A stretch of DNA of 43,512 nucleotides from an uncultured Saprospiraceae bacterium (GTDB lineage Bacteria > Bacteroidota > Bacteroidia > Chitinophagales > Saprospiraceae). The stretch covers positions 1 to 43,512 of the forward strand of contig CALLXF010000039.1 in assembly GCA_938015805.1 (NCBI GenBank). The letters run 5' to 3'. The position numbers and the translations under genes are program-made. Positions 1 through 43,512 of the stretch are shown here, one piece after another (position 1 is the first letter of the stretch; the number at the start of each line of letters is the position of its first letter). The notes under the pieces are model-generated. The model had not been told where the DNA came from. It ran no database searches and was given only the letters and a program-made list of their open reading frames with translations.

Positions 1-55
1 TAAATTCATAGTATTTTTTGATCTTTAGAAAAATAATAATTTTAAATTCCAATCG

Positions 56-63
56 CAAAGGTA
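56..63 (-). promoter_or_regulatory. -7 promoter element reading leftwards out of the window
   Basis: On the minus strand this reads TACCTTTG, an exact match to the Bacteroidota -7 consensus TAnnTTTG. Transcription would start near 49-51 and run left. A minus-strand ATG at 9-7 lies about 40 bases downstream, so a gene probably starts there and continues beyond the window. The element is seen in sequence; the gene is inferred. Confidence 0.5.
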
Positions 64-191
64 CAGTAAAGGCATGCAAATAAAACCAACTAGGTAAAAA
101 ACTAATTGTTAATAATTTAGGCACTATGTCGATTTGAGTGGGTAAAAAATATCTATTCCATTCTGATGTACATTTAAGTTCATATTCAAAT

Positions 192-236
192 GCCTCTTTT
201 TCTTTTGCCTTGAAGCAAAAGAAACAAAAATTCAAG
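192..236. repeat. Structured, possibly dispersed repeat (REP-like)
   Basis: TCTTTTGC (201-208) and GCAAAAGA (215-222) form a perfect 8-bp stem around the loop CTTGAA (209-214). The same loop is complementary to TTCAAG at 231-236, so a competing helix or pseudoknot is possible. From memory, similar elements of the form CTTTTG-CTTGA-CAAAAG-AAACAAAA-TCAAG occur in intergenic DNA of Bacteroidota genomes. I see only this copy here, so the dispersed nature is not shown by the window. Confidence 0.4.
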
Positions 237-400
237 ACTGTTTTGATTTCTTAACGTTCCTAAATCATTAAAATCCTAAACAAAATAAACTCGCATAAAC
301 AGCGGATTCTCACATTATCAATTATACTATCCCATTGGCATATCTTATTCTCAGTATTGCTAGTTTTGCTCAAACACTATTTTGTTTTTAACGGATTTTA

Positions 401-436
401 AAAAGGTCAATCCACTAAAATCAAAAAGGTCAATCC
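401..436. repeat. Short tandem direct repeat AAAAGGTCAATCC
   Basis: AAAAGGTCAATCC occurs at 401-413 and again at 424-436, so repeat starts are 23 bases apart, about two helical turns. The arrangement would suit a protein bound to one face of the DNA. No gene start lies immediately beside it, so the role is unknown. Confidence 0.4.
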
Positions 437-509
437 TTGCATAACTTAGGATTATACCAAGCATTTAAGCACTCACCCATTCTGATTAACATAGAGCCAA
501 CAATATTGA

Positions 510-1772
510 TTAGTCTTTGTATAGTAAGTATTTCTTTCTTATTCCCAAAAATGCGTTAAGATCCTCTTGCCAGGTAGCTCTTATCTGTTGCCTCGTCATC
601 CCCTTCTCTAACTGCAATCGCAAAGCATCAGAACCAGCCAACTTATCAAAAAAAGCGGTGTTAGTCCAAAATGTAAATCCAGCCTCCATAGAAGAAATAT
701 ATGCCTGTTCTATATAACTCAAATTGATCTCTTTACGATTTTCTAAAATCTGCATATCAAAATCAAAATAATGCCCTCTACATAGAACATCTTTATGCTT
801 AGGATTAGTAGCTCCAGGCATAGAACGAGGAGTAAAAGAATAAGTTATAGATCCCCATTCTGGATGTCCTAATACTTGAAACTGAGTATCGGTCCCTCTT
901 CCAATGCTAAACGTGGTAGGTTCAAACAAACACAAAGATGGATAAAGCAAAACAGACCTCCTGTTAGGCAAGTTGGGTGATGGCTTTATGGGTAAATCAT
1001 ATCTACTTTGATGCGTGTAGTTTTTACAAGGAATTACAGTTAGCTTACATTGCAGGCTTTCTTTTAACCATCCTTGCCCATTGATCATTTGTGCATACTC
1101 TCCTATCGTCATTCCGTATACAATGGGAACTGGATGCATACCTACAAAAGAAACAAACTCTTTTTTGAGTAATGGTCCATCTACATAATGGCCATTAGGG
1201 TTAGGCCTGTCTAGAAGTATTAAAGGAATATTATTTTCTGCACATGCCTCCATAACATAATGTAACGTAGATATATAAGTATAGAACCTCACACCCACAT
1301 CTTGAATATCGAAAACTACAGCCTCTAAACCCTCAAGATCCGCTGATGATGGCTTTTTATTTTTACCGTAGAGTGATATAATTTTTAGCCCTGTTTTCTG
1401 ATCTATACCGGAATCTATTTTTGTTCCAGCATCCTCTTTTCCTCTAAAACCATGTTCTGGAGCAAATACATGAGAGACATTTATTTTCTGAGAAATCAGA
1501 TAATCAGCTAAATGTTGCGATTTCACTCGACTCGTCTGATTAACCACCAATGCGACTTTTTTATCCTTTAATAATCCGATATATTTTGATGGATCATCTG
1601 CGGCCGGAGCTGGTACTTGTGATGTATTCTTACCCACAGGTTTATTAGATGTGATCACTTCAGATACAGGTGTTAGAATAGCAGCTTTACCACTATTAAT
1701 GTTATCTCCATTTTTACATGCCAATAAAATGAAAAAGGATACTAAGAGTTTAAACAAATTACATAATTTCAT
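510..1772 (-). CDS. namZ: DUF1343 exo-beta-N-acetylmuramidase lipoprotein (NamZ family)
   Basis: The 420-residue product belongs to the DUF1343 family, whose characterised members (NamZ) remove terminal N-acetylmuramic acid from peptidoglycan fragments. Family signatures are visible: FDIQDVGVRFYTY, a LLDRPNPNG stretch, the SLCLFEPTTFSIGRGTDTQF block and YGMTIGEYA. I start it at the ATG at 1772 because this gives a lipoprotein signal peptide with lipobox LLAC (Cys19), predicting a lipid-anchored envelope enzyme. The frame stays open upstream to 1895, but that part lies over the divergent exonuclease gene. It probably works in muropeptide recycling or scavenging. Family assignment is strong; substrate is inferred from the family. 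Confidence 0.88.
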   Translation of the reverse strand: MKLCNLFKLLVSFFILLACKNGDNINSGKAAILTPVSEVITSNKPVGKNTSQVPAPAADDPSKYIGLLKDKKVALVVNQTSRVKSQHLADYLISQKINVSHVFAPEHGFRGKEDAGTKIDSGIDQKTGLKIISLYGKNKKPSSADLEGLEAVVFDIQDVGVRFYTYISTLHYVMEACAENNIPLILLDRPNPNGHYVDGPLLKKEFVSFVGMHPVPIVYGMTIGEYAQMINGQGWLKESLQCKLTVIPCKNYTHQSRYDLPIKPSPNLPNRRSVLLYPSLCLFEPTTFSIGRGTDTQFQVLGHPEWGSITYSFTPRSMPGATNPKHKDVLCRGHYFDFDMQILENRKEINLSYIEQAYISSMEAGFTFWTNTAFFDKLAGSDALRLQLEKGMTRQQIRATWQEDLNAFLGIRKKYLLYKD

Positions 1773-1785
1773 AATCTGAAAGTAA

Positions 1786-1793
1786 TACATTCG
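1786..1793 (+). promoter_or_regulatory. Probable -7 element for the exonuclease gene
   Basis: TACATTCG differs from TAnnTTTG at one position. It sits in the 27-base gap between two divergent genes. Transcription from it would start close to 1798-1800, giving an almost leaderless message for the exonuclease. The similar TATATTCG precedes gap. Confidence 0.35.
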
Positions 1794-1799
1794 CGTAAG

Positions 1800-3200
1800 C
1801 TGGCAAAGAAAAAGATATATACCATTATTGATATCGAGACTACAGGTGGAAAAGCCGATCGAGATAAAATTACGGAAATCGCTATCGTAAAGCATGATGG
1901 TGAAAATATCTTAGACAGTTACGAGACGCTCATAAATCCAGAAAGAAACATACCTCCATACATTACACAGATCACAGGAATCGATAACGAGATGGTCGTA
2001 GATGCTCCTAAATTCTATGAGGTCGCAAAAAAAATCATAGAAATAACGGAAGGAGCCATTTTCGTAGCTCATAATGTACGATTTGATTACGGATTTATAA
2101 AAGCGGAATTTGATCAACTAGGATTTACTTTTTCTAGAAGACAATTATGTACGGTTAGACTTAGTCGTACGACTTTCCCTGGTCTTAAATCTTACAGCCT
2201 AGGTAACTTGATTACTCATTTTGGAATTAAAGTAAATGACCGTCATCGAGCTATGGCAGATACAATGGCTACAGTCGAATTATTCCAAAAAATACTCGCT
2301 GTCAAAACATCAGAAACTGCCATTAAAGATTTTATAAATAAGGGAATCCGTGAGGCACAATTACCGCAAGGCATAACTCTAGAATATTTACACAAGCTGC
2401 CTGAGGAATGCGGAGTATATTACTTTATCAATGAGTACGATAAAATAATATACGTCGGTAAAAGTATCAATATCCAAAAAAGAGCATTCCAACATTTTAG
2501 AAGTACAACCGCAAAATCGGCAAAATTAGTACAAAGAGTCAGAAGTATAACTTATGAACTCACCGGAAGCGAACTGGTCTCATATCTATTAGAATCCAGA
2601 GATATAAAACGTCTGACACCAGAAATAAACAAAGCGCAGAGATCAAAAACTTACCCTTATTTTATACATCGTTACACAGATGATAATGGGTTTATATGTT
2701 TTGAAAGTAAAAAAACCAATCAAAAAAATCTTCTCCATAAAACAGTTTTGAGCTATTACACCTCTAAAACTGCTAGTGAAAATAGTCTCCAATGGATCCG
2801 CAAGGAATTTACTTTATGTGATGAAAAAACAGGTATAGGATCTGGAAGAGCTCCATGCTTTAGCCACAGTGTAGGTTTATGTTACGGGGCTTGTTTTTTT
2901 GGAGAAGATATAGGAGAATACAATGAAAGAGCAGAAGAAGCTAGCAATGCTTTACAAAAGGTATTTAATGAAAACTTTATAGTAATAGACATTGGTCGAA
3001 CAGAAGATGAGGCATCTATTATTCTAGTCGAGGATGGCAATTACAAGGGCTATGGATATATTTCTAATGAGGATATAAAATATGGAATAGAAGAGCTCAA
3101 AGAAGTTATTAAATACGAACCTATAAATAGAGATGCTAATAATATTATCCGAGGCTATGTTTCTAAACATAAATCCAAACTCAAAATTGTGCCGTTTTAA
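1800..3200 (+). CDS. DEDDh exonuclease (DnaQ-like) fused to a GIY-YIG nuclease domain
   Basis: The N-terminal domain (about 1-170) is a DnaQ/epsilon-type 3'-5' exonuclease. Its DEDDh residues are D11 and E13 in DIETTGG, D96 in HNVRFDYGF, and H149 and D154 in HRAMADT. A GIY-YIG domain follows (about 195-290) with GVY (205-207) and YVGKS (218-222), resembling the UvrC N-terminal nuclease. The remaining ~170 residues are unassigned. This fusion occurs in other bacteria, and a DNA-repair role (Cho/UvrC-like) is inferred. The first ATG in frame, at 1992, would remove the DIE motif, so the true start is upstream. No ATG, GTG or TTG exists between the in-frame stop at 1764 and 1992. CTG at 1800 gives the natural-looking start (L/M)AKKKIYTIIDIETTGG; CTG at 1776 is the alternative. 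Confidence 0.85.
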   Translation: MAKKKIYTIIDIETTGGKADRDKITEIAIVKHDGENILDSYETLINPERNIPPYITQITGIDNEMVVDAPKFYEVAKKIIEITEGAIFVAHNVRFDYGFIKAEFDQLGFTFSRRQLCTVRLSRTTFPGLKSYSLGNLITHFGIKVNDRHRAMADTMATVELFQKILAVKTSETAIKDFINKGIREAQLPQGITLEYLHKLPEECGVYYFINEYDKIIYVGKSINIQKRAFQHFRSTTAKSAKLVQRVRSITYELTGSELVSYLLESRDIKRLTPEINKAQRSKTYPYFIHRYTDDNGFICFESKKTNQKNLLHKTVLSYYTSKTASENSLQWIRKEFTLCDEKTGIGSGRAPCFSHSVGLCYGACFFGEDIGEYNERAEEASNALQKVFNENFIVIDIGRTEDEASIILVEDGNYKGYGYISNEDIKYGIEELKEVIKYEPINRDANNIIRGYVSKHKSKLKIVPF

Positions 3201-3293
3201 TTTATCAACTGCTGTCTTTTTTCTAAAATCCTTGATCTTCAGAAGCAACTAAATATGGATTCTTACGTCTTAATATAAGTTAGCGTAACCAAT

Positions 3294-3830
3294 ATGCACA
3301 AAACTATCGCAAGTCTTTTTTTAATAATGACGTCATTCTCATTGGCTTTAAGCCAAAAAGTGCATTATAGCGACTCCATATCCGTGAAATTCTTTATGCT
3401 GGATGAGTGTCGTATTTGTCAAAACTATGGACCTGATTTTAAAAAATTATACGACGCCTATGCCAGTGATAGCATATCATTTGTAGGTTATTTCCCTAAC
3501 TTCTCTTCAAAGAAGAAAAATATCGACAAGTTTAAAAAGACCTTTTCTATTCCATTTGACCTCAAAACAGATTACTATAAAACACAGACTAAAAAATTTG
3601 GTGCGGAAATATTACCAACTGTAGTCGTCTATGATGAGAAGAAAAAAATTGTTTTGTATGCGGGTAGAATAGATGATCGGTATCATAAAATAGGAAAGCA
3701 AAAACGAGTAATCACCAGTTATGATCTGATAAATGCTCTCGATAGCATTATAGCTGACAAACCTATACTTATTAAAAATACGCAGCCGATAGGTTGTTTT
3801 ATTAACTTTGCAGATAACATTAGCAATTAA
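3294..3830 (+). CDS. Exported thioredoxin-fold (redoxin) protein, partner of the copper/haem protein
   Basis: This 178-residue protein has a signal peptide (about 1-20, ending in LALSQ) and a thioredoxin fold with CRIC near residue 40. PTVVVYD supplies the cis-proline loop near 108, and a GRIDDRY motif lies near 123. The tail contains TQPIGCFI. GRIDDRY and the GC tail are, from memory, typical of redoxin domains attached to cytochrome c and copper type II monooxygenase modules in other bacteria. The gene ends 10 bases before such a protein, so the two are probably cotranscribed. It likely acts in the periplasm, perhaps in copper loading, electron delivery or thiol exchange for its partner; that role is inferred. 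Confidence 0.75.
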   Translation: MHKTIASLFLIMTSFSLALSQKVHYSDSISVKFFMLDECRICQNYGPDFKKLYDAYASDSISFVGYFPNFSSKKKNIDKFKKTFSIPFDLKTDYYKTQTKKFGAEILPTVVVYDEKKKIVLYAGRIDDRYHKIGKQKRVITSYDLINALDSIIADKPILIKNTQPIGCFINFADNISN

Positions 3831-3840
3831 GATATAAAAA

Positions 3841-5442
3841 ATGATTAAACATTTATTTACAGGAGTTCTGATTTCCTTTTTTGCCTTTACGGCGAATGGA
3901 CAAACCTACACAGAGGATATTGCAGAAATAATATACAATAAGTGTACTACTTGTCACCGAAGCGGAGAGATCGGTCCGATGGCTTTTACTAACTACGATG
4001 AAGTAAAACAATGGGCTCAGACTATAAAATTTGTTACACAAACAGGTTATATGCCGCCATGGCAAGCTGATCCTCAGTATTCTAGATTTTTAGGAGAAAA
4101 TTATTTAACACAAGAAGAAATAAATACAATTAGTGCATGGGTCGACGGAGGTACTGTACAGGGTCCTTCTTCAGCAGAGCCTAACTTACCAGATTTTCCT
4201 GATGGTTCTCTATTAGGCGAACCAGATTTAGTTCTAACATTTGCGGAGCCACATACGCACATTGGAAATAATAGAGATGAATATCGATATTTTGTGTTAC
4301 CCACTGGCCTTACTGAGGATAAGATCATAAAAGCTATAGAGTTTAGACCAGGCAACGCAAAAATCGTCCATCATGCTCTAATGTTTGAGGATACAGAAGG
4401 AATCGCTGCAGCAAATGATGCTACTACACCAGAATATGGTTTTGAAGGATTTGGTGGTTTTGGAGATACAGATAATGATTTTGGGATATTAGACCAAAAG
4501 CAATATCCCGGTTTTGTACCAGGTCAAAAACCTTTAAGGTTCCCTGATGGAATGGGTCAAACCATGGCAGCAGGTTCAGATTTAGTTATCCAGGTGCATT
4601 ACGCTCCATGGCCTACCACCGAAACAGATCTAAGCCATGTAAACATATTTTTTGCTGATGAGGATGAGGAAGTAGACCGATTTGTACAGGATAGTATTAT
4701 GTTGCCATTTAACATACCTCCTTTTGGTTTCAATGGGTTTATAACTTTTACCATGCCTGCAGAAACTGTTAGAGAATTTCATGGAACGATGGTAGTAGAA
4801 GAACCTATAAGTATTATGGGTTTATCACCGCACATGCACTTATTAGGTCAAGACTGGGAAGTATGGGTAGAACATACGGATGGAAGTATTACTAAGCTTA
4901 TAAAAATCCCTGAATGGGATTTTAACTGGCAAGGAAATTACTTTTTACCTAAACTCATTGTTGCGGAACAAGGTGCCATAGTACATGCCGTGGCAACGTA
5001 TGATAATACTTCAGAAAACCCGAGCAATCCAAATAGTCCTCCTGAATTTGTAGCCTGGGGAGAAGGTACTAATGACGAAATGTATTACCTACCTATCATG
5101 TTTGTGCCATATCAAGAAGGTGATGAGAATGTTGTTTTTGATAACGTACTAGGAGTAGAGGAGCAAAACATAAGCATATCAGATGATAAGCTATATCCGG
5201 TTTCTCCTAATCCAGTTACCGACCAAGCTTTGGTTCATTTCAACTTAAATAATGCAGGACCGGTAACTATCCAAATAGTAGATATAAATGGAAGAGTTTT
5301 AAGAACCTTAAACAAAGAAGAGTTCTTTACAATAGGAAATCATTACATTCCTTTTAAAACAAATAACCTCGACATGGGAACTTACATAATAAGTATCGAG
5401 GGGAAAAATTTTAAACTCTCGGAGAAGTTCGTAAAGATCTAA
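3841..5442 (+). CDS. Secreted haem-c / copper type II monooxygenase-like protein with T9SS sorting domain
   Basis: The 533-residue protein has a signal peptide (about 1-21, ANGQ). A cytochrome c-like module follows with CTTCH (35-39) and a YMPPW motif that could give the axial methionine. The central region resembles the two-domain peptidylglycine-hydroxylating (copper type II, ascorbate-dependent) monooxygenases: EPHTHIG, AKIVHHALMF, IQVHYAP and the SPHMHLLG copper motif. The C-terminal ~80 residues are a T9SS type A sorting domain (YPVSPNP..., VDINGRVLRTL), so the protein should cross the outer membrane and be attached or released. The haem could pass electrons to copper. The reaction and substrate are unknown. 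It is probably cotranscribed with the preceding redoxin, and a hairpin follows. Confidence 0.82.
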   Translation: MIKHLFTGVLISFFAFTANGQTYTEDIAEIIYNKCTTCHRSGEIGPMAFTNYDEVKQWAQTIKFVTQTGYMPPWQADPQYSRFLGENYLTQEEINTISAWVDGGTVQGPSSAEPNLPDFPDGSLLGEPDLVLTFAEPHTHIGNNRDEYRYFVLPTGLTEDKIIKAIEFRPGNAKIVHHALMFEDTEGIAAANDATTPEYGFEGFGGFGDTDNDFGILDQKQYPGFVPGQKPLRFPDGMGQTMAAGSDLVIQVHYAPWPTTETDLSHVNIFFADEDEEVDRFVQDSIMLPFNIPPFGFNGFITFTMPAETVREFHGTMVVEEPISIMGLSPHMHLLGQDWEVWVEHTDGSITKLIKIPEWDFNWQGNYFLPKLIVAEQGAIVHAVATYDNTSENPSNPNSPPEFVAWGEGTNDEMYYLPIMFVPYQEGDENVVFDNVLGVEEQNISISDDKLYPVSPNPVTDQALVHFNLNNAGPVTIQIVDINGRVLRTLNKEEFFTIGNHYIPFKTNNLDMGTYIISIEGKNFKLSEKFVKI

Positions 5443-5470
5443 TAAGAGAGATATAAACAATTAACATCGA

Positions 5471-5498
5471 GGCTATCGTTCAAAGCGGTAGCCTTTTT
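5471..5498 (+). terminator. Rho-independent terminator after the copper/haem gene
   Basis: GGCTATCG (5471-5478) pairs with CGGTAGCC (5486-5493), with one G-T wobble and a 7-base loop, followed by a five-T run. It ends the redoxin/monooxygenase unit and lies immediately before the gap promoter. Confidence 0.75.
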
Positions 5499-5499
5499 G

Positions 5500-5507
5500 T
5501 ATATTCG
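5500..5507 (+). promoter_or_regulatory. Probable -7 element of gap-pgk
   Basis: TATATTCG differs from TAnnTTTG at one position and lies 19 bases before the gap ATG. Its upstream half overlaps the terminator just before it. Confidence 0.4.
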
Positions 5508-5526
5508 CTGGCTTAAATAATTAGAA

Positions 5527-6519
5527 ATGAAGAAAAGAATTGCGATTAACGGCTTTGGCCGAATAGGGAGACTTACATTTAGAAATTTACTACTAAACAA
5601 AAACGTCGAAGTAGTTGCGATAAATGACTTAACCGATAACGATACCCTTGCTCACTTATTAAAATATGATAGTGCTCAAGGAAAATTTGACGGAACGGTA
5701 AGTTCTGATGCTAAATACATTACAGTCAATAGAAAGAAAATTCATTCTTTCTCAGAAAGGGATCCTCTTAACTTGCCTTGGGCTAAGTTAAAAATAGATA
5801 CCGTTATAGAAGCAACTGGAGTTTTTAGAACTAAAGAAAAATCTGATCTTCATTTACAAGCTGGAGCAAAGAAAGTAGTTCTTTCCGCACCTGCAAAAGG
5901 AGAAGGTGTAAAAACGATTGTTAGAGGAATCAATGATAAGAAAATAGGGAAAACGATTTGCCATTTATCAAACGCAAGTTGTACCACTAACTGTTTAGCA
6001 CCAGTAGTACAGTTACTTGATCAGAAGCTAGGAATCGTAAAAGGTTCTTTAACTACAGTACACGCTTACACTTCTGATCAAAATATACAGGATGCTCCAC
6101 ATAGTGATCTTAGACGAGCCAGAGCCGCTGCAGTAAACATTGTTCCTACATCTACAGGAGCCGCAAATGCACTGGGACTAGTATATCCTAAAATCATAGG
6201 TAAATTAACTGCGATGGCCTTAAGAGTTCCAGTGATAACCGGTTCATTAATCGAACTAAACGTACTTGTAAAAAAGAATACTACCGTAGAAAAAGTAAAT
6301 GCTATTTTTAAATCAGCTTCAGAAAAAAACCTAAAAGGAATATTAGAGTATTGTGACGAACCTATAGTTTCTTCTGATATTATCGGAAATACCCACTCTA
6401 GTATTTATGACTCTTTACTTACTACTGTAAATGATAAAAACTTTGTAAAGGTGGTAAGCTGGTACGATAACGAGGCAGGATATTCTGCAAGACTTGCGGA
6501 GTTGGTAGCTAGCGTTTAA
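5527..6519 (+). CDS. gap: Type I glyceraldehyde-3-phosphate dehydrogenase
   Basis: It catalyses the NAD-linked oxidative phosphorylation of glyceraldehyde-3-phosphate in the cytoplasm (glycolysis/gluconeogenesis). The 330 residues match the usual length. The Rossmann motif is INGFGRIGR (7-15), and D34 fits NAD rather than NADP preference. The catalytic cysteine is C152 in SNASCTTNCLAP, and H179 in TTVHAYT is the base. DLRRARAAAVNIVPTSTGAA and WYDNEAGYS are also intact. pgk follows after 10 bases, so the two form a glycolytic operon. Confidence 0.97.
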   Translation: MKKRIAINGFGRIGRLTFRNLLLNKNVEVVAINDLTDNDTLAHLLKYDSAQGKFDGTVSSDAKYITVNRKKIHSFSERDPLNLPWAKLKIDTVIEATGVFRTKEKSDLHLQAGAKKVVLSAPAKGEGVKTIVRGINDKKIGKTICHLSNASCTTNCLAPVVQLLDQKLGIVKGSLTTVHAYTSDQNIQDAPHSDLRRARAAAVNIVPTSTGAANALGLVYPKIIGKLTAMALRVPVITGSLIELNVLVKKNTTVEKVNAIFKSASEKNLKGILEYCDEPIVSSDIIGNTHSSIYDSLLTTVNDKNFVKVVSWYDNEAGYSARLAELVASV

Positions 6520-6529
6520 AAATACATTC

Positions 6530-7741
6530 ATGCAAATAGAAGATATAGACCTAACAGGAAAAAGAGTTTTAGTCCGTGTGGATTTTAACGTTCCGTTATC
6601 AGATGATTACAAGATACTCGATGATACCAGGATAGCCAGAGCTCTTCCTACATTAGAGTACCTAAAAAGTAACAATGCTTCTATTATACTTATGTCCCAT
6701 CTCGGAAGACCTCAGAAAAAATTGAAAGATGATGGATCTGTAAACAAAGTTAAATTTACACTGCGTCATATAGTCGATCATCTTTCTACCGTTCTTAATA
6801 CCGAGGTATTTTTTACAGAAAGTCCTTTTGGAGAAGACGCTTTAAAAAAGAGCTTAGAGTTAAAAGGAGGTCAAGTACTGCTTTTAGAAAATACCAGATT
6901 CCATTTACAAGAGGCTAAAGGTGATTTAGAATTCGCCTCAAGGCTTGCAGCATTAGGTGATGTTTATATAAATGATGCATTTGGGACAGCCCACAGAGCT
7001 CATGCCTCAACTACAACAATTGCTCAATTTTTCCCTATCCATAGAAAAGCATTTGGGTTTTTACTGAGATCAGAAATAGAAAACGCAGACCGCTTAATGC
7101 TCAGTCCGAAAAGACCACTTACAGCAATTATCGGAGGAGCAAAAGTTTCTGATAAGATCCAGTTACTAAATAGACTCATAGAAAAAGTAGACAATATTCT
7201 TATCGGAGGAGGAATGGCTTATACATTTATCAAAGCACAAGGAGGCTCCATTGGAAAGTCATTATGTGAGGATGAATTTTTAGAACTCTCTAAAGAAATT
7301 CTAATTAAAGCAAAAGCAAATAATGTAACTATCTATTTACCAGCAGACTCTGTTGTAAATAGCGACTTTAAAGACACAGAGGGCAAAGTAGTTAACAGTG
7401 ATAGTATTGCAGAAAACGATATGGCATTAGACATCGGTCCAGAAGCAATAGATAGTTTTAGAAAGGTAATTTTAAAATCAGCTTGTATTCTATGGAATGG
7501 CCCCTTAGGTGTTTTTGAATTTAAACACTACTCTAAAGGGACTTTTAGCACGGCCGAGTCTGTAGCTTTAGCTACAAAGAACGGAGCCTATTCCTTGATA
7601 GGAGGAGGAGACTCAGTGTCTGCTATCAATCAGTCTAATCTTACTGATGCAGTAAGTCATATTTCTACAGGCGGAGGAGCAATGCTCGAATACTTAGAAG
7701 GAAAATCCTTACCGGGTATTCAAGCTATTTTAGAAAATTAA
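6530..7741 (+). CDS. pgk: Phosphoglycerate kinase
   Basis: It transfers phosphate from 1,3-bisphosphoglycerate to ADP, the step after GAPDH, whose gene lies 10 bases upstream. Visible motifs are RVDFNVPLS (17-25), SHLGRP near 57, LLENTRFH near 117, IGGAKVSDK near 202, GGGMAY near 226, and the C-terminal nucleotide loop GGGDSVSA with STGGGA. The 403-residue length is normal and no active-site loss is seen. It converges with the SLBB gene, with only 14 bases between the stops. Confidence 0.97.
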   Translation: MQIEDIDLTGKRVLVRVDFNVPLSDDYKILDDTRIARALPTLEYLKSNNASIILMSHLGRPQKKLKDDGSVNKVKFTLRHIVDHLSTVLNTEVFFTESPFGEDALKKSLELKGGQVLLLENTRFHLQEAKGDLEFASRLAALGDVYINDAFGTAHRAHASTTTIAQFFPIHRKAFGFLLRSEIENADRLMLSPKRPLTAIIGGAKVSDKIQLLNRLIEKVDNILIGGGMAYTFIKAQGGSIGKSLCEDEFLELSKEILIKAKANNVTIYLPADSVVNSDFKDTEGKVVNSDSIAENDMALDIGPEAIDSFRKVILKSACILWNGPLGVFEFKHYSKGTFSTAESVALATKNGAYSLIGGGDSVSAINQSNLTDAVSHISTGGGAMLEYLEGKSLPGIQAILEN

Positions 7742-7755
7742 TATAGGTTCTACTT

Positions 7756-10500
7756 TTAATCTAAACTTTGTACGAGTAGTACTAATGTCAGTACAGTGGT
7801 GGCTTGTGCAACACTATCGGCTAAAATCTTACCCCAATCTATTGATTCTTTCTCTTGCTCTTCTTTAAGATCTTGTGGTGGCTTTACTCCTACTTTAATT
7901 GTGGAACCTTTTTTCACAGGAGGATATTTAAAATACAATAACCTAGACCTAGTTCTTTTTATTTCTCCGTTTGCATATTCTACAAATACAGACGATTTCT
8001 TACCGTTATCCGCAATACCTCCTGCATATTCATCAATGTAAAATTTAGCATTTTTACCTGGATGATAAGGAACATTTATTTCGTTGTTAGGACCTACTGC
8101 TTCACTTGATAATACTTCAGAAACTCTAGTAGCTCCGACTATCGTTACAAATTCTTTCTTTTTAGGTACTGTAATAACATCGCCATCTTGAACTATAAAA
8201 TTAAATCTAGAACTACTATTTTCCATTATCTCCTGTAACTTTATTACTACGTTTCCTACATCATCTTTTGGTCTTACTAGTCTTGCACCTTCAGAAAATC
8301 CTTCCCCTGTAAGTCCGCCTGCACGGTCTATGATCGAACTTATTTTTTCATTTTCACTTATTATTGGGTATGATCCTGGATATTTTACCTCTCCTTTCAA
8401 AACAACAAATTTTTGCAATTCAAAGTCTGGAACATACCTTACTAAAATAGCATCATAAGGTTGTAGAGAAAAATCCGGATTATCAGTTTCGATAATATTA
8501 AAATCATCATCTAGCTCAAGATTAGCAATAATTATTTTAGTCGGTTGATTTTCGGTAAATACGATTCTTGAAATTTCAACTTTATTTAAAGCTGCTCCAA
8601 ATTTAAATCCACCTGATAATAATAATGCATCTTTAAGCTCCATGTTCTCTCCATAAACAAATTCGCCAGGTGTATTTACGGCTCCTTCTACCTCTATAAT
8701 AGCCTCGTCTAGGAATACATTTTCAGAATAAACTATCAGCTTGTCATATGGAGTCAGTAACATATTATCTTTTGAATTTTCATCCTCCATTACTTTGGAT
8801 AAATCCACTCGGTCATAATACGCTCTTTTACTTCTCAGCGGGTCTATTCTTTGGATGATTGCTTTAGGAGAAGCATCTCGTCTTAGCCCTCCAGATAACG
8901 TAATTAGATCTTTTACTCTTACCTGTTGTCCTGCATCGAACTCGTATTCACTTGGTTCTCGAACTGCACCCTCTACGGAAACTACCATCTGGTCCGCAAA
9001 TCTTTCTTTGGACCATATAGTAATGCGATCCCCGTCTTGCAAGACTAAATCGATGTCTGACCTTACCGCGTTTAAAATATTATCAATGCTTATTTTAAGA
9101 AATGAAGATGTCTTATCAGGATTAGATCTTATTAAAAAAGCGACATCTGTTTTTGATTCTTTTTTAAGTCCTGCAAGTTTTACTAAATCAGAAATTCTCA
9201 TTCCTTTAGTTCGCTCAAAATCTCCTTTATCGATAACCTCTCCTTTAATAGACACGAAATTTTGCACATTGAGTCCTATTGTTTTTACAGTAACTACATC
9301 TCCATTAACTAATTTAAAATCTCTAGAAGCTTTAAGTAAATCTACATAAGGAACATCGATTATTTTTTGCCTATCGCCATCAAATCTTTTTACTTGTATG
9401 ACTCTAGAATATGCATCTTCCTTTAGACCTCCGGAGTACTCCACAAGTGCTTTCAAGTCTTCATTTTTTAACAACTCATACTTAAAAGGACGTAGCACTG
9501 CACCTTCTATTGTTATCACTTTAGTTGCGACGGGTACAACGATAATATCACCATCTTCTAAATAAAAATTTTGAGTTATAGAAGGGTCATTCATGTATTC
9601 ATAGACATCTATTAACTTTGTATCCCCTGTATTCTTAACTAATTTTATTTTCCTAACCGATCCTATATCATTAGGTCCATTTACCGCTACTAAAGCACTA
9701 AAGGCCGTATTTATAGCAGGAATACTTATCGGTCCTGGATTTAAAACATCACCATAAACGCTCACCTGTATTGTACGTGAATAATTTAGAGTAATCTCGA
9801 ACTGCCCTTCTTGAAACGAATAATATTGTCTAAAAACTTTCTTTAATTTCTCTCTGGCTTGAGCCAATGTTAAACCTTTTAACTGGACTCTAACTTTATT
9901 ATTTAAAATTTTAATAAATCCATCTTTGTTAATTACAAACTCCGCATCAAATTGTGACCGACCCCAAACAGAAACTCCCACTTCATCCCCTACTCCTAAT
10001 ACATAGTAATCTGGAGCTTTAATTTCCTCTGATGCTCTGTAGACTTTTATAGTTTTGTTTCTAAAAATTTCTTGACCATAAATTTTCGCCTTAGGCAAAT
10101 CTTTTTGGACCTCATCATTTAACTCCTCTTCTACTTTCTCTATAATTGTGTCTTGCAAAGCATCTACCTTTTTTAAATCATCTATTGTTACTCCTTCTCC
10201 TTCGGATTTAGATTTATCCATTTTATCTGGTTTCCCTAAATCATTTTCTTTTGATTTTTCCGCCTCTAATTCAAGAATAACAGCTTCTAGCTCTCCTATT
10301 TCTGCAGGTGTAAAATTTTCTATATTATCTATGTTTATACCTCTTTCGATTAAAGCCGCTCTGACCTCCGCTTCCTCTAAACCACGACTATCCAGTTGTG
10401 ACTGGACCTCCTGCTCTGTTATTACCTGAGTCTTTCCCTGAACAGAGATACACAATGATAGGATCATCACTGTAAAAACTATATAAATACGTTTCACCAT
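7756..10500 (-). CDS. Very large SLBB-domain polysaccharide export protein (Wza/OPX family)
   Basis: The 914-residue protein is predicted to be periplasmic/outer-membrane and to help export capsular or exopolysaccharide. After a signal peptide (about 1-22) comes an acidic, charged helical region (about 25-130). The polysaccharide export domain starts at PDYYVLGVGDEVGVSVWG (about 145-235). At least six SLBB beta-grasp repeats follow, each with a VxGxVxxPGxY-like start, a SGGL-like turn and a DGDxIxVP-like end, plus a seventh weaker copy. A hydrophobic segment (ATTVLTLVLLVQSL) ends the chain. Classical Wza is under 400 residues. I start at the ATG at 10500 because it gives the signal peptide and lies 4 bases after the rfbB stop; the frame is open further upstream. 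It is last in a three-gene minus-strand operon with sugar-nucleotide genes. Confidence 0.88.
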   Translation of the reverse strand: MVKRIYIVFTVMILSLCISVQGKTQVITEQEVQSQLDSRGLEEAEVRAALIERGINIDNIENFTPAEIGELEAVILELEAEKSKENDLGKPDKMDKSKSEGEGVTIDDLKKVDALQDTIIEKVEEELNDEVQKDLPKAKIYGQEIFRNKTIKVYRASEEIKAPDYYVLGVGDEVGVSVWGRSQFDAEFVINKDGFIKILNNKVRVQLKGLTLAQAREKLKKVFRQYYSFQEGQFEITLNYSRTIQVSVYGDVLNPGPISIPAINTAFSALVAVNGPNDIGSVRKIKLVKNTGDTKLIDVYEYMNDPSITQNFYLEDGDIIVVPVATKVITIEGAVLRPFKYELLKNEDLKALVEYSGGLKEDAYSRVIQVKRFDGDRQKIIDVPYVDLLKASRDFKLVNGDVVTVKTIGLNVQNFVSIKGEVIDKGDFERTKGMRISDLVKLAGLKKESKTDVAFLIRSNPDKTSSFLKISIDNILNAVRSDIDLVLQDGDRITIWSKERFADQMVVSVEGAVREPSEYEFDAGQQVRVKDLITLSGGLRRDASPKAIIQRIDPLRSKRAYYDRVDLSKVMEDENSKDNMLLTPYDKLIVYSENVFLDEAIIEVEGAVNTPGEFVYGENMELKDALLLSGGFKFGAALNKVEISRIVFTENQPTKIIIANLELDDDFNIIETDNPDFSLQPYDAILVRYVPDFELQKFVVLKGEVKYPGSYPIISENEKISSIIDRAGGLTGEGFSEGARLVRPKDDVGNVVIKLQEIMENSSSRFNFIVQDGDVITVPKKKEFVTIVGATRVSEVLSSEAVGPNNEINVPYHPGKNAKFYIDEYAGGIADNGKKSSVFVEYANGEIKRTRSRLLYFKYPPVKKGSTIKVGVKPPQDLKEEQEKESIDWGKILADSVAQATTVLTLVLLVQSLD

Positions 10501-10504
10501 AAGT

Positions 10505-11557
10505 TTATTTAAAATCTCCATATTGCTTTTTATAATAACTCCGATAATCACCAGAAGTCACATTATCCAACCAATTCTTATTAGTCAGATACCATTTTAT
10601 TGTTTGTTCTAACCCTTTTTTCATCGTCACACTCGGATTCCACTCTAACTCTTTTGAAATCTTTGTACAATCTATTGCATATCTACGATCATGACCTGGA
10701 CGATCTTTTACAAAGGTTACATATTCTTTATAATTATTATATGTTCTTCCCTCTATATTATCAATAATCTCACCAATCCTGCTAACGATATCGATATTTG
10801 TACGTTCCGCGTTACCGCCAATATTATACGTCTCTCCGATACGACCTTTCTTTAGAATCGCAAAAATAGCTTTAACATGATCTTCCACATAAAGCCAATC
10901 TCTAACATTTAGACCATCCCCATATACGGGAACCGATTTTTGATTCAAAAAATTATGAATTACTAAAGGAATTAGTTTCTCAGGAAATTGATAAGGGCCA
11001 TAGTTATTAGAACAATTAGATATCAATACTGGTAGTCCGTAAGTATGATAAAATGCTCTCACTAAATGATCCGAAGAGGCCTTAGATGCAGAATAAGGAG
11101 ATCGTGGATCATAAGAAGTAGACTCTGTAAAAAGCCCTGTCTCTCCTAAAGATCCGTAAACCTCATCCGTAGATACATGATAGAACAAACAGTCGTGATC
11201 GGATTTTACTACTGTATGCAATAAATTAGCTGTACCTAGAATATTAGTATGTAAAAAAGCAAATGGGTTTTCTATGGATCTATCCACATGTGACTCCGCA
11301 GCTAGATGTACTACTAAATCAAAATGGTAATCCTCAAACAACTGTTTTACAAATTCTAAATCGCAAATATCTCCTTTTACAAAACTGTATTTAGGATTAG
11401 ACTCTATGTCCTTTAAGTTTTCTAAATTCCCCGCATAAGTCAACTTATCCAGATTTATAATTTCTGCATTAGGAAATTCCACTAAGGCATTCCTAACTAA
11501 ATGCGATCCGATAAATCCCGCTCCACCTGTTACTAATATCTTATCAAATGTTCTCAC
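10505..11557 (-). CDS. rfbB: dTDP-glucose 4,6-dehydratase
   Basis: This short-chain dehydrogenase-fold enzyme converts dTDP-glucose to dTDP-4-keto-6-deoxyglucose, a precursor of rhamnose and other deoxysugars. It shows [11 protein letters not shown] near residue 10, [11 protein letters not shown] near 85, STDEVYG near 130, the catalytic [10 protein letters not shown] near 155, and [14 protein letters not shown]. The 350-residue length is typical. The start is GTG, overlapping the upstream stop in GTGA, which indicates translational coupling. No rmlA, rmlC or rmlD lies nearby, so other dTDP-sugar steps must be encoded elsewhere. Confidence 0.93.
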
Positions 11558-12498
11558 TTTGTTTTTAATATTTCGTTGAAATAATCAAAAGTCATTTTTA
11601 ATCCTTCTGCTCTATTTGTCTTAGGAGTCCAGCCTAATATCTCCTGAGCCTTAGTAATATCAGGACGTCTCTTTTTAGGATCATCGAGAGGTAATTCCTT
11701 ATAAATAATATCAGCAGCAGCATTCCCGACTATCTCTTTCACCTCATGAGCAATATCTAAAACCGTTATTTCTTCTGGATTTCCGACATTCACCGGAAGG
11801 TGATAATCACTGAGCAAAAGTTTATATATACCATCGATTAAATCTTCTATGTAACAAAAAGATCTTGTCTGCTTCCCATTTCCAAATACCGTTATCTGCT
11901 CCCCACGTATGCACTGGCTAAAAAACGCTGGTAACGCTCGACCGTCATCTACTCTCATCCTCGGACCATAGGTATTAAATATTCTAACTATACGTGTTTC
12001 TAAATTATGATACGTGTGATAGGCCATTGTTATTGCTTCCTGAAATCTCTTAGCTTCATCATAAACCCCTCTGGGTCCGATAGGATTTACATTACCCCAG
12101 TATTCTTCAGTTTGCGGATGCTCCAGCGGATCGCCATAAACCTCTGATGTGGATGCGATTAATATTCTAGCATTTTTCTCCTTTGCTAATCCTAGTAAAT
12201 TATGCGTACCTAGAGAACCTACCTTTAAAGTCTGAATAGGCATTTTTAAATAATCGATAGGACTGGCTGGCGAAGCAAAATGTAGTATATAATCTAAATC
12301 TCCTGGAACATGGACAAATTTTGTGACATCATGATGATAATATTCAAACTGCTCCAATGAGAACAAATGGGAGATATTATCTAAATTCCCCGTCAGTAAA
12401 TTATCCATTCCGATTACGGAATATCCCTTTTTTATAAATAAATCACAAAGGTGCGAACCAATAAATCCAGCCGCTCCAGTTATAAGAACTCTTTTCAT
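11554..12498 (-). CDS. UDP-glucuronate decarboxylase (UDP-xylose synthase type)
   Basis: It likely converts UDP-glucuronate to UDP-xylose in the cytoplasm, using bound NAD. Evidence: Rossmann motif [16 protein letters not shown] at the N-terminus, [42 protein letters not shown], the catalytic [11 protein letters not shown], and [10 protein letters not shown]. These blocks are characteristic of the UXS family rather than simple UDP-glucose epimerases. I place the start at the ATG at 12498 (MKRVLITG, 314 residues). A start 18 bases upstream is possible but adds residues before the Rossmann strand. First gene of the minus-strand polysaccharide operon. Confidence 0.88.
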
Positions 12499-12553
12499 CT
12501 TTATTTTAACCGACAATTCATCGACTCTAATCGTTGTCCTATCGTATAATCAT

Positions 12554-12561
12554 TAATTTTG
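12554..12561 (+). promoter_or_regulatory. -7 element for the barrel protein/waaA operon
   Basis: TAATTTTG matches TAnnTTTG exactly. A TTG at 12534-12536 lies 17 bases upstream and could be the -33 element. It predicts a leader of about 57 bases before the ATG at 12625. It directly abuts an oppositely oriented -7 element. Confidence 0.55.
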
Positions 12562-12569
12562 CAAAGATA
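12562..12569 (-). promoter_or_regulatory. -7 element for the polysaccharide operon
   Basis: On the minus strand this reads TATCTTTG, an exact TAnnTTTG match. It predicts a start near 12555 and a leader of about 57 bases before the decarboxylase ATG. It touches the plus-strand -7 element with no gap. Confidence 0.55.
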
Positions 12570-12624
12570 ATGGTTTTATTACAGGACTAGTATAATCGAT
12601 ATTCTCATATTCAATTAATAAACA

Positions 12625-13365
12625 ATGCGATCCTTATTTATTTTATTGCTCTTATTACTTACGCTCCCCTCTTTTTCCCAAAAAGAAGATAGTTTTCAGG
12701 GCAACATGACTTTGATCGATTTTAGCTATGGGTATATTATTCCAGGTGGGGATATGAGTGATCGTTTTGGAGGAGCTAGTTATTTAAATACAGCAGTTGG
12801 GTACTTATGGAGAAATAATTTCCAATTAGAACTTAAAGGAGGTTTCTTGTTTGGCACCAATGTAAAAGAAGATGTTCTCTCGGAATTACGACAAGAGCAA
12901 AATCTAATTATCGGAAATAACGGAACAGATGCCGTAGTCTTTTTAAGGGAGAGAGGAATAAATATCAGTCTAAACATAGGTAAAGTTTTTAGTTTTAGAG
13001 AAAACTCCAGATCTGGATTAAAGCTCACGGCCGGAGTAGGGTTTTTACAGCACTGGATAAGAATCCAGGATGACATAAACACGCTTCCTCAACTAGACAA
13101 TGGATATCTTTTTGGTTATGATAGAAAAACTCAAGGTCTAGCACTCAACCAATTTGTAGGCTACCAGGTACTTGCAAATAATCAAAGGCTTAATTTCAAC
13201 GTGGGAATAGAATTTACTCAAGGATTTACAAATAATATCAGAAACTATAATTTCGGTTCTGATATAGATCATAGTAAAAGTCGGTTAGATTTACTCATTA
13301 CTCCTAAAATCGGACTAATTCTGAGTTTTTATAAATTTGATAATCCAGAGGAGATCTTCTATTAA
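12625..13365 (+). CDS. Outer-membrane beta-barrel protein of unknown function
   Basis: The 246-residue protein begins with a signal peptide (about 1-19, ending SFSQ). The rest has alternating hydrophobic/polar strands (LIDFSYGYIIPGG, FQLELKGGFLFG, GLKLTAGVGFL, RLNFNVGIEF, LDLLITPKIGLILSFYKF) typical of an 8-12-stranded barrel. I recognise no enzymatic motif. waaA starts directly after its TAA stop with no gap, so the two are coupled. This suggests a role linked to lipopolysaccharide or outer-membrane assembly, but this is inference from position. Confidence 0.75.
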   Translation: MRSLFILLLLLLTLPSFSQKEDSFQGNMTLIDFSYGYIIPGGDMSDRFGGASYLNTAVGYLWRNNFQLELKGGFLFGTNVKEDVLSELRQEQNLIIGNNGTDAVVFLRERGINISLNIGKVFSFRENSRSGLKLTAGVGFLQHWIRIQDDINTLPQLDNGYLFGYDRKTQGLALNQFVGYQVLANNQRLNFNVGIEFTQGFTNNIRNYNFGSDIDHSKSRLDLLITPKIGLILSFYKFDNPEEIFY

Positions 13366-14592
13366 ATGAAAATCTTTTATTCCTTATACATCCACTTTTT
13401 ACATCTAGGGATAAGCATTGCATCACCGTTTAATCCGAAAGCTAAAAAATGGATAAACGGAAGACATCATTGGAAAGAAAAACTTAAGTCCCAAGTTCCT
13501 AAATCATCTGACAAAAAGATTGCTTGGTTTCATGTTAGTTCGCTAGGAGAATATGAGCAAGCCCTTCCCTTGGTGCAAAAAATGAATGATAAAAACTACA
13601 TTATTGCCGTAAGCTTTTTTTCTTCCTCGGGCTATGATCATTCCGATGACGCACTGATAGATTTAAAATTTTTACTACCCTTAGATACTAGGGCAAATGC
13701 AAATGCTTTGTTGCAAATTTTAAAACCTGATATCGTTTTTTGGGTAAAAAATGATTTCTGGATCCATACAATAGGTGCCCTACAAATCAGAAAAATACCG
13801 TTGGTTATGGTGTCCTTAATTTTTAATAAAGATTCTTTTTTTATCAACTCCGGGTTTTCTCTCATTGAAAAATATTTGGCTTCCGCCAATGCGATATTTG
13901 TTCAAAACAAGCAAACCAAAAATCTATTAGTCAAAAAACAAATTTCCGATATAACCATTACTGGAGATACGAGAATAGCAAGAGTAAAAAGTCGAAAGAA
14001 AAACGCAAATCCTTATTCTCCGTTTGAGCGATTACCTGGATCATCAAAGGTCATTTTTTATGCCAGTGTCCATAAAAGTGATATGCCTATCGTGACAAAA
14101 TTTATTAATGAAAATCATGATTATATCCATGTTATCATACCCCATGAAATAGATGATCAGTCTGTAAATAATTTGGTAAAAAACATTGCCCGCTCATCGG
14201 TTTATATTGAACAAGTAGAGCAAAACAGCTTTGAAAAAATAATCATTGTTAATAAGATCGGAATTCTTTTTGAACTATATAGATATGCAGATATCGTTTA
14301 TATCGGTGGTGGTTTTGGACGTGGAATCCATAATATTTTAGAGCCTACGGTTTTTGGAAAACCAGTGATTTTTGGACCTAATTACAAGAAGTTTGATGAA
14401 GCTTGTAATTTTATAGACTTGGGACTATGTTATGCTATCTATAACCATAAGGATTTTGTACATATTATAGATAGACTAACGCAAGAGAAACGTAATGAAA
14501 TTCATAATAACTTGATCAAATATTACGATAGTGTAGAAGATGCCTCAGAAATAATTATGGATTATTGTGTAGATAAAAAACTAGTATCATGA
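13366..14592 (+). CDS. waaA: 3-deoxy-D-manno-octulosonic acid (Kdo) transferase
   Basis: It adds Kdo from CMP-Kdo to lipid A precursor at the inner face of the inner membrane, the first core-oligosaccharide step. It has a hydrophobic N-terminus (about 1-25) serving as membrane anchor. HVSSLGEYEQALPL carries the expected catalytic glutamate (E62). The C-terminal GT-B block reads YIGGGFGRGIHNILEP followed by GKPVIFGPNYKKFDEA. Length (408) is normal. It abuts the barrel-protein stop and overlaps the next gene by 4 bases (ATGA), consistent with an operon. Confidence 0.92.
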   Translation: MKIFYSLYIHFLHLGISIASPFNPKAKKWINGRHHWKEKLKSQVPKSSDKKIAWFHVSSLGEYEQALPLVQKMNDKNYIIAVSFFSSSGYDHSDDALIDLKFLLPLDTRANANALLQILKPDIVFWVKNDFWIHTIGALQIRKIPLVMVSLIFNKDSFFINSGFSLIEKYLASANAIFVQNKQTKNLLVKKQISDITITGDTRIARVKSRKKNANPYSPFERLPGSSKVIFYASVHKSDMPIVTKFINENHDYIHVIIPHEIDDQSVNNLVKNIARSSVYIEQVEQNSFEKIIIVNKIGILFELYRYADIVYIGGGFGRGIHNILEPTVFGKPVIFGPNYKKFDEACNFIDLGLCYAIYNHKDFVHIIDRLTQEKRNEIHNNLIKYYDSVEDASEIIMDYCVDKKLVS

Positions 14593-15539
14593 TGACTGAA
14601 AATGACTTTTCGGATTGTTCTGTTCTAGTAATAGGTGATATCATCCTAGATCAGTATATATACGGTACCGTTAATAGAACATCGCCAGAAGCAGATGTGC
14701 CTGTCGTAGATCAGGAATCCACGCATTCTAACCTCGGAGGAGCTGGAAATGTGGCTCTTAATATTAAAACACTGGGTGCTGAGGTCTTTTTAATAGGTGC
14801 AGTAGGAAACGATGCAGAAGCAATACAAATACATACAAATTTAACTGCTGATTACATTTCAGACAAATATATACTCACTGATAAAAAGAGATGTACAACC
14901 TCAAAAACAAGAATCATTAATGGAAGCGATCATGTCTTAAGAGTTGATAAAGAAAACAAAGTAGCCCTATGTTTAGAACTAGAAAATAAAATGCTACAGA
15001 CGATAAATCAAATTTTAAGTTCTAACAAAATAGATGTAGTTATCCTTCAAGACTATAATAAAGGAGTTCTCAATAAGTCTTCTATTCCTCAAATTCTAAG
15101 AATTCTGAAACAACACGATATACCCTATATAGTCGATCCTAAAGAAGAAAACTTCTTTGAATATAAAGATGCATTTCTGTTTAAACCTAATCTTAAAGAA
15201 TTGGCGAAAGCCCTAGGTAAAAACATTTTAGATATTAATGAGCTTGATGTGGTATCAGAAATATTACGAGATAAAATAAATGCACAGATCAATCTAATCA
15301 CTCTGGGTGACCAAGGCCTTTTTCTAGATAATAAGCATGATAAAAACACCATTTGTTTAAAAGCACACACGATAGAAAATCCAGATGTTTGTGGAGCAGG
15401 GGATGCTGTTATAGGTATCGCTGCACTGGCCATTGCAAAAGGGTGCTCGTCTACCGAGATCGCAGCTTGGTGTAATAAAGCAGGATATCTCGCATGTACA
15501 AAAGTCGGAGTCAACCCGATCAAGCTTGATGACTTTTAA
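14589..15539 (+). CDS. hldE: D-glycero-beta-D-manno-heptose-7-phosphate kinase (HldE/RfaE kinase domain)
   Basis: This 316-residue PfkB-family kinase is predicted to phosphorylate D-glycero-D-manno-heptose-7-phosphate at C1 for ADP-heptose synthesis. It shows VIGDIILDQYIYG (14-26), NRTSPEADVPVV (29-40), GGAGNVALN (50-58), QDYNKGV near 154, and NPDVCGAGDAVIG (265-275) with catalytic D272. The usual DTTGAGD is DVCGAGD here, but the GAGD core is intact. Only the kinase half of the enterobacterial bifunctional HldE is present, so the nucleotidyltransferase must be separate. It overlaps waaA. Two ATGs in tandem (14589, 14592) make the exact start ambiguous. Confidence 0.87.
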   Translation: MMTENDFSDCSVLVIGDIILDQYIYGTVNRTSPEADVPVVDQESTHSNLGGAGNVALNIKTLGAEVFLIGAVGNDAEAIQIHTNLTADYISDKYILTDKKRCTTSKTRIINGSDHVLRVDKENKVALCLELENKMLQTINQILSSNKIDVVILQDYNKGVLNKSSIPQILRILKQHDIPYIVDPKEENFFEYKDAFLFKPNLKELAKALGKNILDINELDVVSEILRDKINAQINLITLGDQGLFLDNKHDKNTICLKAHTIENPDVCGAGDAVIGIAALAIAKGCSSTEIAAWCNKAGYLACTKVGVNPIKLDDF

Positions 15540-16002
15540 CGTTATATCATCATAACCTAGAAATACATGAAAAAACATTGGCGAAAGCCTATAATAAAAA
15601 TGATACTGTAATTAAGAAAATAAGTACGATGGAGAAAAAACAGATACTATACCTTTCTAATGTGAAATAACCAATTTACTGGTCAATCGACATTATCTAC
15701 TTTCTCCTCAAATCTCTTGTTATCTCTTTTGTTCTTCTCATTAAATAGGAGAGATATTTGTATGTAAATTTGGATAAAACCAGGATAAAAAGCAAAATCA
15801 GGTATAAAACATTATTTATTTAAGCTGGCCTATCAGGGAATTCCCGGATTATACAAAAAATTGTGTCGGCACAGACAACTTATATTAAATAAATAATACT
15901 TTATCTATTAGCCTTGATTAAATTTGACACTTAGATGATATTTTCATTATTTTACAATTCTTATTTCATTTGAAACGATTAAAAAAAATTAAAATCAATA
16001 AC
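15540..16002. other. 463-base intergenic region, probable long leader of the PA-domain gene
   Basis: No coding frame of note; the longest ATG frame seen is 14 codons. TAAATTTG at 15765-15772 matches the -7 consensus on the plus strand and would give a leader of about 225 bases. That leader contains the palindrome GGGAATTCCC (15836-15845) and an imperfect inverted repeat (TTGTGTC / CAGACAA near 15861-15878). I see no clear terminator after the heptose kinase gene and no known riboswitch pattern. Confidence 0.5.
15765..15772 (+). promoter_or_regulatory. Possible -7 element far upstream of the PA-domain gene
   Basis: TAAATTTG matches TAnnTTTG exactly, with TTAAAT about 20 bases upstream in the -33 position. 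It is 231 bases from the ATG, so it is only a candidate; chance matches are likely in such AT-rich DNA. Confidence 0.3.
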
Positions 16003-18432
16003 ATGAAGAAAGTCTTTACACAAAAGATTGTCTTAACTGCCCTACTGGCTGTTTGTGGATTATTTCTGCAAGCTCAGGTGGTTAACACATTAACAGTTAC
16101 CTCACCTGCATCACTTGCAGGAGATTACCCAGTAAATATTGCACCTTATGGTCAGCAACTAACAGGATCTTTTACAGGAACTGCAACTTTTGCAGATGAC
16201 GGAGTAGCTCCTAACACAGATGCTTGTGATGGTGATATTACTAACGTTACTGGAAAAATTGCATTTATCGACAGAGGTACTTGTGAATTTGGTGCTAAAT
16301 CTTTAGCTGGTGAAAACGCTGGAGCTGTAGCAGTAGTAATTTGTAATAACGATGCAACTACACCTGATTTAATCCCTGCATTAGCAGCAGGAGCGGTGGG
16401 AGATATGGTAAATATACCTACTGTAGCCATGTCATACAATAACTGTCAAACGCTAAGAGCGATCGCAGAAGGTGGTGACATAGAAGTAGACATTAACTAT
16501 GTATGTCTTCCTCCTAGTTATGGACCAGAAGTAATATGGGGTCAGGTAACAGGACAAGGAGATTTTGCTGGAGGTCTTAATGACTGGACAGTTGTAAACG
16601 GTGCTGACTCTAGCTGGTACTACGAGCCTACAGGTTATGCTGGTGGAGCTTTTACTAACGACTTTATCAATTCGCCTACAGTTTGTAATGGTGCAATGGT
16701 ATTTTCTTCTGACCTTTTAGATAACGCTGGAACATTTCCTGGATCTACGGGTTCAGGTGCTGGTGGATGTGCTGCTCCTTGTACAGGATCACTAATTTCT
16801 CCAACTATCGACTTAACACAATTTTCTGATCTTGATGCATTGTTCTTACAGTTCCATCAGAGATTTAGACATTTTGCACAAACTTCTTCTTCTTTACTTT
16901 TAAGTAAAAACGGTGGAGTTACATGGCCTGATACATTTGTACTTAATGGAGATGCAGTTGTAAATGCTGCTTCTATCGATGAAGTATCTACTATTCCTTT
17001 ATTTGGATACGAAGATGCAAACTCTATTACAATGAGATTTGAGCATGTAGGTAACTACTATTTCTGGTCAATAGATGATGTTAGAATTTCTAATTTACCA
17101 TCTTTTGTGGATGTACAACTTAACTCTAACTGGTATGCTGCTCCTACACAATGGAGAACTCCAGCTGATCAGATTACTGAGCAACCTTTTATAACGGATA
17201 TGTTTAACAATGGTAACCTTACAGCTGATGATCTATCAGTTACTGTAGACGTTACTGACGCAGCGGGAACTTCTGTATTTACTACTACCCAGACTTACCC
17301 AGCTTTACCAGGATTTGAATTAAATGAAAATACTGTTTTTGATGAAGTAATGAATTTATCTTCTCTACCTCCAGGTGATTATAACGGTACTTATACTGTA
17401 AATGCTATATCTGGTGGTGTTACTGATAATAATGCAGATAATAATACCATCGGATTTTCTTTTGTAGTAACAGATGATGTTTACTCTAATGCTCCTAATG
17501 CTATGGATGTGGCAGATCTAAGTTTATTTGCTATGGAGCCTAACACTGATGGATCTATATTTGCAAATGGAGCAAGTCAGGAAGCTATTTTCTGGTCTTC
17601 TGGATCTTGTTACAGAGTAAGAAATGGTGAAGGCATGACCGTAAAGAATGTGAGATTTGGTGTAACTGAAGAAGAGCAAGTTGCTTCTGGATTTATACAT
17701 ATCCAATTATATGAAGTAAGTGATGCTGATTTAAGTCAAGGTTTAGCTCCAGACGAAAGAGTATTAGTAGGTGCTACTAGTGTAGTAATCGATACTGTTA
17801 TGGATAAATCCCTTATTGATGTTCAGATTTTTAAAGCTGATGAAACTGGTACATTTGCAGGAGAAGAAGTAGAATTAAAAGACAACACATCTTATATGCT
17901 TACTTTCTTAACGCAGCCACTAGCTGGAGACCAGATAGATTTACTATCTTATCCTTCTAGTTCTACAACTGCAGCAACAGGTAGAAACTGGTACCACTTC
18001 CCAGCACAGAATGCTTTTATAGCATCTGGAAATCCTAGACCGATCGGAACATTCTTTGAGCCGTTAATCGATGGAACTCCTGCTGATTTTGCTTCTACGA
18101 CTATTGATTTCTATGCAATTAACACTTTGTATAACGAAATGACAATAGGAATGGAATCAGGTGTAAATGATTTTAACGGAGATATCTCTTTATCTGTTTA
18201 TCCTAACCCGACATCTAACTTTGCAAACATTGCATTAAACTTAGATAATACATCTGATGTACAAGTTGAGGTTTTTGATGTACAAGGAAGAAGAGTTCTA
18301 GATAAAACATGGACTGGTTTACAGCAAGAAACGATTGTAATGAATGTGCAGTCATTAACTACTGGAACATACAGCATGAAAATAAAAACTGACGATGGTT
18401 TTGTAACTAAGCCATTAGTAATAACTAAATAA
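16003..18432 (+). CDS. Secreted PA-domain protein with T9SS sorting domain
   Basis: An 809-residue extracellular protein. I start at the ATG at 16003, which begins a clean signal peptide (MKKVFTQKIVLTALLAVCGLFLQAQ); an upstream TTG adds 11 basic residues. Residues ~30-165 form a protease-associated (PA) domain: GKIAFIDRGTCEFGAK, AGAVAVVICNND, IPTVAMS. A jelly-roll-like region follows (LSPTIDLTQFSDLDALFLQF near 260, then FWSIDDVRIS). The C-terminal ~80 residues are a T9SS type A sorting domain (SVYPNPTSNFANI, VEVFDVQGRRVLDK). I see no peptidase catalytic motif, so it may be an adhesion or substrate-binding protein, not a protease. Codon use is strongly biased toward TCT, GGA, GTA and AAC, suggesting high expression. 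It stands alone and ends at a strong terminator. Confidence 0.8.
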   Translation: MKKVFTQKIVLTALLAVCGLFLQAQVVNTLTVTSPASLAGDYPVNIAPYGQQLTGSFTGTATFADDGVAPNTDACDGDITNVTGKIAFIDRGTCEFGAKSLAGENAGAVAVVICNNDATTPDLIPALAAGAVGDMVNIPTVAMSYNNCQTLRAIAEGGDIEVDINYVCLPPSYGPEVIWGQVTGQGDFAGGLNDWTVVNGADSSWYYEPTGYAGGAFTNDFINSPTVCNGAMVFSSDLLDNAGTFPGSTGSGAGGCAAPCTGSLISPTIDLTQFSDLDALFLQFHQRFRHFAQTSSSLLLSKNGGVTWPDTFVLNGDAVVNAASIDEVSTIPLFGYEDANSITMRFEHVGNYYFWSIDDVRISNLPSFVDVQLNSNWYAAPTQWRTPADQITEQPFITDMFNNGNLTADDLSVTVDVTDAAGTSVFTTTQTYPALPGFELNENTVFDEVMNLSSLPPGDYNGTYTVNAISGGVTDNNADNNTIGFSFVVTDDVYSNAPNAMDVADLSLFAMEPNTDGSIFANGASQEAIFWSSGSCYRVRNGEGMTVKNVRFGVTEEEQVASGFIHIQLYEVSDADLSQGLAPDERVLVGATSVVIDTVMDKSLIDVQIFKADETGTFAGEEVELKDNTSYMLTFLTQPLAGDQIDLLSYPSSSTTAATGRNWYHFPAQNAFIASGNPRPIGTFFEPLIDGTPADFASTTIDFYAINTLYNEMTIGMESGVNDFNGDISLSVYPNPTSNFANIALNLDNTSDVQVEVFDVQGRRVLDKTWTGLQQETIVMNVQSLTTGTYSMKIKTDDGFVTKPLVITK

Positions 18433-18454
18433 ATCTCTTCGTGAGATAAGTTTT

Positions 18455-18490
18455 AATGCCATTCGTCTATTAGACGGATGGCATTTTTTT
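18455..18490 (+). terminator. Strong Rho-independent terminator of the PA-domain gene
   Basis: A 15-bp stem starting AATGCCATTCGTCTA and returning as TAGACGGATGGCATT has one G-T wobble and a tiny loop, and runs into eight T residues. The 230 bases after it, up to the DUF721 stop, hold only a 7-bp hairpin (18586-18603) and no gene. Confidence 0.9.
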
Positions 18491-18722
18491 TACCCTTTTT
18501 TATGCACAACTGACCCTATTAGAGGTGGAAATGATAACGTAAAGCTTATAGCTAGTTAGAGGCAAACCAAATGAAATGGACTAACAACTACTTAGCAGTA
18601 GTTATAATAAGATCGTATCGATTTTTACTCCTGTCATATTAACTCACAAAAGAAAAATTAGAGAAGATAATTATAAATCTATTGATGTACTATTCTAATA
18701 TCGGAATGATAAGTAGCATTGG

Positions 18723-19016
18723 TTAAGCTATGTAAATCTTACGGATTAAATCTTCCTTGAGATACTCATTAAGAATATCGAGCATTTTATCCTTACCTAA
18801 CATCAACTCATTTTTGAGTGGTGCGGAGTTTATATAGATATGTAGTACCCCTTTAGAGTAACGTAACTCCCTTGTATAAGAATTAACAAGATCGCTCATT
18901 TCGGTTTTCCAATACGTCTTAATTTTCTCCAAAATATATTTATCAGAAAGCCTCTTACTCCCAGACAAATACTTTGTCAATACCTTACCTATATGTTCGT
19001 CTCCGTATTTTTTCAT
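18723..19016 (-). CDS. DUF721 family protein
   Basis: A 97-residue small protein of the DUF721 family (DciA-like fold in some members). Signs are the C-terminal block KGVLHIYINSAPLKNELMLGKDKMLDILNEYL and a VLTKYLSGSKRL-like N-terminus. It begins directly after the recF stop (TAA then ATG, no gap), a pairing common in Bacteroidota. Related DciA proteins load the replicative helicase, so a replication/repair role is plausible but inferred. Confidence 0.82.
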   Translation of the reverse strand: MKKYGDEHIGKVLTKYLSGSKRLSDKYILEKIKTYWKTEMSDLVNSYTRELRYSKGVLHIYINSAPLKNELMLGKDKMLDILNEYLKEDLIRKIYIA

Positions 19017-20141
19017 TTAATTAATAGTATCATTTATTATCTCCCCTCGCTCAATGTTCATAATGGCAAAGTCTAATTCTAGATCATCAAAAATTTGTTG
19101 TACTCTACTCATAGACGTATCTGTTAAAAAAATCTGACCATAATCCGACTCACTGATAATATCTATAAGAGATTTTACCCTAGCCTCATCTAATTTATCA
19201 AAAATATCATCGAGCAGTAAGATGGGCTTTTTTCCCGTCTTATTTTTAATAAAATGATATTGAGCTAGTTTTAAGGAAAACACAAAACTCTTAAGCTGTC
19301 CCTGCGAAGCGAAAGTCTTTAATTTTTTATCATTTATATAGAATGCAATGTCATCTTTATGAATTCCTGCCGCAGACCTTCTCAGTATCCGATCTTTCTC
19401 TATACTTTCCGATAACAGTTCGTTCCAGCCCTTTTGTTCCAGAGCACTGGAGTATTTTAATAAGCATCGTTCTGCCTTTCCACTCACTCGCTGATAAATA
19501 TCTTGAAAAATAGGGATAAGTAAATCTACTTCCTCCTTTCTTCTTTTATAGATATAATTAGCGGGTTCTTTCATTTTATCATTGAGGATATCTAGCAGTT
19601 TTTGATCCCATGCCTGCCTATCCGCAAACTGTTTAAGTAATGCATTACGCTGGGCAAGTACTCTATTATAGGTAATCAGATGATGGAGATACTCTTTGTC
19701 AAACTGTATTAAAGTACTGTCTAAGAACTTCCTTCTAAACTCACTGGTATCCAATAGGTTATACACATCCCCTGGTGCGATAATTACCACCGGCATAAAT
19801 CCGACATGTTCTGATAATTTAGAGTACTTCTTGTTGTTATAATGAATCTCCTTTGATTTAGAAGGGATTACTTTTACTATAACTTCATGATTTGATTGTT
19901 CTTGGTCATCGATAATATTGGCTTTAAGCCGAATAAAATCCTGCTCAAAACAAACAACATTTTTATCGCTAGTGGTAAAATAGCTTTTACCCATACAGAG
20001 ATAATATACGGCATCGAGTAAGTTAGTTTTACCCATACCATTTAAACCTATAAATGCGTTGAACTTTTGATTAAGTTGTACATTTAATTGCTTGTAATTC
20101 TTAAAATTGACAAGTTTAATATGTTGTATAATATAGGTCAC
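19017..20141 (-). CDS. recF: DNA replication and repair protein RecF
   Basis: A 374-residue SMC-like ATPase that helps load RecA at single-strand gaps. It shows Walker A GLNGMGKT (32-39), the LVNFKNYK N-terminus, the signature region LKSFVFSLKLAQ with FASQGQ before it, and Walker B PILLLDDIFDKLDE near 305. The length is normal for RecF. Translation starts at GTG 20141, with no in-frame ATG nearby. DUF721 follows without a gap. It diverges from pdhA. Confidence 0.95.
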   Translation of the reverse strand: MTYIIQHIKLVNFKNYKQLNVQLNQKFNAFIGLNGMGKTNLLDAVYYLCMGKSYFTTSDKNVVCFEQDFIRLKANIIDDQEQSNHEVIVKVIPSKSKEIHYNNKKYSKLSEHVGFMPVVIIAPGDVYNLLDTSEFRRKFLDSTLIQFDKEYLHHLITYNRVLAQRNALLKQFADRQAWDQKLLDILNDKMKEPANYIYKRRKEEVDLLIPIFQDIYQRVSGKAERCLLKYSSALEQKGWNELLSESIEKDRILRRSAAGIHKDDIAFYINDKKLKTFASQGQLKSFVFSLKLAQYHFIKNKTGKKPILLLDDIFDKLDEARVKSLIDIISESDYGQIFLTDTSMSRVQQIFDDLELDFAIMNIERGEIINDTIN

Positions 20142-20173
20142 GGAGAATTAGCTCTTTTTTCGCATATTTGCAT

Positions 20174-20181
20174 CAAACATA
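20174..20181 (-). promoter_or_regulatory. -7 element of the recF operon
   Basis: Reads TATGTTTG on the minus strand, an exact TAnnTTTG match, about 33 bases before the recF GTG. A weaker opposite-strand match, CATATTTG (20163-20170), lies 3 bases away and may serve pdhA. Confidence 0.45.
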
Positions 20182-20208
20182 AGCTAAGTATAAATAAAAC
20201 AATCATTT

Positions 20209-21234
20209 ATGACTCAAGTTTTAGAGAAGAAATCAAAGAAGACAACTAAACCAAAGTATAGTAAAAAACAATACTTGGATTGGTATAAGATGATGGTGAG
20301 AATCAGGAAGTTTGAAGAGAAAACTTTATACTGTTACAGTCTCCAGAAGATCAGAGGATTTTGTCATGTATATATAGGTCAGGAAGCTATTGCTGCTGGT
20401 TTAACTTCAGGAATTACCGCTGATGATAAACTCGTTACAGCATACAGACAGCACGGAATCGCTCTAGCAAGAGGAATGGATTCTAATTCTTGTATGGCAG
20501 AGCTATTTGGAAAAGTAACGGGATGTGTAAAAGGAAAAGGTGGATCGATGCACTTCTTTTCAAAGGAGCATAACTATTTTGGTGGAAATGGAATAGTAGG
20601 AGCACAAATTCCTATCGGTACAGGAATCGCTTTTGCAGAGAAATACAGAGGTTCAAAAAATTTATGTGTTACCATGTTTGGTGATGGTGCTGCTAGACAG
20701 GGAGCATTATACGAGTCCTTTAATATGGCTATGACTTGGAAAATTCCTGTGTTATATATTGTAGAAAATAATGGATATGCAATGGGAACGTCCGTATCTA
20801 GAACCAGTAATGTAAAAGATATCCATACAGTGGGTGAAGCTTTTGACATGCCGAGTGAAGCAGTAGACGGAATGAGTCCAGAAGCGGTTCATGAAGCTTT
20901 ACAAAGAGCTGCTAAACACATCAGAGCAGGTAAAGGGCCTTACTTTTTAGAGATAAAAACTTATCGCTATAAAGGGCATTCTGTATCAGATCCTGGCAAA
21001 TATCGAACTAAGGATGAGCTTAATGATTATAAAGAAAAGGATCCTATAAAAATTACAGAGAAGAAGATCCTTGAGTACAAATACGCAACAAAAAAAGAAA
21101 TAGAAAAGATAAACGATACCATAGATAAGGAAATGGAAGCTGCCGTAAAATTTGCGGACGAATCAGAATATCCTTTAGGTTCGGAATTGTACGATGATAA
21201 CTATGTACAAGAAAATTATCCATTCTTAACTTAG
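20209..21234 (+). CDS. pdhA: Pyruvate dehydrogenase E1 component, alpha subunit
   Basis: The alpha subunit of the thiamine-diphosphate-dependent E1 (alpha2beta2), which decarboxylates pyruvate for acetyl-CoA formation. Visible are MVRIRKFEEK, GFCHVYIGQEA, TAYRQHG, GKGGSMHFF and the ThDP/Mg motif GDGAARQGALYESFNMA...ENNGYAMGTS. The phosphorylation-loop-like YRYKGHSVSDPGKYR is also present. The length (341) fits. Beta subunit and E2 genes are not adjacent; in many Bacteroidota they lie elsewhere. The short Lys-rich N-terminus is unremarkable. Confidence 0.93.
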   Translation: MTQVLEKKSKKTTKPKYSKKQYLDWYKMMVRIRKFEEKTLYCYSLQKIRGFCHVYIGQEAIAAGLTSGITADDKLVTAYRQHGIALARGMDSNSCMAELFGKVTGCVKGKGGSMHFFSKEHNYFGGNGIVGAQIPIGTGIAFAEKYRGSKNLCVTMFGDGAARQGALYESFNMAMTWKIPVLYIVENNGYAMGTSVSRTSNVKDIHTVGEAFDMPSEAVDGMSPEAVHEALQRAAKHIRAGKGPYFLEIKTYRYKGHSVSDPGKYRTKDELNDYKEKDPIKITEKKILEYKYATKKEIEKINDTIDKEMEAAVKFADESEYPLGSELYDDNYVQENYPFLT

Positions 21235-21314
21235 GAGCTTGCAATCGTCAGAAAGGGCTTGTAATACAGATTAGCCTTTTTTCTAACATAAGTTAAATTA
21301 ACGCAAAGTATTAT

Positions 21315-21322
21315 TACCTTTG
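21315..21322 (+). promoter_or_regulatory. -7 element of the membrane TPR gene
   Basis: TACCTTTG is an exact TAnnTTTG match 26 bases before the ATG at 21349. Confidence 0.6.
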
Positions 21323-21348
21323 CAGAAAATTTGAAATAGGCTAATATA

Positions 21349-22044
21349 ATGGCAAAACGAAGAACTAAAATTCCAAGGAAACAAAATAAGTCAATCGGAG
21401 ACGAGACTTTAGTAGACCTTGTAGAAGCAAGAGATTCAGCATCTGGTTTTTTTGAAAAAAATCAGAAGACAGTTGTGGCAGTAGCAGGTGCAGTAGCATT
21501 ACTGTTTGTAGGATATTTATTATATAAATTTTTCTATAACGAACCTCGGTCTGTAGCGGCAAAGGAAATGATATACAAAGCAGAACAACAATTTATGCGT
21601 GATTCATTTGCTTTAGCATTAGAAAACCCAGGTGGTGATTTTGAGGGATTCTTAGATATTATTGATAATTATAACGGAACCCCTACTGCTAACCTTGCAA
21701 AGTATTACGCGGGTATTTCTTATCTAAATCTAGGTAATTACGATTCTGCCATAGAATACTTAGAAAATTACACTGCCTCTGGAAATATTACTCCTACCAT
21801 GAAATATGGTGCTATGGGAGATGCATATTCTGAGAAGCAAGAATTTGATAACGCTTTAGCTAATTATAAAAAAGCAGCTTATGGTGATGAAAACGAATTA
21901 TTATCTCCGTACTATCTAATGAAGTATGGATTGTTATGTCAGAAGCAAGGAGATAATGATGCAGCACAAAAAGCGTTTAATACTATAAAAGAAAAATACC
22001 CTACTTCTAAAGAAGGATTAGGTATAGATAAATACCTACAATAA
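21349..22044 (+). CDS. Membrane-anchored tetratricopeptide-repeat protein (YfgM-like)
   Basis: A 231-residue protein with a basic cytoplasmic N-terminus (MAKRRTKIPRKQNK), one transmembrane segment near residues 41-62 (VVAVAGAVALLFVGYLLYKFF) and a periplasmic TPR region. Repeat pairs are recognisable, for example AKYYAGISYLNLGNYDSAIEYL and YGAMGDAYSEKQEFDNALANY. The layout resembles YfgM, an inner-membrane chaperone-network component. It is monocistronic between its own promoter and a terminator. Exact function is unproven. Confidence 0.78.
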   Translation: MAKRRTKIPRKQNKSIGDETLVDLVEARDSASGFFEKNQKTVVAVAGAVALLFVGYLLYKFFYNEPRSVAAKEMIYKAEQQFMRDSFALALENPGGDFEGFLDIIDNYNGTPTANLAKYYAGISYLNLGNYDSAIEYLENYTASGNITPTMKYGAMGDAYSEKQEFDNALANYKKAAYGDENELLSPYYLMKYGLLCQKQGDNDAAQKAFNTIKEKYPTSKEGLGIDKYLQ

Positions 22045-22073
22045 AATTTAAACCGGATTAATCCAATTGAAAG

Positions 22074-22112
22074 AGCTAAGCATGTTAATTTCGTGCTTAG
22101 CTTTATTTTTTT
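22074..22112 (+). terminator. Rho-independent terminator after the TPR gene
   Basis: AGCTAAGCA (22074-22082) pairs perfectly with TGCTTAGCT (22094-22102), followed by TTATTTTTTT. Confidence 0.88.
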
Positions 22113-22134
22113 AAAGTAGATTTTAAACTAGATT

Positions 22135-22644
22135 ATGGCTATTAAAAAGAAAGATCTTTCTGCTCATGATGAGATCAAACTGGATCATCCATCAGAAATA
22201 AAAATCAGCATCGTCGTGTCAGAGTGGAATCCTAAGATTACCAATGCTCTTAAAAAAGCAGCGATCAAAACTTTAAAAGACAGAGGTATCTCTAAATCTA
22301 ATATTTCTGAAATTAGTGTTCCTGGAACATTTGAGCTTCCTCTAGGTGCAAAAATAGCCAATAGCAATAATCAGCCGCATGCAATCATCTGCTTGGGCTG
22401 TGTCATAAAAGGAGAAACAGATCACGACAAATATATAAATCAGTCAGTAGCTTCAGCAATCCAGATGCTTAATCTATCACTAGATAAGCCTGTGATATTT
22501 GGAGTTTTGACACCTAACAGTATGGATCAGGCAAAAGACCGAGCCGGAGGAACCCACGGTAATAAAGGAGTAGAAGCGGCCTATACCGCTCTGAAAATGA
22601 TACAAATCCATAAGCCCATTACTAAAAAGAAAATCGGATACTAA
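22135..22644 (+). CDS. ribH: 6,7-dimethyl-8-ribityllumazine synthase
   Basis: It condenses 5-amino-6-ribitylaminouracil with dihydroxybutanone phosphate, the penultimate step of riboflavin synthesis. Recognisable blocks: VVSEWNPKIT, VPGTFELPLGAK, CLGCVIKGETDHDKYI (substrate and phosphate binding), FGVLTPNSMDQAKDR and KGVEAAYTAL. At 169 residues it is slightly longer than typical because of N- and C-terminal lysine-rich extensions. No FMN riboswitch is seen upstream. Its stop overlaps the next start by one base (TAATG). Confidence 0.95.
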   Translation: MAIKKKDLSAHDEIKLDHPSEIKISIVVSEWNPKITNALKKAAIKTLKDRGISKSNISEISVPGTFELPLGAKIANSNNQPHAIICLGCVIKGETDHDKYINQSVASAIQMLNLSLDKPVIFGVLTPNSMDQAKDRAGGTHGNKGVEAAYTALKMIQIHKPITKKKIGY

Positions 22645-23507
22645 TGGTAAAACTGGTCCCTATACATACAGGTAATTTTAAATTAGACGGCGGTGCTATG
22701 TTTGGTGTAGTTCCTAAGAGTATGTGGAAAAAGATCAATGCTCCCGATGATAATAACATGTGTACATGGGCCATGAGATGCCTACTAGTAGACGAAGGAG
22801 ATCGTAAAATTCTCATCGACACTGGTATGGGAAATAAGATTTCTGACAAAATGAAATCTCATTTTTATCCTCACGGAGATACCGACCTAAACCAGTCCTT
22901 AGGTGCAGCTGGATACCGGCCTGAAGATATTACGGATGTTCTTCTGACTCATTTTCATTTTGATCATGTGGGTGGTGCTTTGGATTTTGATCAAGATAAA
23001 AATATCATACCCGCATTTCCTAACGCTACCTACTGGACTAATGACGCACACTATAAATGGGCGATAGAACCTAATCCCAGGGAAAGAGCTTCTTTTTTGA
23101 AAGAAAATTTTGTTCCTTTAAAAGATAGAGGTATTCTAAAAATGTTAGATGTAGAGGAGAATATACAGTTTAGCCCATCCATCCGATTACATTTTATGTA
23201 CGGTCATACCGAGGCTATGATGATTCCTATTATTACAGATTCGGAGGGAAAGCAAATTGCGTTTTGTGCAGATCTTTTACCTTCAGCCGGTCACATCGGC
23301 AAACCCTATGTCATGAGTTACGACATACGTCCTTTACAAACCATGAAAGAGAAGGCGATCTTTTTTGACTATCTATATGAAGAGAACATATCTTGCTTCC
23401 TAGAGCATGATAAAGATTACGAGTGCCTTAGTCTAACTAAAGACGAGAGAGGTCGATATAAAGCCACAAACCTCGGCTCTCTTAGTCAGTGGTCTACCCT
23501 TTCTTGA
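22644..23507 (+). CDS. Metallo-beta-lactamase-fold hydrolase
   Basis: A 287-residue MBL-fold metal hydrolase. The metal site is THFHFDHVGG (H103, H105, D107, H108), with further ligands in YGHTEAMM and FCADLLPSAGH and a late His in FLEHD. The N-terminal IDTGMGNK strand is typical of the family. It resembles the lactonase/YtnP-like group, but substrate cannot be told from sequence. No signal peptide, so cytoplasmic. It overlaps ribH by one base and the SpoU gene follows after 12 bases, suggesting one transcript with no obvious metabolic theme. Confidence 0.85.
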   Translation: MVKLVPIHTGNFKLDGGAMFGVVPKSMWKKINAPDDNNMCTWAMRCLLVDEGDRKILIDTGMGNKISDKMKSHFYPHGDTDLNQSLGAAGYRPEDITDVLLTHFHFDHVGGALDFDQDKNIIPAFPNATYWTNDAHYKWAIEPNPRERASFLKENFVPLKDRGILKMLDVEENIQFSPSIRLHFMYGHTEAMMIPIITDSEGKQIAFCADLLPSAGHIGKPYVMSYDIRPLQTMKEKAIFFDYLYEENISCFLEHDKDYECLSLTKDERGRYKATNLGSLSQWSTLS

Positions 23508-23519
23508 TACGTGTAGATT

Positions 23520-24035
23520 ATGAAATCCTTAAATTACGAAGAAGTAACATCGGCTATCTCCAAAGATAAATCTCATAGTTTAGAGATTTCTATTTTACTC
23601 GATAGACCTCAGAGTGATATGAACATCGGACACATTTTTAGACTATCAGATGCGGCAGAAATTAAGCATGTATATCTCTTAAATCCCTCTAAACATATCA
23701 ACTGGCAAAAAATAGAAAAATTATCCCGTAAAAATTCGCGACACATTCCATATTCTATTCTAGAATCCGTAAATGAAGTCCCATTAAAATCCTCAATGAT
23801 TGCTTTAGAATGGACAGACAAAAGTCAGTCTATACTACACTCTTCCATATCAGAAAGACGATTTACCCTGGTTGTCGGAAACGAAAAAAACGGGATACAA
23901 GATTCCTTACTCGCTATATGTAAACAAAGCATCCACTTACCGATGTACGGAAAACATAGTAGTATGAATATGGCCATGGCAACCAGTATAGCTGTTTACC
24001 AATGTATCGCAAAAGATATTAGTACGACTTTCTAA
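23520..24035 (+). CDS. SpoU/TrmH-family RNA methyltransferase
   Basis: A small (171-residue) SPOUT methyltransferase predicted to 2'-O-methylate tRNA or rRNA using S-adenosylmethionine. The three family motifs are visible: NIGHIFRLSDA near residue 37 (motif 1), VVGNEKNGI near 118 (motif 2) and LPMYGKHSSMNMAMATSIAVY near 139 (motif 3, forming the knot). Motif 3 has SSMNMAMA in place of the commoner SLNVSVA. Whether it targets a tRNA, as TrmH does, cannot be decided. Confidence 0.85.
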   Translation: MKSLNYEEVTSAISKDKSHSLEISILLDRPQSDMNIGHIFRLSDAAEIKHVYLLNPSKHINWQKIEKLSRKNSRHIPYSILESVNEVPLKSSMIALEWTDKSQSILHSSISERRFTLVVGNEKNGIQDSLLAICKQSIHLPMYGKHSSMNMAMATSIAVYQCIAKDISTTF

Positions 24036-24132
24036 AGCTAAGCAGATCTATCTTAGAGGAGATTGCCTACTCAATTAAAGTAAGACTCACTAAAATAAAT
24101 AACTATATCCGCATCACTAAAACCTGAACTTA

Positions 24133-25467
24133 CTAACGATCAAAAGTAAGTCGCATACCTTTACCGTGATCTCCTAGTTTACCGCCATTATAAACTAGGT
24201 TTCCATTGACGTAAGTCTGATCTACACCTCCTCTAAATGACTTACCCTCAAAAGGAGACCAGTTGCATTTATAAAATAGATTATTTTTATTTACCTCCCA
24301 TACCTTATCCACATCTACTAGTACTAGATCCGCAAAATAACCTTCTCTAATATATCCTCGATCCACCACATCAAAACAGATCGCAGGAGCATGACACATT
24401 TTTTCTACTATTTTTTCTAAACTTATCTTTCCTTCATGATAAAACCCTAGCATAACATTTAAAGTATGCTGTACAAGCGGAACACCCGAGGGAGCTTGTA
24501 AATAAGGTTTAGACTTTTCTTCCCATGTATGTGGAGCATGATCTGTGGCAATAATATCTAAGCGATCATCCAATAATGCTTTAAACAATGCTTCTTTATG
24601 ATAAGGATCTTTTACGGCTGGATTACACTTTACTTGATTTCCATGAGTTAGATAATCCCTCGCATCAAAATGGAGATGATGCACACATACTTCACTAGTG
24701 ATTCTTTTTTGTGAAAGTGGAATATCGTTCCTAAATAAATCTAGTTCTTTGGCTGTAGATATATGTAAAATATGTAATCGACTATCATACTTTTCAGCAA
24801 GAGCTATGGCCTTAGAAGATGATAAATAACATCCTTCCTCAGACCGGATATAAGGATGCTCTTTTGCGTCTATATCTTCTCCAAAACGATCCTTATACCA
24901 TTCCATATTTGCGGTGATGGTCTCCTCATCCTCGCAGTGTGTAGCGATCAGTAGATCTACCTTACTAAAAATATTATGGAGAGCGGTGTGATCATCTACT
25001 AGCATTTTACCAGTACTACTACCCATAAAAACTTTAATACCGCAAATATTTTTACCATCTGTTTTTAAAACCTCCTCAATATTATCGTTTGAGGCTCCCA
25101 TAAAAAACGAGTAATTTGTATATGACGACTGAGCTGCGATATCATATTTATCTTGAAGTAATTCCTGAGTCAGAGCTGCTGGTTTTGTATTGGGCATTTC
25201 CATAAAAGTAGTCACTCCACCAGCTGCAGCGGCACCTGACTCGCTATGGATATCTGCTTTATATGTCAATCCTGGCTCCCTAAAATGTACCTGATCATCT
25301 ATAATACCAGGCATAAGCACACGACCCTTACCATCTACCTCCGTCGCCCCAGGATGAGAAATCGAGTTTCCTATCTTTTCTATTCGGTTTCCCTTTATAT
25401 GTAAATCGCCTTCTACGATTTTTCCTTCGTTTACTATTTGTACATTTTTTATAATCGTATCAGACAT
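24133..25467 (-). CDS. pyrC: Dihydroorotase
   Basis: The zinc amidohydrolase that forms dihydroorotate from carbamoyl-aspartate in pyrimidine synthesis. The 444-residue sequence has PGIIDDQVHFREPG near 53-66, GGVTTFMEMPNTKP near 83-95, the carboxylated lysine in GIKVFMGSS (K145), H177 in THCED, H232/H235 in LHILHIS, and catalytic D309 in IATDHAPH. The first histidine of the usual HxH is glutamine (Q59); as I recall, Bacteroidota dihydroorotases share this. The gene could instead be a related dihydropyrimidinase/allantoinase-type enzyme, but the motifs favour dihydroorotase. It diverges from purK. Confidence 0.85.
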   Translation of the reverse strand: MSDTIIKNVQIVNEGKIVEGDLHIKGNRIEKIGNSISHPGATEVDGKGRVLMPGIIDDQVHFREPGLTYKADIHSESGAAAAGGVTTFMEMPNTKPAALTQELLQDKYDIAAQSSYTNYSFFMGASNDNIEEVLKTDGKNICGIKVFMGSSTGKMLVDDHTALHNIFSKVDLLIATHCEDEETITANMEWYKDRFGEDIDAKEHPYIRSEEGCYLSSSKAIALAEKYDSRLHILHISTAKELDLFRNDIPLSQKRITSEVCVHHLHFDARDYLTHGNQVKCNPAVKDPYHKEALFKALLDDRLDIIATDHAPHTWEEKSKPYLQAPSGVPLVQHTLNVMLGFYHEGKISLEKIVEKMCHAPAICFDVVDRGYIREGYFADLVLVDVDKVWEVNKNNLFYKCNWSPFEGKSFRGGVDQTYVNGNLVYNGGKLGDHGKGMRLTFDR

Positions 25468-25526
25468 AATCCTTCATTTTTTATTGAATAACAAAAATCT
25501 CAATACTTTTACGCAATCAAAACAAA

Positions 25527-26675
25527 ATGAGAGATTTTTCTAATATAAAAATAGGCGTCCTAGGAGGAGGACAACTCGGCAAGATGCTTTATCAAGAAGC
25601 AACTAAGCTAGGAGTACATTTAAATTTCCTCGAAAAAGACGGAACTTTTCCGACTACACAGATTTGCAAGGAGTTTGTAAAAGGTGATTTTAAAAACTAT
25701 GATGATGTTTTACAGTTTGGTAAAGAGATGGATGTGATTACCATAGAAATAGAAGCCGTAAATACAGACGCTTTACGCGAATTAGAGCAAATGGGCAAAC
25801 AAGTATTTCCGCAAGCCTCCGTGATCGAATTAATAAAAGACAAAGGAGATCAGAAAGAATTTTACGTCCTAAACGACATACCTACTTCGCCATTTTTTAC
25901 AGCTGAAAACAAAGAAAATATCTTAGAAGGTATCGAAGACGGAACTATCCTTTATCCTTTTGTCCAAAAAGCCAGAAGGGATGGGTACGATGGTAAAGGT
26001 GTCGCTGTTATTAATTCGGAATCAGATTTATCCAAAGTAATGGATACTCCTTCCATAATCGAAGATAAAGTTAACATCGGTAAAGAAATTTCTGTTATTG
26101 CTTGTAGAGATCAGAAGGGTAAAACGACTACGTTCCCTATAGTAGAAATGGAATTCCATCCGACAGCTAATTTAGTAGAGTTTTTAAAATCTCCAAGCGA
26201 CCTTCCTCAAGATATACAAGATAAAGCAAAAAAAATAGCCTTAGAAATTATTGAGTCTATGGGACTTATCGGTATCCTAGCCATAGAAATGTTTGTGACT
26301 AAGGATGGTGAGGTATTAGTAAACGAGGTAGCTCCTAGGCCTCATAACAGTGGTCATCAGACGATAGAAGGCAACTATACTTCTCAGTATGGACAGCTCA
26401 TTAGAATCTTAGCTGGATTGCCTCTAGGTGACACGAGTATCATATGTCCATCTGTAATGATTAATATTTTAGGAGCGGAGGGACATACCGGCCAAGCTGT
26501 TTATCAAAACCTAAATGAAACTCTGGATACACCTGGCGTTTACGTACATCTCTACGGAAAAAAACTAACTAAGCCTTATCGCAAGATGGGGCATGCGACC
26601 ATACTTGCACCTCATTTGGACACCGCAGTAGAAAGGGCTAATTTTGTAAAATCTACTTTAAAAGTTATCACATGA
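25527..26675 (+). CDS. purK: 5-(carboxyamino)imidazole ribonucleotide synthase
   Basis: An ATP-grasp enzyme converting AIR, bicarbonate and ATP to N5-CAIR in purine synthesis. Evidence: GVLGGGQLGKML (10-21), the ATP-grasp signature YPFVQKARRDGYDGKGV near 148, EDKVNIGKEISVIACRD near 183, and EVAPRPHNSGHQTIEG near 264. Length (382) is normal. It overlaps purE by 4 bases (ATGA), the classic purK-purE coupling, here in reverse order to E. coli purEK. Its likely -7 element is TACTTTTA (25504-25511), one mismatch from consensus. Confidence 0.96.
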   Translation: MRDFSNIKIGVLGGGQLGKMLYQEATKLGVHLNFLEKDGTFPTTQICKEFVKGDFKNYDDVLQFGKEMDVITIEIEAVNTDALRELEQMGKQVFPQASVIELIKDKGDQKEFYVLNDIPTSPFFTAENKENILEGIEDGTILYPFVQKARRDGYDGKGVAVINSESDLSKVMDTPSIIEDKVNIGKEISVIACRDQKGKTTTFPIVEMEFHPTANLVEFLKSPSDLPQDIQDKAKKIALEIIESMGLIGILAIEMFVTKDGEVLVNEVAPRPHNSGHQTIEGNYTSQYGQLIRILAGLPLGDTSIICPSVMINILGAEGHTGQAVYQNLNETLDTPGVYVHLYGKKLTKPYRKMGHATILAPHLDTAVERANFVKSTLKVIT

Positions 26676-27163
26676 ACAACGCCAGGATAAGCATCATTAT
26701 GGGGTCAGATTCTGATCTAAAGGTAATGCAGGCTGCTGCAGATTTTTTGGATGAGATGGATATCCCTTACGAGCTAGACGTCGTATCAGCACACAGGACG
26801 CCTCAGAAAATGATGGACTTTGCTACCCACGCTCACGAACGAGGAATTCAGGTTATCATCGCGGGAGCTGGTGGAGCCGCTCATCTGCCTGGAATGGTGG
26901 CTGCAATTACTGCACTTCCCGTAATCGGCGTACCCGTAAAATCCTCTAACTCTATCGACGGATGGGATTCTATACTCTCGATTCTCCAAATGCCTAATGG
27001 CGTCCCAGTGGCAACCGTAGCACTTAATGCGGCAAAGAATGCTGGGATTTTAGCTGCCTCTATACTGGGAGCTAGTGAGAAAAAAATCTATGATCAGCTA
27101 GCAGCTTACAAAGAAAACATGAAGTTGCAAGTGGAAGAAAAGGCAAATCGAGTAAAAAGGTAA
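26672..27163 (+). CDS. purE: N5-carboxyaminoimidazole ribonucleotide mutase
   Basis: It moves the carboxylate of N5-CAIR to give CAIR, following PurK. Visible blocks: IIMGSDSDLKVMQAA (9-23), VVSAHRTPQKM (38-48, catalytic His), IIAGAGGAAHLPGMVAA (60-76), GVPVKSSNSIDGWDSILSI (86-104) and MPNGVPVATVALNAAKNAG. The 163-residue length is standard for class I PurE, and the presence of purK upstream confirms the class I route. Confidence 0.97.
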   Translation: MNNARISIIMGSDSDLKVMQAAADFLDEMDIPYELDVVSAHRTPQKMMDFATHAHERGIQVIIAGAGGAAHLPGMVAAITALPVIGVPVKSSNSIDGWDSILSILQMPNGVPVATVALNAAKNAGILAASILGASEKKIYDQLAAYKENMKLQVEEKANRVKR

Positions 27164-27172
27164 AGTTCTTAT

Positions 27173-27187
27173 TTGGGTTAAACCCAA
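27173..27187. repeat. Palindrome TTGGGTTAAACCCAA between purE and the DUF983 gene
   Basis: A perfect 15-base inverted repeat, TTGGGTT-A-AACCCAA. It begins 10 bases after the purE stop and lies about 40 bases before the next ATG. It may be a weak transcript hairpin or a repressor operator; nothing else distinguishes these. Confidence 0.4.
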
Positions 27188-27227
27188 TGAAAAACTTATC
27201 TATTATTCATAATCTAATTTTAACATA

Positions 27228-27629
27228 ATGGCCCAAAAGAAGGAACGTAATGTGCTTCTAAACATCATGAAAAAGTACTGCCCACGTTGTCAGCGTTCAC
27301 CGATTTTCGTCCAACCATTTAATATCGCTGACCCGATAGCCATGCCTAAAAAATGTTCTACCTGTGGTCAAAAATTTGAACCAGAACCAGGATTTTATTT
27401 TGGGGCTATGTTCCTTTCTTATATCATTTCTTCTTTCTTTTTCTTATCCATAGCTGCAGCTTGTATTCTGATCTGGGACTGGACCGTAAACCAAGCTTTT
27501 GTTTTGATAATCGCATTTGCTATAATTACCTATCTATGGTTCCTTAGAATATCGAGATCTCTATGGATTCATATCGTAGTCGGATTTGATCCTGATTTCA
27601 AGGATCTTAAAGAAAATAGGTCAGAGTAA
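27228..27629 (+). CDS. DUF983 membrane protein with zinc-finger-like cysteines
   Basis: A 133-residue protein. Two CxxC pairs at the N-terminus (YCPRCQRSP near 19 and KCSTCGQKF near 43) probably bind zinc. They are followed by EPEPGFYFGAMFLSY, characteristic of DUF983. Two transmembrane helices follow (about 57-83 and 88-107). It is a small inner-membrane protein of unknown function, widespread in Bacteroidota and Alphaproteobacteria. Confidence 0.85.
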   Translation: MAQKKERNVLLNIMKKYCPRCQRSPIFVQPFNIADPIAMPKKCSTCGQKFEPEPGFYFGAMFLSYIISSFFFLSIAAACILIWDWTVNQAFVLIIAFAIITYLWFLRISRSLWIHIVVGFDPDFKDLKENRSE

Positions 27630-27632
27630 AAA

Positions 27633-27658
27633 AGAGAACCGTAATTATCTACGGCTCC
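27633..27658 (-). terminator. Probable terminator between convergent genes
   Basis: An imperfect stem of GAG(AA)CCGTA against TACGGCTC brackets ATTATC. In the minus direction it runs into a T6 stretch (the A-run at 27628-27633 on the plus strand), so it should terminate the thioredoxin-fold lipoprotein gene. It may also act weakly on the DUF983 transcript. Confidence 0.55.
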
Positions 27659-27732
27659 CTTGATTTGTATTGATCAGGTGTGTACAAAGTCGATAAAATA
27701 TTATTATTAGATTTTAAAGGAATACAAACTTC

Positions 27733-28254
27733 TTACAATGCTTTTTTATCTAAATACTTTTTAAACTGTACTGCATTTTTATATCCTCGTGTTATATCTA
27801 TCTTATTGAGATGACTATCTAGAATCACAAAAGATGGATAAGACAAGCGATTATCGGATAATAATGAAGCAAGCGTATGATGACCTCTCCTGGCACCATT
27901 TTTAAAAGAATAAGTTTGACCTTTAAAATCTAAATCCTTTTTGGTTTCAGCATTTAATTTTATCATGTAAAATTGCTGATTTAGATAAGATATTAAGTCA
28001 GGATCAGAAAATGTTTGTTCGTCCATTACATGACACCATTTACACCAGTCAGTGTATATATCAACGATTACTTTACGAGGCTCATTTTTTTGTAAAGCAT
28101 CAAGCGATTCTATATCATGCCATATAAGTTGCCGCAGATCTAGATCTTTTTCTATGCTAGTATGCGATGCCTGAGCATCCTCAACGCAACTGTAAAAAAC
28201 CAGCGAAGTTAAAAATGCAATGATACTTAAAACGATTAATCTTAAAAATTTCAT
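27733..28254 (-). CDS. Thioredoxin-fold lipoprotein (DUF255-like)
   Basis: A 173-residue envelope protein with a lipoprotein signal (lipobox LVFYSC, Cys23). Its thioredoxin fold resembles the DUF255/YyaL N-terminal domain: VDIYTDWCKWCHVMDEQTF with C71xxC74, then FYMIKLNAETKKDLDF and the cis-Pro loop SYPSFVILD. It is probably a periplasm-facing disulfide reductase or isomerase. It lies 115 bases downstream of a membrane-bound LuxR-type regulator on the same strand; the two might be cotranscribed. Confidence 0.8.
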   Translation of the reverse strand: MKFLRLIVLSIIAFLTSLVFYSCVEDAQASHTSIEKDLDLRQLIWHDIESLDALQKNEPRKVIVDIYTDWCKWCHVMDEQTFSDPDLISYLNQQFYMIKLNAETKKDLDFKGQTYSFKNGARRGHHTLASLLSDNRLSYPSFVILDSHLNKIDITRGYKNAVQFKKYLDKKAL

Positions 28255-28369
28255 ATTGAATATTTTGATTGTGAATAAAAAAAATTACTTCACAAAAATG
28301 AGCTTCCATTCATATGATACATTGATAATTAGGGTTGAAATGGGGCCCTCCCCCGGGTGTAAAAAAGTA

Positions 28370-29425
28370 CTAGACCCCTGTTTTTAATATACTTTCAGCC
28401 ATTTCTTTAGCCTGAGTTCGATTTTTGACATGGAGCTTTGTGTAAAGTTTATTGATATGAGATTTAACTGTGCTTAACTCTATAAATAACGCACTTGCTA
28501 TTTCTTTATTAGATTTTCCTTTATGGATCAAGTCCAATATCTTCAATTCTTGCGAGGTATAGTTTAACTTTCTAAACTCCTGTTTTGGGACATTTTTAGA
28601 AATATCAATACGCAGTTTAGCGACATAATAGAGTAAAGCTATAATTACACAAAATAAAAGCCCACATAAAAGCTTCCATAAAACGGGACTACTATCATTA
28701 TAATCTCCCGAATAATATCTCAATTTGTTTATGTAATCTGCAGTGTATGGATGATCTTTTAAACTTGATTTCAATACTTCTGCAAAAATCATATATCTGT
28801 CCTCATTGGTATCATAGTAGCTTTCGTAATCAGTACAATTTATTGCTGCTAGCGAAACCAAAACACTACTACATGTATCAGCAAAAGCAAAAAGATCCTT
28901 GTTTAACTTATTTTTTGAAAATTGTAATTCAGAAGGAAATTTAATTTCATAATACATATAACTAGGATAAATTAACTTACCTAGGTTATTCATTAGTTCG
29001 TTTTCCTTATCTCCTATAATAGAATAATCACCAAATGGGGCAAAAGTGTTTTGATCCGCATCGATTCTAATTTTACTACTATTATCTAAGACAAGATGAA
29101 TAAAATTGTGATTATCACCTCCTTCATATAAACAAGCGTTAAATTCTGAATTCTCTTCCTTTACAAGATAGAGCTTGTAAAATTGAGAATATTCTGGTAG
29201 GTTATCTCCTGTTAATTTGAAATTTCCATCAACATCGATGTTAGCTGAATTGATAATAAACTCAGCGTTTGCACTGGTATAATAATCTAATTTATCAATA
29301 GTGGCTAAATATATGGTGGATTGCCATTCCCCTTTCATATTTATTGTACCTTCTATTACATAACTCGCTTGAACTGCTGTTATACAGAACATGAGGAACG
29401 ATATGGTGTAATAGACTCTTTTCAT
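28370..29425 (-). CDS. Membrane-spanning regulator with LuxR-type HTH
   Basis: A 351-residue protein with a signal sequence (about 1-20, AVQA). An extracytoplasmic domain of about 225 residues begins with a beta-rich segment (YVIEGTINMKGEWQSTIYLATID...) resembling DUF4369-type N-terminal domains. One transmembrane helix follows (249-268, LWKLLCGLLFCVIIALLYYV). A cytoplasmic LuxR/GerE helix-turn-helix spans 287-345 (TSQELKILDLIHKGKSNKEIASAL, STVKSHINKLYTKL). It should be a one-component receptor: signal sensed outside the inner membrane, DNA bound by the tethered HTH. Ligand and target genes are unknown; the thioredoxin-fold lipoprotein downstream is the nearest candidate. The DUF4369 likeness is weak; the HTH and topology are clear. 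Confidence 0.78.
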   Translation of the reverse strand: MKRVYYTISFLMFCITAVQASYVIEGTINMKGEWQSTIYLATIDKLDYYTSANAEFIINSANIDVDGNFKLTGDNLPEYSQFYKLYLVKEENSEFNACLYEGGDNHNFIHLVLDNSSKIRIDADQNTFAPFGDYSIIGDKENELMNNLGKLIYPSYMYYEIKFPSELQFSKNKLNKDLFAFADTCSSVLVSLAAINCTDYESYYDTNEDRYMIFAEVLKSSLKDHPYTADYINKLRYYSGDYNDSSPVLWKLLCGLLFCVIIALLYYVAKLRIDISKNVPKQEFRKLNYTSQELKILDLIHKGKSNKEIASALFIELSTVKSHINKLYTKLHVKNRTQAKEMAESILKTGV

Positions 29426-29518
29426 GATTGGCCAACGGTTCTAAGATAAACAGCGTCTCTACGAAGAAGGAAAGAGATATGCTATTATAATCGTTTGTTC
29501 TACACCGTTTTCTTTTTT

Positions 29519-30157
29519 TTAGTATTTGATAATCAAATCCAGTTCATTATTCTCATACAATTTATTTTGTTTGCCAAAATCAAACTCAAGAATCAATTTC
29601 GAACGAGTAAATAAGATATCTTTTTCTTTCTCAAAGTTTGAGATGTACTTTGATTTTATATTCCATTCATCTATTTCGAATTCTATTTTTGTTAGCTTAC
29701 AGATCTGATTTGTATGAGACTTTGGTTCATTGATTTCTTTCTTACCTCCTCTATACGGTAATCTAAAAGTCCATGGAAGTTTTGGATTATCAACATTAGG
29801 TAAAATATCTATTGACATTCCTTGTGGGAAATAATTTGGTTGATAGATTTCTGCCTTTTCAAATAGATCATCAGTTTCTTGAGTATTGACAAGACATAAT
29901 CCAAATCTTGAACTCCCATTTTGACTAAAGTTTGCTCTATATCCTAGTTGTGTTTCCAAAGTCGGTGATTGATTAACTTCGTCTTCATTGATCACCCATA
30001 ATATTTCTAAGAAGAAATTATTGAAATAAAATTTTCTGTTTGCTGTGCCTTGTCCTTTATGAACTCTATTACTTCCTTCTATAAGCCCAAATTTTACTAA
30101 ATCGTTTGCCTCCTGACCTTCATTAGTTGAGAATATAAATATGTGGTCAATTTCCAT
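29519..30157 (-). CDS. VOC/glyoxalase-fold protein
   Basis: A 212-residue protein starting at the ATG at 30157 (MEIDHIFIF), which begins the first VOC beta strand; a possible start 30 bases upstream only adds basic residues. The pattern IDHIFIFS... GLIEGSNRVHKGQGTANRKFYFNNFFLEILWV is that of a vicinal-oxygen-chelate (glyoxalase-like) domain, with a possible metal His at position 5 and Glu in LEILW. No signal peptide. The reaction is unknown. Lower GC than its neighbours and isolated context might mean recent acquisition, but this is only an impression. Confidence 0.68.
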   Translation of the reverse strand: MEIDHIFIFSTNEGQEANDLVKFGLIEGSNRVHKGQGTANRKFYFNNFFLEILWVINEDEVNQSPTLETQLGYRANFSQNGSSRFGLCLVNTQETDDLFEKAEIYQPNYFPQGMSIDILPNVDNPKLPWTFRLPYRGGKKEINEPKSHTNQICKLTKIEFEIDEWNIKSKYISNFEKEKDILFTRSKLILEFDFGKQNKLYENNELDLIIKY

Positions 30158-30372
30158 TTTTCTTTCTCTTTTGTATAGATGAAGCACATGAAAATAAACA
30201 AGCTATTTAGATCATTCTAATAACAGGATGCCACTTAAGAAATAATTAACTTGTCCCCGTAATAGGCTTATTATTCCTATGAATTGAGCATTTTTAAGTA
30301 AAACCTTATGTTTTTTACAAAAAACCTATATTTTCATTGAATAAAAAGGGCAACATATCGAAAATAATAAAG

Positions 30373-30380
30373 TACCTTTG
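30373..30380 (+). promoter_or_regulatory. -7 element of the rpmB-rpmG operon
   Basis: TACCTTTG, an exact TAnnTTTG match, lies 36 bases before the rpmB ATG. The 190 bases upstream, back to the VOC gene, hold no gene and only an A/T hairpin (30310-30325). Confidence 0.65.
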
Positions 30381-30416
30381 CACTCTTAATTTTTGAAGTA
30401 GAAAAGAAATATAATC

Positions 30417-30665
30417 ATGGCAAGAATATGTCAACTTACTGGAAAAAGACCTATCTCAGGTAACAACGTTTCTCACTCAAAGAGAAAGACAAAAAGAAGG
30501 TTTTTACCTAATCTGCATAAAAAGAAATTTTATATCCCTGAGGTAGACAAATGGGTGACAATGAAAATTTCTAGTAGTGCTCTAAGAACTGTTAATAAGT
30601 TAGGGATTTATGCCTACCTTAAAAAGCTAGAGTCTAAAGGAGTAGATCACGGAGTAAATTATTAA
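30417..30665 (+). CDS. rpmB: 50S ribosomal protein L28 (bL28)
   Basis: An 82-residue ribosomal protein. [29 protein letters not shown] is the hallmark L28 N-terminus, followed by basic [13 protein letters not shown] and a [17 protein letters not shown] stretch. Intact and of normal length. First gene of a conserved Bacteroidota cluster with rpmG 20 bases downstream. Confidence 0.97.
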
Positions 30666-30685
30666 TAGCTGTAAGATTAACAATA

Positions 30686-30874
30686 ATGGCAAAAAAATCA
30701 AAAGGTAACAGAATTCAGGTAATTTTAGAATGTACAGAGCATAAGACAAGTGGTATGCCTGGAACTTCTCGATACGTTACTCAGAAAAATAGAAAAAATA
30801 CACCTGATAGATTGGAACTTAAAAAGTTCAATCCCGTTTTAAAGAAATATACTGTTCATAAAGAAATCAAATAA
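30686..30874 (+). CDS. rpmG: 50S ribosomal protein L33 (bL33)
   Basis: A 62-residue ribosomal protein with the L33 pattern: [34 protein letters not shown] and a basic [12 protein letters not shown] tail. Only one of the cysteines of zinc-binding L33 forms remains (C16), so this is a cysteine-poor (C-) type. It sits between rpmB and the DUF4295 gene. Confidence 0.95.
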
Positions 30875-30876
30875 TT

Positions 30877-31053
30877 ATGGCTAAAATATCAAAGAATGCG
30901 AGAGTTGCTCAGAGAGCCGGAAATGCAGGGTCAGGAAGGGACTTCGTAAAAGTAGTACAAAGCGTTAAAAATCCTGATACAGGTAAATACAGTTACAAAC
31001 AAGTAATGATCCATAAAGATAAGGTCAAAGACTTCTTTGCAAACCATAAATAA
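30877..31053 (+). CDS. DUF4295 small basic protein
   Basis: A 58-residue, lysine-rich protein starting MAKISKNARVAQRAG, with KNPDTGKYSYKQVMIHKD near its end. This is the DUF4295 family that regularly follows rpmG in Bacteroidota. It starts 2 bases after the rpmG stop (TAATTATGG) and is surely cotranslated. A ribosome-associated role is suggested by position and charge but not shown. It is easily missed because it is so short. Confidence 0.9.
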   Translation: MAKISKNARVAQRAGNAGSGRDFVKVVQSVKNPDTGKYSYKQVMIHKDKVKDFFANHK

Positions 31054-31060
31054 TATATTT

Positions 31061-31089
31061 ATAAAGGCTACCTATTCGGTAGCCTTTAT
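31061..31089 (+). terminator. Hairpin after the ribosomal gene cluster
   Basis: ATAAAGGCTACC pairs perfectly with GGTAGCCTTTAT (12 bp, 5-base loop TATTC). Only a short AT-rich stretch follows instead of a T-run, so it may attenuate rather than fully stop transcription into ftsY, which begins 36 bases later. Confidence 0.6.
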
Positions 31090-31124
31090 AATTTACACTC
31101 ATTCCTATATATCAGTCGACCTAA

Positions 31125-32078
31125 ATGAGCCTATTTTCAAAATACTTTTCCAAGGACAAAGAAGAAGATCTCAACAAGGGTTTAGAAAAAACCAAAAAGA
31201 GCTTCTTTGGCCAAATCTCTAAAGCCGTTGCAGGGAAATCAAAAGTTGACGAATCCTTTTTAGATGAATTAGAAGGGATTCTTATCAGCTCCGATGTAGG
31301 ACTGGATACTACGGTAAAAATAATAGAGCGTTTAGAAAAAAGAGTAGCGAGAGATAAATATCTCAACACCTCAGAGCTCAATCAAATCCTAAAATCAGAA
31401 ATTGCGTCCATACTAGCAGAAAACAATACAACGGATCTTGAAGACTTTACCTTCGATGAGTCAGCTCGTCCGCATGTAATGATGGTAGTAGGTGTAAATG
31501 GCGTAGGTAAGACTACAACTATAGGAAAAATAGCTCATCAATATAAGCTAAAAGGAAAGCACGTAGTATTAGGTGCCGCAGATACTTTCAGGGCTGCTGC
31601 TGTGGATCAATTAGGTATATGGGCAGACCGTGCAAAAACTTATTTCTTTAACAAAGGAATGCAAGCAGATCCTGCTGCAGTTGCATATGAAGCTGTACAA
31701 TATGCTCAAAATTTAGACCTCGATGTCTGTATAATAGACACAGCTGGAAGACTCCATACCAAAAAATATTTAATGGAGGAGTTGACCAAAATCAAAAATT
31801 CAATTAATAAGAAATTGCCAGAAGCTCCACATGAAGTGTTACTCGTATTAGATGCAAGTACAGGACAAAACGCAATCGAACAAGCAAAACATTTTACAGC
31901 AGCAACTGATGTCACGGCTATTGCTCTGACTAAACTAGATGGCTCTGCCAAAGGAGGAGTAGTTTTAGGAATCTCGGATCAATTTAAAATTCCAATTAAA
32001 TATATCGGTGTAGGAGAAGGAATAGAACAATTACAACTTTTTAATAAAAAGGCTTTTATAGATTCTCTATTTTCATAA
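31125..32078 (+). CDS. ftsY: Signal recognition particle receptor FtsY
   Basis: The SRP receptor GTPase that docks ribosome-SRP complexes at the inner membrane. NG domain: G1 GVNGVGKTT (123-131), ADTFRAAAVDQL (152-163), DTAGR (205-209), TKLDGSAKGG near 269 and IGVGEGIEQL near 297. The N-terminal A domain is short and charged (KDKEEDLNKGLEKTKKSFFG), giving 317 residues, typical of short FtsY forms. In other Bacteroidota it follows rpmB-rpmG-DUF4295, as here; rimO, often next, is absent. Confidence 0.96.
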   Translation: MSLFSKYFSKDKEEDLNKGLEKTKKSFFGQISKAVAGKSKVDESFLDELEGILISSDVGLDTTVKIIERLEKRVARDKYLNTSELNQILKSEIASILAENNTTDLEDFTFDESARPHVMMVVGVNGVGKTTTIGKIAHQYKLKGKHVVLGAADTFRAAAVDQLGIWADRAKTYFFNKGMQADPAAVAYEAVQYAQNLDLDVCIIDTAGRLHTKKYLMEELTKIKNSINKKLPEAPHEVLLVLDASTGQNAIEQAKHFTAATDVTAIALTKLDGSAKGGVVLGISDQFKIPIKYIGVGEGIEQLQLFNKKAFIDSLFS

Positions 32079-32207
32079 TAGACGACTATCCATAATTATT
32101 TAAATATTTTCAGGGTTTCCATTGAAGTCTATTCAATAGATTATCACTAATTTCCATGATAGTTTATTGTTTCTAAAACTATAACTTATCAAAAGAAATT
32201 TACTTAA

Positions 32208-35200
32208 ATGAAAACATATAACAAATCTAAACTTGCAGCTTTTTTACTGCTATTCTCGATCATTCTAATTTCTAACTCTAGTAACCCCCCAAATGGTCGT
32301 ACTGGTGCTCCTGGAGATAGTACTTGTGCCAGTTGTCATTCTGGAACAAATTCTTCTTTAGACGGAGAAATGAGTTTTGATGGGTTACCAGCCACAATCG
32401 ATGCTAACACTACATACACCATAACAGTAACTGTGGATAATCCTAATGGTAATGGAGTTAGAGGTGGATTCCAATGGGTTTCTCTAGATGAGAGTAATAA
32501 TGATGCAGGAACAATGGATAACGAGGGAAACAATTCCAAAGTGACTCTTGCAGGAGGGCGTACCTATCATGAGCACCAGCCAGCACAAAACTTTAACGGA
32601 AGTAATGAGTCTAGTTATACAGTAGAATGGACAGCCCCTTCCGGACCAGATGGCGAGGAAATAAAGTTCTGGGGAGCTGGCGTAATTGGTAATGGAAGCG
32701 GAAGCTCTGGAGATCGAGTTGTATTTAATACTGTAACAGGAATACTATCAGCAAGTAGCACCCCGCCTACAGCAACGATCATTAGCCAAAATGATGTCAG
32801 TTGTAATGGTCTAGATGATGGATCAGCTACCGTCCAAGCGATGGGTGGAGCTCCTGGATATTCTTATCTATGGAATGATTCTCAAGGTCAGACAACAGCT
32901 ACTGCATCAAATTTAGAAGCAGGTGATTATACGGTCACTGTTACAGATACTAATAACGAGACGGCAACTGCAATGGTCACGATAAGTGAACCAACAGAAA
33001 TAGATATTACGGTAGTCCTCAATACTCCAGAAATGTGTGGAAACATGGATGGCTATTTAGAGGTTTCAGGATCTGGTGGAGCTGGAAATTATTCTTATGA
33101 TTGGTCCAATAACGGTACGGGAAATTTCCAATCTAATCTTGATTCAGGCACATATACAGTAACCGTTACTGATGATAATAATTGTACAGCTAGCATGATG
33201 CTTACTGTGACAATCGATAACGGTACAGCTGGGGCTATACCGACTATTATCATCAATCCAAGTTGTGCGGGATCCGCTAATGGGTACATAGAAGTAATGG
33301 GTACCAATGGCGTAGCACCCTATACATTTTTATGGAATACAGGAGCTACGGGCCCGATAGTAAATAGTTTAACAGCAGGTGTTTACGCAGTAACAGCAAC
33401 AGATGCAAATAACTGTATGGGTATCAATGTGTTTACCTTAGTAGATCCGGCGGGTTTTACAATTAGTACCGATTCTACAGATGTTGTTTGTGCTGGAGAC
33501 AATAATGGAGTGGCATCAGTATCAGTTGCGGGTGGTTCAGGTATGTTTACCTATTTATGGTCTAATGGTGCAGCTACTGATACCATCACAAATTTATCAG
33601 GCGGAACTTACTTTATAACTGTAACAGATGAAAATGACTGTGAAAGAATAGATTCCATTATCGTAAACGAACCGAATATGCTAATGGCTAATTTAAGTGC
33701 CACAGAGGAAACAGCCGGTATGATGAACGGATCCGCAACTGCAAATCCATCTGGAGGAACGCCAGGATATTCGGTCGCATGGAGTAATGGAGCTATGGGA
33801 CTGATGATAGATAATTTATCTTCCGGAATGTATATAGCAACCGTGACTGACACGTTAGGTTGTACACTTATTGATAGTATAAATGTAAGTTCGTCTGATT
33901 GTGGTCTTTCCGCGACCTTTGACGCTATTGATATTAGTTGTTTTGGAGATAGTAATGGAAGTATAGATTTAACCAGTTCTAATGGCTCAGGTACTGTGAG
34001 TTATAATTGGTCTAATGGTGCTATGACAGAAGATATAAGTGGTTTGTCATCTGGAATTTATTCAGTAACCATTAGTGATGATTTAATGTGTCAGGTAATG
34101 ATCGACTCTATAGAAATTATACAGCCGGATTCTTTTTCTATATCACCTAATATCATCATACAACCAGGATGTCAAGGCCAAAACTTTGGAACCATTTCTA
34201 CTATAAATACTGGTGGTACAGCACCCTACTCTTACTCATGGGCGATAGGATTTACTACGGATACGATAAACGTACTCAGTGGATTTTATCCAGTTACAGT
34301 GACCGACGCAAATAATTGTACTGCCTCTACCCTGATAAATTTAAATGGAGATGATAATAATCCTCCTAATATAGTAGTAGGAGATTTTACACTTTATTTG
34401 GATAACACTGGACTAACTTCTACTATCGACTCTACTCTATTTGATCTAGGTAGCTCAGATGATTGTGATCTAGGACCTTATCTTTTTGATACGACAGCAT
34501 TAGATTGCTCATTCCTAGGAATGTCAGAATTCCCTATTGCTCTTGAGGATATTAATGGAAATATTGCTTACGATACAGTAACTGTAACTGTAATCGATAC
34601 TTTTCCACCAGATCTGTTCTGCTTAGATGATGTAACTATTACAGAATGTGATGGCTGGACTTTCGATATGCCTCTAAGTTTTGATAACTGTGCAGCTAGT
34701 GTTACACAGACTAGCGGACCCGTTATGGGCGATATATTAGTATTAGGTAATAATGTATTTACATACGAATCAGTAGATAGCTCTGGAAATAAATCAGAGT
34801 GCTCTTTTACCGTTACTGTAGAAAGTGCTTTTACGGTGACTCCGGTTCCTCAAGACGTAAGCTGCTTTAATTTTGCTGATGGATCAGTCACTTTCCAGAC
34901 AACTGGTGGAAATGCTCCTTATAATTTTATCATAGGCGGCGTGACTAATCCTAATCAATTAGAAGCAGGTAATTATTTCGTAACCGTTACTGATAATTCA
35001 GGTTGCATTGTTCAAGATTCTTTTGTGATTAATGAACCTCCAGTCCTGTTTATTTCTGATGCAAATATTACTAATTCTACTAACTCTAATTCGATGGACG
35101 GAGCTATCGATATAACTGTAGATGGAGGTACTGGAAGTTATACATTTGAATGGTTCCTAAATGGAATGGCTATATCTAATGATGAAGATCCTTCAGGACT

Positions 35201-35546
35201 TGCTCCAGGTATATATACATGTGTCGTAACTGATCAAAACGATTGTGTCTACACATCACTAGATTACACCGTAGAAGCTACTACTTCCGCAAACGAAGTA
35301 GCCATCTTAAGTGATCTAAGAGTATTTCCTAATCCTGCTTCGGAAGAATTAAATATAAATTTAGAATCCTCAGTATTTACAATACAACGCATAAACGTTG
35401 TATCTATTGATGGAAAAACAGTTCTTACCCAAAACATAAGTTCTAATAACAATAGAATGGATATCTCTAACATACAGTCTGGAGTGTACTTACTTCAGAT
35501 GATCCTAAAAGATGATATCGTCTATAAAAAGGTGATTATAGAATAA
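32208..35546 (+). CDS. Large SprB-repeat T9SS cargo with CxxCH N-terminal domain
   Basis: A 1112-residue extracellular protein. After a signal peptide (about 1-25) comes a choice-of-anchor V/Reelin-like domain (about 28-185) carrying TCASCHSG near residue 42, a c-type-haem-like CxxCH. Seven SprB-type repeats of ~75 residues follow (about 189-714), each with a xxCxGxxNG start, a YxWSNGA middle and an LxxGxYxVTVTDxxNC end. Then comes an HYR-like beta-sandwich pair (about 715-873), two more repeats (874-1024) and a T9SS type A sorting domain (VFPNPASEELNINL). SprB repeats are known from Flavobacterium gliding adhesins, so surface adhesion is likely. No gliding genes are nearby. A terminator follows. 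Haem attachment is inference from one motif. Confidence 0.88.
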   Translation: MKTYNKSKLAAFLLLFSIILISNSSNPPNGRTGAPGDSTCASCHSGTNSSLDGEMSFDGLPATIDANTTYTITVTVDNPNGNGVRGGFQWVSLDESNNDAGTMDNEGNNSKVTLAGGRTYHEHQPAQNFNGSNESSYTVEWTAPSGPDGEEIKFWGAGVIGNGSGSSGDRVVFNTVTGILSASSTPPTATIISQNDVSCNGLDDGSATVQAMGGAPGYSYLWNDSQGQTTATASNLEAGDYTVTVTDTNNETATAMVTISEPTEIDITVVLNTPEMCGNMDGYLEVSGSGGAGNYSYDWSNNGTGNFQSNLDSGTYTVTVTDDNNCTASMMLTVTIDNGTAGAIPTIIINPSCAGSANGYIEVMGTNGVAPYTFLWNTGATGPIVNSLTAGVYAVTATDANNCMGINVFTLVDPAGFTISTDSTDVVCAGDNNGVASVSVAGGSGMFTYLWSNGAATDTITNLSGGTYFITVTDENDCERIDSIIVNEPNMLMANLSATEETAGMMNGSATANPSGGTPGYSVAWSNGAMGLMIDNLSSGMYIATVTDTLGCTLIDSINVSSSDCGLSATFDAIDISCFGDSNGSIDLTSSNGSGTVSYNWSNGAMTEDISGLSSGIYSVTISDDLMCQVMIDSIEIIQPDSFSISPNIIIQPGCQGQNFGTISTINTGGTAPYSYSWAIGFTTDTINVLSGFYPVTVTDANNCTASTLINLNGDDNNPPNIVVGDFTLYLDNTGLTSTIDSTLFDLGSSDDCDLGPYLFDTTALDCSFLGMSEFPIALEDINGNIAYDTVTVTVIDTFPPDLFCLDDVTITECDGWTFDMPLSFDNCAASVTQTSGPVMGDILVLGNNVFTYESVDSSGNKSECSFTVTVESAFTVTPVPQDVSCFNFADGSVTFQTTGGNAPYNFIIGGVTNPNQLEAGNYFVTVTDNSGCIVQDSFVINEPPVLFISDANITNSTNSNSMDGAIDITVDGGTGSYTFEWFLNGMAISNDEDPSGLAPGIYTCVVTDQNDCVYTSLDYTVEATTSANEVAILSDLRVFPNPASEELNINLESSVFTIQRINVVSIDGKTVLTQNISSNNNRMDISNIQSGVYLLQMILKDDIVYKKVIIE
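32772..34349 (+). repeat. Seven tandem SprB-type repeats within the adhesin-like gene
   Basis: Seven degenerate units of about 75 codons encode Ig-like SprB repeats sharing Cys-GlyAspxxGly, TrpSerAsnGly, GlyxTyr and ValThrValThrAsp. The units differ at the DNA level, so they are old duplications, not a recent expansion. One unit (the fifth) lacks the first cysteine. Confidence 0.75.
34827..35279 (+). repeat. Two further SprB-type repeats
   Basis: Units eight and nine, separated from the first seven by an HYR-like segment. Unit eight keeps DVSCFNFADGS and NYFVTVTDNSGC; unit nine lacks the first cysteine. Confidence 0.65.
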
Positions 35547-35562
35547 CCTTAAAAGCAAAGAA

Positions 35563-35598
35563 AAAAAGAGGAGTGTTATTCAATGCTCCTCTTTTTTT
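35563..35598 (+). terminator. Rho-independent terminator after the SprB-repeat gene
   Basis: AAAAAGAGGAG pairs with CTCCTCTTTTT around an ~11-base loop and runs into eight T residues. Confidence 0.85.
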
Positions 35599-35635
35599 TA
35601 ACAAGTCCTTAAAACATTTACAGCATACTTTACTT

Positions 35636-35643
35636 TAGCTTTG
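35636..35643 (+). promoter_or_regulatory. -7 element of the DUF1573 gene
   Basis: TAGCTTTG matches TAnnTTTG exactly, 35 bases before the ATG at 35678. Confidence 0.5.
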
Positions 35644-35677
35644 TCGTCATAATTGTATAGCGATCTAAAAAACATCT

Positions 35678-36061
35678 ATGCGTACTTTATCCTTTGTATT
35701 ATTCTTATTTACTTCTCAGCTTTGCATGGGCCAGTCATCAGGTTTCATGGAATTTGAAACCAGAGAAATAGACCTCGGTACGATCACAAAAGGAGAAGTA
35801 ATAGATACGGCATTTGTATTTACAAATATCAGTTCGGAAGATCTAAAAATAGATATCGTCGATGCATGTGAGTGCACTACATTAGACTGGACTAGAACGA
35901 CTATAAAACCTGGTGAAAAAGGAAAAATATCCATCAGCTTTGACAGTGCAAAAAAAGACATTGTAGAAACCATCAGTGTAGATATTACGCTATGGAATAA
36001 CGATCCTAAAACAGGTGGACCTGTAATGGATGGAGTGAGTTACACCTATGATTTTAGGTGA
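35678..36061 (+). CDS. DUF1573 exported protein
   Basis: A 127-residue protein with a signal peptide (about 1-18, CMGQ). The rest is a single DUF1573 Ig-like domain: FETREIDLGTITKGEVIDTAFVFTN, then DACECTTLDWTRTTIKPGEKGKISISFDS. Such domains are common in Bacteroidota periplasmic or surface proteins of unknown function. It stands alone between its own promoter and the convergent lepA gene. Confidence 0.88.
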   Translation: MRTLSFVLFLFTSQLCMGQSSGFMEFETREIDLGTITKGEVIDTAFVFTNISSEDLKIDIVDACECTTLDWTRTTIKPGEKGKISISFDSAKKDIVETISVDITLWNNDPKTGGPVMDGVSYTYDFR

Positions 36062-36161
36062 TTTTCTTAAAATCTAAGAATAAACATGCCCAATAGAGAA
36101 TGGATTTATAAACTATAAAGACCTTACTATTAAATGTATGAGTTTAATTACCAAAGTGATC

Positions 36162-37955
36162 TTAGTCTAATTTAAGAACATCTAGGAAAGCTTTCTGAGG
36201 TATCTCTACATTACCGATCTGACGCATCTTTTTCTTTCCTTTTTTCTGCTTCTCTAGTAATTTTCTCTTTCTACTTATATCACCACCATAACATTTAGCA
36301 GTTACATCTTTACGTAATGCTGAGATAGTTTCTCTTGCAATGATTTTTGCTCCGATAGACGCTTGTATTGCGATCAGGAATTGCTGTCTAGGTAATAACT
36401 CCTTAAGCTTTTTACAGATCTTTCTTCCTAAAGCTTCTGCCTTAGTCTTATGTACTAGTGATGATAAGGCATCCACCGCATCACCATTAAGCATAATATC
36501 TAATTTTACTAAGTCTGATTCTCGATAGTCCGTAATGGAATAATCAAAAGAAGCATATCCTCTAGATATCGATTTTAGTTGATCATAAAAATCAAATACA
36601 ATCTCCGCAAGAGGCATTTCAAAAGTAAGCTCTACCCTTTCCTGAGTAAGATAGGTTTGCTTAGTGAGCGTTCCTCGCTTATCTAAACACAGGGTCATTA
36701 TGGATCCGATATAGTCTGGTTTAGATATGATCTGAGCTCGTATATATGGTTCTTCTACTTTACTTAATGTATTGATATCAGGAAGATCAGATGGCGTATT
36801 TATCAAAAGTTTCTCTCCCTTGGCTGTATAAGCAAAGTAAGAAACATTAGGCACGGTAGTAATCACTTCCTGATCGTACTCTCTGGATAAACGTTCTTGG
36901 ATAATCTCTAAATGTAACATTCCTAAAAATCCACATCTAAACCCAAAACCCAATGCCGCAGATGTCTCCGGCTCATATACGAGTGAAGCATCATTTAATT
37001 GTAGCTTTTCTATACTGTCACGTAGCTCCTCGTAGTATTCATTTTCTATGGGAAATATTCCTGCAAATACCATTGGTTTTACCTCTTCAAAACCTTGAAT
37101 CGCAGTTTCACACGGATTTGCAACAGAGGTAATGGTATCTCCTACTTTTATTTCTTTTGATTCTTTTATGCCCGTTATGATATAGCCGACATCTCCAGTG
37201 GACAACTTTTTCTTAGGGACCTGCTCTATTTGCAATACACCGATCTCATCAGCGTTGTACTCCATTCCAGTATTTACAAATCTTACTTTTTCGCCTTTAT
37301 GTAGTTCTCCATTTAGAATTCTAAAATAAGCTATAACTCCTCTAAAGGAATTAAATACTGAATCAAAAATCAATGCTTGTAATCCAGCTTGAGGGCTACC
37401 ACTCGGAGGAGGGATATTTTTAACTATGGATTCTAAAATATCCTCTATCCCAATACCCGTTTTTCCAGAAGCGAGGACTATATCATCTACATCACACCCG
37501 ATCAAATCTATAATCTGATCAGACACTTCTTCGATCATGGCACTCTCCATATCGACTTTGTTTAAGACAGGTATGATTTCCAAATCATGCTCTATAGCGA
37601 GATAAAGATTAGAAATAGTCTGAGCTTGAATTCCTTGAGAAGCATCCACTATTAGCAAAGCACCCTCACAAGCCGCGATGGATCTAGATACCTCGTAAGA
37701 AAAATCAACATGTCCCGGTGTATCGATAAGATTAAAAGTATAAGTGATGCCATCAGATTTTCTTTTATAGTAAAGCTGTATCGCATGACTCTTTATTGTT
37801 ATTCCTCGTTCTCGTTCGATATCCATATCGTCTAGAGCTTGGTCTTGCATCTTCCGTTCTGATATCGTCTGAGTATACTCTAATAGCCTATCTGACAAGG
37901 TACTTTTCCCGTGGTCAATATGAGCAATTACACAAAAATTTCTGATCAATTCCAT
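36162..37955 (-). CDS. lepA: Elongation factor 4 (LepA)
   Basis: A ribosome-binding translational GTPase (597 residues) that can back-translocate or assist ribosome biogenesis. G motifs: AHIDHGKST (14-22), DTPGHVDF near 81, NKVD near 135. The LepA-specific C-terminus is intact ([22 protein letters not shown] and [22 protein letters not shown]). I start at the ATG at 37955; a GTG two codons upstream is possible. The -7 element lies only about 8 bases upstream, so the message may be nearly leaderless. Confidence 0.96.
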
Positions 37956-37962
37956 AAGCACA

Positions 37963-37970
37963 CAAAGGTA
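37963..37970 (-). promoter_or_regulatory. -7 element of lepA
   Basis: TACCTTTG on the minus strand, an exact TAnnTTTG match. A start about 5 bases downstream falls at or next to the lepA ATG. Confidence 0.5.
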
Positions 37971-38055
37971 ACCCTATTTCATATTCTGCATTGCAGTAAA
38001 TGCTTATAAATTTATCAATATCTTATACCTTTAGGAGGAATAGAAAATAAAACAA

Positions 38056-39159
38056 ATGATTAAGCATATCATAACCGTTCTTTTTATAGGTATTTATTCA
38101 TTGGCTTTAAGCCAATATTCTTTTACCCCTCAGAAGGAAATACAATGTACTCCCATAAAAAGTCAGGATCGTACCGGAACTTGCTGGAGTTTTGCAACCT
38201 CCTCATTTCTTGAGAGTGAGATAATAAAGAAAACGGGTTCGCAAATAGATATCTCGGAAATGTTTATAGTTAGGAACATTTATCTCGACAAAGCAAGGAA
38301 TTATGTACTTAGACAAGGTAAAGCTAATTTTAGCCAAGGAAGCCTTTCTCATGATCTAATCAGAATAATGGCTAAAGATGGTATCGTTCCGGAAACTGCA
38401 TTTACAGGTAAATACCCAAATGAGAAAAAGCATAATCATAGCGAATTAGAAGCTGGACTTAAAGGTTTCTTAGATGGAGTGATCAGTCAGAAAAAAATAA
38501 GCCCTAAATGGCCAAAAGCAGTAAATGCAGTACTGGAAGTATATCTAGGAAAAGCACCTGAAAAATTTACCTATGATGGAAAATCACATACACCTCTAAG
38601 TTTTGCAAAACATATAGACTTATCTCCTGATAACTATATCAGCCTATCATCATTTACCCACCATCCTTTTTACAGCAAATTTATTTTAGAGATCCCTGAC
38701 AACTATTCTAATGGATCCTATTATAATGTTCCTTTAGACGAATTACTAACTACTATAAATAATGCTATTGATAACGGATACAGTATAGCCTGGGACGGAG
38801 ATGTAAGCGAAAAAAGTTTCTCTGCAAAGGAAGGAATTGCTATTCTGCCTACTGATGATAGTAGAAAAGATCTTTTTGCTGCTCCTGGATCAGAAATCAA
38901 AGTAAATCAAGAAAACAGACAATTAGCTTTCGAATCTTTTGAAACAACAGACGATCATCTGATGCATATCGTCGGTACCGCCAAGGACCAAAAAGGAAAT
39001 AAATATTACATCATAAAAAATTCATGGGGAGAAATAAGTCCGTATAAAGGATACTTGTACATGTCAGAAGCCTATCTAAAAATGAAGACTGTAGGTATCA
39101 TGATTAACAAAGATGCAATCCCTAAAACTACATCTAATAAGTTATTTGTAAATCGCTAG
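38056..39159 (+). CDS. Exported C1-family (papain-like) cysteine peptidase
   Basis: A 367-residue exported protein with a signal peptide (about 1-20, LALSQ). The papain fold residues are Q37 and C43 in SQDRTGTCWSFATSS, H304 in DDHLMHIVG and N322 in IIKNSWGE, with the ~260 residues between them typical of C1B (bleomycin hydrolase/aminopeptidase C) members, not C1A. A SPDNYISLSSFTHHPFY block also fits C1B. Usually C1B enzymes are cytoplasmic; here the signal peptide predicts export. The putative -7 element TACCTTTA (38026-38033) is one mismatch off, and an AGGAGG lies 23 bases before the ATG. Confidence 0.87.
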   Translation: MIKHIITVLFIGIYSLALSQYSFTPQKEIQCTPIKSQDRTGTCWSFATSSFLESEIIKKTGSQIDISEMFIVRNIYLDKARNYVLRQGKANFSQGSLSHDLIRIMAKDGIVPETAFTGKYPNEKKHNHSELEAGLKGFLDGVISQKKISPKWPKAVNAVLEVYLGKAPEKFTYDGKSHTPLSFAKHIDLSPDNYISLSSFTHHPFYSKFILEIPDNYSNGSYYNVPLDELLTTINNAIDNGYSIAWDGDVSEKSFSAKEGIAILPTDDSRKDLFAAPGSEIKVNQENRQLAFESFETTDDHLMHIVGTAKDQKGNKYYIIKNSWGEISPYKGYLYMSEAYLKMKTVGIMINKDAIPKTTSNKLFVNR

Positions 39160-39209
39160 GCAGCAGATAGTAAATCGAGGCGTTTAACCTAAGCATAAAA
39201 GGGTTTATA

Positions 39210-39998
39210 GTGAATAAAGCGGTTTTGTATTTTTTTATATTCGTGATTCATATGTTATGTTTTTGCTCATGTGTATCAGAGCCAGAGGAGGTAACTTTCT
39301 TTAATCCGGATCAAGAATTTATAATAGACTTAAATCAGAAATTATCACCAGATGGTCCTCACTTAGTATTTGAAATTTACAGCGTAGATCGTTTTAACTG
39401 TTTAAATGCACACATTAATTCTGATCTCCATTTATCAGAGAACTCGATCGATTTGAACATTGAAAATTTTGAAATTCCCGAAAACTGCTCTGTTATTACA
39501 AATGCAGATGGAGGGATTATTAATACAGAAGTAGCTACTGGAAACACTTCTATATTTCTAGAGTCATTTATTTACAATATGACGGTCAGTGCTGATGATC
39601 TGTTCCATAACACTGGATTTCTCTATGCCCAAAATAATAAATACAGTCTAGAACTAAATACTAATGATGGTATTACCATAGGAAGGAGTTCGATATATAA
39701 AATACCGGATAATCACGCGTGGGGATGGATAAATACCCAAGGTACTTCTGTTGATATTTTAGATGGTCTTTCTCCTTTTGTACATAAAAGCTCTTCTTTG
39801 AATCCAGGAGACTATGGATTGTTTACAATCAATGGAAATGATCATCTTAGTATTATCGATACTCCTCAGAATCTAGAAACTACTTTTATTTATGAAGTAG
39901 ATAACGAAGATGGACTTAGAGATTATGTGCAGTATATCAAAGAAAACTACAGTGATCTAGAACTAGAGATAACGCTATCCAATGGAGATCAATTCTAA
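39210..39998 (+). CDS. Unknown lipoprotein
   Basis: A 262-residue protein with a lipoprotein signal ending in the lipobox CFCSC near residue 21, starting at GTG. The mature part is acidic and beta-rich, with no motif I recognise. It may be a surface-exposed lipoprotein. It lies 50 bases downstream of the C1 peptidase gene with no clear terminator between, so cotranscription is possible. The function is unknown. Confidence 0.6.
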   Translation: MNKAVLYFFIFVIHMLCFCSCVSEPEEVTFFNPDQEFIIDLNQKLSPDGPHLVFEIYSVDRFNCLNAHINSDLHLSENSIDLNIENFEIPENCSVITNADGGIINTEVATGNTSIFLESFIYNMTVSADDLFHNTGFLYAQNNKYSLELNTNDGITIGRSSIYKIPDNHAWGWINTQGTSVDILDGLSPFVHKSSSLNPGDYGLFTINGNDHLSIIDTPQNLETTFIYEVDNEDGLRDYVQYIKENYSDLELEITLSNGDQF

Positions 39999-40061
39999 AT
40001 CTGCTCTTACGATATTTATTAACTAATTAGTTTCTTATCTTTTGGGTTTAAATCTATTCCG

Positions 40062-41084
40062 ATGATAAATCTTATCAGTGACACAGTCACCAAGCCTACC
40101 GCAGAGATGCTCGCTTACATGTTAGAAGCCGTGGTAGGTGATGATGTTTTCCAGGATGATCCCAGCGTCATACGTCTCGAGTCTAAACTCGCTACGATGT
40201 TTAAAAAGGAAGCGGGGTTATTTTGTCCATCTGGAACCATGACTAATCAGATCGCTATAAAAGTACATACACAGCCATTAGACGAAATGATTTGTGATCA
40301 TTACTCTCATGTATACCAATATGAGACTGCTGGTTATAGCTTTAATTCTGGAATCGGCATAAATCTGATCCATGGCACAAATGGTAAAATCACAGCTCCA
40401 CAATTAGAACAAGCCATAAAACCCGTACATGACTGGCTTCCGATTTCTAAAATAGTCGTACTTGAAAACTCTTGCAACAAAGGAGGTGGATCATATTATA
40501 CTTTAGATGAAATAGAACCAATATCAGAGCTTTGTAAAAATAAAAATCTAAGACTGCATTTAGATGGAGCCCGGCTATTTAATGTACTCGTAGAAACAGA
40601 AGAAACTACGGAGGAAATTGGAAATTTATTTGACTCTATATCTATTTGTCTTTCTAAAGGACTAGGAGCTCCGGTAGGATCCGTCTTACTCGGCTCTAAA
40701 GAATTTATCACACAAGCGAGAAGATTTAGAAAAGTAATGGGAGGAGGAATGAGACAAGCAGGATACCTTGCAGCGGCCGGAACTTATGCTCTAGATCATC
40801 ATATCTCTCGCCTCAAGGAAGATAATTTAAATGCAGCTAAACTAGGATCGGTCCTGTCTCAGATGCCCTTTGTGGATTCCGTAAGGCCTGTAAAAACTAA
40901 CATCGTCATTTTTGATTTGGTAGACGGAATCACTGCACAAAATTTAATCGATGAACTTAAGAAAGTAAATATTCTAGCTGCTCCGTTTGGGCCATCGACA
41001 GTTAGATTTGTTACACATATGGATGTGACTACGGAGATGATAAATCAGGTCATAAAAGAATTACGAAATATACCATTGGCGTAA
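40062..41084 (+). CDS. ltaE: Low-specificity L-threonine aldolase
   Basis: A pyridoxal-phosphate enzyme cleaving L-threonine (and allo-threonine) to glycine and acetaldehyde. It shows LISDTVTKPT (4-13), VGDDVFQDDPSV (25-36), the PLP region CPSGTMTNQIA (55-65), LHLDGARLFN (D168) and PLP-lysine K199 in SICLSKGLGAPVGS. VMGGGMRQAG is the substrate loop. The 340 residues are normal. A palindrome with a GTAA loop (TTGGC-GTAA-GCCAA) overlaps the stop codon, followed by a terminator-like hairpin. Confidence 0.93.
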   Translation: MINLISDTVTKPTAEMLAYMLEAVVGDDVFQDDPSVIRLESKLATMFKKEAGLFCPSGTMTNQIAIKVHTQPLDEMICDHYSHVYQYETAGYSFNSGIGINLIHGTNGKITAPQLEQAIKPVHDWLPISKIVVLENSCNKGGGSYYTLDEIEPISELCKNKNLRLHLDGARLFNVLVETEETTEEIGNLFDSISICLSKGLGAPVGSVLLGSKEFITQARRFRKVMGGGMRQAGYLAAAGTYALDHHISRLKEDNLNAAKLGSVLSQMPFVDSVRPVKTNIVIFDLVDGITAQNLIDELKKVNILAAPFGPSTVRFVTHMDVTTEMINQVIKELRNIPLA

Positions 41085-41093
41085 GCCAAATAG

Positions 41094-41111
41094 AAAAAAT
41101 CGTGATTTTTT
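41094..41111 (+). terminator. A/T hairpin after threonine aldolase, between convergent genes
   Basis: AAAAAAT pairs with ATTTTTT around CGTG. Symmetric, so it could act in both directions; in the minus direction the T-run ends the bifunctional nuclease gene. Weak because the stem has only A-T pairs. Confidence 0.45.
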
Positions 41112-41119
41112 ATAATAAT

Positions 41120-41701
41120 CTAAGAGGTACGCTTATTAATCTCGTCCCTAATTTTTGCAGCTTTTTCATAGTCCTCATCATGCAATACTTCTTCTAGCAT
41201 TTTCTCTAATGCCTTTAGGGAATAGTTTTCTAGCTTATTTTTAGAAGAGCCAGTCTTGACTTCTGATTTCATTAATTTATCGTTTTCAGAATCATCAAGG
41301 ACAACACCTGCAGCCTCCATTATAAACTGAAAAGTAAATATCGGACATCCAAAACGAACAGCCATCGCAATAGCATCAGATGTTCTGGAATCGATTTTTA
41401 TTTCTTTACCGTCTTGCTCACAAACCAGCTGAGCGTAAAAAATACCATCAAGTAAATTATTAATTACAATTTCCTTTAAGATAATATTAAACGTATCGAG
41501 AGCATTCTTAAAAAGGTCATGCGTAAGCGGTCGATTAGGGCTCATGTTTTCCATAGCCACCGCAATCGCCTGTGCCTCAAAACCTCCGATCACGATAGGA
41601 AGTCTACGATCTCCTCCGATCTCTCCGAGTACTACAGCATAATTATGCGATTGAGTCACACTATGCGAGAGGGCTACGATATCAAGCTCTATTTTTTTCA
41701 T
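41120..41701 (-). CDS. Bifunctional nuclease (BFN/DUF151) domain with C-terminal UVR motif
   Basis: A 193-residue protein. Residues ~1-130 are a DUF151/bifunctional nuclease domain: LGEIGGDRRLPIVIGGFEAQAIAVAME, PLTHDLFKN, DSRTSDAIAMAVRFGCPIF. The C-terminal 35 residues form a UVR coiled motif (LEKMLEEVLHDEDYEKAAKIRDEI) as found in UvrB/UvrC. The pairing is common in Bacteroidota. Plant BFN homologues have nuclease activity; in bacteria the role is not established. Cytoplasmic; -7 element TATATTTG lies 37 bases upstream. Confidence 0.88.
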   Translation of the reverse strand: MKKIELDIVALSHSVTQSHNYAVVLGEIGGDRRLPIVIGGFEAQAIAVAMENMSPNRPLTHDLFKNALDTFNIILKEIVINNLLDGIFYAQLVCEQDGKEIKIDSRTSDAIAMAVRFGCPIFTFQFIMEAAGVVLDDSENDKLMKSEVKTGSSKNKLENYSLKALEKMLEEVLHDEDYEKAAKIRDEINKRTS

Positions 41702-41714
41702 CTAAGGCAATGCT

Positions 41715-41722
41715 TACTTTTG
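41715..41722 (+). promoter_or_regulatory. -7 element for the small TPR gene
   Basis: TACTTTTG matches TAnnTTTG exactly on the plus strand, about 95 bases before the ATG at 41818. It lies upstream of, and overlaps the leader of, the divergent bifunctional nuclease transcript. Confidence 0.4.
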
Positions 41723-41737
41723 TCTAGTAAAGTGGTG

Positions 41738-41745
41738 CAAATATA
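41738..41745 (-). promoter_or_regulatory. -7 element for the bifunctional nuclease gene
   Basis: TATATTTG on the minus strand is an exact TAnnTTTG match, 37 bases before the ATG at 41701. The plus-strand -7 element 15 bases away lies within its leader, so divergent transcripts overlap. Confidence 0.5.
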
Positions 41746-41817
41746 GACAACTATAGAAATGACCACGTAAGAAAAGTAATTAATATATACTATATTACTA
41801 AATATATAAACTAAAGT

Positions 41818-42132
41818 ATGGCCAGAAAAGAACAATTAGAAGAAATGTTAAAGTCAGATCCCGAGGATGCATTCCTTTTATTTGCTTACGCGAAAGAATT
41901 TGAGAAAATAAATAATCAACCTCAAGCTCTAGAAATTTATTTAAAATTACTCCAAATCGACCCTAAATATGTCGGAACATATTACCATCTAGGCAAACTT
42001 TATGAAGATATGGAAGATAAAGAAAAGGCGATACAGATATACGATCAAGGTATACTATTAACTAAAGAAGTAAAAGATTTACACGCTTTGAGCGAATTAC
42101 AATCCGCTAAAATGAACTGTGAAATCGATTAG
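41818..42132 (+). CDS. Small tetratricopeptide-repeat protein
   Basis: A 104-residue cytoplasmic protein with about two TPR units: FLLFAYAKEFEKINNQPQALEIYLKLLQIDP and GTYYHLGKLYEDMEDKEKAIQIYDQG. No signal peptide or extra domain. Probably a protein-interaction adaptor; partner unknown. The 173 bases to the next gene contain no feature I can support. Confidence 0.75.
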   Translation: MARKEQLEEMLKSDPEDAFLLFAYAKEFEKINNQPQALEIYLKLLQIDPKYVGTYYHLGKLYEDMEDKEKAIQIYDQGILLTKEVKDLHALSELQSAKMNCEID

Positions 42133-42305
42133 AGCTAGAGCGAATTACGTCTTGGTAAGTCTTGAAGACACATTAGTATAATCCTACCGATAGGCACAAG
42201 TTCCAATCGTCGAAATAAAAACGATCTCAGTTACCCTTTATTAAATCTGCCGATAGTGTATTCTATCATCATTTGTTTAATTATCTACTTACTAAAGCAC
42301 TTGTA

Positions 42306-43512
42306 CTATTCATGATTAACAGCAGAACAATCTTGTTTTTTGATCCAATCAATGACAACAGGATATAATTCTAAAAAAGACCTGTTCTGATTCTCCTTAT
42401 ACCAATCTAAAACAAAATCATTAAAAGAATGAAATCGTATAAAGCCTCTACCATTTTGCATAAAATCTGCTGCTTCTTTATTCTTCTTATTGAATATTTT
42501 AGTATCAAAGTTATCATATAGATATAATGTAAAAACTGCCCAAGTCATATATTCGTTAAACGTCGCATAACCATTACCATAGCCCTGTGCTCCCTTATTC
42601 CAACATTCTAAAGGTTGCATTATCTCATTTATTTCTGAAAATTTATTCGAAGCAGGATTTACATAATTATGATCGATTTCGGTAAAAACGGTACGAGTTA
42701 AATCTGCCTCTTTAGATTCTTCAGAATAGTTTTTGTCAAAAATAGGTGCATTAATAAACATGACCGTTTCTTTAAATCCCTCATCTTTAAACCGCTGGGT
42801 GGCATGTGCACCACCTATTAATGGAGAGATGTAAATCTTATAACTATCGTAACTATTTGAAAATCTAGCTTCCACCCATTTCCACATTTTATCGATGTCT
42901 ACAAGTCGATAATATTCCTTAATCAATGAATCCTGATAGGTTTTGTGCTCTTTATAGAATGCTCTATAATTTGATGTTTTTACAAAATCATTTATCATCG
43001 GAATAAGAGGTTCAAGATGGTTTACTTTATCAAATCCTAAACGTGTATAGGGACTTTTATTTATAATTTTGTTGCGGTTATTAAAACTATACATGTTACT
43101 ATTCATTCGAATATTATAATAATACCAATAACTATCGTTATCAAAAACACCTTTAATATGTTGATTAAACGTGTCTATAACCGGGTGATTACTGAACTTA
43201 TTAAAATGATTCATTACAACTTTATGATACATAGTCTTCATATTAACCATGTTAGAATCTATACGTCCTGATTCAGTTAATGCAACCATTATATTAACCA
43301 ATTCATGTGTTTCAGGATTATCAACTGTGTATTTCCCTTTGTGTCTCTTTATGTAATCCTCAGAAAAAGATACTGCTTTTGAAATGGCTTTTAATCTCGT
43401 ATATGCAGTATCTTTTTCGTTTAGGAGAACGATAAAATCTTTACTTTCATTTGATTTTAGATTGAAACTAATAGAATCTAAATCTGTAATAAAGGTTGCT
43501 TTGACATTCTCG
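42306..43512 (-). CDS. DUF4932-like protein, cut by the right edge
   Basis: The frame stays open from its stop to the end of the window (at least 402 codons), so the N-terminus lies outside. A start at the internal ATG at 43301 is unlikely because coding character continues upstream (NPETHELVNIMVALTESG is one continuous family-like block). Features: GGAHATQRF near two-thirds of the visible part, then VFTEIDHNYVNPASNKF, where DUF4932 members, as I recall, carry an HExxH zinc-protease motif. Here the first His is Thr (TEIDH). C-terminal YATFNEYMTWAVF is also typical. Family call is moderately confident; if correct, this may be a catalytically altered member. It is probably exported, but the signal region is not visible. 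Confidence 0.6.
   Translation of the reverse strand, partial: ENVKATFITDLDSISFNLKSNESKDFIVLLNEKDTAYTRLKAISKAVSFSEDYIKRHKGKYTVDNPETHELVNIMVALTESGRIDSNMVNMKTMYHKVVMNHFNKFSNHPVIDTFNQHIKGVFDNDSYWYYYNIRMNSNMYSFNNRNKIINKSPYTRLGFDKVNHLEPLIPMINDFVKTSNYRAFYKEHKTYQDSLIKEYYRLVDIDKMWKWVEARFSNSYDSYKIYISPLIGGAHATQRFKDEGFKETVMFINAPIFDKNYSEESKEADLTRTVFTEIDHNYVNPASNKFSEINEIMQPLECWNKGAQGYGNGYATFNEYMTWAVFTLYLYDNFDTKIFNKKNKEAADFMQNGRGFIRFHSFNDFVLDWYKENQNRSFLELYPVVIDWIKKQDCSAVNHE

Follow-up and report, generated by a model that had tools for sequence, protein, structure and literature searches.

The window, that is, the whole 43,512-nucleotide stretch of DNA analysed here, carries on its minus strand an intact open reading frame with an ATG start (28370-29425) which, according to the frame itself, Pfam and family profile searches, encodes a transmembrane one-component regulator of 351 amino acids. 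Its first 20 residues (29366-29425; MKRVYYTISFLMFCITAVQA) form a short, basic-hydrophobic leader that, judged from its sequence, looks like a signal sequence. The leader is followed by a sensor domain (residues 22-241; 28703-29362), classed as DUF4369-like by hhalign and BLAST, a predicted transmembrane helix (about residues 247-268; 28622-28687) and a GerE/LuxR-type helix-turn-helix (HTH; residues 290-343; 28397-28558). The protein contains a single strong hydrophobic segment, with peak windows starting at residues 247-248 (KD 2.5) and K/R directly after it, and because this segment is combined with a signal-like leader, residues ~21-246 are probably periplasmic. The GerE match (PF00196) is strong (E 7.5e-16, 57.9 bits against a curated cut-off of 23.5) and was found again, with E no higher than 0.5, in all but one of the 33 relatives aligned (32 of 33), the exception (L067) being truncated. 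AF2 models of the window protein and of L035 were both poor (mean pLDDT 46.8 and 38.6), and the window model places the HTH helices with block pLDDT of 71-91 and a low-confidence helix at residues 247-278. Pfam found no receiver, autoinducer-binding or kinase domain in the regulator, and no OmpR-type winged HTH (Trans_reg_C). By these missing domains the protein would be neither a two-component response regulator nor a quorum-sensing LuxR protein, and it appears to lie outside the ToxR/CadC family proper, with an architecture that is analogous only; the one predicted transmembrane helix between a periplasmic sensor and a cytoplasmic HTH fits a ToxR/CadC-like mode of action. The earlier note had described a signal-like leader, a domain of ~225 residues, one transmembrane helix and a GerE-type HTH acting without a phosphorelay, and reading frame, hydropathy and Pfam bear this description out.

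The regulator belongs to a family that is real and not a product of chance. Matches at E <= 1e-15 occur in 29 of 150 family genomes, and a sensor-only profile (E <= 1e-40) retrieved close members, here called clade 1, from 47 of 398 sampled family genomes and 26 of 112 genera. One clade-1 member lies outside the family, in the same order (G150), a class-wide survey of 395 genomes returned the window's own protein and distant members only, and no relative was found in the viral contigs searched. In the regulator tree (n = 64), which was built without the truncated L067, L150 with its in-frame stop, L056 with several stops and the fusions L170 and L172, a branch supported at 100/99 separates all 46 clade-1 rows from the rest. 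The sole named relative retrieved by the regulator protein comes from an uncultured Saprospiraceae bacterium (58% identity), and four further matches within the regulator's own genome (3.59 Mb, 118 contigs) span the HTH only. Among the incomplete members, the distant regulator L056 (G091) is broken by stop codons and probably a pseudogene, and the reading frame at L067:1-40 runs into the contig edge in SYTHLRAHETEADL, which we take to resemble sequencing-adapter read-through. Elsewhere in the window, positions 29519-30187, upstream of the regulator, encode a weakly Glyoxalase_3-like protein (E 0.00034, under the cut-off) that has no counterpart among the 34 loci compared, and positions 32208-35546 encode a secreted repeat protein of 1112 amino acids whose C-terminal end, by eye, is sorting-domain-like.

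The sensor of the window protein had no Pfam family match, DUF4369 (PF14289) included, and 3 of the 33 relatives gave a weak match to this family, the best at E 0.0018. Profile-profile comparison is more informative: hhalign aligned the sensor with the N-termini of DUF4369-thioredoxin proteins at probabilities of 98.8 and 98.7, as against 1 for the negative control, in which sensor profile A3 was set against thioredoxin alignment A2. In addition, genome G154 encodes a natural fusion of 418 residues which joins a sensor-type domain to a TlpA-type thioredoxin and matches the window protein by BLAST (E 3e-17, 28% identity), and a similar sensor-thioredoxin case was found by profile in G278 (E 3.8e-9). 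When solved structures were searched by sequence with the sensor profiles, A3 gave no match and A4 one chance-level match (Plexin-B2, E 0.31). The likeness to domains on thiol-disulfide proteins that had been claimed for this sensor is thus upheld by profile comparison and by the natural fusion, which place it, in all likelihood, in a DUF4369-like superfamily whose domains usually stand N-terminal to TlpA-type thioredoxins. Signal input is hence a suggested function for a DUF4369-like domain.

The neighbouring minus-strand gene (27733-28254, with its ATG at 28254) is the proposed target and encodes a thioredoxin-fold, DsbH/DsbD-gamma-like envelope protein of 173 amino acids, assigned by Pfam/NCBIfam and alignment A2. 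Its product matches Thioredox_DsbH (E 9.1e-13) and Thioredoxin_2 (E 7.3e-9) and, with its CxxC motif, belongs to the thioredoxin-fold reductases (PF03190/PF13098); at 35.5 bits it falls below the cut-off of 190 for the DsbH equivalog NF043050. The CKWC active-site motif lies at 28033-28044, and WC..C with both its cysteines is invariant in 19/19 aligned homologues. A cysteine that closes the signal-like segment was seen by eye in 12 of these 19; of the periplasm-facing thioredoxin-fold lipoprotein put forward in the earlier note, the fold with its CKWC therefore stands, and the lipoprotein part is only partly general.

In 38 of the 45 clade-1 loci that could be assessed, the regulator has an A2-type thioredoxin gene no more than two genes away. 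The survey covered 48 such loci (the window and 47 others), with L035 and L144 counted once as they share a contig and L044, L067 and L158 excluded as contig ends. Thirty-one of the linked thioredoxin genes follow the regulator directly on the same strand, one lies downstream of a split regulator (L150), two are divergent (L037, L145) and four are separated from the regulator by one intervening ORF (L039, L040, L138, L139). Other neighbours are mostly not common among the 34 loci compared. The seven unlinked loci belong to genera g15, g63 and g18, and their genomes keep a related thioredoxin gene elsewhere; in the thioredoxin tree the adjacent type of L046 is joined by the g15 copies (99/99) and that of L049 by the G124 copy (100/99), and the g63 copies have a looser placement among both adjacent and other copies. 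The 38 adjacent thioredoxins do not form one clade (6 label changes, at least five of them forced by well-supported branches), so the linkage has at times been gained, lost or relocated. Homologues lacking this linkage had been named beforehand as what would speak against regulation; the linkage is widespread, and the seven unlinked copies keep the candidate site described below, as a weak variant in G615. At L150:5932-7011 (G516), an in-frame stop splits the regulator between the sensor and the transmembrane-HTH part, which marks either a pseudogene or a sequencing error; the thioredoxin gene and its site persist there.

An EM motif search found a 24-bp motif, GGGGTCTAGTCCCTTTTTCCACCC, upstream of all 38 adjacent thioredoxin genes, with a log-likelihood ratio of 1017 from 150 starts; five resamplings under a first-order Markov model, each given 50 starts, reached 127.2-148.5. 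The window copy is the candidate operator GGGGTCTAGTACTTTTTTACACCC (28355-28378, minus strand), which overlaps the last two codons and the stop of the regulator and scores 36.9 with the position weight matrix (PWM); the runner-up in the window, at 28332, scores 6.4 and lies around the operator's own second half-site. Among the adjacent sites, 34 of 38 score at least 25.8, the weak ones being L050 (12.6), L139 (13.3), L048 (19.2) and L053 (23.7). Since these 38 regions, with one site forced per sequence, served to train the PWM, the fair tests are sequences outside the training set. Nine thioredoxin genes on contigs other than the regulator's, taken from genomes without adjacency or with the regulator at a contig end, scored 8.4-40.6, eight of them above 21 (G014, G537 and G503, 26.6 each; G121 and G515, 27.2 each; G573, 28.4; G005, 21.2; G124, 40.6; and the weak variant in G615, 8.4), and a second thioredoxin copy in G019 scored 24.6. 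Every other dispersed thioredoxin paralogue that was scored came out negative, among them the second copy in the window's own genome (L192, -26.4) and twelve paralogues from seven genomes that lack a clade-1 regulator. The upstream region of L208 was too short for the motif scan. In G550 the nearest copy (L182) has no more than 126 bp in front of it, and the site of its sister L142 lies 190 bp upstream, so that G550 stays outside this comparison.

Whole genomes were scanned as well. When one mismatch at most was allowed, 23 sites came up, spread over 22 of the 48 genomes that carry the regulator, and the 32 genomes lacking a clade-1 regulator had none; when two were allowed, the numbers were 34 and 1, and 32 of the 34 were thioredoxin sites by position. 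The 32 comparison genomes were a non-random choice, drawn from no-match lists together with five genomes with only distant matches, and at least five of them hold a distant regulator. At three mismatches, matches appeared in both genome sets, as in the reversed-pattern control, and the window's own genome still yielded exactly one (28355-28377). The motif thus comes close to one copy per genome and is hardly ever found where a clade-1 regulator is missing. Within the 220 bp before the regulator start there was no positive-scoring site that would indicate autoregulation, except at the two divergent loci.

The position of the motif relative to the promoter suggests how it might act. As given in the available part of PMC9723704, the sigma-A -7 box of one flavobacterium is TAnnTTTG and lies at -12 to -5. 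We analysed spacing in 46 upstream regions (the 38 adjacent ones and 8 others; L176 and L209 not included) and found 21 exact -7 boxes (TANNTTTG) downstream of the site, of which 20 lie 52-55 nt away; shuffled sequence would give 4.4 boxes over all positions. A box that deviates by no more than one mismatch is present at 52-56 nt in 31/46 regions and absent there from the remaining 15; at 54 nt exactly it occurs in 20/46, against 0.012 per position elsewhere. Moreover, a second half-site, C[CA]A[CT]C, stands at offset 41 in 25/46 upstream regions. In the window, this half-site reads CAACCC (28332-28337, minus strand), 23 bp after the first and at the same offset as in relatives, and the likely -7 box is CATTTTTG (28293-28300, minus strand), with one mismatch to TAnnTTTG and at 54 nt after the site, again the spacing of the relatives; another box with one mismatch, TAATTTTT, follows the site at a distance of 67 nt and was the one picked automatically. 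Between the operator half-sites, at 28338-28354 (minus strand), there is a GC-rich stretch, GGGGGAGGGCCCCATTT, in otherwise AT-rich DNA, and no such stretch was seen in the relatives' printed upstream regions. The clustering of 20 of 21 exact boxes at one distance from the motif suggests an activator site, and the geometry of the candidate operator looks activator-like. The idea that the regulator controls the thioredoxin gene, as the earlier note had proposed, thus gains support from a conserved, promoter-phased candidate site.

The motif also extends beyond the linked thioredoxin genes. It lies right after two distant regulators that have no A2-type thioredoxin nearby, L165 (32.4), which is followed by a gene for an esterase with TPRs, and L169 (25.7), which is followed by a DUF1573 gene, and weaker motifs were found at L065, at L063 and before the small secreted gene that precedes the L058 regulator (18.0). 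With a slightly softened PWM, these five distant loci score 14.1-34.4, as against a maximum of 13.6 in 185 control windows of 700 bp, which none of the other 14 distant loci scanned exceeded. Since it follows distant regulators with different next genes, the motif is tied to the regulator family: it accompanies part of this family, and the target gene varies. A small secreted protein of 145-255 amino acids is encoded just upstream of the distant regulators L057, L058, L060, L062 and L064, overlapping them or nearly so, and a TACYTTTTTCAACCC-like half motif precedes some of these genes; the one scanned (L058) had no Pfam match. Perhaps this pairing represents a different sensor-partner operon. 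Two further distant regulators, L164:7079-8272 and L059:7230-8423, adjoin other redoxins (of TlpA/AhpC-TSA type and Thioredoxin_7 type, respectively) and have neither the cysteine pair considered below nor a clear site.

We also examined extra sites at 18 loci, allowing up to three mismatches. Several of these lie inside ORFs or are chance-like. Others precede CarboxypepD_reg/OMP_b-brl_3 outer-membrane genes (L243, L245, L246; G102 30.5, G481 26.3), with a G552 site (24.2) before a similar outer-membrane protein assigned by its likeness to that of G481, a DinB/MST-like gene in G515 (31.2) and a DUF2911 gene in G573 (30.4). Two precede a dsbD-type gene (L244, L253), namely in G423 (1 mismatch, PWM 34.9) and in G150:C111 (3 mismatches, 31.6). 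DsbD powers periplasmic thioredoxins, which makes these two sites suggestive; they occur in only 2 of 48 genomes. A DsbD_N family search at E 1e-8 was too strict (11 of 58 genomes), and a protein query, used instead, found dsbD-type genes in 62 of 65 genomes. Of 20 regions before such genes (3.3-4 kb each), that of G423 alone holds a site and 19, including the one before the window genome's own dsbD, do not, which rules out dsbD as a general second target.

The sensor itself carries a conserved pair of cysteines. Cys98 (codon at 29132-29134, minus strand) is present in 48/48 clade-1 proteins and Cys185 (28871-28873, minus strand) in 46/48; exactly these two cysteines are found in 40 clade-1 sensors, and six have a third. 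In a count that left out L056 (stops) and the fusions L170 and L172, the pair occurs in 46/48 clade-1 members and in 0/18 distant regulators. This distribution speaks for a role in thiol chemistry that is particular to the clade with the linked thioredoxin, and it is plausible that the sensor senses envelope redox, one of the two signals suggested in the earlier note; none of the findings touches on the other, cell-wall state. The two exceptions, L142 and L158 of genus g67, keep Cys98 and have Thr at position 185. As L142 retains both a linked thioredoxin gene and a site (PWM 25.8), an intramolecular Cys98-Cys185 disulfide is evidently not essential everywhere.

We therefore propose the following model. 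The regulator would sit in the inner membrane with its DUF4369-like sensor in the periplasm and its LuxR-type HTH in the cytoplasm, where the HTH may bind the GGGGTCTAGTCCCTTTTTCCACCC site, together with the CCACCC of the second half-site, ahead of the thioredoxin promoter and activate that one gene. The product, a predicted periplasmic CxxC thioredoxin, would reduce envelope disulfides, Cys98 and Cys185 would probably report the thiol state, and the thioredoxin made may in turn feed back on its regulator. Sequence comparison documents the architecture, the linkage, the site, the promoter spacing, the co-occurrence and the sensor homology. Activation of the linked thioredoxin gene through a promoter-phased operator is, in our view, very probable. 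A thiol switch in the sensor is evenly poised between yes and no, and feedback by the thioredoxin on the regulator is put forward tentatively, at somewhat below an even chance. Taken as a whole, an envelope switch devoted to one periplasmic reductase, and probably responsive to thiols, is the explanation that we believe to be likely. More broadly, the window protein might represent an undescribed family of Bacteroidota transmembrane transcription factors that recruited as their sensor the DUF4369-type domain otherwise serving envelope thioredoxins, each member driving about one linked envelope gene by way of an operator common to the family, and in which clade 1 has closed a one-component redox feedback loop across the inner membrane, its thiol switch being reset by the induced thioredoxin; we offer this generalization as a conjecture that may well prove too wide.

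The alternative to be taken most seriously keeps the same circuit and lets the sensor answer a ligand, a misfolded envelope protein or cell-wall material, with the cysteine pair as a structural disulfide and the thioredoxin as effector only. Structural disulfides are common in periplasmic domains, the pair is absent from distant family members, some of which adjoin a secreted protein of no known family, a DUF1573 gene or an esterase, and genus g67 has lost Cys185 while L142 keeps the circuit. The thiol switch is further weakened by the scarcity of VKOR, a route to periplasmic disulfides, which turned up in 4 of 28 genomes, the window's own not among them. Against a non-thiol sensor, the pair is confined in our sample to the clade with a linked A2-type thioredoxin, the sensor has a relative outside the regulators that is joined to a thioredoxin, and two extra sites precede dsbD-type genes; we regard this reading as possible and rather less than probable. 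That the regulator represses the thioredoxin gene is unlikely: LuxR-type HTH proteins can activate or repress, but here, on the upstream side of the -7 box, the site stops more than 50 nt short of it and the second half-site about 30 nt short, at a fixed spacing that resembles an activator's. It is very improbable that the motif is the regulator's terminator or an RNA leader element, or that another protein binds it. The sequence GGGTCTAGACCC followed by T's is superficially terminator-like, and the window copy overlaps the regulator's stop codon; however, in the divergent loci (L037, L145) the motif is oriented toward the thioredoxin gene and so does not serve as the regulator's terminator, it is kept where that gene lies on another contig, and wherever a -7 box is recognised it stands upstream of it and hence outside the transcript. 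These features and its near single copy lead us to reject a terminator, an RNA leader and a mobile repeat, and its co-occurrence with the regulator, including distant regulators with other next genes, speaks against a different binding protein as well. Finally, that the two genes are neighbours by chance or shared descent with no regulation between them, as the direct tandem in 31 of 38 linked loci might suggest, is scarcely credible, given that the linkage outlives reshuffled surroundings and the site accompanies unlinked copies.

Envelope thiol monitoring and repair seem to be little described in Bacteroidota, and searches of an open-access library, judged by title and the start of the abstract, returned no description of such a LuxR-type membrane regulator or of its site; the name DUF4369 occurs in just two papers of that library. 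The candidate circuit is compact, with one sensor, one operator at a fixed promoter distance and one reductase, and since its parts are located to the base it is testable with a reporter. Several known systems share some of its features. NarL/FixJ-type LuxR response regulators have an HTH of the same family, whereas the window regulator has no receiver and spans the membrane. The DUF4369-TlpA/AhpC-TSA envelope thioredoxins of Bacteroidota have an N-terminal domain homologous to the sensor, joined there to a thioredoxin and here to a transmembrane helix and an HTH. SusR-type inner-membrane regulators of Bacteroides likewise combine periplasmic sensing and a cytoplasmic HTH in one chain, but respond to carbohydrates and use a different sensor. 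The DNA-binding domain of CadC and ToxR is an N-terminal winged HTH. Similar to the window regulator, CadC, ToxR and TcpP are single inner-membrane polypeptides with a cysteine pair in a periplasmic sensor, a cytoplasmic DNA-binding domain and no phosphorelay. In the available part of one study, a periplasmic disulfide between Cys208 and Cys272 of CadC supports the inactive state, and periplasmic disulfide oxidoreductases are without major influence on activation (PMC3096576); for TcpP, the available part of another indicates that two periplasmic cysteines matter (PMC7017273). Among membrane-integrated activators, CadC comes nearest as an example of one whose state is set by a periplasmic disulfide, though the statement on its oxidoreductases counts against the proposed thiol switch. 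Unlike these proteins, the window regulator carries a C-terminal GerE/LuxR-type HTH and a DUF4369-like sensor, with a periplasmic thioredoxin as its proposed target, and what appears to be new is the combination of a ToxR/CadC-like architecture with a LuxR-type HTH and a new sensor.
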